From positions 1 through 44,047 of IMG/VR virus record IMGVR_UViG_3300010354_000169: a stretch of 44,047 bases of DNA. One strand, 5' to 3'. Shown piece by piece: positions 1-44,047 of this stretch. The stretch is from a virus. Each line of letters begins with the position of its first letter. Positions within the stretch are counted from its first letter, which is position 1. The notes beneath the pieces are model-generated. The model made no database searches. It was not told the origin of the DNA and worked only from the letters and a program-made list of their open reading frames with translations. Both the position numbers and the translations under genes were made by a program.

Positions 1-1330
1 AGGTCTTCGCGGTGTCTCGATTGCAGCCTATCGCCTTCGCGTTGAGGGTGTGCATGTCCGTTCCACGAGATTTATCACCTCGAAGCACTGTCTCGACATA
101 GGCGCCACCATCCCAATGCGCCATGTAGCCGGCGAGGTCACGAAGCTCCAGAGCATCGGCATCGCAACCAACGAGTACATAGCCATCATCAGCCACAAAG
201 CAGTCACGGCACTCTTCTCCATAGGGTGCATGATTTGCAGGTACTTGAGCTAGGTTCGGGTTCGAGTGGGTCATCCTCCCGGTGTGGGCACCACAGGAAT
301 GGATGCGGCCATGGATGCGGCCTCGCCGCTCATGCCGGAACCAAGCCTCCTTGCCATTGATGATCTGACCAAGACGCTTCTCAACGACGTAGTACTCAGA
401 GAGCAGCTTCGCTTCTGGGTACGGCAGCGCCGAGAGAACGTCTTCGTCCACCGTGGGTGTTCCATCCTTGCCAAACGCCACGGGCTTCCACCCGAGCTTC
501 TTCAGCCGGTCGGCAACCTGCTGACGAGAGCCTGGGTTGAAGACGATGGTGTGTTGCTTCTGGGAGGGCTGCCCCTTGACGTATCCGCGCGTCTTGTTGT
601 TCGCCTTTGGAACAAACACCTCGACGACGGTCTCAGGGGGAAACGATCGCTGTAGCTCATCCATTAGCTCTTGCTTGCGAGCAGTGAGCTTAGCGGCCAA
701 CTGGATAGCCCGTTCCTTGTGGAAGTTGAAGCCGTGTCCCTCGACCTGTCGGACGATCTCCGCAACACGATGCTCTAGCTCCACGCAATCCTTACCGGGC
801 GGCGGGTTCGGATCGTAGAGGTCGATACCCCACTTCTCGGCTTCCTCCTCAATGATCCTCCACAGCTTGGCCGTAACGACTACGTCCTGGTCCATGTAGG
901 ATTGCATTTCTGGAGACCACTTCTCCCACCCACCTTTGTACTCGTCTTTGAGTTCCCCTATGCGGAAGCCCCAAGCTGCTAGTGAGTGTCTCCCAATGTA
1001 CTTCTTGGGGAAGCCTTTCCTGGCTCGGTCGAAGTCCGTCTCCTTGATGTGCCCCCACATGAGCTGAGTGAGGACCATAGTGTCCCGGACGATGCCACTA
1101 GGATTGAACCAGGGGTAGACCTTCCGGAGTGCCGGGATGTCGAAGCCGATGATGTTGTGGCCGATGATGACATCAGCCTCCATCAGCATCCGCACTCCAC
1201 ACTCAATGTCGATCGGGAAGTGGGCGCTGTAGTAGGCGCCCGTGTCCAGGTCAGTGATCCCGAGGCAGTGTAGCTTAGTCAGATCCGGGAGAAGGCCATC
1301 AGTCTCACAGTCGAACACCAGACGGCGCAT
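1..1330 (-). CDS. T7-type DNA polymerase, N-terminal part (gene continues at 44047-43533)
   Basis: Replicative family A DNA polymerase. This piece holds the 3'-5' proofreading exonuclease and the first part of the polymerase domain. It starts at ATG 1330, whose A overlaps the stop of the upstream gene. Exonuclease motifs are visible: FDCETDG (D7, E9), HNIIGFDIPAL, and YMDQDVVVT. Polymerase motif A reads DADALELRDLAGYM, matching T7 DASGLELRCLAHFM. The frame is still open at base 1 (RDTAKT) and continues in the piece that begins at 44047 on the same strand. The total is about 614 residues against 704 in T7 gp5; the thioredoxin-binding insertion region appears short. It sits after NrdJ and two small genes and before a GIY-YIG protein. 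Function is assigned from motif conservation and is secure. Confidence 0.96.
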   Translation of the reverse strand, partial: MRRLVFDCETDGLLPDLTKLHCLGITDLDTGAYYSAHFPIDIECGVRMLMEADVIIGHNIIGFDIPALRKVYPWFNPSGIVRDTMVLTQLMWGHIKETDFDRARKGFPKKYIGRHSLAAWGFRIGELKDEYKGGWEKWSPEMQSYMDQDVVVTAKLWRIIEEEAEKWGIDLYDPNPPPGKDCVELEHRVAEIVRQVEGHGFNFHKERAIQLAAKLTARKQELMDELQRSFPPETVVEVFVPKANNKTRGYVKGQPSQKQHTIVFNPGSRQQVADRLKKLGWKPVAFGKDGTPTVDEDVLSALPYPEAKLLSEYYVVEKRLGQIINGKEAWFRHERRGRIHGRIHSCGAHTGRMTHSNPNLAQVPANHAPYGEECRDCFVADDGYVLVGCDADALELRDLAGYMAHWDGGAYVETVLRGDKSRGTDMHTLNAKAIGCNRDTAKT

Positions 1331-1551
1331 CAGAACTTTCCTTCCGCCCAATCGTTGAGGACTTGAGCCAGAACCTTGGCGTCTGACTTCGACAACCGGA
1401 GATGGCTAAACCTACCTCTCTCCTCCAGCGAAACTCGAAGGCTGTTCTCCTGGAAGTGATGGAAGGTGAGTTTGTCCCCTGGATTGAACACACAAGCTAT
1501 CTCGATGCGCTCTACCGGGTGCGTCATCTTCTTGTAGACAATCTTCGCCAC
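1330..1551 (-). CDS. Small protein of unknown function (73 aa)
   Basis: I do not recognise this protein. It is 73 residues, mixed charged and hydrophobic, with no cysteine pair, membrane segment or clear motif. The start is GTG at 1551, chosen because a strong ribosome site (AAGGAGGA) lies 7 bases upstream. Its stop overlaps the DNA polymerase ATG by one base (TGATG), so the two are probably translationally coupled. Such small conserved genes just before T7-type polymerases are often accessory replication genes, but nothing in the sequence proves that here. Confidence 0.75.
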   Translation of the reverse strand: MAKIVYKKMTHPVERIEIACVFNPGDKLTFHHFQENSLRVSLEERGRFSHLRLSKSDAKVLAQVLNDWAEGKF

Positions 1552-1554
1552 CTA

Positions 1555-1962
1555 TCAGTCCTCCTTCTGTTTGAAGTACCCTTTCTCTTCCATCTGCCTC
1601 ACGAGAGAGACGGCGATGGCGTCAATAGCGTTCCGCTTCATCTGATCGACGAATGCTTCGCCACACTGAAGTTTCTGAAGCCTAGGAACAATGAACCGGT
1701 AATAGAGCGGTCGAAGCTCTACGTGGTGGATGGTGGCGTCAGCACAGAGGTCATACTCTTCTGTGACGCTCAGATCTAAGTTACGAAGGATGGGCTCTAG
1801 ACCCTTCTTCTTGTCGTCCCAGATCTGTTGCTCCAGCCCTGCGATACGCCGCGCCGCGCGGTGCAGAAGAGAGGAGAGGCGCTGGGCCTCTTCCTCCACT
1901 TCGTTGAACCTTCGACGCGACACCGGTATCCATGCCACGAGGCAGGTAATTAGACGCCGCAT
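1555..1962 (-). CDS. Hypothetical protein with coiled-coil N-terminal half (135 aa)
   Basis: Unrecognised. The first 14 residues are hydrophobic and basic (MRRLITCLVAWIPV), which could be a short membrane anchor or signal. A charged helix rich in E, R and L follows (about residues 20-50) and looks like a coiled coil. The C-terminal half has alternating hydrophobic and charged residues. ATG 1962 is preceded by a very strong ribosome site (AAAGGAGGAAC), so the start is well supported. It overlaps the end of nrdJ by 13 bases and ends 3 bases before the GTG of the next gene, so it belongs to the nucleotide/replication operon. Function unknown. Confidence 0.78.
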   Translation of the reverse strand: MRRLITCLVAWIPVSRRRFNEVEEEAQRLSSLLHRAARRIAGLEQQIWDDKKKGLEPILRNLDLSVTEEYDLCADATIHHVELRPLYYRFIVPRLQKLQCGEAFVDQMKRNAIDAIAVSLVRQMEEKGYFKQKED

Positions 1963-3605
1963 GTTCCTCCTTTCCCAGAGATCGAACAGATGTCGTGCTC
2001 TACATACTCAGTTCCTACGCGGTCCCGAGCCTCTCGGTACGGCACCGAGGTCAGCGGCTGCCCACCCCGAGACCCATCAGGGTAGCAAGTGAAACCACGA
2101 AGATGAGGAGAATAGCGGGCAAGTACGTCAGCGAAAGGTCGCACAGTTTCTTCATTGTTGTGTTCTGTTCCCCATGCTGGAAGGTTGATGGTCGAAGAGA
2201 TGGACTGGTCTACGTAGCGCTGAACGCTGGCCTGGAAGGCTATACGCCGCTCGTAGTCCTGAGCGAGGTCGATGGCGCTCTCGATCTTCTCCGGGTCAGC
2301 CCCGTACCGGTCGATGAGTTCCTGAGCCGCGCTGTCCACGACATACTGGTAGTGCCATTGGGTGCCCTTCAAGTAGCGGCGCTTGTACGAGACCGCGAAG
2401 ATGGGCTCGATGCCGGTGGTGGTCCCTGCCAGGATGCCGATCGTCCCTGTTGGGGCGATAGCCCGGACAGCAACCGGCCTGGAGACGCCGAGCTTGGCAG
2501 CGAAAGTGGTGGCCTCGGCATCGCTGCACTGGGCATAGATGTCGAGCCACCTTTCAAGCTCTTCGTTACACTCGTACCGGTAGCCGCGCTTGATTAGCCA
2601 CTCATGAACACCCATGAGGCCGAGACCAAGGCGGCGGTTCTTCTCCCGTACTTGATACACCTTGGAGTATGGGAGGTCAGCCCGGAGGGTTCCACAAAGA
2701 AGGAACCTCGTGGACAGAACAACCACCGCACGTAGCTCTTCCTTGCTCTCGATGCGTCCTAAGTTGATGGATCCGAGATTGCACACGTCGCTATCGTCTT
2801 CGGAACACACCTCTGTGCAGGCATTCCTGAGCGTCTCGTTCTCCTTGTCGTAGAAGTTGAAGGAGAAGCCGGGCTCGCCCGTCATCAGAGCCTGACGCAC
2901 GTTCGCAAGGAAGGTCTCATTTAAGCGGTCGCCTTCGAGCCACGCGGTATCGTAGTTCACCGAGATGTTGGTCATGTCGAGCGGGGCGGGGTAGTTGAAG
3001 TCGGCCTGCTTCGCATCCCAGACTGTAGCCTCGGTGCCGGCGATCTTCATCTTGTGCCAGTCCTTGGCGAAGATGAAATCCTGGACATCCGGGTGCCTCC
3101 AGTTGAGGGAAGCGTACAGAGCCGACCGCCTGGATCCGCCCTGCATGACATGGCGTCCGATCTCGTTGATCATCTGCATCTTTGGAATGGGGCCGGAGGA
3201 TAGACCTCCGGTCCTCGTCAGGGTGTTGTTCTTGCCCCGATACCGGCTGTAGTCGATGCCGATACCCCCGCCGGTCATGAGGCAGCTCTCTGCCTTCCAC
3301 GACAGATCGGCCCAATCCTCCCGAGTGTCCTCTTCAGCCCTCAGGAGGAAGCAGTTGTTGAAGTACTTGGCTTGGCGGCCGGCATAGTAGAGGTACCGCC
3401 CGCCGGGGATGAACTTCATGTCGGCCATGTACTTCGCAAGAACTGCCTTTTCTGCGACCGACATATTGCCAGAGCACACGTCCTCGACGAGTGTCCGGCA
3501 AAGCTCTTCCCACGTCTCAGCGCCCTCGTGGGCGTACTTCTGATTGAATATTGTCTCAGCGAATGCGCTGCGGAACGCGGGGTTCCGGTTGGAGCGGTAC
3601 GACAT
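1950..3605 (-). CDS. nrdJ: Adenosylcobalamin-dependent (class II) ribonucleotide reductase
   Basis: Converts ribonucleotides to deoxyribonucleotides for phage DNA synthesis. Visible catalytic features: the redox cysteine in YFNNCFLL (C85), the active-site N-x-C-x-E set in NACTEVC (N261, C263, E265), the second redox cysteine in CNLGSINL (C275), the loop APTGTIGILAGTTTGIEP, and the C-terminal reducing cysteines (C540 and C549). The 551-residue length has no room for an N-terminal ATP-cone, and no NrdB-like radical subunit is encoded anywhere in the window. Both points favour the B12-dependent class II enzyme over class I. ATG 3605 has an AAGGAG site. It lies between the MazG-like gene and DNA polymerase, a nucleotide-supply position also seen in marine T7-like phages. 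A class I large subunit using a host NrdB is the less likely alternative. Confidence 0.93.
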   Translation of the reverse strand: MSYRSNRNPAFRSAFAETIFNQKYAHEGAETWEELCRTLVEDVCSGNMSVAEKAVLAKYMADMKFIPGGRYLYYAGRQAKYFNNCFLLRAEEDTREDWADLSWKAESCLMTGGGIGIDYSRYRGKNNTLTRTGGLSSGPIPKMQMINEIGRHVMQGGSRRSALYASLNWRHPDVQDFIFAKDWHKMKIAGTEATVWDAKQADFNYPAPLDMTNISVNYDTAWLEGDRLNETFLANVRQALMTGEPGFSFNFYDKENETLRNACTEVCSEDDSDVCNLGSINLGRIESKEELRAVVVLSTRFLLCGTLRADLPYSKVYQVREKNRRLGLGLMGVHEWLIKRGYRYECNEELERWLDIYAQCSDAEATTFAAKLGVSRPVAVRAIAPTGTIGILAGTTTGIEPIFAVSYKRRYLKGTQWHYQYVVDSAAQELIDRYGADPEKIESAIDLAQDYERRIAFQASVQRYVDQSISSTINLPAWGTEHNNEETVRPFADVLARYSPHLRGFTCYPDGSRGGQPLTSVPYREARDRVGTEYVEHDICSISGKGGTCGV

Positions 3606-3613
3606 AGTTCTCC

Positions 3614-3775
3614 TTACTTGATGGCTGTCCGTTGGAGGCGAACCTCCCTAGAGACCCTTTTGCGGAGTTCCTTGAGATCTCCCGGAGAAGGGTCAGGTGT
3701 GGTGAGCTTGAGCTTGGCCAGCTCTTCCTGGTATTTCTGTTCTATCTCTTCTGCGATCTGAGCGAACGTCGTCAT
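3614..3775 (-). CDS. Small helical protein of unknown function (53 aa)
   Basis: A 53-residue open frame starting MTTFAQIAEEIEQ, rich in E, K, L and R and predicted by eye to be mostly helical. ATG 3775 is preceded by GGAG at 7 bases, and the start overlaps the stop of the MazG-like gene as ATGA, so translational coupling is likely. It ends 8 bases before the nrdJ start; the nrdJ ribosome site follows directly. Tight packing and a good ribosome site support a real gene. No family is recognised. Confidence 0.72.
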   Translation of the reverse strand: MTTFAQIAEEIEQKYQEELAKLKLTTPDPSPGDLKELRKRVSREVRLQRTAIK

Positions 3776-4104
3776 CTGTCGTCTCCGTCCCCGGCGATCG
3801 TCCCTCGCTCTTTCCGGCTGCGGAGCTGCTTCAGATTGGTCTTGGCGATGTCGTCGAGGTTGAGACCGAGGTCAGTCGCGAGAGCGGCGCAATACCACAG
3901 CACTCCGCCGATCTCCTTGGCCACCGCTTCGCGGTCTTCTTGGGAGAAATGGCCGTCCTTGTCCCGATAGATCTTCTTGACCTTGTTCGCCACCTCGCCT
4001 GCTTCACCAGGGAGACCCATCGTCGGGTAGACGATCCGCAGCCACCCATTCTCGCGATAGACAGCTGTCTCAGCGGTCTTCTTCTGATACTGATTGAAGT
4101 GCAT
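3772..4104 (-). CDS. mazG: MazG-like nucleotide pyrophosphohydrolase
   Basis: Members of this all-alpha NTP pyrophosphatase fold hydrolyse (d)NTPs or alarmone to monophosphates. The 110-residue protein has the E-x2-E motif in LPGEAGEVAN (E34, E37) and the second metal-binding helix KEIGGVLWYCA (E64). The family normally has ExxD in the second helix; here the Asp position is Gly67 (codons GGC GGA are clear in the DNA), so one of four metal ligands is missing. The C-terminal helix DDIAKTNLKQLRSRKERG is typical of phage MazG-like proteins. The gene sits between the helicase block and nrdJ. It may be active with altered metal binding, or act as a binding protein. Confidence 0.88.
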   Translation of the reverse strand: MHFNQYQKKTAETAVYRENGWLRIVYPTMGLPGEAGEVANKVKKIYRDKDGHFSQEDREAVAKEIGGVLWYCAALATDLGLNLDDIAKTNLKQLRSRKERGTIAGDGDDR

Positions 4105-4105
4105 C

Positions 4106-4306
4106 TTATGCCATCCTCTTGAGTGCGTCGGCTGAGGCCCTGATAGATGTGACGGCGCTTAGGGTGACCTTCGCCCTTGAAGGTTCAGCGTCGTAGCTGT
4201 TATGGGCTGTGTTGTGAGCGATGGCCGCCAGCCCTGCGGAGATGATGCAAGACTGCAAGATGATGAGCTGCTTCAGCTCCTCGAACTGCTTCTCTGTCAT
4301 GGTCAT
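4106..4306 (-). CDS. Small hypothetical protein (66 aa)
   Basis: Unrecognised. MTMTEKQFEELKQL begins a helix, followed by a moderately hydrophobic stretch (about residues 14-30, IILQSCIISAGLAAIA) that could be a buried helix or a weak membrane segment. The tail is Ala/Ser/Arg rich. It starts 3 bases after the primase-helicase stop and ends 1 base before the MazG-like ATG, so it is part of the same transcript. No clear Shine-Dalgarno is seen, so it may depend on re-initiation after the helicase gene. Function unknown. Confidence 0.68.
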   Translation of the reverse strand: MTMTEKQFEELKQLIILQSCIISAGLAAIAHNTAHNSYDAEPSRAKVTLSAVTSIRASADALKRMA

Positions 4307-4308
4307 GA

Positions 4309-5913
4309 TCAGAACGGGTCCTTCTCTTCGCTGTTGAACAGGTGAACACCCAAGCCCTCCTTCAGGAGGCCTGAGGGGACATCGTAGGTGAGGGGTATGG
4401 TGAGCCCGGTGGACTGACCTGTCGGCCGATCCTTCAGAACTCGCAGCACGGAGGTATTCTTGTCGCCATCAGCATCTGACTGCTGATCGCGCTCCAGTCC
4501 GAACATGAAATGGGACCAGAAGCCGATTGCTCGTGAGCCTTTGAAGTGGCGGATCTTCACCCGCCCGCCTTCCTCGTGCGGTGAACCTTCAGGGGTTGCG
4601 AGGTGGGACACGAACAGGAGCCATATGCTCAGCTCCTTAACTAGGCTTCCCAGCTCAGCCATGATCTTCTCCAGGGCCACGCGCTCATCCTCAGAGGCCG
4701 CAGCCAAAGCGGTGAGATGGTCCAGGTAGAAGATCCTCACACCCTTCGAGTGCCGAAGGTAGCGGATGCGCTCGCGAACGACTTCCCAGTCGCAAGCCCC
4801 GAAGTGGTCGTAGAGGAAGAAGCGGTCGAACTCCTCCCGAGATGTCGTTACCTCCAGCTCGGATTGGGTCCACCCACTCTTGGGGATGTGGAACGTCTTG
4901 CCGACCATCTGCCCGGCGACACGCTTCACCGTCTCCTCAGGAGGCTGCTCGAACGCGAACACCGCTACCGAGAGGCCGAGTTCCTTCAGGTCGAACGCGA
5001 TCTGCTGGGTGAGGAAAGTGGTCTTTCCGACGCCAGTGCCAGCCCCGAGAGCTACGGCCTCTCCGTACCGCCTCCCGTATGTCGCAGCACTCAGCGAGGG
5101 GAGACACCACGGCAGACCTTCCTCCGGAGGCTTGAGAACCTTCTCCCGGACATCTCTCGCGAGAACAATCCCGTCCGGTCGGTATTCCTGAGCATTCCAG
5201 AGACATGCCACAAGCTCTTCCGTACGAGACGCCTTGAGCATCTCGTTGGCGTCCTTCAACGGTAGGGCGGCAACCTTGCACCGGCCGGGCGGAAGTATGC
5301 CGGAGCACTCCTTCGCCGCAGCTTGGCCAGCCTCATCCATGTCGAAGCAGAGGACAATCTCCTCGAAGCCCAGGAGCCATTGCAGGTTCGCAGCGATGGC
5401 TTTCTTGGCTCCAGAAGCTCCATTCGGAATGGACACGACTGGCCACTTGTGGTCGAAGCACTGAGAGATGGACATCGCGTCCAACTCTCCCTCAGTGATC
5501 ACTATTCTCCGCCCCTTGGACCTCCACAGCCACTGGCCGTATAGGAGGTCCCCGAGCGAGCCCTTGACGAGGAACCTCTTATCCTTGAAGCGGAGCTTCT
5601 GGCCGACGACGTTGACACCGTCTGCGGAATAGTTCGCGATCTGGACAGGCTCGCCCTGGTAGGTGGCTACGAGGTACTGCCACTTTGCGCAGGTTTCTTC
5701 GGTAAGGCCCCGAGCAACGATCGCCTGGGGAGCACCGGCCTTGATCAGAGATCCAGACATGGCAGGCATTCTCCTTTGAGTGCGGCGGTCGTCGCCGGGT
5801 TCATAGTACTTGCAGCCAAAGCAGTGGGCATGGCCGTCATCGTACCGGGCGAGGTTGTCCCTCGATCCGCACGAGGGACAGGGCTCATGCCCAATGCAGC
5901 GGCTGTCAGCCAT
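4309..5913 (-). CDS. T7 gp4-type primase-helicase
   Basis: Bifunctional replication protein: primes lagging-strand synthesis and unwinds DNA as a hexamer. Domains in order from Met at 5913: zinc ribbon (C12, C15, C31, C34); TOPRIM primase core with TEGELD (E141) and FDMDE (D191, D193); helicase with Walker A GAGTGVGKTT (about 290-299), Walker B IFYLDH, and LLFVSHLATPEG; acidic tail ending EEKDPF. Length is 534 residues against 566 in T7 gp4. I chose ATG 5913 because the zinc ribbon follows at once; an open frame extends upstream to 5979 but overlaps the previous gene heavily. The terminal Phe after acidic residues matches the T7 gp4 tail that docks on the polymerase. A second internal start is described separately. 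Confidence 0.96.
   Translation of the reverse strand: MADSRCIGHEPCPSCGSRDNLARYDDGHAHCFGCKYYEPGDDRRTQRRMPAMSGSLIKAGAPQAIVARGLTEETCAKWQYLVATYQGEPVQIANYSADGVNVVGQKLRFKDKRFLVKGSLGDLLYGQWLWRSKGRRIVITEGELDAMSISQCFDHKWPVVSIPNGASGAKKAIAANLQWLLGFEEIVLCFDMDEAGQAAAKECSGILPPGRCKVAALPLKDANEMLKASRTEELVACLWNAQEYRPDGIVLARDVREKVLKPPEEGLPWCLPSLSAATYGRRYGEAVALGAGTGVGKTTFLTQQIAFDLKELGLSVAVFAFEQPPEETVKRVAGQMVGKTFHIPKSGWTQSELEVTTSREEFDRFFLYDHFGACDWEVVRERIRYLRHSKGVRIFYLDHLTALAAASEDERVALEKIMAELGSLVKELSIWLLFVSHLATPEGSPHEEGGRVKIRHFKGSRAIGFWSHFMFGLERDQQSDADGDKNTSVLRVLKDRPTGQSTGLTIPLTYDVPSGLLKEGLGVHLFNSEEKDPF
5760..5777 (-). promoter_or_regulatory. Internal ribosome site for a gp4B-like short helicase
   Basis: Inside the primase-helicase gene, just after the zinc ribbon, the sequence AAAGGAG (5777-5771) stands 10 bases upstream of an in-frame ATG at 5760 (Met52, MSGSLIKAG) and 1 base before another ATG at 5769. 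T7 makes a 63-residue-shorter gp4B from an internal start at the same place in the protein. Translation from 5760 would give helicase plus TOPRIM without the zinc domain. Inferred from sequence; no expression evidence. Confidence 0.66.
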
Positions 5914-6148
5914 TCTTGAGCTGGCCGAGGTAGTAGTAACGGACGTAACGCTGGCCGGTGGTGTCCTTCTTACGGACACGCGTGAAAGAGTGGCCCCGAG
6001 CTTCGAGGTCGTTGATGCGCCGCGACAGGGACCGGATGCGGAACATGGCGGCGGCCTCCAGAGCGGAGATGTCGCGCTTTACAGCGAAGTGCTGGAGGAG
6101 GGCGGCGGTCTGCGTGCTCATGCTCGGCGCTTTCTTCTGGGTTGCCAT
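5906..6148 (-). CDS. Small winged-helix DNA-binding protein
   Basis: 80 residues. After a short basic tail come three helices and a wing: LLQHFAVKRDISALEAAAMF / RIRSLSRRINDLEARGHSF / TRVRKK...YVRYYYL. This is the small phage helix-turn-helix family that recognises Ala- and Arg-rich two-helix units (AAAMFRIRSLSRRINDLEARG). ATG 6148 has AAGGAG 8 bases upstream. Its end overlaps the helicase start by 8 bases. In T7 this position, between genes 3 and 4, holds gene 3.5 (lysozyme and RNA polymerase inhibitor); no lysozyme is present here. A role in local transcription or replication control is an inference only. Confidence 0.8.
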   Translation of the reverse strand: MATQKKAPSMSTQTAALLQHFAVKRDISALEAAAMFRIRSLSRRINDLEARGHSFTRVRKKDTTGQRYVRYYYLGQLKNG

Positions 6149-6372
6149 TTCTTTGGCTCCTTAGCAGGGTCTATGGTTAGAGAGAAAAGGACGCCAGCCT
6201 TCGGGTCGAAGTAGGTAGCCCGGACTGACGTTGGGGAGAGGCGAATGCCGTGCAGGAAGATTGTCTCAGAGGCTTTGCACCCTGTCTGCTCTTCGAGTTC
6301 CCTGATGGACTGTTGAGGGTCCGGTAGGGCGGACAGGGCTGGGAACGTCTCAGCGAAGTTCATAATTGCCAT
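6118..6372 (-). CDS. Hypothetical protein (84 aa)
   Basis: Unrecognised. Sequence starts MAIMNFAETFPALSALPDPQ, has a central segment with beta character (SPTSVRATYFD / AGVLFSLTID), and ends in a strongly basic tail (KKWQPRRKRRA) that could touch nucleic acid. ATG 6372 is chosen because GAGGAAG lies 8 bases upstream. The alternative ATG 6363 overlaps the endonuclease stop as ATGA and is also possible. The 3' end overlaps the winged-helix gene by 31 bases. It lies in the replication operon between endonuclease I and the helicase. Confidence 0.72.
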   Translation of the reverse strand: MAIMNFAETFPALSALPDPQQSIRELEEQTGCKASETIFLHGIRLSPTSVRATYFDPKAGVLFSLTIDPAKEPKKWQPRRKRRA

Positions 6373-6821
6373 CCGAGGATCTTCCTCGCAGCTTCCACGC
6401 GGTCCTTGTCTGGATCCGCTCGGATCCATTCGAGGGGGATCATCCGCTTGGCGTAGGGGATGCCAAGCCGGTCACACCACATGGCGTAGGTGGTCGTAGA
6501 CTTCTTCCCGATCTTCGAGTTCGGGTTCGAGAACACTATCCGGATGTCGAGGTTCGGATACTGCTCCCTGATGAGCTTGTGCTTCTTCCGATCCTCGGTG
6601 ACGAAGCGTCCCTTGGTCTCGATGATGATGCCGTTCGGCAGGACGAAGTCCGGCGTGTAGCGGCTGAGACGTTCCGGGATGGTGTATCGCATCGTGAACA
6701 TCTCGTACTGGACAGGCACCCCGGCCCCGGCGAGCTGATGCGAGATCAGCTCTTCGAGACCAGAGCGGTATCCAGCCGCGTTCGCGATGTGTTGAGCGTG
6801 AACTGGCCGTAGGCGAGGCAT
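6360..6821 (-). CDS. Endonuclease I (Holliday junction resolvase, T7 gp3-type)
   Basis: Resolves branched DNA and degrades host DNA in the T7 pathway. The 153-residue protein aligns along its length with T7 gp3 (149 residues): FRSGLEDKVS becomes YRSGLEELIS (Glu23 is the catalytic Glu), YTPDFLLPNGIFVETKG becomes YTPDFVLPNGIIIETKG (catalytic Asp, Glu and Lys kept), DRKKHLLIREQHPELDIRIVFS becomes a near-identical segment, and the AEWIK end is kept as LEWIR. It sits directly after SSB, with the ATG overlapping the SSB stop by one base. Very confident. Confidence 0.97.
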   Translation of the reverse strand: MPRLRPVHAQHIANAAGYRSGLEELISHQLAGAGVPVQYEMFTMRYTIPERLSRYTPDFVLPNGIIIETKGRFVTEDRKKHKLIREQYPNLDIRIVFSNPNSKIGKKSTTTYAMWCDRLGIPYAKRMIPLEWIRADPDKDRVEAARKILGWQL

Positions 6822-7531
6822 TAGAAGTTGCCCTCCCCAACGTCGGCGGCAGCCTCGTCCTTGGCCTCATCGGCCTCGGCCACGTCGGAGGCGTCGTACT
6901 CGTAGCCCTCCTCAGCGCCAAACCCGAGGCTGGATGCCGAGCGCTCGTTCGCGGTGACCAGCTTGATGATCTGGACCCCAGCCAAGCTGAGCTTGAGGCC
7001 GCAGGCACCGGTGCCGGCGACGAAGTACGGAGTAAGCTCGACCGCAATCTTGCCCTCGGTACCTCCCCAGATGGAGGGTACCCGGTGCATCCGATTGCCT
7101 TTGGCATCGAAGATGACCGGCTTGCGGTGCCAGCGCTCACCCTCCTTCGGCCCCTTCTTGAAGACGCCGGAGGCCTTCATGGTGGCCTTGAAGATGATGT
7201 CACCCGTAGGCTCCTCGGTCTCCTTGTCGTAGACCGTCGTGTAGAACGGGTTCGGCTGGATATCCTTCAGCTTCTTGCGGGTGCCGACCGGGAGCTTGTC
7301 GAACTCCTCCTTGGCGAACGCCAGAGCCTCCTGGTAGTGGGGATTGAGGGTCTCGATGAGCTGCCTCGCCACCAGACTGTCCTGCTTCATGACGAGCTGA
7401 ACAGAGTACTCGCCGTCGGGCTTCTTGAACTTCTCGGTCCCGTAGTCTGGATCGCTGAGCTTCGGGAAGCGGAACACGCCGAGGGGCGTCGTGATCTGTG
7501 TGAGCTTCTTGCGCTGATTGTCTTGTGCCAT
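6821..7531 (-). CDS. Single-stranded DNA-binding protein (T7 gp2.5-type)
   Basis: OB-fold SSB that protects single strands and coordinates polymerase and helicase. It is 236 residues (T7 gp2.5 is 232). The order of features matches the family: an N-terminal strand with PLGVFRFPKLSDPDYG, a helical insertion rich in K and E, a DIIFKATMKASG strand, and a central DGKG-like segment (DAKGNRM). The C-terminal 30 residues are very acidic (DASDVAEADEAKDEAA...) and end in GNF. T7 gp2.5 also ends in an acidic tail with an essential terminal Phe that binds polymerase and helicase, so the tail supports the assignment. Located just before endonuclease I, as in T7. Confidence 0.93.
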   Translation of the reverse strand: MAQDNQRKKLTQITTPLGVFRFPKLSDPDYGTEKFKKPDGEYSVQLVMKQDSLVARQLIETLNPHYQEALAFAKEEFDKLPVGTRKKLKDIQPNPFYTTVYDKETEEPTGDIIFKATMKASGVFKKGPKEGERWHRKPVIFDAKGNRMHRVPSIWGGTEGKIAVELTPYFVAGTGACGLKLSLAGVQIIKLVTANERSASSLGFGAEEGYEYDASDVAEADEAKDEAAADVGEGNF

Positions 7532-7549
7532 TGCGTTGTCTGCCTTGTG

Positions 7550-7702
7550 TCAGGTAAATTTGCGGATGTCTACGCCCATCGCCTCTAGGCGAGCGAGCAT
7601 ATCGACAGGGATTGGCCGATGTGTTCGGAGGAGAAAACAAGCAGCCCGATAAAGGCGCTCCTCATAACTCATCGAACACACCTTTTCAGTGAAGTTGCTC
7701 AT
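7550..7702 (-). CDS. Small protein of unknown function (50 aa)
   Basis: 50-residue frame (MSNFTEKVCSMSYEERLYRA...) with a helical middle (LYRAACFLLRTHRPIPVDML) and ending RKFT. Its ATG overlaps the stop of the upstream gene as ATGA, and it ends 18 bases before the SSB start. An inner ATG at residue 11 is an alternative start. The close packing supports translation; the function is unknown. Confidence 0.62.
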   Translation of the reverse strand: MSNFTEKVCSMSYEERLYRAACFLLRTHRPIPVDMLARLEAMGVDIRKFT

Positions 7703-7983
7703 TTGGCGATCTCGTTGTCTACGTACAGCTTGAGAGCCTGAAATTCCGCACGACCTCCTTCGCGCTCGTCGGCCATCATATTGCCCGTAGCCGTGAACAC
7801 GTCCTGGGCCTCAATACGCAACCGATGGCATAGAACAAGAAAAGCCGCACACACGGCGGCGGCCTGTATGTGCGGCGTGGAGTGGCGGTGTTGCAGCCTG
7901 TCGATTATCTCGAAACTCGCTTCAGCAACCTCCTTAGGAGGAGCGTTGTTCAGTGCGTCGAGATTGATCTTGGGTCTTTGCAT
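7699..7983 (-). CDS. Hypothetical helical protein (94 aa)
   Basis: Unrecognised family; helical throughout. The segment HIQAAAVCAAFLVLCHRL (about residues 38-55) is hydrophobic but contains His and Cys and fits a buried helix as well as a membrane span. Next comes QDVFTATGNMM and an amphipathic C-terminal helix. This pattern (helix, then 'DVFTATGNMM') is common in short phage proteins of unknown role near early replication genes. ATG 7983 has AAGGA upstream. The start overlaps the end of the previous gene by 50 bases. Confidence 0.72.
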   Translation of the reverse strand: MQRPKINLDALNNAPPKEVAEASFEIIDRLQHRHSTPHIQAAAVCAAFLVLCHRLRIEAQDVFTATGNMMADEREGGRAEFQALKLYVDNEIAK

Positions 7984-8188
7984 GGTTCCTTCTTCGTTTC
8001 TTCCTCTTCCTCTTCCCCTTATCGGAGAGCTTCACCCGGACGGCCTCCATAAAGGTGCCGTGGAATTTCCTTCGGTCGTCCTTCTCCATTTCCCTTAGGT
8101 TGAAGGATAGAGGAGCTTCATTAGTAGGGATTGTGACACTCCACTCTGCTGCTCCCATTTTGATAGTCACTCGGTTGTCTCTGCTCAT
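7934..8188 (-). CDS. Small basic protein (84 aa)
   Basis: Begins MSRDNRVTIKMGAAEWSV, has a beta-rich N-terminal half, then LREMEKDDRRKFHGTFMEAVRVKL, then a very basic stretch KRKRKKRRR typical of nucleic-acid contact. ATG 8188 has AGGAG 7 bases upstream; an open frame extends to 8224 but lacks a better start. The last 50 bases are shared with the next gene in another frame, which is long for an accidental overlap, so the basic tail may be partly constrained by both. It is the first gene after RNA polymerase. Function unknown. Confidence 0.66.
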   Translation of the reverse strand: MSRDNRVTIKMGAAEWSVTIPTNEAPLSFNLREMEKDDRRKFHGTFMEAVRVKLSDKGKRKRKKRRRNHAKTQDQSRRTEQRSS

Positions 8189-8249
8189 TCCGGATCTCCT
8201 GGAGAGTGGGGCCTCAATAGGCAACTGTTGTTTGGCAGATGGCAGGAAT

Positions 8250-10697
8250 TCACGCGAAGAAATAGTCGGAGGCGAGGACCGCAGACAGGTTCAGAGAGCC
8301 CTTCTCCGGGAGGGGCGGGAGCTTCTCTGCCACCTCCGGCGGGAGCTGGGCCGCCAAGCTGGCCCGGAACTCTGCGAGTACATCGTGGTTCTGGTACATG
8401 GATACGAACTCCTCTCGAAGTATCTGGGCAAGTCTGTCGGTGTCTGCGGCGTGGGTCCCGTAGCTGTCGTGGATCATCGCGAAGGCGGTGATCCCCTCAT
8501 CCAAGCAACGGCAGATCGTAAGCATCAGCGCCGAGGCGTCCATCGAATGCACGAAGTTGGGGCTCACTGCCGACGCCTGTTTATGGGCGTCGATAGTCTT
8601 CGTCGGCTCCACCGAAGTGAAGTAGACGACGCCCCCAGAGAAGCGGGTCTTCACGCGGTTGCCGCTGACCGTGCGGTAGTCTTGGCGAACCACGAAACCG
8701 GTGGGCGTTGTCCACTGCACGGGGATGCCGGCAGCGGTACACACACGGGCACACGTCTGGAGCCATCCCATAGCTTGTCGAGCCGCCACCACTACGTCCG
8801 AGATGCTGGACCATATCGCCTTGGACAGAAGCCCAGTGGCCCGAGGGAGGTCGGAACCGAATGGGTTCTCCTCCCCGGCCGAGAAGCGGGCGTTGACGGC
8901 CTCGCGAACGTAGTCCATGCAGCTCTTGAACGTGCCACCGTACGGGAGCACCATCACAGGGCGCTTGGTGATCTTCCGGTTGATGCCGAAGCGCACCCAA
9001 GCGTCCGCGATCCAGGCGTCTGGGCCACCCCCTGAGGCGATCTCCAGGAGCTTCTCGGTGGCCCTCTCAGCAACCCGCCCGTAGATGTCGTTGGGCTTGT
9101 CGCCGGGGACCAGATTGACGGCAGAGCCGCCGACCGGGTCTCGAAGCATCGCCGAGAAGTGCTGGATGCCGTTGCAGGAGCCATCTAGGGCGATCGGTAG
9201 GCGGGAGACGTAATTGCCGTCTTGAGCCTCACCCCACTCGAAACACCACGCCAGGAAGCTCCAGGGCTTGTCCGCCTCGGTCCACCAAAGGTTCCCGAGC
9301 GGGTCCTTGTAGACCTGGGCAACCTTCCCGGCGTTGTCCACCGCCCATTGGTAGCGGTCCTGAAGGCTCACCTTATCGTTCCCGAACAGGTTTGCCCCAT
9401 GGACCCCTAGCCAGAACATCCCACGCTCGCCGAGAGGCTTCCCTTCAGCGAACTGAAGGAGAGCCTTACACTCGTCGGAGCCCTGGGGATTGAGGGTCGT
9501 TGCAGCCGCATAGGCGCGGCCCCGGAAGTCGAGGCGGTGAGGGAAGTAGATCGCAGGCTCGTCGCGGTTGTCCGTCGCGATCGCCAGAGCCCGAGCGAAC
9601 TCGAACCGGGAGGAGCGACCGACCGCGTTCGCTTCGTGGATCGCGCGGATCTTAGTGCGCCAAGCCTTTCTGATCTCACCTCCCTTTACGTCCGCCTCGA
9701 CTTCCGGGGGTAGCGGAGGGATAGGGATATCCTCGCGGGGCGGCAGGCAAGGCAGCCCAGCGTTCCTTTCCCAGGCCATCGTCATCACGTCGAGGACGCG
9801 CGTATTGATGGCCCATGCGGTCTCCTGGAGCCCGTTGAGGCCCTTGAACACCGCGCCCATGTCTGACTTCCTCATCTCGTCAAGCTGGCCAGGGAAGCCT
9901 CTGGACAGAATGGACGGCTGCTTCATGCGAGCCGAGTAGTACGGCCCACCATCCACTGAGGTCCACTTCTGGGGTGGAACCAGCGTTGGCATGAAGAGCG
10001 GCCGGGTCAATGTTGATGCCTGATTGTAGTCCTTGAACCATCCTAAGACATCAGGGGACAGGCACAGCCTCGGAGTGGCGGTCTTGCCGACCTTGTGAAG
10101 GTGAACCTCAACAAGGCCCACCGTATGGATCATCAGCTCCACGAGCTTGACGCCGAGCTGAAGGCGGTCGTGAAGGGTCCACAGCCTGGGCTGTGTGACC
10201 TCGAACTTCATGGCCGCCAGCTTCAGGGCGTTCGCGGTCCTCTTGCCGGTTAGGCCGCGCTGCTTCGCACGGCGTACCACAGCGTCGTGGAGAGGCTTGT
10301 TGGCCAGCTCGAAGCGGCCAGCCATCAGCTCCACCTCTAGCTGCTCGGTGATGGCCAGGGCACAGGCCTTTAGGCCGTACTGCTTGGAGGCCGCGTTCAG
10401 AGCCGCTCGGATGGTCGTATAAGCAGCCAGCTCCGGGTCTATAGGCCGGAGCAGATGGACCTCCTTCTGGATCATGATCCGGTTCGGAGCGGGGTGCTCG
10501 ATGTCAAACCCGTCGATCACATAGTTCTTGATCGCCTCGATCATGGGCTCCATGGCCCGTTTCGCCAGGGCTCGGCCAGCCGGAGTGTCGGCAGCCTCAC
10601 CGCGCCCCAGGGTCTTGTTGATGACCTTCTGAGCCCGTTCCTGGCCCATCTCGATCATCCGATCCTCTCGCTCGATCTGCCGTTGGATGGCGTCCAT
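8250..10697 (-). CDS. T7-type single-subunit RNA polymerase
   Basis: Transcribes phage middle and late genes from phage-specific promoters. Length is 815 residues from ATG 10697 (T7: 883). Hallmarks: FPHRLDFRGRAY; motif A LDGSCNGIQHFSAMLRD with the first catalytic Asp; motif B KRPVMVLPYGGTFKSC with the Lys and Tyr that select the nucleotide; PNFVHSMDASAL; motif C MIHDSYGTHAAD with the second catalytic Asp; and a C-terminus ending FFA, close to the T7 FAFA foot. ATG 10697 was preferred because AGAGGG stands just upstream; a TTG extension to 10730 is less likely. It follows a strong terminator behind the integrase, so it needs its own promoter or readthrough. Confidence 0.97.
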   Translation of the reverse strand: MDAIQRQIEREDRMIEMGQERAQKVINKTLGRGEAADTPAGRALAKRAMEPMIEAIKNYVIDGFDIEHPAPNRIMIQKEVHLLRPIDPELAAYTTIRAALNAASKQYGLKACALAITEQLEVELMAGRFELANKPLHDAVVRRAKQRGLTGKRTANALKLAAMKFEVTQPRLWTLHDRLQLGVKLVELMIHTVGLVEVHLHKVGKTATPRLCLSPDVLGWFKDYNQASTLTRPLFMPTLVPPQKWTSVDGGPYYSARMKQPSILSRGFPGQLDEMRKSDMGAVFKGLNGLQETAWAINTRVLDVMTMAWERNAGLPCLPPREDIPIPPLPPEVEADVKGGEIRKAWRTKIRAIHEANAVGRSSRFEFARALAIATDNRDEPAIYFPHRLDFRGRAYAAATTLNPQGSDECKALLQFAEGKPLGERGMFWLGVHGANLFGNDKVSLQDRYQWAVDNAGKVAQVYKDPLGNLWWTEADKPWSFLAWCFEWGEAQDGNYVSRLPIALDGSCNGIQHFSAMLRDPVGGSAVNLVPGDKPNDIYGRVAERATEKLLEIASGGGPDAWIADAWVRFGINRKITKRPVMVLPYGGTFKSCMDYVREAVNARFSAGEENPFGSDLPRATGLLSKAIWSSISDVVVAARQAMGWLQTCARVCTAAGIPVQWTTPTGFVVRQDYRTVSGNRVKTRFSGGVVYFTSVEPTKTIDAHKQASAVSPNFVHSMDASALMLTICRCLDEGITAFAMIHDSYGTHAADTDRLAQILREEFVSMYQNHDVLAEFRASLAAQLPPEVAEKLPPLPEKGSLNLSAVLASDYFFA

Positions 10698-10711
10698 CGC
10701 ATCCCTCTTAA

Positions 10712-10752
10712 GTTGGTGACAGAATGACAACCGGACTTGGCAGTCTCTGCCA
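10712..10752 (-). repeat. Possible degenerate 13th leader element before RNA polymerase
   Basis: In transcription direction: a perfect hairpin (TGGCAG AGA CTGCCA, 10752-10738), then GGTTGTCATTCT (10732-10721), which resembles the conserved core GTTTGTCACTTT of the early leader array, then GTCACC and the ribosome site of the RNA polymerase gene. The order hairpin, core, GTCAC element, ribosome site matches the array, but similarity is partial. Offered as a candidate only. Confidence 0.4.
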
Positions 10753-10893
10753 CTGGGTTGGAAGCTCTGTAAGGGGTTACCCGTTGATTTCCGGGCTCCG
10801 TCATGTGGTGATGGGATATGTGCCTGTCAAGTGGCAGGATTTGGCGATCGGATTTTGAGACCGATGCCAAGTCCCAGGCCATTGAGAACAAAC

Positions 10894-10927
10894 AAAAATA
10901 GGAGGCCCGACGACACGGGCCACCTAT
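10894..10927 (-). terminator. Intrinsic terminator after integrase/tRNA
   Basis: In transcription direction: ATAGG-T-GGCCCG, loop TGTCGT, CGGGCC-T-CCTAT, then a T tract (TTTTTG). The stem has 11 pairs with one internal T-T mismatch. It lies 27 bases after the integrase stop and about 200 bases before RNA polymerase, so it separates the lysogeny block from the lytic block. Confidence 0.88.
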
Positions 10928-10953
10928 CTTCGTCACAGGATTTGTCACCAGGG

Positions 10954-12096
10954 TTAGTGGTGCGGGACGTGGGAGTTGAACCCACACGGCCCGTCAGGGC
11001 CAACGGCTTTTGAGGCCGTCGCGTCTACCGTTCCGCCACTCCCGCCGAGAACATGTAAGGGCAAGCGCGTTGCCGTGTCCAGGGCCAGCGGCCCCTTGTT
11101 CAAGACTTCCGCGCATGTCTCCAGGTCCTTCGGCGCGAGATGGGCGTAACGCTGTGTAGTCGTGATGCTCTTGTGGCCCATCCACACCATCACACGGTTT
11201 AGGTCCACACCTCTCTGGACAAGCCGAGAGGCGCAGGTATGCCGCCATGTGTGAATGGTGCCGTCCTCGATGCCGCAGTGAGTGAGCACCTTCTTCCATA
11301 GCCGGTATATCTTCAGGGGCTTGACCCAAACGAACGGGCCGTCCTTCCTCCCGGAGATGCTCCGGACCACTTCCAAGGCCCTCAGAACGCGATCGGTGGC
11401 CACCACAGAGCGGTTCGTGCCGTTCTTGGTGCCAACGAACGTGATCCTACGGCCCTGGATATCCTGCCAGAGGATCTTGCGAGCTTCCCCTAGGCGGCAT
11501 CCGGTGTCGGCCAGGAACGTGATCAGCGCGGCCTCCTCCATACGGGACCAGAGCATGAGCGTGGTGAGCGCCTCTGCTTCCTCCTGCTCCGTATAGAAGC
11601 GGATACGGCCTACGCCCTCCCGCTTCCACTTCATCTCGAAGCGAGCCTGGATATGCCCCAGGCGAACCGCGTTCTTGACGAGGACGGAAATGGCGGACGT
11701 GTGCCGGTTCAAGGTGCTATTGGAGTTCCTCTTATCCGTCGCGCGGAAATAGAGGTACTCGTCCACCTTCGCCGGCGTTAGGGCATCACGAACTGGCATC
11801 TTGGGGCCACACCACGCGGCGAACTGTCGGGCATTGAGCACGAGCATCCGCTCGGCCTTCTGACCGCGCCAGTGGTGCAGCTCACAATAGTCCACAAGGC
11901 CCCCAATCGTTACCGCCTGGGCTGCCTTGGTGGTGCCGCCTCTTGGGGACGGGATGGGCTTACCGAGCTTGTGAGCAGCCCGGCATTCCATCTCGTAGGC
12001 TTCTGCCTCGGCCGAGGTATCGAAGGTCTCGCGGACCCTGCTCTTGTCGAGCATGAAGTCGGCTTGGTACTTCGATCCCCTTTGACGTACTGGCAT
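10954..12096 (-). CDS. int: Tyrosine recombinase (phage integrase)
   Basis: Site-specific recombinase for integration and excision. 380 residues: an N-terminal arm-binding region (about 1-60), a SAM-like core-binding domain (about 60-155), and a catalytic domain with TGCRLGEA (R201), GTKNG (K224), HTWRHTCASRL (H282, R285), MGHKSITTTQRYAHL (H308 and nucleophile Y317). ATG 12096 has the strong site AGGAGG. The final about 29 codons are the same DNA as a complete tRNA-Leu on the same strand, so the C-terminal tail is dictated by the tRNA sequence and is probably not functional protein. It follows a MarR-like regulator and precedes RNA polymerase, the position of int in temperate-type T7-like phages such as cyanophage P-SSP7. 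Confidence 0.95.
   Translation of the reverse strand: MPVRQRGSKYQADFMLDKSRVRETFDTSAEAEAYEMECRAAHKLGKPIPSPRGGTTKAAQAVTIGGLVDYCELHHWRGQKAERMLVLNARQFAAWCGPKMPVRDALTPAKVDEYLYFRATDKRNSNSTLNRHTSAISVLVKNAVRLGHIQARFEMKWKREGVGRIRFYTEQEEAEALTTLMLWSRMEEAALITFLADTGCRLGEARKILWQDIQGRRITFVGTKNGTNRSVVATDRVLRALEVVRSISGRKDGPFVWVKPLKIYRLWKKVLTHCGIEDGTIHTWRHTCASRLVQRGVDLNRVMVWMGHKSITTTQRYAHLAPKDLETCAEVLNKGPLALDTATRLPLHVLGGSGGTVDATASKAVGPDGPCGFNSHVPHH
10958..11045 (-). tRNA. tRNA-Leu(CAA), probable attP
   Basis: A full class II tRNA of 88 bases including an encoded CCA. Anticodon arm ACGGC-CTCAAAA-GCCGT gives anticodon CAA. The long variable arm GGCCC-TGAC-GGGCC and T arm GTGGG-TTCAACT-CCCAC are perfect. The acceptor stem GCGGGAG/GTCCCGC pairs at six positions, with a G-G mismatch at 7:66. 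The D arm is TGGCGGAACGGTAGACGCG. It lies wholly inside the 3' end of the integrase gene, which is typical of an att site carried in a tRNA. It may be a working tRNA, an attP core, or both. Confidence 0.92.
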
Positions 12097-12105
12097 GATG
12101 TCCTC

Positions 12106-12468
12106 CTAAGATAGTCGCTTCAGATCGGTCAGGATGTCGTCCATCAAGCGGCGTCCCTTATGGGTCAGCGCGAGATGCTTCTCTCGCCTGTCTTGAGGGT
12201 TCACCTCCATGGATACGAGGTCCAGGCCGGGCGTGTTGCGGCTGCCAATGTCGGACAGCATCGCCACGATGCGAGAGGCGGCGCTGTCGGTTGCGTCCAT
12301 CAGACGGTAAAGATCGCGCTGGGCGATCCCCGGACGGCCAGCGATCAGAAACAGGCACATGGCCTGTGTGATCGTGGCGTCCGGATGAAGGTCCCTCAAT
12401 CTGGAGAGGACTCTCACAAGGCTCGCGGACAATTGGACGTAGGGGTTAGTTCCGGAGCTTTGGACCAT
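12106..12468 (-). CDS. MarR-like winged-helix regulator
   Basis: 120 residues with MarR architecture: dimerisation helix (YVQLSASLVRVLSRLRDLHP), winged helix-turn-helix (TITQAMCLFLIAGRPGIAQRDLYRLMDATDSAASRIVAML, where AQRDLYRLM and DSAASRIV form the HTH), a wing with VSMEVNPQDRREKHLALTHKGRRL, and a C-terminal helix (MDDILTDLKRL). The wing's DxR...LTxKG pattern is typical of the family. It lies 9 bases before the integrase start and is the only clear transcription regulator next to the integrase, so a role in the lysis-lysogeny choice is a reasonable inference. A GA-rich tract (12477-12490) precedes it in place of the leader element used by the genes upstream. Confidence 0.86.
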   Translation of the reverse strand: MVQSSGTNPYVQLSASLVRVLSRLRDLHPDATITQAMCLFLIAGRPGIAQRDLYRLMDATDSAASRIVAMLSDIGSRNTPGLDLVSMEVNPQDRREKHLALTHKGRRLMDDILTDLKRLS

Positions 12469-12493
12469 ATCATACTCTCTCTCTCTTTCCCCT

Positions 12494-12703
12494 CTAGTTG
12501 AGGGATAACCATACGATCAACGGAAAGGCCTTCTCCCCATTTGAGTTTTCCTCGTAGGACAACCCCAGTTGGAGGCACCGGGCTTGCGCTCGTTGCTCCT
12601 CCTCGCGGATTGCGGCGTCGGGCTCTAGGTACACTTCGAGCAAACGCGGCTCGTAGGCCTCGATATATTCCCGCGCCGAAAGGTGGCAGGCTGTAGCAGT
12701 CAT
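12494..12703 (-). CDS. Small early protein, unknown (69 aa)
   Basis: Last gene of the leader-array block. The N-terminal half is acidic and helical (YIEAYEPRLLEVYLEPDAAIREEEQRAQARCLQLG), followed by SYEENSNGEKAFPLIVWLSLN. ATG 12703 has AAGGGAG upstream. Its leader (12727-12795) is the most diverged copy of the array. Not recognised; possibly a host-takeover protein by position. Confidence 0.7.
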   Translation of the reverse strand: MTATACHLSAREYIEAYEPRLLEVYLEPDAAIREEEQRAQARCLQLGLSYEENSNGEKAFPLIVWLSLN

Positions 12704-12726
12704 CTACTCTCCCTTCTCTACACGAA

Positions 12727-12795
12727 GTTACTAACAAGTGTCAAGCGACCCTTAATGGCAGGGAGAGGGGCGTGGTGAAGCACTCCACCCCTCCC
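12727..12795 (-). repeat. Early leader element, copy 12 (diverged)
   Basis: In transcription direction: hairpin GGGAGGGGTGG ... CCACGCCCCTCTCCC with small bulges, then GCTTGACACTTGTTAGTAAC, a diverged form of the core plus second inverted repeat, then the ribosome site of the 12494-12703 gene. TTGACA here matches a sigma-70 -35 box exactly, but no good -10 is seen at 17 bases. Confidence 0.7.
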
Positions 12796-12808
12796 AGCCT
12801 CGGTCGGA

Positions 12809-12937
12809 TCATTCCTCAGATAGACAGAAGGCTTCCTCCCAGTCATCAATTACAGCGTTAGAGTACAACTCGTCAAGAGCTGAGTCTACGAACTGTTCAG
12901 CGATGGAAGGAAGGGCAGCTCCAAGGGTACTGTTCAT
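12809..12937 (-). CDS. Very small early protein (42 aa)
   Basis: 42 residues (MNSTLGAALPSIAEQFVDSALDELYSN...), acidic, ending WEEAFCLSEE. The start ATG 12937 has AGGAG about 8 bases upstream and follows a full leader element, which is the main reason to accept so short a gene. Small acidic proteins in this position are often inhibitors of host enzymes or DNA mimics, but no specific family is recognised. Confidence 0.66.
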   Translation of the reverse strand: MNSTLGAALPSIAEQFVDSALDELYSNAVIDDWEEAFCLSEE

Positions 12938-12954
12938 TTGTAGGTCTCCTAAAT

Positions 12955-13009
12955 GGTCACTGGAAAAGTGACAAACCCCCCGCCGCCCTTTGACAGATGA
13001 CAGGGGAAT
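12955..13009 (-). repeat. Early leader element, copy 11
   Basis: Hairpin CCCCTGTCA ... with GGCGGGGGG on the other arm (imperfect), then GTTTGTCACTTTT, then CCAGTGACC completing the inverted repeat GGTCACT/AGTGACC, then TTTAGGAG. Precedes the 12809-12937 gene. Confidence 0.85.
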
Positions 13010-13011
13010 AG

Positions 13012-13260
13012 TCAGTATTCGGCCGCGTTGAGTTCAGCGATCCGGGCGTCCGCAGCGCGGAGTTGGCGGATTGCTTCGCGAGCGCCTATCTTGCGCTTCT
13101 TCATGACCTTCCATGTGTGGAAGGCGTCCCAGTTGTTCGAGCTGTCCTGCAACGCTTTGCGAAGCGTCTTCGGCAGCTTGTCGTAGGCGTCCATTTGCTC
13201 TCTTAGAGTTGCAGAGAAAATGGACCCCTTCGCTCCGGGGATGTAATCGTTACCATTCAT
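13012..13260 (-). CDS. Small basic early protein, DUF6525-like pattern (82 aa)
   Basis: 82 residues from ATG 13260, which has AGGAG 7 bases upstream. The pattern REQMDAYDKLPKTLRKALQDSSNNWDAF...WKVMKKRK resembles short alphaproteobacterial and phage proteins with 'MxAYDxLPxxLRxAL...W' (DUF6525-type; recalled, not searched). The C-terminal helix is basic then acidic (AREAIRQLRAADARIAELNAAEY). Function of that family is unknown to me. It follows leader copy 10. Confidence 0.75.
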   Translation of the reverse strand: MNGNDYIPGAKGSIFSATLREQMDAYDKLPKTLRKALQDSSNNWDAFHTWKVMKKRKIGAREAIRQLRAADARIAELNAAEY

Positions 13261-13273
13261 GTTCAATCTCCTA

Positions 13274-13323
13274 GGTTACAAAGGGACAAACCCACCCCGC
13301 CACCTTGCTCGATGACGGGGTGG
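13274..13323 (-). repeat. Early leader element, copy 10 (second hairpin lost)
   Basis: Perfect stem CCACCCCG/CGGGGTGG (13323-13316 with 13299-13292), then GGGTTTGTCCCTTTGTAACCTAGGAG. The stem sequence differs from other copies but pairing is complete. The core is kept while the second inverted repeat is reduced. Precedes the 13012-13260 gene. Confidence 0.8.
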
Positions 13324-13326
13324 AAC

Positions 13327-14070
13327 TCAGGCTCTAACCACGTTCTCATTCGTCGCAACGAGCCGTAGCTTCCTGGGAGCAACAGGCCGCTTGGCCACCT
13401 TCCGCTTACGACGATGGGGCGTTGGCTTCTCGGTAGACACTCGCCATGGGCCGCCTAAGCCCAGCCAGATGCCGATGAAGGCAGTGAGGTCTAGCGAGAC
13501 CGGGAGGAGCCAGGGAGGCATCTGGTAGGGCGCCTCCTTGGTAGCTCGGGCTTCTGCCTGGATCAGCCTCTGCTCGGCATCAGCGGCCCTCTTACGAGCC
13601 CCCTCGGCCGTCTCCCGTGCGTTCCTGCATTGAGGTCCGCAGTTCTTGACACCGTTGAACCGGGCTTCAACTTGGGCAGCCTGCCTTGCGGCAGTCTTGG
13701 CGTCCGCTAGGTCTGACCTAGCCCGATCGGCTGCACTTGAGAGCGCTAGCCGTTCGGCGTGACTCCCTGCCTTGGCGTGATGTATCCGCTCGGAAGCGGC
13801 GTAGAAGGCCACCACAGCCGCAGGTACGACAACCAAGGGCCACACGAGGATGGCCCTCAGCTTCGATCCAGTGTCCCAAGCCCAATGGAACACCGGCGGG
13901 AAGAATGCCGCTGCTGCTACGAGGAAAGGGGCAGCGAGCACAATGTACGTGACTTGACCACCTTCCAGCCTGAGAGCGTACTCCCAGGCTCCGTAGCAGC
14001 TCAGTCCCGCTGCGACCAATCCGACGATGAAGACGAACGGCCGCCAGAAGATCCACTTGTGGTGTCTCAT
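13327..14070 (-). CDS. Inner-membrane protein with long coiled coil (247 aa)
   Basis: Four likely membrane helices (about residues 10-30, 40-60, 72-92 and 185-205) flank one large hydrophilic domain (about 98-182). That domain is an Ala/Arg/Glu-rich coiled coil interrupted by a Cys pair (NCGPQC). The C-terminal tail (about 215-247) is strongly basic (PHRRKRKVAKRPVAPRK) and probably cytoplasmic. It is by far the largest gene of the early block and the only one with this topology. Membrane proteins expressed early by phages often exclude competing phages or alter the envelope, but that is inference. No named family is recognised. Confidence 0.85.
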   Translation of the reverse strand: MRHHKWIFWRPFVFIVGLVAAGLSCYGAWEYALRLEGGQVTYIVLAAPFLVAAAAFFPPVFHWAWDTGSKLRAILVWPLVVVPAAVVAFYAASERIHHAKAGSHAERLALSSAADRARSDLADAKTAARQAAQVEARFNGVKNCGPQCRNARETAEGARKRAADAEQRLIQAEARATKEAPYQMPPWLLPVSLDLTAFIGIWLGLGGPWRVSTEKPTPHRRKRKVAKRPVAPRKLRLVATNENVVRA

Positions 14071-14085
14071 CTGTGAGCACTCCCT

Positions 14086-14139
14086 TGGTTACTAGCAAAG
14101 TCACAAACCCCCTGTCACCCGTCTCCAGATGGCAGGGGA
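14086..14139 (-). repeat. Early leader element, copy 9
   Basis: Stem CCCCTGCCA/TGACAGGGG (one G-T pair), then GGGTTTGTGACTTTGCTAGTAACC. The core has one change and the second inverted repeat is imperfect (GTGAC/GTAAC). Precedes the membrane-protein gene. Confidence 0.82.
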
Positions 14140-14143
14140 ATGC

Positions 14144-14434
14144 TCAGACCCAGCCCGAGACTGCCGGGTCCTTCACCTCTTGCGAGGCATCCTCAGCGAT
14201 GTCCGGGAGGCCCTCGTCGAGCCAGCCCTCAGCGAGAACCTTGCGGTCTCCTTGAGCGGGCCAGTTGCGAAGGACTACGCGGTATCGGTCTCGGTTCTCC
14301 TTGTAGTCGTAGCTCAGCTCCACCCGGATTGCGCCGGACCAGCCTGCTGCCTGGACTACAAGGCCTGAACTCTTATGGCCGCAACGGGTAGCCTGACCGG
14401 CTGGCCCTTGGAGCGTTCCATAGAAGTGCGACAT
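14144..14434 (-). CDS. Conserved small phage protein, 'MSHFYG' type (96 aa)
   Basis: Starts MSHFYGTLQGPAGQATRCGHKSSG, a pattern I recall from hypothetical proteins of many alphaproteobacterial phages and mobile elements (MSHFYG.. / G.ATRxGxKxSG / AAGWxGAI). The rest is beta-rich (AIRVELSYDYKENRDRYRVVL) with an acidic C-terminal third. It is probably a small beta-fold protein; its function is not known to me. ATG 14434 is preceded by AGAGGAG, after leader copy 8. Confidence 0.82.
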   Translation of the reverse strand: MSHFYGTLQGPAGQATRCGHKSSGLVVQAAGWSGAIRVELSYDYKENRDRYRVVLRNWPAQGDRKVLAEGWLDEGLPDIAEDASQEVKDPAVSGWV

Positions 14435-14457
14435 GGTGGTCTCCTCTCTCTCTCAAT

Positions 14458-14516
14458 GGTCACTAGGGAAAAGTGACAAACCCCTGCCATGCGGCGTACT
14501 GAACCACATGGCAGGG
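14458..14516 (-). repeat. Early leader element, copy 8
   Basis: Stem CCCTGCCATG/CATGGCAGGG with a 16-base loop, then GTTTGTCACTTTTCCCTAGTGACC (core plus second inverted repeat), then an expanded AGAGAGAGAGGAG ribosome region. Precedes the 14144-14434 gene. Confidence 0.9.
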
Positions 14517-14522
14517 AAATAG

Positions 14523-14753
14523 TCAACTCGGGGAATACTGGTACCACAACTCCCGGAGGATGCTATCGAAGGTACGGCCCTCGTCAGCGCTCTCCATGGC
14601 CTCGAACTCCCTCCAGAATAGGGCCGCGTCATCTCCAGCGAACCAGAGGTTCTCATTGAACCCCTTGTGGTGGAGAGTGTAAGCGGCACCTCGTCCGGAG
14701 GATTGAAGCGAGTAGTGGTCAGTGTCCACGATGGTGACAGTTGATGAGTACAT
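14523..14753 (-). CDS. Small early protein, unknown (76 aa)
   Basis: Starts MYSSTVTIVDTDHYSLQSSG at ATG 14753, with AGGAG upstream. It has an antiparallel-strand-like N-terminal half and a helical C-terminal half (DDAALFWREFEAMESADEGR / FDSILRELWYQY). An open frame runs further upstream into the leader element, but that region is structured leader, so the inner ATG is preferred. Not recognised. Confidence 0.78.
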   Translation of the reverse strand: MYSSTVTIVDTDHYSLQSSGRGAAYTLHHKGFNENLWFAGDDAALFWREFEAMESADEGRTFDSILRELWYQYSPS

Positions 14754-14766
14754 GCTAGGTCTCCTC

Positions 14767-14815
14767 GGTTGAAAAGGGACAAACCCCCCTGCCACCCGTC
14801 TCCAGATGGCAGGGG
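14767..14815 (-). repeat. Early leader element, copy 7 (second hairpin lost)
   Basis: Stem CCCCTGCCA/TGGCAGGGG is perfect, then GGGTTTGTCCCTTTTCAACCGAGGAG. The core survives with one change; the GTGACC half of the second inverted repeat is absent. Precedes the 14523-14753 gene. Confidence 0.84.
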
Positions 14816-14823
14816 AATGGACC

Positions 14824-14991
14824 TCATGAGCCAGCCAGCTTCACAACGTCAAAGAGCACCGAGGCGGCGCCAAGGACGATGTTGCCAATGGCCAAGAAGT
14901 ATGCGGCGTAGTCGAGCCAGGGGTAGTCCTCGAAGGGAGGACCAGAGATGACGAGCCACAGCAAGCCAAAGCCGATGATGATGTTAAACAT
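14824..14991 (-). CDS. Small two-helix membrane protein (55 aa)
   Basis: MFNIIIGFGLLWLVISG (residues 1-17) and AAYFLAIGNIVLGAASVLF (about 29-47) are two strong membrane segments joined by PPFEDYPWLDY. ATG 14991 has AGGAG about 6 bases upstream and is preceded by a complete leader element. It is a likely inner-membrane miniprotein, perhaps involved in exclusion or membrane modulation early in infection. It is not near the lysis genes, so holin is less likely. Not recognised. Confidence 0.76.
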   Translation of the reverse strand: MFNIIIGFGLLWLVISGPPFEDYPWLDYAAYFLAIGNIVLGAASVLFDVVKLAGS

Positions 14992-15008
14992 ACGTGTCTC
15001 CTCACGAT

Positions 15009-15063
15009 GGTCACTAGGGAAAAGTGACAAACCCCCTGCCACCCTTTGACAGATGACAGGGGA
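15009..15063 (-). repeat. Early leader element, copy 6
   Basis: Stem CCCCTGTCA/TGGCAGGGG with loop TCTGTCAAAGGG, then GTTTGTCACTTTTCCCTAGTGACC, then CATCGTGAGGAGACACGT and ATG. From the core to the start codon it is identical to copy 5. Precedes the 55-residue membrane-protein gene. Confidence 0.92.
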
Positions 15064-15071
15064 ATAGGCCT

Positions 15072-15374
15072 TCAGTAGATGCTGAAGTAAGCATCCTCAT
15101 CTTCGGCGAGCGCACCGCCAGTGAGCCAGATGAGACGGTTGAGGTTCTCGTCATGGTCGAGAAGCTCTTCCTCAGTCCATGCTCCGTACCCTTTCAGGTA
15201 CGCCGCACAGTCCGCTTCATCGCCGGTGATGTCATAGACGCGGCGAACATAGGCCACGGCCTCATCGGCTGGCCCAGGCTTTCCGCAGTCTACGAGATCA
15301 GCCAGTAACTCAGGCGATACATCGTCCCGCCCAAGGAGGAAGTCTATTCCGGCGTAGTGGATTGCATTCTTCAT
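15072..15374 (-). CDS. Acidic early protein, unknown (100 aa)
   Basis: 100 residues, strongly acidic and helical (DDVSPELLADLVDCGKPG, YDITGDEADCAAYLKGYG, EEELLDHDENLNRLIWLTGG) with an acidic end (EDEDAYFSIY). ATG 15374 has AGGAG after a complete leader element. The charge recalls DNA-mimic or host-enzyme inhibitor proteins of early T7-like regions, but no motif supports a specific target. Confidence 0.78.
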   Translation of the reverse strand: MKNAIHYAGIDFLLGRDDVSPELLADLVDCGKPGPADEAVAYVRRVYDITGDEADCAAYLKGYGAWTEEELLDHDENLNRLIWLTGGALAEDEDAYFSIY

Positions 15375-15391
15375 ACGTGTCTCCTCACGAT

Positions 15392-15445
15392 GGTCACTAG
15401 GGAAAAGTGACAAACCCCCTGCCACCCTCTGACAGATGGCAGGGG
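15392..15445 (-). repeat. Early leader element, copy 5
   Basis: Stem CCCCTGCCA/TGGCAGGGG with loop TCTGTCAGAGGG, then GTTTGTCACTTTTCCCTAGTGACC and CATCGTGAGGAGACACGT. Taken with copies 4 and 6 it defines the consensus. Precedes the 15072-15374 gene. Confidence 0.93.
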
Positions 15446-15450
15446 AATGC

Positions 15451-15633
15451 TCAGTCCTCGACCTGACGCGGTTCGCACAACCCGGCTTGGATGAGGGCAC
15501 TTGCAGTGCGCCCATAGTGGCCTTGAAGTGTCCATGCTGCGCCGGTGTTGATCAGCTCTTGGAACAGGTCGATGGTCTCCTCATCGGATAGTTCGCCTTG
15601 CTCATAGGCCATGATCTTGGTCACGTCTGGCAT
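15451..15633 (-). CDS. Conserved small phage protein (DUF7417-like, 60 aa)
   Basis: Sequence [16 protein letters not shown] / [21 protein letters not shown] / QAGLC is a pattern I recall from very widespread 55-65 residue phage proteins ('[31 protein letters not shown]', DUF7417-type). Function is unknown in that family. It is helical, acidic at the front and otherwise globular. ATG 15633 has AGGAG; the leader region in front carries a duplicated ribosome-site segment described separately. Confidence 0.88.
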
Positions 15634-15669
15634 GGTTCGGTCTCCTCACAATGTTCGGTATCCTCACAA
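15634..15669 (-). repeat. Tandem duplication of ribosome-site segment
   Basis: In transcription direction the segment ATTGTGAGGA-T/G-ACCGAAC occurs twice back to back between leader copy 4 and ATG 15633. The first copy reads GAGGATACC, the second GAGGAGACC. Only the second is at normal distance from the start codon. Confidence 0.85.
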
Positions 15670-15670
15670 T

Positions 15671-15724
15671 GGTCACTAGGGAAAAGTGACAAACCCCCTG
15701 CCACCCTCTGACAGATGGCAGGGG
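15671..15724 (-). repeat. Early leader element, copy 4
   Basis: Stem CCCCTGCCA/TGGCAGGGG, loop TCTGTCAGAGGG, then GTTTGTCACTTTTCCCTAGTGACC. Hairpin and core match copy 5 exactly. Precedes the DUF7417-like gene with an extra duplicated segment in between. Confidence 0.93.
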
Positions 15725-15730
15725 AAAGGC

Positions 15731-16033
15731 CTAGTCGAGGAAGTCAGACGCCGGGCGAGGGACGTAGTAGTCCACGCCGAGCGTCTTCGACACATGGCCG
15801 ATCGGAATCGTCTTGCCCAGAGCCTTCACAAGGATGATGAGAACAGGCTCACCGGTATCCTTGATGCGGCCAGGGCAAGCATCGATCTCGCCGATCCCCA
15901 TGAGGACAGCTTGTAGGCCGCCCATGTGGATAGTCTCAGCTTCGTTGAGGGAGTCAACGATGCGGTTAATAAGAGCCTCCTCGGCTTCCGTATCCTTACC
16001 CTCTTCGATGGCGAAGATATTGGTCACGTTCAT
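15731..16033 (-). CDS. Early protein, unknown (100 aa)
   Basis: From ATG 16033: MNVTNIFAIEEGKDTEAEEALINRI, an acidic helical start, then a beta-rich second half (GGLQAVLMGIGEIDACPGRI / GEPVLIILVKALGKTIPIG). The mixed alpha/beta composition suggests a compact globular domain. AGAGGAG precedes the start, after leader copy 3. Not recognised. Confidence 0.78.
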   Translation of the reverse strand: MNVTNIFAIEEGKDTEAEEALINRIVDSLNEAETIHMGGLQAVLMGIGEIDACPGRIKDTGEPVLIILVKALGKTIPIGHVSKTLGVDYYVPRPASDFLD

Positions 16034-16054
16034 AGCAAGGTCTCCTCTAGTAGC

Positions 16055-16111
16055 GTCACTATGGAAAAGTGACAAACCCCTGCCATGCGGTGCATAGAAC
16101 CACATGGCAAG
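16055..16111 (-). repeat. Early leader element, copy 3
   Basis: Stem CCTTGCCATG/CATGGCAGGG (one G-T pair), then GTTTGTCACTTTTCCATAGTGACG. The second inverted repeat is kept with changes at its edge. Precedes the 15731-16033 gene. Confidence 0.88.
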
Positions 16112-16119
16112 GAATAGGT

Positions 16120-16338
16120 TCAGCGAACTCCAACCAATGCGTCCACTGTCTCCGGCCGTTCCGTGACGTACAGGTAGTCCGACCCACTACCATCGAAGAT
16201 GATTAAGGTGGTCCTGGACCCTCGCTCGAATTGGTCTAGCGTCGGATCAGTCGGGTAGTACCGGATGATGTGGTCAAGGTTTACCCGGTGGATGAGGCCT
16301 ACCTTGAAGGCTGAAGTGAGGCGGATGAAGTTGTTCAT
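16120..16338 (-). CDS. Small early protein, unknown (72 aa)
   Basis: From ATG 16338: MNNFIRLTSAFKVGLIHRVNLDHIIRYYP. Beta-rich, with RTTLIIFDGSGSDYLYVTERPETVDALV at the C-terminal end. The layout (strand, strand, 'DHIxRYYP', then a strand with 'TxIxFxGSGSxYLYVxE') resembles small LytTR-like or flagellar FlbD-like folds, which bind DNA or nucleotides, but the match is by eye and weak. AGGAG precedes the start after leader copy 2. Confidence 0.77.
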   Translation of the reverse strand: MNNFIRLTSAFKVGLIHRVNLDHIIRYYPTDPTLDQFERGSRTTLIIFDGSGSDYLYVTERPETVDALVGVR

Positions 16339-16354
16339 TAGGGGTCTCCTCAAT

Positions 16355-16413
16355 GGTCACTAGGGAAAAGTGACAAACCCCTGCCATGCGGCGCACTGAA
16401 CCACATGGCAGGG
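16355..16413 (-). repeat. Early leader element, copy 2
   Basis: Stem CCCTGCCATG/CATGGCAGGG with a 15-base loop close to that of copies 3 and 8, then GTTTGTCACTTTTCCCTAGTGACC and TTGAGGAG. Precedes the 16120-16338 gene. Confidence 0.92.
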
Positions 16414-16419
16414 AATAGG

Positions 16420-16770
16420 TCAAGCCGCGCCGACTAACGCAGCCTCAGCTCGGGCGATTTCGATGATCTCCACATTCCCGCTAGGGTATCGAAGGTACAT
16501 CGAATGCTGATCGGCTTGGAGGCCGATCTCGACCGCTATCGAGTGAAGCAACGAGCGGACAGTCACTGTGTCATGACATGCCACAGTGAACTCCCACACG
16601 GGTTCCTGCTGAACATCTCCGGTATCGGGATTGATCCAAGCACCCTCCGCCTCTCGGACGGTGCACCCACCGAAGGTGTCTGCTAGGAACCGAACGGCCC
16701 GCTTCTTGACCAGAGGCAGAGGCCGGCCGTCGTTGTCGTTCTTCGGGCAGACGATAAGAGCTTCACGCAT
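16420..16770 (-). CDS. First early gene, unknown protein (116 aa)
   Basis: The gene nearest the non-coding region, so probably the first expressed. MREALIVCPKNDNDGRPLPLV begins a mixed alpha/beta protein, with AVRFLADTFGGCTVREAEGAWINPDTG in the middle and VWEFTVACHDTVTVRSLLHSIAVEIGLQADQHSMYL following. No motif is recognised. ATG 16770 has AGAGGAG upstream and leader copy 1 in front; because no gene lies upstream, that copy must serve this gene. Early T7-like genes at this position often counter host defence; that is a positional inference only. Confidence 0.8.
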   Translation of the reverse strand: MREALIVCPKNDNDGRPLPLVKKRAVRFLADTFGGCTVREAEGAWINPDTGDVQQEPVWEFTVACHDTVTVRSLLHSIAVEIGLQADQHSMYLRYPSGNVEIIEIARAEAALVGAA

Positions 16771-16794
16771 GGTGGATCTCCTCTGTAGTGAAGC

Positions 16795-16843
16795 GTCACA
16801 ATGAAAAGTGACAAACGCCTACCCGCTATGTTCACGGGTAGGC
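16795..16843 (-). repeat. Early leader element, copy 1
   Basis: Perfect stem GCCTACCCG/CGGGTAGGC with loop TGAACATAG, then GTTTGTCACTTTTCATTGTGACG. The stem sequence is unlike the CCCTGCCA family, yet pairing is complete. There is no gene upstream, so this copy is a leader and not the terminator of a preceding gene. Confidence 0.9.
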
Positions 16844-17564
16844 AATGCTTAGGCGCTCTCGCCATGGGCGGTTAGATACACCTGTTTCGGTGCACCCTAG
16901 CGGCCATGGATGCTGAGCACCCAAGCGTTGCTATGGGTTGGCTCCTGGGTGGCGGTGCGAGACCCGTAGGGATGATCTCACTGGCCCTAGCGCTGCACAA
17001 ACGGCAGCACATGGCCCCGCTCCTATGAGGAGCTTCGTGCTGTGCCCGGAGAACCCTTCCCACGATTGATCAGGTGATCTACACCTTCGCCTCTTCGGCA
17101 GCGCCCTCTGTTGAGCGCCTATCGTAGTGCAGGAGCATAAGACATCAGTCACGGTGGCAGAGGTTAGCGACGCCTGCCTCGTCGAGACCCCTGCATCATG
17201 GCAGGGACCGTGGTGGCTGTCAAGCCCCGTAGGGGCTGCCCTTTCGGGTGGCCATTGCCTCACACCAGAGCGCCCCTTCTGCGGGTCAAGCGGGTCGGGT
17301 TGACGTGCACCTCGACGACGCTCTGATGTGGTGCCGACCGGGCATCGCCGATCGACCCCATTAAGCTGCCACAAAGCCTGCCATCTGTCAACCCCTTCGG
17401 GGTTGCCCCATTGGCGGAGCGGTGCGGGTGTGATGCGCGAGCGCGGAGAAGAAACAAAAAACTCCAAGGAGGACGTTCACACGCGGATATCCCGACCCCC
17501 CTGCTCGGATATCGTGCGAGGCAGATATCGCATCCGCTTGCACAGCCTGTGACGGCGCCGATCT

Positions 17565-17581
17565 TGTCACCTTTGGTGACA
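17565..17581. repeat. Perfect 7-bp inverted repeat TGTCACC/GGTGACA
   Basis: TGTCACC-TTT-GGTGACA, a symmetric site in the non-coding region upstream of all early genes. Its half-site GTCAC also occurs in the leader array with a different spacing. It could be an operator for a dimeric regulator such as the MarR-like protein, or a small hairpin. Confidence 0.55.
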
Positions 17582-17703
17582 CCAGACGAGACAACCGAGG
17601 CGATTTCGACCGAAGATCGAGGGGGGCACGGGGGGTATCGCGCGTTCTTCTCTTTTCAGACCCCACTTCGCACAACTACAGCAAACTATCCGGGGCACCT
17701 AAT

Positions 17704-17733
17704 GGGGGCGTTAGGTCCACCCTAACAACCCCC
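17704..17733 (-). terminator. Hairpin after last late gene
   Basis: GGGGG-TT-GTTAGG, loop GTGGA, CCTAAC-G-CCCCC: an 11-pair stem with a small internal bulge, 14 bases after the stop of the 17748 gene. No T tract follows, so it is a candidate transcript end or processing structure only. Confidence 0.45.
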
Positions 17734-17747
17734 ATCAAGCTCACCTA

Positions 17748-18020
17748 CTACTCACCCTCACAGAACCTCAGGAACCCTATAGGCTCCCGTCCGGGGCGAT
17801 GTATCTCGTCTCCTTCCGGGGTCAGGATCCCGGTGTTGATCCACTCAGGCTCCGGAGGAGGGACTAGCAGGTCGTAGAACAGACTGTATGACCCATCTAA
17901 AGGGTCCTCTTGGGGTGGAGTGTCCTCTAGAGGGTGACACCCCTCCACCCATTGTCCTGGAGCCCGCCTCCCCGCAGGCTTTTCTGTGCTTCTTGTTCGA
18001 GGGACTACGCGGTATCGCAT
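17748..18020 (-). CDS. Hypothetical protein downstream of large terminase (90 aa)
   Basis: From ATG 18020: MRYRVVPRTRSTEKPAG, then a Pro- and acid-rich middle (PLEDTPPQEDPLDGSYSLFYDLLVPPPEPEW) and INTGILTPEGDEIHRPGREPIGFLRF. Composition is protein-like and codon use resembles its neighbours. GAGGTGAGG lies upstream; a GTG start 9 bases earlier (18029) is possible. A promoter-like CACTATAG sequence lies about 33 bases upstream. It is the last gene before the non-coding region, comparable in place to T7 gene 19.5, but no similarity to it is seen. Confidence 0.72.
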   Translation of the reverse strand: MRYRVVPRTRSTEKPAGRRAPGQWVEGCHPLEDTPPQEDPLDGSYSLFYDLLVPPPEPEWINTGILTPEGDEIHRPGREPIGFLRFCEGE

Positions 18021-18045
18021 ACGCCTCACCTCAGGGGTTGACAGA

Positions 18046-18068
18046 AGGGAGACTATAGTGTACCCTAT
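18046..18068 (-). promoter_or_regulatory. Possible phage RNA polymerase promoter
   Basis: In transcription direction: GATAGGGTACACTATAGTCTCCC. The octamer CACTATAG is identical to the core of the T7 promoter (TCACTATAGGG), and the site lies directly upstream of the last late gene in an AT-rich stretch. I found no second clear copy before other late genes, so the assignment is tentative. Confidence 0.35.
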
Positions 18069-18108
18069 CTATATATATATATAGGTATATATAGGTATAC
18101 TATACGTT

Positions 18109-18144
18109 CCTTGATCATGTTCCTCTTCCTTCATCCTCCTACAT
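18109..18144 (-). repeat. Direct repeat copy 1, duplicated translation-start segment
   Basis: The same roughly 35-base segment occurs here and at 18202-18236 with one difference. In transcription direction it reads GTAGGAGGATGAAGGAAGAG then GAACATGATCAAGG: a purine-rich ribosome site followed by ATG ATC AAG. Here it opens a 17-codon frame ending in the AT-rich repeat. Confidence 0.9.
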
Positions 18145-18201
18145 ACTCTCATATTGAACAGTCCCTGTAAGATTATCCAGGAAGAAGATACATGTTAGGT
18201 A

Positions 18202-18236
18202 CCTTGATCATGTTCCTCTTCCTTCTTCCTCCTACA
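18202..18236 (-). repeat. Direct repeat copy 2, duplicated translation-start segment
   Basis: Second copy of the ribosome-site-plus-ATG segment, 93 bases from the first. It opens a 12-codon frame (MIKVPNMYLLPG). It also forms one arm of an inverted repeat with 18258-18274, which would hide its ribosome site in RNA. Confidence 0.9.
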
Positions 18237-18274
18237 GGAACCTTAACTGTAGGGTGTCTGTAGGAGGGAAGAGG
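18215..18274 (-). repeat. Inverted repeat that would cover a ribosome site
   Basis: CCTCTTCCCTCCTACAG (18274-18258) is complementary to CTGTAGGA...GGAAGAGG (18237-18215) with a short bulge and a loop of about 20 bases. It starts 39 bases after the large terminase stop. It could act as a late transcript barrier or as a switch over the mini-frame at 18202-18236. No T tract follows. Confidence 0.7.
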
Positions 18275-18312
18275 TACAAGGGCATGTTAGGAACGCCTAA
18301 AGGGTACCTTCT

Positions 18313-20070
18313 CTAAGTCTTCCCTGCTCTTCTCATGGTCGAAGAACTCCACCTTCTAGATGGCGTTCCTCCTTCCTTCGAAAGACAGCCATGAACGAAC
18401 TTCTCCAGCTCCTCATCAAGCTGCCTCTCCTTGTGCTCTAAGGCTGCCTTCTCGGTGTCCTTAGAGAGAACCTTCATCCAGTAGGCTACAGCTCCAGCAA
18501 GGGCGTCTATCCTGTCGTCCTGCGACAGGGCTCCCCTAGCTCTCACCATACGGGACATCTGATAGAACAGGCGGTACAGGGGTGCTCTCTCTCCGAGGAG
18601 CCCTCCTCCCTCTCCGCCTCCTCTCGTCTTCACGCTGTTGTAGTCGTCCTCGATGACGGATGGACAGACGATGAGCCTATGCTGATTGAGCACTGGCTCT
18701 AGGGTGTCTACGATCCTCTGCTCCTTCTGGACTGAGGACCAGTCTGCATCCTCCACCCCGCAGAGATACTTCTGCTGGGCCTTGGATCTGAGGAGGTGTG
18801 TGAACATACCTCCACCGAAGTTAGGCTCGCAGATGATCTTCTTGATGTCGTGCGTCTTCGCTATGTCGAGCAGAGCGTCGAGGGTCTTGTCGTCGTAGCC
18901 CCCTAAGAACCCTCCTGCGGCCACGAGGAAGAGCCTTCCGTGGAGTGTCTTCACCACAGCGTAGCTGGTCTCGTCTTTCCCTCGGCCAGAGGGGTCCACG
19001 AACATGATGCCGCCCTCATACGGGGCGAAATCCTGGGACACCCATGCTGGTCTGTAGTACCGGTCCCCTGTCAGCCCCACTACGGGGAGGTGCTGGTGGA
19101 CAAGCTCGGGGCTCGAAGCCCACACGAAGTCGAGAGGAGCGCGGTGCCTGTCGAGAGGATAGACAATCAGGTCGGTGAGTTTGAGAGGATGCTTCTCCAG
19201 GTCACTCAGACTGGTGTCGAGCTGGAACTGGAGAGCGAAGCCCGACCTCCCGTAAGACAGCTCACGCTCCCTCAGGTCCTCGTCGGAGAACCTCTTCGGG
19301 TCCGTAGGGTGCTCTTGGAGCCCTGGGTTCTTCTCCAGCATCGAGATGACGTACGGAGCCAGCCTGTTCCCGTACCTCCCAGGGTCTTTAGGGAAGCGAG
19401 CCGGCCATATCCGGATGACGTACCCTCGATCTGGGAGGGTATTGTAGATCGACTGCTCGGTCTGTGGGGTGCCCAGGTAGATGATCCTGGATCCGGGGAG
19501 TGGTTTCAGGACCGCGTCGAACTCCTTGACGAGTTCTATGAGGCGGTCCCTCTTCCCCTGTGTGTCAGAGTTGTGCGGAACCTCGATGTCGTCCGCTACG
19601 ATGATGTCCGCGCGGCTGCCAGTGAGCTGGCCGGTGATGCCGACGCTCTTCACCGATGGTGACTGGTCAGGCTTCGCCGGGCCAACGTCGAAGCTCAGCA
19701 TCGACTGGCGTTGGTCCGCCCTGGATCTCAGGTGGGCCAGGAGCGGCATGTCGTTGATGAGCTGGAAGCAGAACGTCGAGAACTCGTTCGCCTTGGGCTG
19801 GGACGCCGAGACCACCATGATCTTGAGCTGCGGATCCCGGTAGAGATGCCACAGCACGAACGCCACGGTGAGCCACGACTTGCCCACCCCTCGGAACGCC
19901 TCGACTACGCCTCTCTTCGGCCCGTGCTGGAGCCAATAGGCGATGTCGTACTGGAGAGGGGTGGGCTCAGGGAGCCCGAGGTGTTTCCAAACGGCGAACA
20001 GGAAGTTCCGGAAGTCTTCCGCTAAGGGGTCCTTGGAAGGAGCCCCTGTCAGCGGCTTTGTCCGGGCCAT
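18313..20070 (-). CDS. terL: Large terminase subunit (T7 gp19-type)
   Basis: Packaging motor ATPase and nuclease. 585 residues (T7 gp19: 586). Walker A AFRGVGKS (58-65), Walker B IIVADD (D160, D161), a coupling region with YLGTPQTEQSIYN, and an RNase H-like nuclease with FVDPSGRGKD (D359) followed by further acidic positions. ATG 20070 (MARTK) was taken; a GTG three codons upstream (20079) is an alternative. It overlaps the 36-codon frame before it. Position as the last large gene matches T7. Confidence 0.96.
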   Translation of the reverse strand: MARTKPLTGAPSKDPLAEDFRNFLFAVWKHLGLPEPTPLQYDIAYWLQHGPKRGVVEAFRGVGKSWLTVAFVLWHLYRDPQLKIMVVSASQPKANEFSTFCFQLINDMPLLAHLRSRADQRQSMLSFDVGPAKPDQSPSVKSVGITGQLTGSRADIIVADDIEVPHNSDTQGKRDRLIELVKEFDAVLKPLPGSRIIYLGTPQTEQSIYNTLPDRGYVIRIWPARFPKDPGRYGNRLAPYVISMLEKNPGLQEHPTDPKRFSDEDLRERELSYGRSGFALQFQLDTSLSDLEKHPLKLTDLIVYPLDRHRAPLDFVWASSPELVHQHLPVVGLTGDRYYRPAWVSQDFAPYEGGIMFVDPSGRGKDETSYAVVKTLHGRLFLVAAGGFLGGYDDKTLDALLDIAKTHDIKKIICEPNFGGGMFTHLLRSKAQQKYLCGVEDADWSSVQKEQRIVDTLEPVLNQHRLIVCPSVIEDDYNSVKTRGGGEGGGLLGERAPLYRLFYQMSRMVRARGALSQDDRIDALAGAVAYWMKVLSKDTEKAALEHKERQLDEELEKFVHGCLSKEGGTPSRRWSSSTMRRAGKT

Positions 20071-20159
20071 GTCAGACACAGTCCGAGAACCGCGACGACG
20101 AGCGACGTGTAGAACACGAGCCCAGCGCCTGAATTGAGGAAGTCTAGGAGGCTAACCAT
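20049..20159 (-). CDS. Single-span membrane miniprotein overlapping terL (36 aa)
   Basis: MVSLLDFLNSGAGLVFYTSLVVAVLGLCLTWPGQSR: one strong membrane helix (about residues 12-31) with a short polar tail. ATG 20159 lies 6 bases after the stop of the previous gene, with GGAGG about 13 bases upstream. The last 22 bases overlap terL. In T7 the interval between genes 18 and 19 carries Rz/Rz1 (18.5/18.7). Here spanins are found elsewhere, so this could be a holin-type or regulatory membrane peptide. Reality is supported by position and hydrophobicity only. Confidence 0.5.
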   Translation of the reverse strand: MVSLLDFLNSGAGLVFYTSLVVAVLGLCLTWPGQSR

Positions 20160-20165
20160 GGTCGA

Positions 20166-20414
20166 TCACGCCTCCGACAGGGGTGCACACTTCGCCTGGA
20201 CCAAGATCGCGAGCCTGATCTGCCCACGCCTCGGGTTGTGTCCATCGATGATGTGCGGCTCGGTCTGGAGCTTGACCATCAGTTCCTCGCACTCCTCCTT
20301 CCGCATAGCGTGTCCGGTCTGGAGCACTTCAGGGAAGCAGTGGGTGAACTTCAGGTTCTCGGGTGTACCGGCCAGGATACATGCAACGTAAGCTAGAGAA
20401 TAAGCAGTGAACAT
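20166..20414 (-). CDS. Hypothetical protein (82 aa)
   Basis: MFTAYSLAYVACILAGTPENL begins with a hydrophobic stretch that may be a buried helix, followed by KFTHCFPEVLQTGHAMRKEECEELMVKLQ and a C-terminal part HNPRRGQIRLAILVQAK. AGCAGGA precedes ATG 20414. It occupies the place of T7 gene 18.5 between small and large terminase but lacks the signal-anchor plus long coiled coil expected of an Rz protein. Not recognised. Confidence 0.62.
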   Translation of the reverse strand: MFTAYSLAYVACILAGTPENLKFTHCFPEVLQTGHAMRKEECEELMVKLQTEPHIIDGHNPRRGQIRLAILVQAKCAPLSEA

Positions 20415-20532
20415 GAGTGGTCCTGCTAGTTTCTGGGGGTTGCCGGGGAGCCTGCCACTCCAGGATCGCTGCTAAGGGGGTAAATTTGACCACTGGCAGG
20501 GATTTGGAGGGGGTTGGCTAGGGTAGGTGCGG

Positions 20533-20572
20533 GGAGCCCCTAGTGGGCCTGTACGGGCTTCCTAGGGGCTCC
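20533..20572 (-). repeat. Long perfect hairpin between terS and the next gene
   Basis: GGAGCCCCTAG/CTAGGGGCTCC, an 11-bp perfect stem with an 18-base loop that can itself pair (GCC/GGC). It lies in a 200-base gap with no coding frame. The same gap has ACAATCA-TCCC-TGATTGT (20595-20612) right after terS, and CCTGCCA/TGGCAGG arms around 20452-20505. No T tract, so RNA processing or an att/pac-like role is as likely as termination. Confidence 0.7.
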
Positions 20573-20616
20573 TTCGACTGTCTACGAATTGTCCACAATC
20601 AGGGATGATTGTAAAC

Positions 20617-20856
20617 CTAGTGTAGACGATCCTCTTCTTCCACCTCCTCGGGGGAGGGGAAGGGGAGGTTCTTGGCAATGTCGTGCATGGGGTGGTCTGC
20701 ACTGGTGGGGATATTGTCCACCCCGTTGTCCTTCAGGAACTGCCTTGCCACTGCCAGATCGGCAGCGGTGGCTTCACCGGAGGCGATCTTCTTGGCGAGG
20801 GCCTGGGCCAACTTGCCATGAAGCTCGTCGAGGTCTTCCCGAGATGCTTTCTTCAT
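20617..20856 (-). CDS. terS: Small terminase subunit (T7 gp18-type)
   Basis: 79 residues (T7 gp18: 89). MKKASREDLDELHGKLAQALAKKI followed by ASGEATAADLAVARQFLKDNGVD is the usual T7-like small-terminase pattern (a helical pair, then 'ATAADLxVARxFLKDN'). The C-terminal tail is acidic and Pro-rich (PSPEEVEEEDRLH). ATG 20856 overlaps the holin-like stop as ATGA, with AAAGGA upstream. It directs the motor to phage DNA. Order holin-like, terS, terL matches T7 genes 17.5, 18, 19. Confidence 0.87.
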   Translation of the reverse strand: MKKASREDLDELHGKLAQALAKKIASGEATAADLAVARQFLKDNGVDNIPTSADHPMHDIAKNLPFPSPEEVEEEDRLH

Positions 20857-21101
20857 AGGGGTCCTTTGAACCAGCGGTAGAGGGGGTCTGCCAAGCCGGC
20901 GACGAGGGTCACGAGGCTTCCGACTGCGGCCCCGATGAACGCTGTCGTGCGCTTTCGGATGAGCTTGTCGGCTTCGATGCTGTCTAGGCGCTTGGAGAGG
21001 TGCTTTACCTCTCCTCGAAGCTGTTCCTGGCCCTGAAGGGCGAGGTCCATCTTGCCCTCAAGTCGGCCTAGAGATCTGTTGAGGTCGGCGTGGTCTTCCA
21101 C
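20853..21101 (-). CDS. Holin-like protein with coiled coil and one membrane span (82 aa)
   Basis: Residues 1-50 form an amphipathic coiled coil (RLEGKMDLALQGQEQLRGEVKHLSKRLDSIEADKLI). Residues about 52-70 (TAFIGAAVGSLVTLVAGLA) are a membrane span, followed by a short basic end. This topology fits hemolysin XhlA-like or T7 gp17.5-position holins. It overlaps the tail fibre stop by one base and terS by four. The best alternative is an anchor or antiholin working with the second holin-like gene at 38277-38471. Confidence 0.7.
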   Translation of the reverse strand: MEDHADLNRSLGRLEGKMDLALQGQEQLRGEVKHLSKRLDSIEADKLIRKRTTAFIGAAVGSLVTLVAGLADPLYRWFKGPL

Positions 21102-23173
21102 TACGCGGCCACCGTACCGTCAACGACGTACCTCCAAGCGGACCCATCGGAGTACACCAATTTATAGGTCCCGTTCGTGGTGTAGTAGAGAGCGCCTTCG
21201 CCACACGCCGAGGGCGATGGAAGGTTGGCCAGGGTGGACTGGGGTATCCTAGGAGCCCCGTTCTGGATCTCCAGGCCTGTCGCCATCGTCTGGGCACTGT
21301 TGCCAGTGCTGCCTACCGTAGGCGTCCGGAAGATGAGCTTGGAGGATGCGCTGTTGCCCGTACCGGTTCCCGACTGGATCGTCAGGTTGGCGCCACTGAT
21401 GTTGGTGTCGGTGCCGCCACGAGAGCCTTGCACCCGAATCGTCTGGGCTACCGGTGTGGCACTGTCGTACGAGCCAAGTTGGAGCGTTGCCGCAGCTGGC
21501 GATGTCAAAACCGTATTGCCCAACCCGGTCCAGGTAAGAGTTCCGCCCGCAACTGTGATCCCGATATTTGAGCCGAACCTCCACGCTGTAGAAGGCGACC
21601 AATGCAACAACGAAACGCCATTGCGCTGGATATCGATAACTCTTCCGTTAAAGCCGTTAGTTACGTTGATGCCAAGCAAAGTTCCGTTGGTATCCCACCC
21701 CGTCGATGTCGCCCCGGCCATTTCAAGGCTGACGAGCGGTTTGGTCGTCGTTGCCGTGCCGCCGGAGATTGGCGTACCGGTCACCGCGATGGTCGGCGCA
21801 TCGAGCGCACCGTTCTTGGTCGAGATGATCCGACCAGCCGTGGTCATCACATCGCTGTCGTCAAGTGTGACGCCGGAACTCTGTACGAGTTTTCCGGTTG
21901 TACCGTCGTAACGAACAATAGCATTGTCGGTGGCACTCGCGGGTCCGACGACATCTCCTGTCGCGGTGCTGGCGCTCAGGACGCCGCCGCTGAGGGTCAA
22001 TCCGGATCCTATCTGTGTCCAGGTGGGGGCGCCGTTCTGGACACCGGTGAGGAGATAGCTTCCGGCTGCTCCCGGCCCAGCGAGCGAGACCCAGCTAGAG
22101 GTCCCACTGTTGTAGTAGGCCAAGGCGCCTGTGCCGCCCGCGAACGACAACAGGGCCTGGATAGGGACGAGCGTGTTCAGGGCCAACGCTACAGTCGTTG
22201 CCCCTACCGGCTGATAGGAGCTGTCATTGCCAACGGCCGAGGCTGTACTGCTGTCGCTGAACGTCACAGACCATGACGTACCCGTCCACGTCTTCATCTT
22301 GTTGATGACGGTGTTGAAGTACAGCGCTCCAACAAGGAGAGCGTTGCCGTCATTGTCGAGCGTCGGGTCAGCGGCGAACTGCCCGAGGTAGCGGTCGTCG
22401 AAGTTGTCCAGAGCGGTCACGGCAGATGCGGCCGAGGTGGCTGCGCTGGACGCTGAGGCGGCTGCTGCGGTGGCCGAAGATGCGGCGGCGGTGGCGCTCG
22501 CAGAAGCGCTGCTGGCGGAGCTGGCTGCGTTGGTCGCCGAGGTTGAAGCTGCGGATGCTGAGCCCGATGCTGCGGTAGCGGAGCTGGCTGCGTTGGTCGC
22601 CGAGGTTGAAGCTGCCGTGGCTGAGCTTGCCGCTGCGGTAGCGGAGCTGGATGCGTTGGTCGCCGAGGTTGAAGCTGCTGATGCCGAGCCCGCTGCCGCC
22701 GTTGCTGAGGTGGCCGCTGCATCCGCCTCTTCCCCAGCCGTGACAGCATCATTAGCTGCTGAGGTGGCTGAGGCGTCCGCTGCGGTTGCACTGGCTGCGG
22801 CTGCGGCTGCTGCGGCGTTCACAGCCGAGATGTTCGTCTGCGAGGCCGTCTTCGCTTCGTTGGCGATGAACCGGCTCTCCTCTGCGATATATCTGGCCTG
22901 CCGGGTGGCGAGGTTCAGGTTCGAACCGAGGATGATGGCACCATCGGCCCACACGACAAGGGGGTCTGTCTCGGTCTCTCGCTCGATGCGGAGGGTCTCC
23001 CCGGCGGGTCGCGCCGGAGAGATCCTGATCGTGCTGGAGTTGACCCACGTAAATGTCTCCGTGAGTTCTCCGTCGAGATAGACCTTCACATGGGACTGGT
23101 CCTCGTATGGGAACGCGAAGGTCCAGTCCGTCTGTACCCCGTCAGTTTCGTAGGTTACTACCGGGTTGGTCAT
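21101..23173 (-). CDS. Tail fibre protein
   Basis: 690 residues. The N-terminal about 130 residues match the T7 gp17 virion-attachment domain (YETDGVQTDWTFAFPY, KVYLDGELTETF, LRIERETETDPLVVW, ILGSNLNLATRQARYIAEE). Residues about 130-285 are an Ala/Ser/Thr-rich repetitive shaft with recurring ASSATAAS and STSATNAASSA units. The distal part is rich in G, T, S and N (beta-structured), ending with a short domain GALYYTTNGTYKLVYSDGSAW that resembles tip modules of other fibres. It binds the host surface receptor. The shaft repeats also repeat at DNA level, so recombination can change its length. Confidence 0.92.
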   Translation of the reverse strand: MTNPVVTYETDGVQTDWTFAFPYEDQSHVKVYLDGELTETFTWVNSSTIRISPARPAGETLRIERETETDPLVVWADGAIILGSNLNLATRQARYIAEESRFIANEAKTASQTNISAVNAAAAAAAASATAADASATSAANDAVTAGEEADAAATSATAAAGSASAASTSATNASSSATAAASSATAASTSATNAASSATAASGSASAASTSATNAASSASSASASATAAASSATAAAASASSAATSAASAVTALDNFDDRYLGQFAADPTLDNDGNALLVGALYFNTVINKMKTWTGTSWSVTFSDSSTASAVGNDSSYQPVGATTVALALNTLVPIQALLSFAGGTGALAYYNSGTSSWVSLAGPGAAGSYLLTGVQNGAPTWTQIGSGLTLSGGVLSASTATGDVVGPASATDNAIVRYDGTTGKLVQSSGVTLDDSDVMTTAGRIISTKNGALDAPTIAVTGTPISGGTATTTKPLVSLEMAGATSTGWDTNGTLLGINVTNGFNGRVIDIQRNGVSLLHWSPSTAWRFGSNIGITVAGGTLTWTGLGNTVLTSPAAATLQLGSYDSATPVAQTIRVQGSRGGTDTNISGANLTIQSGTGTGNSASSKLIFRTPTVGSTGNSAQTMATGLEIQNGAPRIPQSTLANLPSPSACGEGALYYTTNGTYKLVYSDGSAWRYVVDGTVAA

Positions 23174-23181
23174 TTCGTCCT

Positions 23182-26100
23182 TTAGAAGTTGTTTGGCTTA
23201 CGAGGAGCCCTTTCCGGCATGTCCTCGATGAGTTTCGAGATGCCGAGAGCGAAGGGGATCATGTTGCTGTACGGGAGCAGGCTGAAGATCTGCCGAGCCT
23301 CGGCCTGACTGTACGGGCGATCGCTATAGAAGCTGTCCACGGCGCCGCCGATGCCCTTTGCGGCGCTGTCGATGAAGGAGCCGAAGGGGTTGCCGAACAG
23401 GATGTCGCTTGACTGCCCGGTAGAGCGAGCATTGAACATCCCAGGCTGCCCGGAGAACACCATTCCAGTGTCCATGAGCATGGGGATAATCGAGGAGTAG
23501 CCAGCGCGGCTGAAGCCGGCCTTGCCCAGCTCCCACGGGGAGAGCTGCTTCTCCTTCCACGTTTCCCCATCCGAGCGTGTGGAGGCGAGCAGAGAGACCT
23601 GCATACCGCGCACCATAGCGGCCCACGAGGTTGACCAGAGGATGGTCATGAGGGCGTTCATGTCTCGCATGTGGAGATTGTAGAGGGCTTGGTTCGGCCA
23701 AGCGGTGAACGTGAAGTTCCTGAACTGGAAGAACACCTGAGCGATCGGGTGGGACATCCACATTGCTGTGTTGCCCACGTCGCCGCTCTGCACGAGCTTC
23801 CTGGTCATCCGGAACATGGAGTTCTCCAACGCGGCACGAGCTTCGAGGTCGTTCCAGTTCTGGAGGTTGAGGCGGTTGAGCCTTTTCCCGAACAGTACAC
23901 CATCGGTGGTGCTCGCGTGTTGCTGGAGTTCCCCGAAGATGCGCTGGAGCATGGGCTCGTCTAAGCCGAGCTGCGCCATCCGCTTGAGATCGGACTTGGA
24001 CGGAGTAGGCTTGACAGCCATGTTTGCGATCTTCTGGGCCACCGCTGCGGCTACCATGCGTTCCTGTTGCTGCTGTACGACAGACATGCCGGACAGCTCG
24101 TAGGTGCCTCGCTCTAGTGTGCGTAGGTTCCTATCGACTACCTCGCCACGGTCTCCTCGGCGTACCTCGAAGGGCACGTCGCCAACTTCATCGAGGTTGT
24201 GCATGGCCCAGCCGTGGAGACGCTCCACACCGATGCCCATGCCCTCGATCTCGTCGAACAGCTCGTTGCGGAGACGGCTCTCACCAGCGGCGTTGATGAT
24301 CCGCTTCATAGCCGGGACGTGCGAGAATGTCGCTTTCACGCCGAGTGATCCGACGATGGTCCCCGTCTCACCGAGCTGTGCGAAGCCAACCTGACCGAGC
24401 AGGCGGGTGGTCATGTATTTCCGGATCCACGACAGGTACCGAGCATAGTCCTGCATCTGCTCAGGGTCGGGGACGCCTTTGATGCGATCGTAGGCGAACC
24501 GGAGGCGCCTCTCGTCGAGGTCGAGGTTGCGCGGTTGGATGCCGTGATCCGCGCCGTAAGCCCGGATTATTTTGAGCATCTCCTCGAACTCAGCATCTTC
24601 CGTGATACCGTCCAGGAGGTCATCACCGAAACGCGGTGCCTTCACACGAACGCGGGCCAGGGCCAGACGGCCAGAGGCTCTGCGGATGTAGTGGGGCAAG
24701 ACGTAGTCGATGTTGTTGTCCAGGAGGTGCCGGAAGGCTAGGCTGCCTGTCCTCGTGCTGTCCTCGCGGAACGGAAGGCCGTCCAACTCGAAACTTTCGT
24801 CGAGAAATACACGACGCTTCAGGTTAGACATCGTTCCACCATCAGGCTTGCTGACGGTTAGCCGAGCCATCACGTCGTCGATCTCGACATCGGAGAGATG
24901 GGTGTCCTCCTTGAGGAGCTGCCGGAGCTTGTTGTAGTTGCCCTCGCCGATCGCCACAGACCATTCGTCGCCCACACCGGCGGCTCGCCGATGAAGTCCC
25001 ATGACGTACCCGCGAGCGAGCTGGTCGAGAACCTTGGGGTCGATGTTGGGCTGGGCCGAGGCGATTGCCCCGCGCACCATGGCGATGACACCGTCCTGGC
25101 CATACAGATCCACGGCGGCTCGCACCTTGTTTGGCTCGAACTTCCGCCAGAGGTACCGCTCGTTGGTCTCCAGATCTTCCGCGCCTTTGACCGGCCGGCC
25201 TGTCAGGCCCTCCCTTCGCAGGGGGTTCTTCAGGTCTTCCGCGATCTCAGCCTGGATCTTCCTGACAGCGTTGCCCAGCCGCTCGACGGCCGGATGGTAG
25301 GTAGCCATCGGGTTCCGATCTGCGATGTACTCGCCAACAAGATTGGCGAACTCGTCAGAGCGCCGGACGCGCTCAACAGGTCCGAGCTTCAGATCCTCAG
25401 CCCACTCGTCGAAAGCCCCGATCCGAGCTTGATTGTAGGCCGTCATGTACTGGTTCATGATGCGGATTTGGTCGAGGTCGGCACTAAAGGGGTTGAGCGA
25501 GTGGTCCGCTTTGCCGACGGTGTCGTTGAGCAAAGACGTCCCTACCAAGCGGGTGAGCGGGTTCTCCGCCTGTCCCACTTTGCCGGCCCTGTCGAAGCGC
25601 CAGAAGCCGGCCGATCTTGGGACATCCTCGTCCTGCACAGCCCTCCACGACGGGTTCTCCAGGAAGGAGTTGATAGCTGGAGCTTGCTGGGCACCGGCGG
25701 AACTCATAGAGGCTCGTTCGGCGTCCCCGAACGGGTACCCCTGAGCTGCCATCCCTTCGTCCCACGTCTGGCGACGGCCGATGTCCCCTAGGCGCATACG
25801 CCGGAAGACGTTGTCGAAGGCCACTTCCTCGGTGTTCCACCGGGATAGTCCGAGAGCCTGGGCGAAGCGTCTGAAGGTCAGGATCGTGCGGTCGTAGAGG
25901 CGCTGGGCGAAGCCACCAATTCTAGTCCCTCGGGCGTACTCGCCCATGACGTAGGCGACAGCCTCCTCGTCGAGAAGGTCCCGTATCTGGGCGTCATTCA
26001 TTCCCTGCCGAGAGTAGAACTCAATATAGTCGTCTAGCCGGTACCGATCGTGGGCGTTTACGCTCCTCGCGTAGGTGACGAGCTGCTTCCACTCTTCATC

Positions 26101-28959
26101 GGTGAAGTTGCCGACAACCCGGAGAGCGTGAACCACTTCATGCCAAGCTGTTCCCCTCGGATTGTCGGCGTCAAGGGCCACTTTCACGAGGCGGGTGATG
26201 GGGTCGAACATCCCATCAGCCTCTACGCCTTTCAATAGGAAGGCCTTCTCGGACACCTGATACTTGACGCCGTGGGGGAGAAGCCTCTGGAGGATCTTCT
26301 CCACGTCCGCCCGAGCGTCCGGCTTCAGGTTGCCCTTGTAGGGAACCTCAGTGCGGAGCTGGAACATGACCCTCTGGTTCTCGGGGTCGAGAGCCTCCTT
26401 GGGAAGCTCCTTGATGACCTTGTCATACCCAGCGAGCATCTTGTTCAGACGATCGATGGCGGCTGGCTTTGCTCCGGCAGCCTTGTTCTGCTCGATCTGG
26501 ATGCGAAGCATCTCCCGATCGGCCAGGATGCGCCTCGGGGAGTACCATCCAGTATCGTTGGTGCCGGGGATCTGGCGGTAGAACTCTGCTACCCAGGGGA
26601 GACGCGGAGCCCAGTGCTCGTAGCCATCCTGGAGGAGCTTGCCGTCAGGCATGATCGGCCCACCCAGCTCGGCCTCGGAGGCCTTCAGCATCGCGTAGGT
26701 CGCGGATGTCTTCCGGTACTCCGGATCCGTCTCCATCATGGATACGAACCAGCGGTCATCCTTCGAGTAGGGGGACGGTTGTAGCTCGGTGTATCCAGCC
26801 TTCTTTCCGTCAGGCGTGAACACCTCCATGTAGATGTCGTTCTCAGATCGGCTCACCACCTTGACCTTGAAGCCCCGAACTTCGTACGTCTCGGGGAGGC
26901 CATCAGCGCCCTTAGCGACAATCTTCGGAGGCGCTCCTGGGAGCATCCCAGGGGAGGCAAGCTGAGCCCGCGCGGCGGCTATGCCGGGCTTGTAGACACC
27001 CACGGCACCGGGGATCTTTGCTCGGGCCTCACTGAGGCTGTCGAGGTCTCTAGCGACAACCCTCCCGCCGGTCACGTCAACGACACGGTACGGGCCAAGG
27101 CCGTTCTCTTCGGTGGCCATGATGCGGTAGATCCGCCCATCGGCACCTTCCCACTCACTCACATGGTAGCGGTTAGCCAGCATGTTCTGCGGGGTGGGGA
27201 GAGCCTGGGCTCGGCCAGGAGCCTTCGGCGGCTCCGCGTCTAGGGCGTCCGCAATCTGTTGTTTGAGGTCGTCAGGGATGGGATCATCCTCCGACTTCTT
27301 GGCTCGTGCCTCGATCTGTTGAGCGATCGAAGCCCTTTGCTCCGGGGCGGCCGGCCGGAAACCATCGTCCGCCTGCCTCGCGGCTGCGGCGATGCCATCC
27401 TGTACGGCCTGCTCCGGGGTGGCCCCACGGGAGATCGAGGAAGCGGCCTCATCCCACCCAGTCTGCAACCGGGCGGCAACAACTTCCCAGGTGATGGGAG
27501 TGCCATCTCCAGCGCCGGCAGCGGCGGCCCTATCGACTAGCTGCCTCTTGGCCAGCTCGACGATGGCGGCCGGATACTCGTCGGGGTTGGTGTCGGTGGC
27601 CTTCGGGAGCTTCTTGAAGCCGTTCTCTCGGGCCTCCTTGATGAGCGCGTTAGTGCCGAACCGCCTCTGGTACTCTTCGAGGCGAGCCCGGAGAGCGTCC
27701 GGACCCTCTCGCTGGAGTATCGGGACGATCTTGATGGCGTCCGTTTCGGCGGGCTTAACGGGCTCTGTAGGGGGAGCGGTGTCCGGCGGTGGCCTAACGG
27801 GCTCGACCTCCAGGGACTGGGGAGGCGTTTCCCTGGCCTTCTTGATCAGCGGGGCAGCCTCTTCAGCGGCTTTCCTGGCGGCCTCGAAGCCGGCGGTGCT
27901 GTCAGAGTTGGAGCCGGTCATCCACTGAGAATGGAGGTCTCGGAGCTTCTGAGCCTCCTCATCCGGCAGCCGCTGCGCGAGAAGCTCCATATCTTCTCTC
28001 GATCCGAACTTGTAGTCGCGATCGAATGCAGGAGCTTGCGTGGGAGCAGCCTCCGGGGCCTGAGAGGCCTGAGGGGCCTCCGGACGGGGCGTCTTTGGGG
28101 CGTTCGGGTTGAGCCGCTCTACGAGGTCGTCGATCGTGGGCTTGGCACGGCCGGTGATGTTCGCGGCGCCCTTCCGGACGCTGTCAGCGAGCTTGCTGCC
28201 TGCCACCCACATGGCTGTCGCTTCCTGCCTCGTGGCAGGGTTCGAGACAACGTCGCCGAAGACGCCGCCGAGCATGAGCCCGAAGGCAGTGGTGAGGGCA
28301 ATGTCGGAATAGTCCACTGGGACACCTGTGCCAGCCTTGGACAGCTCGAAGGCGGCACCGCCAGCGGCACCTCCCACAGCATTCAGAGCGAACCGCCCCT
28401 TGAACCCGAGGTCTGCCGCTCGGCCCGACAGGACCGCAGCCTTGTACGTGCTGATGCCGGTGGTGAGAGAGATCGGGTCGAACATCTCGCCGAACATGCC
28501 GGCGATCGTTCCGGTCCAGGTCTTCCCGAGACGCTCCCGAGCCTCAAACTGCTTCCAGGCCTGGGCCATGAGGAAGTCGAAGTGGTCCTGCGAGTGAGCG
28601 AAGCGGAGGGTCCGGAGGTAGTCTTCGGGGAGTGCTTTCGCGGCTTCCTCGACATTCCTCCGGTGATGCTCGTAGGAGTAGTTGGGGTCTGGCTGGAGAT
28701 ACCCAGGGCCTCCGAACAGAGGCATACGGGCAGAGAGCTGGCCGGTGGGAGTTCCGGTCACAACGTCCTGGGTGATCTGCCCGGCACTGAAGTCGGCCTC
28801 GTCCTGCCGCGCTCTAGCGTAGTCCTGAATGGTCCTCTGCTGAGCTGCGGCGGTATCCTCGGAAGGAAGGACTACGTCCCTCCACCGAGCTTCGTCGTAG
28901 ACGTTGTTACCCGCCAAGGCCTCAGCAACGGAGGTGGGCGGCTTAGGATGTGTGGTCAT
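23182..28959 (-). CDS. Giant internal virion/ejection protein (T7 gp16 position) with zinc-protease motif
   Basis: 1,925 residues against 1,318 in T7 gp16. By position (after the hydrolase genes, before the fibre) it is the inner-core protein ejected into the cell with the DNA. N-terminal part: charged plus an Ala/Gly-rich hydrophobic region (about 190-240). A Pro-rich linker covers about 285-405. A GNAT-like stretch (ETDPEYRKTSATYAMLKASE) is near 742-763. A zincin motif HEVVH at 940-944 is followed by EEAVAYVMGEYAR near 998, giving the third ligand, as in the metallopeptidase domains of large polyvalent phage proteins. The C-terminal about 800 residues resemble gp16-type core proteins. No gp16-type transglycosylase is seen at the N-terminus; wall hydrolysis seems to be done by the two preceding genes. 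Confidence 0.88.
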   Translation of the reverse strand: MTTHPKPPTSVAEALAGNNVYDEARWRDVVLPSEDTAAAQQRTIQDYARARQDEADFSAGQITQDVVTGTPTGQLSARMPLFGGPGYLQPDPNYSYEHHRRNVEEAAKALPEDYLRTLRFAHSQDHFDFLMAQAWKQFEARERLGKTWTGTIAGMFGEMFDPISLTTGISTYKAAVLSGRAADLGFKGRFALNAVGGAAGGAAFELSKAGTGVPVDYSDIALTTAFGLMLGGVFGDVVSNPATRQEATAMWVAGSKLADSVRKGAANITGRAKPTIDDLVERLNPNAPKTPRPEAPQASQAPEAAPTQAPAFDRDYKFGSREDMELLAQRLPDEEAQKLRDLHSQWMTGSNSDSTAGFEAARKAAEEAAPLIKKARETPPQSLEVEPVRPPPDTAPPTEPVKPAETDAIKIVPILQREGPDALRARLEEYQRRFGTNALIKEARENGFKKLPKATDTNPDEYPAAIVELAKRQLVDRAAAAGAGDGTPITWEVVAARLQTGWDEAASSISRGATPEQAVQDGIAAAARQADDGFRPAAPEQRASIAQQIEARAKKSEDDPIPDDLKQQIADALDAEPPKAPGRAQALPTPQNMLANRYHVSEWEGADGRIYRIMATEENGLGPYRVVDVTGGRVVARDLDSLSEARAKIPGAVGVYKPGIAAARAQLASPGMLPGAPPKIVAKGADGLPETYEVRGFKVKVVSRSENDIYMEVFTPDGKKAGYTELQPSPYSKDDRWFVSMMETDPEYRKTSATYAMLKASEAELGGPIMPDGKLLQDGYEHWAPRLPWVAEFYRQIPGTNDTGWYSPRRILADREMLRIQIEQNKAAGAKPAAIDRLNKMLAGYDKVIKELPKEALDPENQRVMFQLRTEVPYKGNLKPDARADVEKILQRLLPHGVKYQVSEKAFLLKGVEADGMFDPITRLVKVALDADNPRGTAWHEVVHALRVVGNFTDEEWKQLVTYARSVNAHDRYRLDDYIEFYSRQGMNDAQIRDLLDEEAVAYVMGEYARGTRIGGFAQRLYDRTILTFRRFAQALGLSRWNTEEVAFDNVFRRMRLGDIGRRQTWDEGMAAQGYPFGDAERASMSSAGAQQAPAINSFLENPSWRAVQDEDVPRSAGFWRFDRAGKVGQAENPLTRLVGTSLLNDTVGKADHSLNPFSADLDQIRIMNQYMTAYNQARIGAFDEWAEDLKLGPVERVRRSDEFANLVGEYIADRNPMATYHPAVERLGNAVRKIQAEIAEDLKNPLRREGLTGRPVKGAEDLETNERYLWRKFEPNKVRAAVDLYGQDGVIAMVRGAIASAQPNIDPKVLDQLARGYVMGLHRRAAGVGDEWSVAIGEGNYNKLRQLLKEDTHLSDVEIDDVMARLTVSKPDGGTMSNLKRRVFLDESFELDGLPFREDSTRTGSLAFRHLLDNNIDYVLPHYIRRASGRLALARVRVKAPRFGDDLLDGITEDAEFEEMLKIIRAYGADHGIQPRNLDLDERRLRFAYDRIKGVPDPEQMQDYARYLSWIRKYMTTRLLGQVGFAQLGETGTIVGSLGVKATFSHVPAMKRIINAAGESRLRNELFDEIEGMGIGVERLHGWAMHNLDEVGDVPFEVRRGDRGEVVDRNLRTLERGTYELSGMSVVQQQQERMVAAAVAQKIANMAVKPTPSKSDLKRMAQLGLDEPMLQRIFGELQQHASTTDGVLFGKRLNRLNLQNWNDLEARAALENSMFRMTRKLVQSGDVGNTAMWMSHPIAQVFFQFRNFTFTAWPNQALYNLHMRDMNALMTILWSTSWAAMVRGMQVSLLASTRSDGETWKEKQLSPWELGKAGFSRAGYSSIIPMLMDTGMVFSGQPGMFNARSTGQSSDILFGNPFGSFIDSAAKGIGGAVDSFYSDRPYSQAEARQIFSLLPYSNMIPFALGISKLIEDMPERAPRKPNNF

Positions 28960-28978
28960 GGCGGGTTCTCACTGTTGG

Positions 28979-29470
28979 TCAGGCCTCGTTCGAGGAGAGG
29001 CGGCCACTTGAAGTGATGATGGGGAGAGGCTCATCGGGAACGATACAGTCCCGAGGCCAGCGGTAGCCGAGCACACGCGAGGTGGCGAACGGCTTGATGT
29101 TGACGGCGTTCTCTTGGTTGCCGCCGAGAACCATGAGGTTCCCATTCTTGTCCTTGCCGACGACAAAGCCGACGTGTCCGAAGCCTTTGCCTCGGGAGAA
29201 GACGACGATGGAGCCGACGACGGGATTGCTGAGGCTCTGGCCCCATTCGAGGTAGCCTCTGGCCCATCCTGTCTGAGCTGACACGAAGCCAGCCTCTTCG
29301 AGGGCAGCCGAAACGAACGCGGCGCACCATGGCGTCTCGTCGTCCTTCACGTTGCCCTTCACCTTGCCCTTGGCCCAGAGATCGACAACCTTGGGGTTGT
29401 GCTTCTTGCCTACGATCTCCGTGGTGCCGATGTACTCACGGGCCTTCACGAGCCATGCGGGTTCGCTCAT
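28979..29470 (-). CDS. CHAP-type peptidoglycan hydrolase (TIGR02594-like), likely endolysin
   Basis: 163 residues: WLVKAREYIGTTEIVGKKHNPKVVDLW, then the catalytic Cys in DETPWCAAFVSAAL (C49), GSIVVF, and the catalytic His in GFGHVGFVVGKD (H99), followed by LGGNQENAVNI. This is the NlpC/P60-like CHAP fold (cysteine amidase/peptidase). No signal peptide, so export would need a holin. It overlaps the preceding SleB-type gene by 4 bases (ATGA). With no gene 3.5 lysozyme in the replication block, this is the best candidate for the lysis enzyme; a virion-bound entry role is the alternative. Confidence 0.86.
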   Translation of the reverse strand: MSEPAWLVKAREYIGTTEIVGKKHNPKVVDLWAKGKVKGNVKDDETPWCAAFVSAALEEAGFVSAQTGWARGYLEWGQSLSNPVVGSIVVFSRGKGFGHVGFVVGKDKNGNLMVLGGNQENAVNIKPFATSRVLGYRWPRDCIVPDEPLPIITSSGRLSSNEA

Positions 29471-30600
29471 CTATTCCCTGTTGCTATTGATCTGCGGATG
29501 AACTCGGCAGCGCTGAAGCGTCCCTCAGGGGCGAGGAAGGCGTGACTACCGTCTGTGATAGTTTGGTTCCGATACATCCCCGTTCTCTGGTCAAAGCCGG
29601 TCCAGGAGCGCCACGAGCGGTACTTGCGGGGCTCCCCGGCTTCGAGGGCGAGCATCACTCTGGGGTGGGCCAGGAAGTGTGTTGCCCCGTTCGTCGGGTC
29701 GTTCTCCAGGCCAGCTTGGTATCGGGTGATCCACTGCTCCATCTCCTTGAACTTTGGAGAGTTCAGGATGGCTCCGAGACGCTTGTGCTGAGCGGGCTCG
29801 AAGGTGGGTTGGTAGATCCGAGCTGAGACGTGCTTGCCGAGTTCCTGGTTGTCCTTCATGGAACGGTTCACCATCGCTGCGGCAGCATTCTTGGCGTGAT
29901 CGAACTTCATCCCATCAGCTTCCATGAGAGCCATAACAGCGGCCTTCTGTACGGAGCTGAGGGCGGCCCAGCGAGGATCCTGAGAGGTCCACGTACCGCG
30001 AAGGTTGAGGTTCGGGGCGTTAGATCTCCGGACAGCCTCCTGGATCGAGGACGGGATATTCGGGGAGGTACCCATGCGGGGGACTTCGACTTCAGTCTCG
30101 GTCCCAGGCTTGATGTTCAGGTTGACGTTCTGTCTCAAGTCCTGCCCAGCGCCGAGCTTCATCGCCGGAGGCGGAACAGGCTTACCCTGCCTCCTGTGGA
30201 GGAAGGTGTCGTCAGGGACCACCGTCCTCTGATCATGGAGGAAGGTGTCGTCAGGGACCACCGTCCTCTGATCATGGAGGAAGGTGTCGTCAGGGACCAC
30301 CGTCCTCCGATCGTGGAGGAAGGTGTCGTCAGGAACTACTACGGTAGACGAAGACGAACCGATACGGGCCTGCCTCTCAGCCTCTGCCATGTGGGCTTCG
30401 TTGGCCATGTTTTGGAATGCGGTCTGGACCCAGTCGTCGAGCGGGTGCGGTTCCTTGTATGGGTAGTCTCGCATGAGCCACGCTCGGCCCTGGTCGGGAC
30501 CTGACATCAGGATGGTCTGGAGGTGCTGGGGCGTCTCATCCTGTTGTGGTGCTTGGAAGGCTCCGAAGAGCCCTCCAAACAAGTTGTTGAGAAATTCCAC
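29467..30600 (-). CDS. Virion-associated wall hydrolase with SleB/CwlJ-like domain and 13-residue repeats
   Basis: 377 residues. The N-terminal 85 are unremarkable, with an amphipathic start (MEFLNNLFGGLFGAF). Residues about 86-137 are four tandem copies of TVVPDDTFLHDQR. A linker follows, then from about 205 a SleB/CwlJ-like hydrolase: LMEADG (E227, likely catalytic Glu), AAAAMVNRS, YQPTFEP, GATHFLAHP, and DGSHAFLAP near the end. Related domains cleave peptidoglycan. Placed between the gp15-like core protein and the CHAP gene, with one-base and four-base overlaps, it is probably ejected or core-associated and opens the wall at entry, replacing the transglycosylase usually in gp16. Confidence 0.83.
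   Translation of the reverse strand: MEFLNNLFGGLFGAFQAPQQDETPQHLQTILMSGPDQGRAWLMRDYPYKEPHPLDDWVQTAFQNMANEAHMAEAERQARIGSSSSTVVVPDDTFLHDRRTVVPDDTFLHDQRTVVPDDTFLHDQRTVVPDDTFLHRRQGKPVPPPAMKLGAGQDLRQNVNLNIKPGTETEVEVPRMGTSPNIPSSIQEAVRRSNAPNLNLRGTWTSQDPRWAALSSVQKAAVMALMEADGMKFDHAKNAAAAMVNRSMKDNQELGKHVSARIYQPTFEPAQHKRLGAILNSPKFKEMEQWITRYQAGLENDPTNGATHFLAHPRVMLALEAGEPRKYRSWRSWTGFDQRTGMYRNQTITDGSHAFLAPEGRFSAAEFIRRSIATGNR
30199..30354 (-). repeat. 39-bp tandem repeat, four units, inside a coding region
   Basis: Units at 30199, 30238, 30277 and 30316. The first two are identical, the third differs at two positions and the fourth is diverged at its end. The 39-base period keeps the reading frame and encodes the 13-residue repeat of the SleB-type protein. 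Confidence 0.95.
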
Positions 30601-32732
30601 TAGGGTCTATCCTCCGGTGGTGTGATGCCTCTTCTGAGCGTCCTCGGACGGTACGCCTCGGGGGCATTGAGAGGGTCCTTACGCGGAGCAGCAACGCTCT
30701 CGACAGACTTCCTCACCGCCTCTTGCTTGGCTCCCTCGCGTATCCGCTGAATGTCCATCGTGGTGATGACAGGGGGAGGGATCACTGATGGGACGCCGTA
30801 ATCGTCTTCCTTCACGAAGTTGACGGGACCTTTCGGGCCGATGACTACGAAGCGACCATTGGCGGCCGGAAGTACGGTGAGCTGAGAAGAAGAGGTGATG
30901 CCCTGCGATTTGAGGAATGTTGTGTTCTTCTTGTAGATGTCTTCGAGCTGCGCCTGAAAATGGGCTTCGTCGCCCTTCCCGATGCCAGGTACACCGAATA
31001 CAAGGCGTCCATTCACGTTGATGCCGTTCTTCTCAACGATATCCCTCGCGTAGTCTACAGCTTCGCCAACCGAGATTTGGTTGACCTTGGCCCATGTGTT
31101 CGCCAGTGATGCAATCAGGCCCTCAGCGTAGAACCGATTGTTAATGCCGCCTCCAGGGAGCCAACTATAGTCTAGGTTCTTGACCTTCTGCTCAATCTCC
31201 ACCCTCTTCCGGCGATCAGCGTCTGGGTCTCTATTAGTTGCCGGGGAAGAGTAGGCTTGGGCGATTACTCTCGCGGCTGTCTCTGGGGTCATCCCACCAT
31301 AGCGGGTGAGGACCGTGTACTCGTCGAAGAACTGCCGAGCTTCCCTGCCGAGGTGCTGTTCAAGGCCTGCTCTCCCGCCGTCAGAGATCGCGTTGTAGAG
31401 GTTAGCTGCATCGACAATCCTAGCGACTTGCTCAGGGGCCATCGAGCCATCTTTGTTGAGGGACACGTTGGCGGCACCGGCGAAGGTGGACTTGAGGAAG
31501 TCGAACCACTCGGGGTGCTTGATCCCGTTCTTGTGGAGGACCTCGAACTCAGTCACAAAGTCCGGAGCCCCACCGGTGGACGCTCGGTGGGCCTTCAGCC
31601 ACGCTCGGGTGGCATTGTCCTGGCGCTCGGAGGCGGAGATCTTGAGTGTCTTGGCAGTGACTGGATTGGTCTCCACAAAGTCCTGGATCATCGAGAACGA
31701 TCCGTCGTTCCTCTTGAGGGCTTCAATATCAGACTGGAGGACATTGAAGCGGACACGCTCCTCCACGGCGGAGCCGATCGTAGACACAGCCGTGGCTTGG
31801 ATGGCGGCAGCCTGATCCCGGAGCCTGTTCGTGTCCCGGAGCGAGCTGAGCCGCGTTCCGCTGCCGGTGTCGATCCGCTCCATCGCCAACAGCCTGATGA
31901 CCGCCTCAGCCTGACCTGGGTCTTTGGCCCGGTGCTTGAGCTGGTTCATGAGGATGTCGTCGAGGCGGCGATACGAGAGGTCCAGCGAGCCGCCCTTCAG
32001 GCGAGGCCCAAGCTCTGCGTAGGCTGCCCTGATGGAGGCCCCGATGTCCTCCGGAGACATCTGCACATGGGGGTCGAGCCCCTGATCGATGATGTCCCCG
32101 AACTTCCTCGAAGCGATGTCCTCGAAGGCAGCCTCGGCGGCCTGACCCATGATGGTTTGGTGCTGCCGGACGACAGCGCCTCGGATCGTGTCCAGCCCCT
32201 TACGGAAGCCGGCGGCAAGATCCTTGTTGGACGCCATCTCTTTGGCGTAGGGAGCCGCCCGTTGGAGGATGTATTCCTCCACGTTGACGGAAGGGTCTCC
32301 TATCTTGAGCTTGCCGGTAGCGATGTCCTCGTCGAGACGACGGGCCAGCTCCTCGGAAGATCGAGAGGCATAGTCTGACCGAACCACCTTGGCGATGTAC
32401 GGGTCGTCGAGCATGTGACGACGGCCGGTACGGATGTCCTGGAGGACTTGGTCGTTCGCTGTGGAAGAGATGTAGGTATTCCACTCGGCGATGCGCCTGT
32501 TGGTCTCAGCCTCGTCGTTGTCGGCCTTCATCTTGGCGCCGTATGCCATCAGGTTCCTGTTGAAGTACCCGAGGCTCTCCGACAACCTTTCGAGGTTCTT
32601 GTCGATGGGTGGCTGGGCCGCTTGGACGAAGGTGTCCCTCTGGATTGGCGTGGGCTCGATCTTCTCTGGGGGAGACAGCTCTCCTACCTCAACTCGGCCC
32701 CACCCAGCTCGGCGGCGTTCTGTTACTGCCAT
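30600..32732 (-). CDS. Internal core protein (T7 gp15-type)
   Basis: 710 residues (T7 gp15: 747). Long and mainly alpha-helical, with many charged residues and no membrane segment. Recognisable gp15-like features are the N-terminal PPIDKNLERLSESLGYFNRNLMAYG, helical repeats with MSPEDIGASIRAAY, and DDILMNQLKHRAKDPGQAEAVIRLL. It forms part of the internal core and the ejected channel that moves DNA across the envelope. It lies directly between the gp14-like gene and the SleB-type hydrolase, as expected. Confidence 0.88.
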   Translation of the reverse strand: MAVTERRRAGWGRVEVGELSPPEKIEPTPIQRDTFVQAAQPPIDKNLERLSESLGYFNRNLMAYGAKMKADNDEAETNRRIAEWNTYISSTANDQVLQDIRTGRRHMLDDPYIAKVVRSDYASRSSEELARRLDEDIATGKLKIGDPSVNVEEYILQRAAPYAKEMASNKDLAAGFRKGLDTIRGAVVRQHQTIMGQAAEAAFEDIASRKFGDIIDQGLDPHVQMSPEDIGASIRAAYAELGPRLKGGSLDLSYRRLDDILMNQLKHRAKDPGQAEAVIRLLAMERIDTGSGTRLSSLRDTNRLRDQAAAIQATAVSTIGSAVEERVRFNVLQSDIEALKRNDGSFSMIQDFVETNPVTAKTLKISASERQDNATRAWLKAHRASTGGAPDFVTEFEVLHKNGIKHPEWFDFLKSTFAGAANVSLNKDGSMAPEQVARIVDAANLYNAISDGGRAGLEQHLGREARQFFDEYTVLTRYGGMTPETAARVIAQAYSSPATNRDPDADRRKRVEIEQKVKNLDYSWLPGGGINNRFYAEGLIASLANTWAKVNQISVGEAVDYARDIVEKNGINVNGRLVFGVPGIGKGDEAHFQAQLEDIYKKNTTFLKSQGITSSSQLTVLPAANGRFVVIGPKGPVNFVKEDDYGVPSVIPPPVITTMDIQRIREGAKQEAVRKSVESVAAPRKDPLNAPEAYRPRTLRRGITPPEDRP

Positions 32733-32739
32733 GGATTAC

Positions 32740-33246
32740 CTACCCCTTGGAAAAGGCTCCTACAGCGCCGCCAAGGCCCTGGAGGATGAATGGGAGAGCG
32801 CTGGGCTGGGATGCCTGACGCACAGAGTTGATGCGGCCGATCGTCTGGTGGTACGTCGCGATGGCTTCATCTTGGTTCCGCTGCTTCTTGTTCTCGTAGT
32901 TGGTCTCAAGGGCCTCGATCTGACGGCCTTCCTGAGCAGCGTAGTCTTGTAGGAGGGCGTCAACAGAGAGGCCGGTCACGCCACCCTCGCCAGAAGCTGT
33001 CGCCACCTTGGCTCGGGCTTTGAGGGCCTCGATGCGCTTCTTGAACATCTCTATCGAGGTGCTCTTGCGCTCGCCGATGGTGTTCGCGTTGATGCTCGCG
33101 TAGCGGTCGTTGGCGGCTTGGACGGCGTTGAGCCTGTTCTGCTCGTGGTAGGCGTTCTGGGCGTTGGCTTGCTGCTTAGCAGCGCCATAACCGGCCGCCG
33201 CCTGTCCGATCGACAGCGCAGCACCGATGAAGGGTAAGGCCATCAT
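32740..33246 (-). CDS. Internal virion protein (T7 gp14-type)
   Basis: About 168 residues. The N-terminus is hydrophobic (MALPFIGAALSIGQAAAGYGAAKQQA), then a long coiled coil rich in N, Q, A, E and K (AYHEQNRLNAVQAANDRYASINANTIGERKS ... LETNYENKKQRNQDE), ending with a second hydrophobic segment (LPFILQGLGGAVGAF). This matches gp14, which inserts in the outer membrane at ejection. The start may be ATG 33246, overlapping the previous stop as ATGA, or ATG 33243. Confidence 0.86.
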   Translation of the reverse strand: MMALPFIGAALSIGQAAAGYGAAKQQANAQNAYHEQNRLNAVQAANDRYASINANTIGERKSTSIEMFKKRIEALKARAKVATASGEGGVTGLSVDALLQDYAAQEGRQIEALETNYENKKQRNQDEAIATYHQTIGRINSVRQASQPSALPFILQGLGGAVGAFSKG

Positions 33247-33722
33247 GCACATGGGCGGTAGCTCGCAAATTCAATGAAGGGGATGCCGGCGTAGCCGTAC
33301 TTGTCCACCTTCCGGATCATGTGAAACCCGAGACGCTTCAGCCACCGGATGTGGCGTGTATTCCGGGCGTCGATGAAGTTGGTGAGGAGGTCGAAGTGCT
33401 GGTGGCACACCTCGAAGATCCTCCCGCTCTGGATCACAAACTCGACTGGGTGCTCGTAGATGCGATCCGTGCTTAGGAGCCAGATGACGGCGGCCCGATC
33501 CATGCCGAATATAGGATCTAGTCCGAAGAGGACCTCAGCTCTGTCGTCGAGCTGGAGCCCTGCGGCGTAGACCTCCCGACCTTCGTGGATGTAGGCCGGG
33601 AGGGCTATCGTAGGGTCGATACCCACGGCAGCCAGGACTTCTTCTCGGTCGGCTTCGCGCAGGTTCGCTGCGACGAACTCGACATCTGCGAGTGTCGCTG
33701 ATCTGACAAATGTGGGTAGCAT
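33243..33722 (-). CDS. gp13-position acetyltransferase-like virion protein (DUF2833 type)
   Basis: 159 residues from ATG 33722, which has AAGGA about 6 bases upstream. The fold pattern is GNAT-like: VRSATLADVEFVAANLREADREEV, then AYIHEGREVYAAGLQLDD, GLDPIFGMDRAAVIWLLSTD, and the final NTRHIRWLKRLGFHMIRKVDKYGYAGIPFIEF. This layout is shared by the proteins annotated as internal virion protein A/gp13 in T7-like phages (DUF2833; recalled). In T7 gp13 is needed for virion assembly. Enzymatic activity is unproven. It sits between gp12- and gp14-like genes. Confidence 0.85.
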   Translation of the reverse strand: MLPTFVRSATLADVEFVAANLREADREEVLAAVGIDPTIALPAYIHEGREVYAAGLQLDDRAEVLFGLDPIFGMDRAAVIWLLSTDRIYEHPVEFVIQSGRIFEVCHQHFDLLTNFIDARNTRHIRWLKRLGFHMIRKVDKYGYAGIPFIEFASYRPCA

Positions 33723-33730
33723 TCGGTTCC

Positions 33731-36160
33731 TTAGAGTTCTCGGCTGGCCTTGGTCCAAACTCCATGCCAGTTGGCAGAGGTGAAGGCGCAAGGGAGCCAT
33801 GTGTCGTTGACGATTTCGATGGTCACACGGTCGTTCCTGGAGAGGACGGGGATGCTCATCTTCCCATCGGCCAGAACGATCTCTCCGGTCATGTTGTTCG
33901 GGTCGGCTAGAATGCGGCCGTTGAACGGCACCGTTCTCAGGCTACGGCCGATAGGAGTTACCTCCACTCGGAAGTATGCCGACTTCGAGTACACCAGCGT
34001 GAGGTGCCGGATTTGTAGCCGGCCATCCACCACGGCCTTCTTCCCGTCCGGGCCTCTGTAATAGAAGGGGGACATCCGGATACGGCACACGTATGGCAGG
34101 CCGACAACGATCGTCTGAGACGACAGGTTCCCATCCACCACAATCGTGGTTGAAGTGCTGCTGACTATTTCGAGCTGCAATCCCTTCGGATACGGAGTGC
34201 CCGATAGGGTGACAGCAACGAGATCCTCAGGGACCGGGTAGGGGACCGTGAAAGTGGTTCTGCCAGTGCCGGCATTGTAGGATCCACCGCTGAGCTGGGC
34301 GGTCATGTCGAGGCGGATGGTGTAGCCGCCGTCATCCTCGAAGGGCCGACGCTCGACATCCATTCTCTCCAGGTAAAGATCGCCGTCTCGCTCCAGAAGA
34401 ACGATCAAGTACCCGTTGTCCCACGCGAAGTTCACCACGCGGTCAACGTAGGGGAACGTCCACCGGTACCACGCCGACTGGATCTTCTCCTGGCCGTTGT
34501 AGAAGTACTTGTAGACGTAGATCGCATCCGGGTCGCCGTCTGTGATGCACATGACGACGTTGAGGTCGGCGGAGACCGCCAGCTTGTGTACCCCTGCGGG
34601 GATGTACGCCGGGGCGTGAGCCGACACGTCGTCGTAGTCGGCACTCTCCAACTGCTTGTCGAGGTAGTACTCGAAGAGCGAGGCCCACTGGTTCCGCTCG
34701 GTCATGAAGAACATCGAGGTAGCTGATGTTTCCGGCCTGATGTTCGACAGCGATGGGATCTCAGAGACCGGCCGAGCGTTGACCGTCTTAGGGGTGAGCA
34801 GCTCGTTGCCGGACAGCTTGAATTGCGTATTATCCGAGAAGAGCAGGAGAACGTCCTGATAGGGGACGGCGTGATGAAGGAACGAGACCTTCACATGGCT
34901 CGCGGCCACGTCTATCGGGTCGCTATCGAGTAGCGCCGTGAGGGTGGTTCGGTAGAAGTTGAAGAACTTCCCTGCCTCGCTCATGACGATGTTCTCCTTC
35001 GTCAGGAAGCCGATGCGGTTCCGATGGAAGAAGACATCCTCGATGGTCTGACCGACGAAAGACGGGTGTGGGGCTTTCTCGTCGTCACCACACTTCCGCT
35101 GGTCCCACGTAACCGGTCCGAAGACGAACGTGCCGTCGTTCTGACGCACAAGCTGGTGAGGCATCGTCGCGGCGTTTAGCCCTAGCACTACGCCGGGAGC
35201 TGGACACTCTTTCCAGGTGCCAGTCTCAAGGTCGCTGCTGCTCTCGTACTTGACCCAATAGTTGTCGAAGCCGGTGCTCTCGTCGCCGAGAACCTCCATG
35301 ACAACTCCGGAGGGAGCCCTGTTAGGGAGATCGGAGAAGGACTGAACGCGCTTCTTGAGTGCCTTCATGGCGCGGTTGGAGTAGCCGTCTGAAACAGCGA
35401 TCGTGAAGTCGTTCGTGTTGTTCCGGAGGTAGATGACGTTGCCGTATCGACCGACCGCCCATGGGGAGGTGTTGAGGCCCGCGCCGATTAGGCCTTGAGT
35501 TCCGGATGGGGAGGAAGCCACGTCGAGGGGGACAGTTTGAAAGGAGGCATATCCGTTCGATCCTGGCGTCCACTGGAACAGCATGTCCGCGATGAACTTC
35601 GTGTCGATGTAGTTGGAGTGGCTAGCAGCACCGCCGTCCTGGGTCATGTGCTCGCAGGCTCTCACCCCATTCACATCAATCGAGTAGACCTTCCCGTAGT
35701 TACCAGCCATCACGTAGATGAGCGCCTCGTGAGGCCTTGTCGGCTCGGTGCTGTTACCTAGGGCCACCACCTTCGACTTGTTGACGATGAAGGTGTAGTC
35801 CGCAACAGTGAGAGCCCGTAGCTGCACCTTGGGGTTCGTGAGGCCATCGAGGTATGTACCAGAGTTGTCCGTCACGGATTTCTCGACGCCATCGAAGTCG
35901 TAGACCTTGAAGGTGTCCGTGGTGATGACAACGATGTACTTCTCATTGGCGTCACGCAACAGGATGTGAGTGAAGGCGTTGTCAGGGAGATCCGGGAGTA
36001 GCTTGGCCAGGAACTCTGTGTTGGCTCGTGGAACGGCACCGTCGAGCAGCGAGGCGTGGAAGTTCTCCGACTGGTCCATCTGGGAAGGTAGGCGGAGAGC
36101 TGGGGCCTGCTGAGAGATGCCGTTGACGAGGTTCGGGATGTCTCCGGATACATTGGGCAT
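33731..36160 (-). CDS. Tail tubular protein B / nozzle (T7 gp12-type)
   Basis: 809 residues (T7 gp12: 794). Starts MPNVSGDIPNLVNGISQQAPALRLPSQ, the classic opening of this family (IPNLVNGISQQ). It is rich in beta propeller-like strands, including GSNGYASFQ, DNYWVKYE, FFHRNRIGFLTKENIVMSEAG and LLFSDNTQFKLSG, all typical gp12 segments. It forms the hexameric nozzle that carries the fibres. Its ATG overlaps the stop of the gp11-like gene by one base. Confidence 0.95.
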   Translation of the reverse strand: MPNVSGDIPNLVNGISQQAPALRLPSQMDQSENFHASLLDGAVPRANTEFLAKLLPDLPDNAFTHILLRDANEKYIVVITTDTFKVYDFDGVEKSVTDNSGTYLDGLTNPKVQLRALTVADYTFIVNKSKVVALGNSTEPTRPHEALIYVMAGNYGKVYSIDVNGVRACEHMTQDGGAASHSNYIDTKFIADMLFQWTPGSNGYASFQTVPLDVASSPSGTQGLIGAGLNTSPWAVGRYGNVIYLRNNTNDFTIAVSDGYSNRAMKALKKRVQSFSDLPNRAPSGVVMEVLGDESTGFDNYWVKYESSSDLETGTWKECPAPGVVLGLNAATMPHQLVRQNDGTFVFGPVTWDQRKCGDDEKAPHPSFVGQTIEDVFFHRNRIGFLTKENIVMSEAGKFFNFYRTTLTALLDSDPIDVAASHVKVSFLHHAVPYQDVLLLFSDNTQFKLSGNELLTPKTVNARPVSEIPSLSNIRPETSATSMFFMTERNQWASLFEYYLDKQLESADYDDVSAHAPAYIPAGVHKLAVSADLNVVMCITDGDPDAIYVYKYFYNGQEKIQSAWYRWTFPYVDRVVNFAWDNGYLIVLLERDGDLYLERMDVERRPFEDDGGYTIRLDMTAQLSGGSYNAGTGRTTFTVPYPVPEDLVAVTLSGTPYPKGLQLEIVSSTSTTIVVDGNLSSQTIVVGLPYVCRIRMSPFYYRGPDGKKAVVDGRLQIRHLTLVYSKSAYFRVEVTPIGRSLRTVPFNGRILADPNNMTGEIVLADGKMSIPVLSRNDRVTIEIVNDTWLPCAFTSANWHGVWTKASREL

Positions 36161-36729
36161 TACCGGTTGCCCTTGATCCGGGAGATGAGCGCGAAGTTGG
36201 AGAGCACGTTATGCTTCGCCACCTCGGCCTCGTAGTTCTGCCAAGTCGCCCATGCAGACACTTCATCACGCGCCTTGAAGCGGTGCTGGTTGTCGTCGCC
36301 TTGGTACTGGTCTTGGAAGATCCGGCCGGACTTGATCGTGAGATACTGCCGAGCCGCTTCTGGGATTTCCTCGAAGTCGATCAGCATGATCATGTCCACG
36401 GTCTGGTCCTCGGTGAACACGAAGCTACGGGTTGTCCGGTCGTACAGCCTGTAGCCTCTCTGCACGATGCTGTTCGTGGTGTCCTGGAGTTTGACCTGGA
36501 GCGTGTTCCTTGGGAGGTGTATCTCACCGGCCCCGTCAGGGCTGAGGATCACACCGGTCTCGGTGTTGAACGTCCACCCGATGCTTTGAAAGCGGCGGCT
36601 CTCCTGGCGGAGCAGTTGGCGGGCTATCGAGGCGTCGGTGAAGTTGTCGTCGAAGGAGTTGATGGGGCTCTCTCCGACAGCCCCAAGGATGGCGTTGATC
36701 GCATCCAATTCAGTCGTGAGTTCGAGCAT
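36160..36729 (-). CDS. Tail tubular protein A / adaptor (T7 gp11-type)
   Basis: 189 residues (T7 gp11: 196). MLELTTELDAINAILGAVGESPINSF is the standard start, followed by RQLLRQESRRFQSIGWTFNTE, YRLYDRTTRSFVF and the C-terminal NVLSNFALISRIKGNR. It forms the ring between portal and nozzle. ATG 36729 has AGAGGAAGG upstream. A longer frame to 36768 runs through the terminator hairpin after the capsid gene and is rejected. Confidence 0.95.
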   Translation of the reverse strand: MLELTTELDAINAILGAVGESPINSFDDNFTDASIARQLLRQESRRFQSIGWTFNTETGVILSPDGAGEIHLPRNTLQVKLQDTTNSIVQRGYRLYDRTTRSFVFTEDQTVDMIMLIDFEEIPEAARQYLTIKSGRIFQDQYQGDDNQHRFKARDEVSAWATWQNYEAEVAKHNVLSNFALISRIKGNR

Positions 36730-36749
36730 CAGCCCTTCCTCTGAGAGAC

Positions 36750-36797
36750 GAAAAAAAGGGGGACCCAACCGCGTTAGCAGTTGAGCCCCCCTGAAGG
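36750..36797 (-). terminator. Strong intrinsic terminator after the capsid gene
   Basis: In transcription direction: GGGGGGCTCAAC, loop TGCTAACGCG, GTTGGGTCCCCC, then TTTTTTTCG. The 12-pair stem (two G-T pairs) plus seven T residues is the clearest terminator in the window. It lies just after the capsid stop, the same place as T-phi after gene 10 of T7, and would raise capsid RNA over downstream tail RNA. Confidence 0.95.
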
Positions 36798-36813
36798 TTA
36801 GGTGGTTAGGTGA

Positions 36814-37740
36814 TTACGGCAGCGCAAGCTCGATGGCGCACTCCGGGCGGAGCTTGTCCGAGCCGACCGCCATCTTGGCAACCATGAAGGTGCCCTGACG
36901 ACGGATCTCGTACTCGCTCTCCAGCGAGATATCCATGAGCTGGACCGTGCCGACAGCCCAACGGTTCATGACGAGGATGACCGTCTTCGAGTAGTCGCCG
37001 CGATACTTGGTGATACCCGTGGTGACGTTCGTGCTCGGCACGTTGTTGGTCTTGATGAGGTCGATACCAGCGACGGTCTCGATGCGGCCGGCCGCGATAG
37101 AACCAGCGCCGTTGTAGTCCTTGTTGATCAGGGTCGTGTTCTGAGCAAGCAGGTAGTACTGGGCGGGCTTGACGAAGGCGTTGCGGTCCTCCTTGGGGAC
37201 GTTCTTCTCGTCGAACGTCTGCGCAGCGGAGAACAGCGCGGTAGCCATTACCGTGGCCGAGGTGTTCATGCTCGCGGCGGTGATGGCGGAGCCGCCGGAT
37301 CGGCCGGAGATAGCGTTGGAAGCACGAGCGGCCAGGACACCCATACGGGCAACCTGGAGGTCGTACTGCTGAGCAAGCTCTCGGCCCATCTCAGCGGAGT
37401 ACGGGCCTCGCACGTCGTAGTGGTTCATCAGCTCGTCGATCGAGGCGATGAACACGGGAGCGACGAGGAGACCGTCCACCGAGATGGTGTGCTCGGCGTG
37501 GTTGACAGCCTGACCGTCGATGAAGTTGCCGGGCGTGTGCAGGCTAGACGTAACGGTGCCGATCTGGGGGAACTGAGCGGTCTTGCCGTTGCGGATCTGC
37601 CGGATGTAGTGGCGGCTCTTGAACACGGTGCTCTTCTCGAACTCCGTGAGGATCTCGCCGCCGAACTGCTTCAGAAAGAGTGCGTCATCCGAGCCAGATG
37701 CGTTGATCTGGCCAAGGCGGGAGACGGTAGAGTTGGTCAT
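36814..37740 (-). CDS. Major capsid protein (T7 gp10-type)
   Basis: 308 residues (T7 gp10A: 345). Typical HK97-fold T7-like sequence: LFLKQFGGEILTEFEKSTVF near the start, RHYIRQIRNGKTAQFPQIG, DGLLVAPVFIASIDELMNHYDVR, and near the end YRGDYSKTVILVMNRWAVGTVQLMDISLESEYEIRRQG with FMVAKMAVGSDKLRPECAIEL. No sign of a frameshift extension like T7 gp10B: the strong terminator follows closely. It lies downstream of scaffold but separated from it by a lysis cassette. Confidence 0.97.
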   Translation of the reverse strand: MTNSTVSRLGQINASGSDDALFLKQFGGEILTEFEKSTVFKSRHYIRQIRNGKTAQFPQIGTVTSSLHTPGNFIDGQAVNHAEHTISVDGLLVAPVFIASIDELMNHYDVRGPYSAEMGRELAQQYDLQVARMGVLAARASNAISGRSGGSAITAASMNTSATVMATALFSAAQTFDEKNVPKEDRNAFVKPAQYYLLAQNTTLINKDYNGAGSIAAGRIETVAGIDLIKTNNVPSTNVTTGITKYRGDYSKTVILVMNRWAVGTVQLMDISLESEYEIRRQGTFMVAKMAVGSDKLRPECAIELALP

Positions 37741-37911
37741 TGTAGTTTCCGGGTGTTGATGGTGGGAATGCCACCGCCATCACCGGGTCGTTAGGGTTGT
37801 TCGCCGTGTGTCCTCCTCAGAGCGACACTTCGGACGAGCCACTAGGTCCCGTAGGGCGTAGTGTGGCCGCCTCCTTAGAAGGGGCGCGGCTTCTTCACTC
37901 TCCTCATCCGC
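37741..37911 (-). promoter_or_regulatory. 170-base leader between lysis cassette and capsid gene
   Basis: No coding frame. It contains the segment GGCCACACTACGCCCTACGGG, which shares ACACTA with the promoter-like site at 18 kb, and GAGGAGGACACAC. A long leader before the most highly expressed gene is where a phage promoter is expected (T7 has phi10 here), but no consensus can be fixed by eye. Confidence 0.35.
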
Positions 37912-38178
37912 TCATTTGAGGCTATCTATTTTGCGGCACTGTGCCCTAGCATGTCCGTAGTCCTCAACAAGCCTAGCAACGGCAGAGCCGGGAGGGAGCT
38001 GTTTAAGCTCCTTCCCAGCCTGCTGCTGAAAGGTGGAGGAGTACGTTGGCAATTCGGGACAGCGCGTGATGATGATGCTAGAACTTCCCGTCGCGCAGCC
38101 GCTCAGCGGCAGGGACAGAAGGAGTGCTGGCAGCGCTCTTCGCGATCTGCTCTTCTTTCTCACGGATCTCCTCGGCAA
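37912..38178 (-). CDS. Rz1: Outer-membrane spanin lipoprotein (Rz1-type)
   Basis: 88 residues with a basic start (MPRRSVRKKSRSRR), hydrophobic core ALPALLLSLP and lipobox L-S-G-C (C28), so it should be cleaved and lipidated. The mature part is short, with Pro residues and a helical end (AVARLVEDYGHARAQCRKI). It begins inside the i-spanin gene in a different frame (overlap about 101 bases), the overlapping arrangement typical of Rz/Rz1 pairs. It disrupts the outer membrane at lysis together with the i-spanin. Confidence 0.88.
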   Translation of the reverse strand: MPRRSVRKKSRSRRALPALLLSLPLSGCATGSSSIIITRCPELPTYSSTFQQQAGKELKQLPPGSAVARLVEDYGHARAQCRKIDSLK

Positions 38179-38272
38179 CCTCTCTCTTCGCCTCTTGCTT
38201 CAACCTGAACTTCTCCCAGAGGCGAACAAGGGTGGAGATCAGTGATATGAGAGAAGCAAGGGCTCGGAACAT
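38078..38272 (-). CDS. Rz: Inner-membrane spanin (Rz-type), short
   Basis: 64 residues: an N-terminal membrane helix (FRALASLISLISTLVRLW, about 2-19), then a charged coiled coil (EKFRLKQEAKREVAEEIREKEEQIAKS), then a short polar end. Type II topology with a periplasmic coiled coil is the i-spanin plan; it is shorter than lambda Rz. Its 3' part contains the start of the lipoprotein gene in another frame, which is the main support. It starts 4 bases after the holin-like stop. Confidence 0.78.
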   Translation of the reverse strand: MFRALASLISLISTLVRLWEKFRLKQEAKREVAEEIREKEEQIAKSAASTPSVPAAERLRDGKF

Positions 38273-38276
38273 GAGG

Positions 38277-38471
38277 TTACTGCTTCACCTTCTTGGCGTT
38301 CACGATGCCGGCCAGGAACTCGATGTAGCGGTAGCCCTTCGCGACGATCTCGTTGTCCTTCGGGGTGTCCGTAAGGTTCACGACAGCGACGGCGAGGGCG
38401 TGGCCCGCCAGGAGGATCTGGATACCCTCAGAGAGGTACGGCACCTGAAACAGGAACTCGAACAGCTCCAT
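38277..38471 (-). CDS. Holin-like small membrane protein (64 aa)
   Basis: One hydrophobic segment (GIQILLAGHALAVAVVNL, about residues 16-33), then TDTPKDNEIVAKGYRYIEFLAGIVNAKKVKQ. The 'TPKD-x3-x-K-x-Y-x3-E-x-LA' end with a basic tail matches a very common class of small phage membrane proteins next to lysis genes, often annotated as holins (recalled pattern). The gene is immediately followed by the spanin pair, which supports a lysis role. ATG 38471 follows the scaffold stop by 13 bases. Confidence 0.74.
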   Translation of the reverse strand: MELFEFLFQVPYLSEGIQILLAGHALAVAVVNLTDTPKDNEIVAKGYRYIEFLAGIVNAKKVKQ

Positions 38472-38484
38472 ATTGGTGTCCTTT

Positions 38485-39333
38485 CTAGAACTTGCTCACC
38501 GCGAGCCGTCTCGCGACTTGCTCGCGATACGAGGGGTCGGTCTGGTAGCGGGGATCCCGCATAGCAGTGACCATCTCAGCGGAAGAGCGGAAGGCTGGCT
38601 CGGAATTTGTAGCCCCGCCCGAGCCGTTGATTAGTTTCGGGGGCCGACCATTCGCCTTCTCGAACTTCGAGCGAAGTGCTTCGATGGCGAACAACGTGGC
38701 ATGGCGGTCGCCACTGTTGACGGTGCGATTGTAGGCCTCAACCTCATCCTTCGGGAGAGATTGAGCAGCCCATGAGACGATCTCGCTGTAGGCCTCCTGG
38801 CCACCAGCAGTGTCGAAGTACATCTGGGTGTCGTTCTTGTGAACAACCTTCCGAGCTTCGATGAACTCGTCTACGATCTGTCTTGCGTTCTCGCCGAGCA
38901 CCTTCTTGAGGCCTTCGGCGATCTTGTCGCGGCTCTCAACGGAGACATCACCGGTGGTGTTGTACTCCTGTTGGTAGGGGGCGAGGTCCACATTCGCGGC
39001 CTCAGCTACCTGCCGAGCAGCGTCATCCTGGGAGTTCTGGTTCTCTTCGGGCTTGGCATCCGAGGGCTTGGCCTCAGGATCCTTGGCCTCCGGGGCCTTC
39101 GGCGGTTGATCGCCGGGCTTGGGAGCAGAGGGCGGCGGTTGATCGCCGGACTTAGCGGCAGCCTGCTGGAGCCGGGTGATTTCGGCTCGCTGGTCCTGCC
39201 AGTTCTTGGCAAAGTCCTCAGCGCTCTTGAACTGCTCCGGAAGCCACGCTGGGCGGTCGCTCTTTGGCGCCTCCTCAACGGGCGGAGGTGTGCTTCCTGT
39301 CTCGGGTGTCTCGAAGATTACTCGATCTGTCAT
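38485..39333 (-). CDS. Capsid assembly scaffold (T7 gp9-type)
   Basis: 282 residues (T7 gp9: 307), very acidic and Pro/Lys rich in the first third (KPGDQPPKAPEAKDPEAKPSDAKPEENQ) and helical after that. The feature WLPEQFKSAEDFAKNWQDQRAEIT is a gp9-like start. LAPYQQEYNTTGDVSVESRDKIAEGL and the C-terminal MRDPRYQTDPSYREQVARRLAVSKF are typical of T7-like scaffolds. It guides prohead assembly and leaves before packaging. It follows the portal and a small gene. Confidence 0.92.
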   Translation of the reverse strand: MTDRVIFETPETGSTPPPVEEAPKSDRPAWLPEQFKSAEDFAKNWQDQRAEITRLQQAAAKSGDQPPPSAPKPGDQPPKAPEAKDPEAKPSDAKPEENQNSQDDAARQVAEAANVDLAPYQQEYNTTGDVSVESRDKIAEGLKKVLGENARQIVDEFIEARKVVHKNDTQMYFDTAGGQEAYSEIVSWAAQSLPKDEVEAYNRTVNSGDRHATLFAIEALRSKFEKANGRPPKLINGSGGATNSEPAFRSSAEMVTAMRDPRYQTDPSYREQVARRLAVSKF

Positions 39334-39425
39334 AGATGGCCTTGGTAGGGGGACGATATCCCGCCCGTACCAGAGGGTGCCGCCTTATCATTGCGGTCCT
39401 GAGGCAGAGGGGCGGGACGTGTCAC

Positions 39426-39620
39426 TTAGTTGTACTTGATCGTGAGCTTGATGCCGCCTTCCTTCTCGACCTGGACGGTCTTGCCGATCGGCGGACCTTC
39501 GAGGGGAGGCATGGCGTTGGCCGCTGCGTCATTGACAGCGGTCTGGTCACGCTTCGTGAACGGCTTGGACGGGTCCTCCTTAGCTACGCTAGGAAGATCC
39601 TTAGGAAAATCGTCTGCCAT
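39426..39620 (-). CDS. Small hypothetical protein between portal and scaffold (64 aa)
   Basis: MADDFPKDLPSVAKEDPSKPFTKRDQTAVNDAAANAMPPLEGPPIGKTVQVEKEGGIKLTIKYN. The N-terminal half looks disordered and the C-terminal end (KTVQVEKEGGIKLTIKY) like a small beta hairpin. It follows the portal closely. No family is recognised; a structural or assembly role is suggested by place only. The 92 bases between this gene and scaffold hold no gene but contain an inverted repeat CCCGCCC/GGGCGGG. Confidence 0.7.
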   Translation of the reverse strand: MADDFPKDLPSVAKEDPSKPFTKRDQTAVNDAAANAMPPLEGPPIGKTVQVEKEGGIKLTIKYN

Positions 39621-39627
39621 GTGTCAC

Positions 39628-41265
39628 CTATTCAGTTGGGGGTGCAGCGGGGGCGACCCCTTGGGGTCCACCTAGCTGAGCTTTGAGAGCAGTCTGACCC
39701 ATGCCGCCGAGCTGCTTCAGGCCCTCAGGCCCCAAGTGCTGTAACATGGCTTGCATCTGGCTCTGCTGCTCGTTCTGGGCGATCTCCTCCTCAGAGAGGA
39801 TCAGACCAGACGGGTCGATGCCGTAAGAAGCGGCCGACCGGCCGATGAGTTCAGCGACATTGATATACCGCTGAGCTATCTCCGGTCCAAGGATGCCGAT
39901 GATCTCCTTGACGAACATCTGAAGATTACGCTGATCATGCCCACGGCCGATGGCTTCGAGGCCTGTGATGATGACAGGCTTGACCATGTCGAGGGGCAGC
40001 TTGGGTACTTTGAGACGCTTCTCCATGCGCTTCTCGAAGAGGCGCACGGCGGGGAGCTGGAGCTCGGCCGCAAGAAGCGTGTAGACGCCGCCGAGGGCGT
40101 CATCCAATTCGCTGGCCATGTAGCGGATCTCTTCCGCCGTCACGCGCTCTCCATTCCGCTGGATAGCAGTGTGAAGCAAGAACGCGTGAGCGAGACGGCC
40201 AGCAATTTCTTCGGCCTGTTGCTTCGCAACTGATAGGTCTGTGGCCTTATTGACCTGCATGGCCTGAACGTCTTCGGCCTTTCCGGCAACTACGTCACCG
40301 TTCTTGGCCTTGGCCACGACTTTCAACTGGGTGACGCCTGAAGGGTCCACCAAGAAGACAACTCGGGCTGACGCTGCGGAGGCTTCTACGAGAGTTTCGG
40401 AGAGAGCTTCGAGGCTGTCCAGATCGCCGAGATACTCCTCGACGTAAGAGCGCCCGTAGTGCTCGCCCGGCTGGATCACCAGACGGGACACGAGGTACGG
40501 AAACTCCTCACGTAGGTACGTTCCCTCGGTTCCGGGGATGCGAACTCCCTCGGCCTCCTGATAGACCACCCACTTGTCCTGCTCGAAGTCGATGTAGCAG
40601 TGCGTGAAGAGCGCCACCGTCTGGTCGTCGAGGCTACCCTTCTCAGCGCTCCTGAACTTCTCCATTGTGAGGACCGCTGAGCGGGTCTCCTCGGGGAGAT
40701 TTCGGAGGTCCACCTGCTCCTGGATAATTAGCTCCAGGAGATTTCCAGCGGGGTCTCGCCGAACGACGTACTGGTCGAGCCTGAAAACGCGGGCCTTGGA
40801 GGGATCCTTCTTCCCATTCTCTGTGGGAACGAAGAGGACGGCGTTGCCGGTCACTAGGAGATGCTGGAGGAAAGTAAATGCGGCCGGTCTGAAGACGCAA
40901 ACGTCAAGCTCGGTGGCTGTGGCACGTTCGCGTGAGGCCAAGGCCTGCTCGACCTCTCCTCGCTTGGCGTCGGCGAGCTGCTTCAGCGCCTCGTCATCCA
41001 TCTTGTACTGGAAGAAGGGCACCCCTGGGAACAGGGACAAGAGCAACTTCGAGGCCAGGGTTCGGACACCTCTCGCACCCAGCGACTGGTAGGGCGTGGG
41101 GAGCGAGGAAGAGGCACTGAAGCCTTGCTCTGGGAGGATGGCCGGGACGGTCAGGGCCGCGCATTGGCGTCCTCGCACAAGGAACTGAGTGCGGTCCTGT
41201 GTGAGCTTCTCGTAGCGAGAGACTGCCGTGATGTCTGAATTGAGATTAACGGAGCCCTGAGCCAT
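39628..41265 (-). CDS. Head-tail connector / portal protein (T7 gp8-type)
   Basis: 545 residues (T7 gp8: 536). Family features: a start with TAVSRYEKLTQDRTQFLVRGRQCAALTVPAILP, QSLGARGVRTLASKLLLSLFPGVPFFQY, FLQHLLVTGNAVLFVP, EHYGRSYVEEYLGDLDSLEALSETLVEASAASARVVFLVDPSG, ERVTAEEIRYMASELDDALGGVYTLLAAE, and a Gln-rich end. It forms the dodecameric portal through which DNA enters and leaves. It sits just after two small gp7.3-like genes. Confidence 0.97.
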   Translation of the reverse strand: MAQGSVNLNSDITAVSRYEKLTQDRTQFLVRGRQCAALTVPAILPEQGFSASSSLPTPYQSLGARGVRTLASKLLLSLFPGVPFFQYKMDDEALKQLADAKRGEVEQALASRERATATELDVCVFRPAAFTFLQHLLVTGNAVLFVPTENGKKDPSKARVFRLDQYVVRRDPAGNLLELIIQEQVDLRNLPEETRSAVLTMEKFRSAEKGSLDDQTVALFTHCYIDFEQDKWVVYQEAEGVRIPGTEGTYLREEFPYLVSRLVIQPGEHYGRSYVEEYLGDLDSLEALSETLVEASAASARVVFLVDPSGVTQLKVVAKAKNGDVVAGKAEDVQAMQVNKATDLSVAKQQAEEIAGRLAHAFLLHTAIQRNGERVTAEEIRYMASELDDALGGVYTLLAAELQLPAVRLFEKRMEKRLKVPKLPLDMVKPVIITGLEAIGRGHDQRNLQMFVKEIIGILGPEIAQRYINVAELIGRSAASYGIDPSGLILSEEEIAQNEQQSQMQAMLQHLGPEGLKQLGGMGQTALKAQLGGPQGVAPAAPPTE

Positions 41266-41268
41266 GCG

Positions 41269-41454
41269 TTAGCTCATGGGGATGTTTAGGCCGGTGGTAT
41301 CGCTCTGCGTCCGGGACGGTTCCGTGGTCGCTGCCGTAGTCTCGGCCGGCGTACTCGGAGCTGAAGGGGGACGTACAGGGATAACTGCCGGGGGCGCCGG
41401 GGGAGCCGGCGGGGTAGGGGCTGGGTTGGATTTCTTACCGCCACCAAAGCACAT
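41269..41454 (-). CDS. Proline-rich gp7.3-like protein, copy 2 (61 aa)
   Basis: MCFGGGKKSNP opens the protein, the middle is a Pro/Ala/Thr tract (PAPTPPAPPAPPAVIPVRPP), and the end is SRTQSDTTGLNIPMS. It shares the MCxGGG start and the GLNIP end with the next-upstream gene at 41462-41674, so the two look like paralogs. T7 gp7.3, a tail/host-range protein just before the portal, ends in GGGINI. The position directly before the portal agrees. Confidence 0.72.
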   Translation of the reverse strand: MCFGGGKKSNPAPTPPAPPAPPAVIPVRPPSAPSTPAETTAATTEPSRTQSDTTGLNIPMS

Positions 41455-41461
41455 GGTTCAC

Positions 41462-41674
41462 CTACGTAGTTGGGATGTTGAGGCCGGACCCACCGCTCGG
41501 AGCAGAGGTAGCCCTATCAATACGGAGGGAGTTTCGGCCGGAGCGGCTGCCGGAAATCACGTTGCGCTCGTTCGCCGCCGTTTCGTTGAGGACTGGAGCC
41601 ATGGGCGGCTCCTCCGGGGGCGGCGGAGCGGGTGCTGGGGGCGCCGGGGGCGGGGGAGAACCTCCACCACACAT
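41462..41674 (-). CDS. Proline-rich gp7.3-like protein, copy 1 (70 aa)
   Basis: MCGGGSPPPP start, a Pro/Ala tract to about residue 25, then ETAANERNVISGSRSGRNSLRIDRATSAPSGGSGLNIPTT. The end resembles that of T7 gp7.3 as I recall it (KKSLSVARSSGGGINI): basic, Ser-Leu, Arg, Gly-rich, then NI. T7 gp7.3 is required for tail assembly and is ejected. It is probably a small virion protein; not proven. Confidence 0.74.
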   Translation of the reverse strand: MCGGGSPPPPAPPAPAPPPPEEPPMAPVLNETAANERNVISGSRSGRNSLRIDRATSAPSGGSGLNIPTT

Positions 41675-41677
41675 AGA

Positions 41678-41938
41678 TCACCTCGACTGTTGTTCTTTCC
41701 TCAGACGGGCGAGATGGCTGATGACCTCTTGTTGGCCACACATTATATCGTAGGCCCTGAGATCATGGCTTCTCGACACCGTCACCGGGAAGATGCGATT
41801 AAGGTAGGCGATGAGGTCTTCCTCGATCACCGGCTCGGGGCCAATATGTCCGAGGTCCTCAATACGCACCTGTTGTTTAGGGCTAGTGGCCCCGGAAACC
41901 GTAGTCTCCGGAGCCACTCGCTGTATGCGGACGCTCAT
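41678..41938 (-). CDS. Hypothetical protein before the gp7.3-like pair (86 aa)
   Basis: MSVRIQRVAPETTVSGATSPKQQVRIEDLGHIGPEPVIEEDLIAYLNRIFPVTVSRSHDLRAYDIMCGQQEVISHLARLRKEQQSR. A disordered first 30 residues precede a helical domain. The region EEDLIAYLNRIFP...LRAYDIMCGQQEVISHLARLRKEQ is like small conserved proteins near T7-like portals, but I cannot name a family. It is packed 3 bases from both neighbours, so part of the late transcript. Confidence 0.7.
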   Translation of the reverse strand: MSVRIQRVAPETTVSGATSPKQQVRIEDLGHIGPEPVIEEDLIAYLNRIFPVTVSRSHDLRAYDIMCGQQEVISHLARLRKEQQSR

Positions 41939-41940
41939 TG

Positions 41941-42417
41941 TTAGACCTGAGGCCTATCCGGCACCTTGACCGGGGGAGCCGAAGGGATCGCCGGACGATT
42001 ACTGACGATGTCATTCACGGCAGCGGCCTGAGGAGGGGTGAGCGGGGCCGGCGGAGGCATAAGGTTGGACGCCGGCGGGATAGGCTTGGAAGCCGTCACC
42101 GGGAGCGGCGGGGCCTCTGTCTGGGGCGGTAGCTTGACTTCCCCGGCAGCCTTCAGAAGCTCCTCCTCTACGAGGCGAACATAGCCGCCGATGTCGTGCC
42201 AGTGGTCAACCACGGCGGGATTGCCGCAGACGATCCGCGCGAGCTTGTGCGCGATCATGTCCAGGGCCTCTTTCTGGTCGGCGCCAAGGCCGGCCCAGAG
42301 AGGACCCTTGCGGAAGGCGTCCTTGACCGTCTGGGAGAACGCGGCACGATCCATGAAAGGGATGCCGTTGTAGTTACGGTCGCGGTCCCTCAGGGTGCTG
42401 TTGATGGCATCTGCCAT
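41941..42417 (-). CDS. DUF6378-like protein with Pro-rich tail (158 aa)
   Basis: Residues 1-95 match a frequent phage pattern (DRDRNYNGIPFMDRAAFSQTVKDAF, then QKEALDMIAHKLARIVCGNPAVVDHWHDIGGYVRLVEEEL): helical, with 'KLARI..GNP...DHWxDIxGY', which is the DUF6378 signature as I recall it. That family is thought to be related to all-alpha MazG-like folds. The remaining 60 residues are a Pro/Ala/Val linker-like tail. It overlaps the exonuclease end by 28 bases. Role unknown. Confidence 0.78.
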   Translation of the reverse strand: MADAINSTLRDRDRNYNGIPFMDRAAFSQTVKDAFRKGPLWAGLGADQKEALDMIAHKLARIVCGNPAVVDHWHDIGGYVRLVEEELLKAAGEVKLPPQTEAPPLPVTASKPIPPASNLMPPPAPLTPPQAAAVNDIVSNRPAIPSAPPVKVPDRPQV

Positions 42418-43160
42418 AGTATCGGTTCCTTTCGCTTGAAGTTGTAGGTCTTGACTGTGAGGATGCGGGCCACGTTGACCATCTGAACAAGGTCAGCGTC
42501 TGTGAGCCCAGCCTTCATGTAGGCGGCCCTGACATTTGGCAGGGGATCGTCCCCGGCCTTGTCGAGGATCTTCTGAGCGGTCACTGGACCAACGCCTGGG
42601 CAGCCGGGATAGTTATCCACGGCGTCCCCGGTGAGGACCTGCATCCAAAGCTGCTGACGAGCTTCCTCTGGACTGACTTCGTAGACCCCCTCTTTGAGCT
42701 TCGAGGGGTTGAGGTGCTTACCAGGGATTTGCTTCAGGTCCTTGTCCACAGAGGCAATGATCTTGTCTCCGGGGATGATGCTGTTACTCGTGGCCAGTAT
42801 TCCGATAATGTCGTCCGCCTCTAACTTGAGGCGGGTGTAGCTCAGGTCGTCCTTACTGGCCCAATCGAAGAGGTCCTTCCTGAGAATGGGCGGAGGTGTG
42901 GCGCCACCTCTGTGAGCTTTATACGCCGGGTAGATGTCGTGCCTGAAGTACTTACGTGTCGGGCACGAGAAGCAGAGGATCACCTCGGGGTCGCCTGGGG
43001 CTGCTTCTGTGATGGTGGCTACCTGGGAAGCGAATATCCGCTTCGCATCCCCAAGATCGCCATGGACGGTGTAGATGTCGTCATCCCACGGGATCACTTT
43101 CTGGGCCGCCAAAGCGGCAGTGAACACGAGGCTGTCGGCATCAATCAGGAGCGTTGTCAT
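42390..43160 (-). CDS. 5'-3' exonuclease (T7 gp6-type)
   Basis: 256 residues of the FEN/PIN-like family. Start MTTLLIDADSLVFTAALAA (first metal Asp), CFSCPTRKYFRHDIYPAYKAHRG (arch region), LKLEADDIIGILA (acidic cluster), ASVDKDLKQIPG, TGDAVDNYPGCPGVGPVTAQKIL (helix-hairpin-helix with Asp ligands). T7 gp6 is about 300 residues and removes RNA primers and degrades host DNA. It lies after the DNA polymerase and a GIY-YIG gene, as gene 6 follows gene 5 in T7. Confidence 0.95.
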   Translation of the reverse strand: MTTLLIDADSLVFTAALAAQKVIPWDDDIYTVHGDLGDAKRIFASQVATITEAAPGDPEVILCFSCPTRKYFRHDIYPAYKAHRGGATPPPILRKDLFDWASKDDLSYTRLKLEADDIIGILATSNSIIPGDKIIASVDKDLKQIPGKHLNPSKLKEGVYEVSPEEARQQLWMQVLTGDAVDNYPGCPGVGPVTAQKILDKAGDDPLPNVRAAYMKAGLTDADLVQMVNVARILTVKTYNFKRKEPILWQMPSTAP

Positions 43161-43245
43161 TGTCCTCCACTGGGTATGGTATCCCGTACTTCTCTTGGAG
43201 CCTCTCGGCCATCTCCTGTCGGTCGTCTTCCGTCATGCTCGACAT
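43141..43245 (-). CDS. Possible small overlapping frame (34 aa)
   Basis: MSSMTEDDRQEMAERLQEKYGIPYPVEDNDNAPD has protein-like composition (acidic amphipathic helix then 'YGIPYPVE'). It lies in a different frame over the end of the GIY-YIG gene, whose own last 30 residues are poorly conserved-looking. It overlaps the exonuclease start by 20 bases. A second ATG at 43236 has GGGGTGG at a good distance. It might be a true mini-gene or a coincidence. Confidence 0.38.
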   Translation of the reverse strand: MSSMTEDDRQEMAERLQEKYGIPYPVEDNDNAPD

Positions 43246-43531
43246 CCACCCCGAAGATGTCTCCTTGGGGGAGGAGTTCGGGGAGGTCTCCGGGGGAGAC
43301 GATGAACCACTCTCCTCCCCGCCGGTGGCAAAGCCCGTCGAGCTTCGATAGTGCGGCAGCTTCTGCCCTGAGCATGTCTGGGACGGCTCGGAGGAACCTG
43401 TATCGGTAGAGCTTGTCTGGACATCCGACATTGTAGGTATGAAGCCTTCTTCTAGGATTGATGGTGACGCCAATCTTGATGAGAGCCGGGAGGCTCGGGT
43501 GTGTTACGGCGTATAGGTATCCGTCCCTCAA
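43157..43531 (-). CDS. GIY-YIG family protein (T5orf172/MUG113 type)
   Basis: Core: GYLYAVTHPSLPALIKIGVT (the GIY and YIG strands appear as YLYAV and IKIG), then INPRRRLHTYN, LYRYRFLRAVPDMLRAEAAALSKL (catalytic Arg and Glu) and GGEWFIVSPGDL. Such proteins are nucleases or DNA-binding modules, some acting as homing endonucleases. I favour a TTG start at 43531, which is 1 base after the polymerase stop and has GGAAGGAG about 10 bases upstream; a GTG at 43606 would overlap the polymerase by 74 bases. About 124 residues. It sits between polymerase and exonuclease, where T7 has genes 5.3-5.9. Confidence 0.82.
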   Translation of the reverse strand: MRDGYLYAVTHPSLPALIKIGVTINPRRRLHTYNVGCPDKLYRYRFLRAVPDMLRAEAAALSKLDGLCHRRGGEWFIVSPGDLPELLPQGDIFGVDVEHDGRRPTGDGREAPREVRDTIPSGGQ

Positions 43532-43532
43532 C

Positions 43533-44047
43533 TCAGTGTGTCTCCTTCCAAGAGTTTCCAGACTGCCACTGGCCTTCGAGCGGACACTGGAACGAGTAGT
43601 ACTCACCAGCTTTCCGGATCGAAGCCACGGCAGTCTCTCCGTACAGTTGCGCTAACTCCGGACGGACGTTTGCCTGCCATTCGTCATGGATCAAACCAAC
43701 GATAGCGAAGTCCTTGCCCCACACGAGACCGTGCTGAATAGTCAGGGTGTCGTACAGGATGACGAGGCCGCGCTTCATCTGGATTGCTCCAGCGGATTGC
43801 AGGAGGGTGTTGAGAGCAGCGTTCGGCGATCGGGCACTGAGGCGGCGCCCATCGAGGCCGATAAGGTAGCCGCGATGGGCTACCTTCTTTCCTACGGCAT
43901 CAACGAGCTTACCTAGAGCCGGGACGCCTTTCATCAGGTTGGCCCGAGCTTCTGCTCCGGCGTTCCTAGCCTTGCGTCCTGGAGGGTTCTCTAGCACCAC
44001 CCCGAGGTTCTCGTCCCCGGATCCATAGATCATCGCGTAGAAGAAGG
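43533..44047 (-). CDS. T7-type DNA polymerase, C-terminal part (joins 1-1330)
   Basis: Continues the polymerase from base 1 across the window ends. It begins SFFYAMIYGSGDENLGVVLENPP (motif B, O-helix), followed by GRRLSARSPNAALNTLLQSAGAIQMKRGLVI (fingers/palm) and motif C AIVGLIHDEWQANV with the catalytic His-Asp-Glu, ending GNSWKETH; T7 gp5 also ends in His. Joining the ends gives KTSFFY where T7 has KTFIY, one residue too many between the essential Lys and Tyr. Removing one of the two terminal agg triplets gives KTFFY. The frame is intact either way. Confidence 0.96.
   Translation of the reverse strand, partial: FFYAMIYGSGDENLGVVLENPPGRKARNAGAEARANLMKGVPALGKLVDAVGKKVAHRGYLIGLDGRRLSARSPNAALNTLLQSAGAIQMKRGLVILYDTLTIQHGLVWGKDFAIVGLIHDEWQANVRPELAQLYGETAVASIRKAGEYYSFQCPLEGQWQSGNSWKETH

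Follow-up and report, generated by a model that had tools for sequence, protein, structure and literature searches.

The 44,047-base virus record analysed here in full (the window) encodes a T7-like phage, with a single-subunit RNA polymerase, a primase-helicase, a terminase, and a portal. The same genome also encodes a MarR-type regulator, a tyrosine integrase, and a tRNA-Leu overlapping the end of the integrase gene. The MarR-type regulator and the integrase form a temperate gene set. Gene calls were made using a home-made caller. The mosaic early genes have relatives in Streptomyces, Mycobacterium, Caulobacter, Brevundimonas, and Pelagibacter phages. The features of the early region are listed below; H1 denotes the GC hairpin, SD the Shine-Dalgarno sequence, and L014 the phage with the closest RNA polymerase found (60%). 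Core positions refer to the minus strand.

17195 to 17223, minus strand: putative early sigma70-type promoter (TTGACA-N17-CATGAT) from a promoter scan; L014 has a nearly identical region (TTGACA-N17-CATAGT).
12494 to 16770, minus strand: early block of 12 small genes (42-247 aa) of mosaic origin; the MarR-like gene and the integrase gene come after it.
16771 to 16847, minus strand: copy 1, the leader copy before the first early gene; H1 at 16816-16844, core at 16815, GTCAC/GTGAC stem, SD.
16339 to 16419, minus strand: copy 2, a complete stop-to-ATG gap; H1 of 15 bp, core at 16377, second stem.
16034 to 16119, minus strand: copy 3; core at 16076, second stem.
15634 to 15730, minus strand: copy 4; core at 15693, second stem; an SD-containing 18-nt segment is duplicated (15635-15670).
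15375 to 15450, minus strand: copy 5; core at 15414, second stem.
14992 to 15071, minus strand: copy 6; core at 15031, second stem.
14754 to 14823, minus strand: copy 7; core at 14783, GTCCC type, without the second stem.
14435 to 14522, minus strand: copy 8; core at 14480, second stem.
14071 to 14143, minus strand: copy 9; core at 14107, GTGAC type, without the GTCAC..GTGAC dyad; the homologous gene of L014 is preceded by the same aberrant core type.
13261 to 13326, minus strand: copy 10; core at 13290, GTCCC type, without the second stem; precedes a DUF6525 gene, as in L014.
12938 to 13011, minus strand: copy 11; core at 12975, second stem with a 5-nt loop.
12704 to 12808, minus strand: degenerate 12th site; core-like GCTTGACACTTGTT, with the first T of the core at 12744.

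Eleven clear copies of the element and one degenerate site were found, all on the minus strand. Each of the 11 copies has the order GC hairpin, core, SD, and ATG. The hairpin, mostly of 9-15 bp, stands right after each stop codon. The 13-letter core GTTTGTCACTTTT has eight exact matches on the minus strand and none on the plus strand (expected, 0.0001). The stop-to-core distance is nearly constant (36-43 nt in copies 2-11) and the core-to-ATG distance is 29-59 nt; hence, the element occupies the entire intergenic gap. A covariance model, built from the copies of the window and L014, recovered the 11 copies and gave no other confident match in the window. Neither the core (with up to two mismatches) nor a confident model match was found in the genome outside 12.7-16.9 kb.

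The original prediction had counted twelve copies, each a composite with a second inverted repeat. Eleven copies are true ones, with hairpin, core, SD, and ATG; the second repeat is present in only 8 of the 12 sites. The 12th site matches the core in part only, its hairpin differs and is located elsewhere, and the model does not recover it; the equivalent position in L014 has only CTTGACAC. This site is probably not a functional member of the array. As stated earlier, copy 1 has no well-supported gene ahead of it.

The array region gave no match at the gathering score against Rfam 15, and L014 and two further relatives (L141 and L215) gave tRNAs only. No exact core match was found in GTDB genome contigs. 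Two exact-core matches in IMG/VR, in unrelated phages of 46-47% GC, were attributed to chance, as was a match of L154 to the promoter pattern. A near-match search of phage DNA gave no match, and a single record of the phages collection matched array DNA, across one gene only. No description of such arrays was found in the open-access literature.

H1 is a true RNA helix, as judged by covariation. MAFFT misaligned several H1 stems, so the arms were paired directly in an arm-swap test, in which own arms paired at 93% (0.933) and swapped arms at 65% (0.645), with 0 of 20000 permutations reaching the observed value; stems R4 and R7 were misread there. On the model alignment, which was fitted to structure and therefore leans toward pairing, and which includes a few weak antisense matches, 99% of the H1 cells were paired and 12 double-change cells were observed versus 2.6 expected (0/500); sliding controls gave 25-62%. 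The gaps of the window fold with a median z of -3.1 relative to dinucleotide shuffles.

The second inverted repeat (H2, GTCAC..GTGAC) is absent from the GTCCC- and GTGAC-type copies and from the 12th site. In the sites that have it, the GTCACT..AGTGAC stem folds strongly (z about -4 to -6.5); it is optional in both the window and L014. Its dyad could mark DNA sites, repeated as operators or stoperators, to which the MarR-like repressor or some other protein of the phage binds, as had been proposed. Outside the eight copies, only one more GTCAC..GTGAC dyad was found, a related palindrome near 17580; TGTCAC motifs occur near the RNA polymerase promoter region. Such an array is highly improbable: the dyad is missing from 4 of the 12 sites, a third of them, and from most L014 copies, H1 covariation is of the RNA type, and second stems differ among copies within L141 and within L215. 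The eight second stems lie just upstream of the SD, and every copy ends at an SD and ATG, as expected if H1 and H2 set ribosome access or block coupling to the upstream gene, giving each cistron an independent and possibly regulated initiation. H1, the best-conserved structure, nevertheless ends 29-59 nt short of the ATG and leaves the SD unsequestered in most predicted folds. With the second stem optional, such a translational leader is distinctly unlikely.

L014 carries nine copies of the sequence family of the window; absence from all close relatives, which would have refuted the original prediction, was thus not observed. The genes behind these copies are largely different, and the hairpins vary, one having a UUCG loop. 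Genes common to the two phages stand in a different order. The aberrant GTTTGTGA core (GTGA type) precedes the same 247-aa gene in both phages, and a GTCCC core precedes the DUF6525 gene in both. The hairpin of copy 1 is kept in place in L014, with a double change from A-U to G-C, ahead of different genes. From the core types of the two common genes and the positional conservation of the copy 1 hairpin, the right part of the element tends to follow the gene and the left part to stay at its position. The claim that the element belongs to the following gene therefore holds for the core type and fails for the copy 1 hairpin.

Repeats of this kind could mainly permit recombination that adds, removes, or shuffles small early genes, with no regulatory role; such a role as cassette boundaries has been proposed for the T4 PeMobs. 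The mosaic origin of the early genes and the altered order of common genes in L014 are in keeping with it. Compensatory changes, however, keep H1 paired despite different letters, and recombination alone needs none; we consider boundaries without regulation quite improbable. The compensatory changes, the confinement of the array to the early block, and its recurrence in L014 support the original view of a dedicated cis-acting system for this block.

Among 39 other sources, the window/L014 covariance model gave no convincing match (best E 0.019). Six further phages have arrays in the early block with hairpin, linker, and SD sets of their own, each with its own hairpin and core letters, and share the order stop, hairpin, linker, leader, SD, and ATG:

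L141: about 11 copies, mostly with a GAAA loop and a TTTTGCTTTT-like linker.
L215: 4 copies.
L051: about 6 copies.
L142: 7 copies.
L030: 3-4 copies.
L140: 3 copies.

The array-bearing relatives are IMG/VR viral contigs, and the early regions of several were taken from the opposite contig end, assuming circular permutation. The RNA polymerase or integrase query alone gave almost no relatives; an alignment query found them. An energy cutoff was too weak for the array survey, as 1-72% of coding segments passed; arrays were therefore judged by the sequence common to the copies of one genome. Their median fold z ranges from -2.0 to -5.2, and GNRA- or UUCG-type loops are present. Brevundimonas phage Bajun has repeated gaps with a common GTTAAGAC motif and hairpins; it was not counted, since the motif, a possible promoter, also turns up at sites not next to genes.

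A rapidly built RNA polymerase tree places seven of the eight phages with arrays in a single clade (support 100, SH-aLRT only) and leaves L030 outside it; the array label requires 2 changes on this tree versus 7.6 in shuffles. By our own reading, Lo5R7ANS, LUZ100, and the prophages of named genomes have no such array. The sister group of the clade includes array-free Xanthobacter prophages, which is a hint of a Hyphomicrobiales host. Since the nearest relatives show the same layout with unrelated sequences, what evolution conserves seems to be the fold and not the precise letters.

Copy 1 lies about 345 nt downstream of the putative promoter at 17223-17195. The sigma70-type scan gave this one match in the region (2.5 expected by chance) and none inside the array; thus, the early genes are probably read as one transcript, with distal genes dependent on readthrough. 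Readings of the core as a sigma70 or a Caulobacter-type promoter were dropped, as it has no conserved -10 and the spacing is unsuitable. A promoter for the phage RNA polymerase is disfavoured, as the motif does not stand ahead of middle or late genes. A promoter array is disfavoured overall.

The closest functional analogue is the early operon of T7 with its RNase III sites, the first of which stands ahead of gene 0.3. The T7 gaps before genes 0.3, 0.5, 1, 1.1, and 1.3, which we take to hold these sites (not annotated in the T7 record), fold into similar hairpins of 9-13 bp. In both cases, a T7-like phage has an early block read from a host promoter (a putative one in the window), with a hairpin before early cistrons including the first. 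Relative to T7, the window has a larger number of copies, a U-rich core that is conserved, a second stem that is optional, and a sequence that is unrelated. T7 RNase III sites also add a lower stem around an internal loop (duplex of about 20 bp), whereas the window, L014, and L141 show none beyond chance expectation. The lower-stem test (z of -1.0 for the window, -0.7 for L014, 0.2 for L141, 0.9 for L142, and 2.7 for L051) has little power, as T7 itself scores only 1.2.

Phage phiX174 has leaky intercistronic intrinsic terminators. The window resembles terminators of this type in having a GC hairpin right after the stop and then a U-rich stretch, repeated over successive genes; it differs in that one copy precedes the first gene and in that the U-run is interrupted, and is absent in some phages of the same layout.

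The SAS/ESAS elements of cluster K mycobacteriophages are repeats upstream of many early start codons, in part with inverted repeats, and have an unsettled function (PMC3203893, PMC11373665). In Adephagia, the ESAS contain SigA-like -10/-35 hexamers; SAS, 13 bp long, adjoins the start codon (PMC3203893, PMC11373665). The window likewise has a repeated element upstream of early-gene starts; it differs in lacking a promoter consensus, in starting at the upstream stop codon, and in a hairpin that covaries as RNA. The SAS 13-bp GGGATAGGAGCCC motif by the start codon is absent from the gap sequences (read by eye). No promoter hexamers like those of ESAS were found inside the repeat, the sole sigma70-type match, at 17223, being outside the array.

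LUZ100 is also a temperate-type T7-like phage with MarR, integrase, and tRNA-Leu; its T1 and T2 were annotated as terminators from long-read transcripts (PMC10134795) and fall on long early hairpins without a U-run. Unlike the window, LUZ100 has no repeated array; its two host promoters, P1 and P2, are nearly identical and separated by about 200 bp, and its RNA polymerase is more distant (39%).

With tail strings picked by hand, as automated hairpin and terminator scores misplaced stem ends, tail U-richness is 2.7-4.1 in the window, L014, L141, and L215 (3.1 in the window), compared with 2.5-5.1 in the post-integrase terminators of the same phages and a background 99th percentile of 2.19. H1 and the U-run might act as efficient terminators that keep the early block shut until an antiterminator of the phage or the host acts, which would tie early expression to the choice between lysis and lysogeny. 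The position of copy 1 in an untranslated leader, ahead of any gene, and the MarR and integrase genes are consistent with such regulated attenuators. However, the U-run of the window is interrupted by GTCAC, the terminator scan gives no flag, and a family search of the early proteins, which was not exhaustive, recognised no antitermination protein. L140 and L030 have the same layout with little or no U-run, as do parts of L142 and L051; hence, termination cannot be the common function of all arrays. Eleven efficient terminators in series would also silence the distal genes; any termination would have to be weak or relieved. We regard regulated attenuation of this kind as unlikely. Among the mechanisms originally listed, RNA processing or stability and attenuation or termination are the remaining candidates.

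We lean towards a role for the array in punctuating a polycistronic early transcript at the RNA level, by forming and protecting 3' ends. In this mechanism, the host RNA polymerase would transcribe the block from the sigma70-type promoter near 17.2 kb, and the RNA right after every stop codon would fold into H1. H1 and the U-rich linker (UUUGUCACUUUU) would give the upstream cistron its 3' end and protect that end. It would arise through leaky intrinsic termination where the U-run is interrupted, through endonuclease cleavage of the linker followed by trimming as far as H1, or through both. Readthrough or processed RNA would then begin the following cistron, which has a short leader of its own (eight copies include a second stem), an SD, and an ATG. 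Copy 1 would act likewise on the leader of about 345 nt. We infer 3' end formation at H1, and its route, from sequence. Conservation of the core goes beyond the needs of a U-run, a point against punctuation; a sequence-specific partner for the core is therefore possible.

More tentatively, and with considerable doubt, this clade of temperate T7-like phages may have a hairpin punctuation of its own, in which the layout is kept and all copies are rewritten together (concerted evolution). A phage or host factor would recognise it and link expression of the early genes to the choice between lysis and lysogeny, and small accessory genes would insert as ready-made units.

Several phages keep the layout of hairpin after stop, linker, and leader with wholly different letters, a natural experiment that separates structure from sequence. 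Punctuation of this kind would show how a phage adds many unrelated small early genes without disturbing the expression of their neighbours. It would also provide ready-to-use parts for the construction of multi-gene operons, and it is relevant to the origin of the RNase III-punctuated early operon of T7.

Several further non-coding elements were identified in the window, together with one gene outside the early block:

17566-17585: palindrome TGTCACC-AAA-GGTGACA, non-coding, upstream of the putative early promoter
18064-18091: AT-rich palindrome, adjoining the purine-rich repeats
18103-18143 and 18196-18236, both on the minus strand: purine-rich 41-nt repeat that occurs twice, directly 3' of the terminase gene
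41848-41865 and 37953-37970, both on the minus strand: late-region motif TTGAGGAC-NN-CGGAC, shared by two gaps
15635-15670: 18-nt tandem duplication that includes the Shine-Dalgarno sequence, in array copy 4
1950-3605: ribonucleotide reductase large subunit gene, carried here by a T7-like phage

The two purine-rich copies are 93% alike, and the second lies inside a 37-nt imperfect inverted repeat (18209-18286); the pair could be a promoter or a packaging signal. The late-region motif, matched in quality by 6 of 100 shuffles, is a weak candidate for the promoter of the phage polymerase. TGTCAC motifs related to the 17566-17585 palindrome flank the probable RNA polymerase promoter region (~10944 and ~10721), and the palindrome and these motifs are possible sites for the MarR-like regulator.

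Homologues of the window's array genes include two genes in Brevundimonas phage Bajun. At 612-5643 of that genome, gaps of ~61-65 nt separating small genes have in common GTTAAGACC and a hairpin, and the GTTAAGACC motif may be a promoter.
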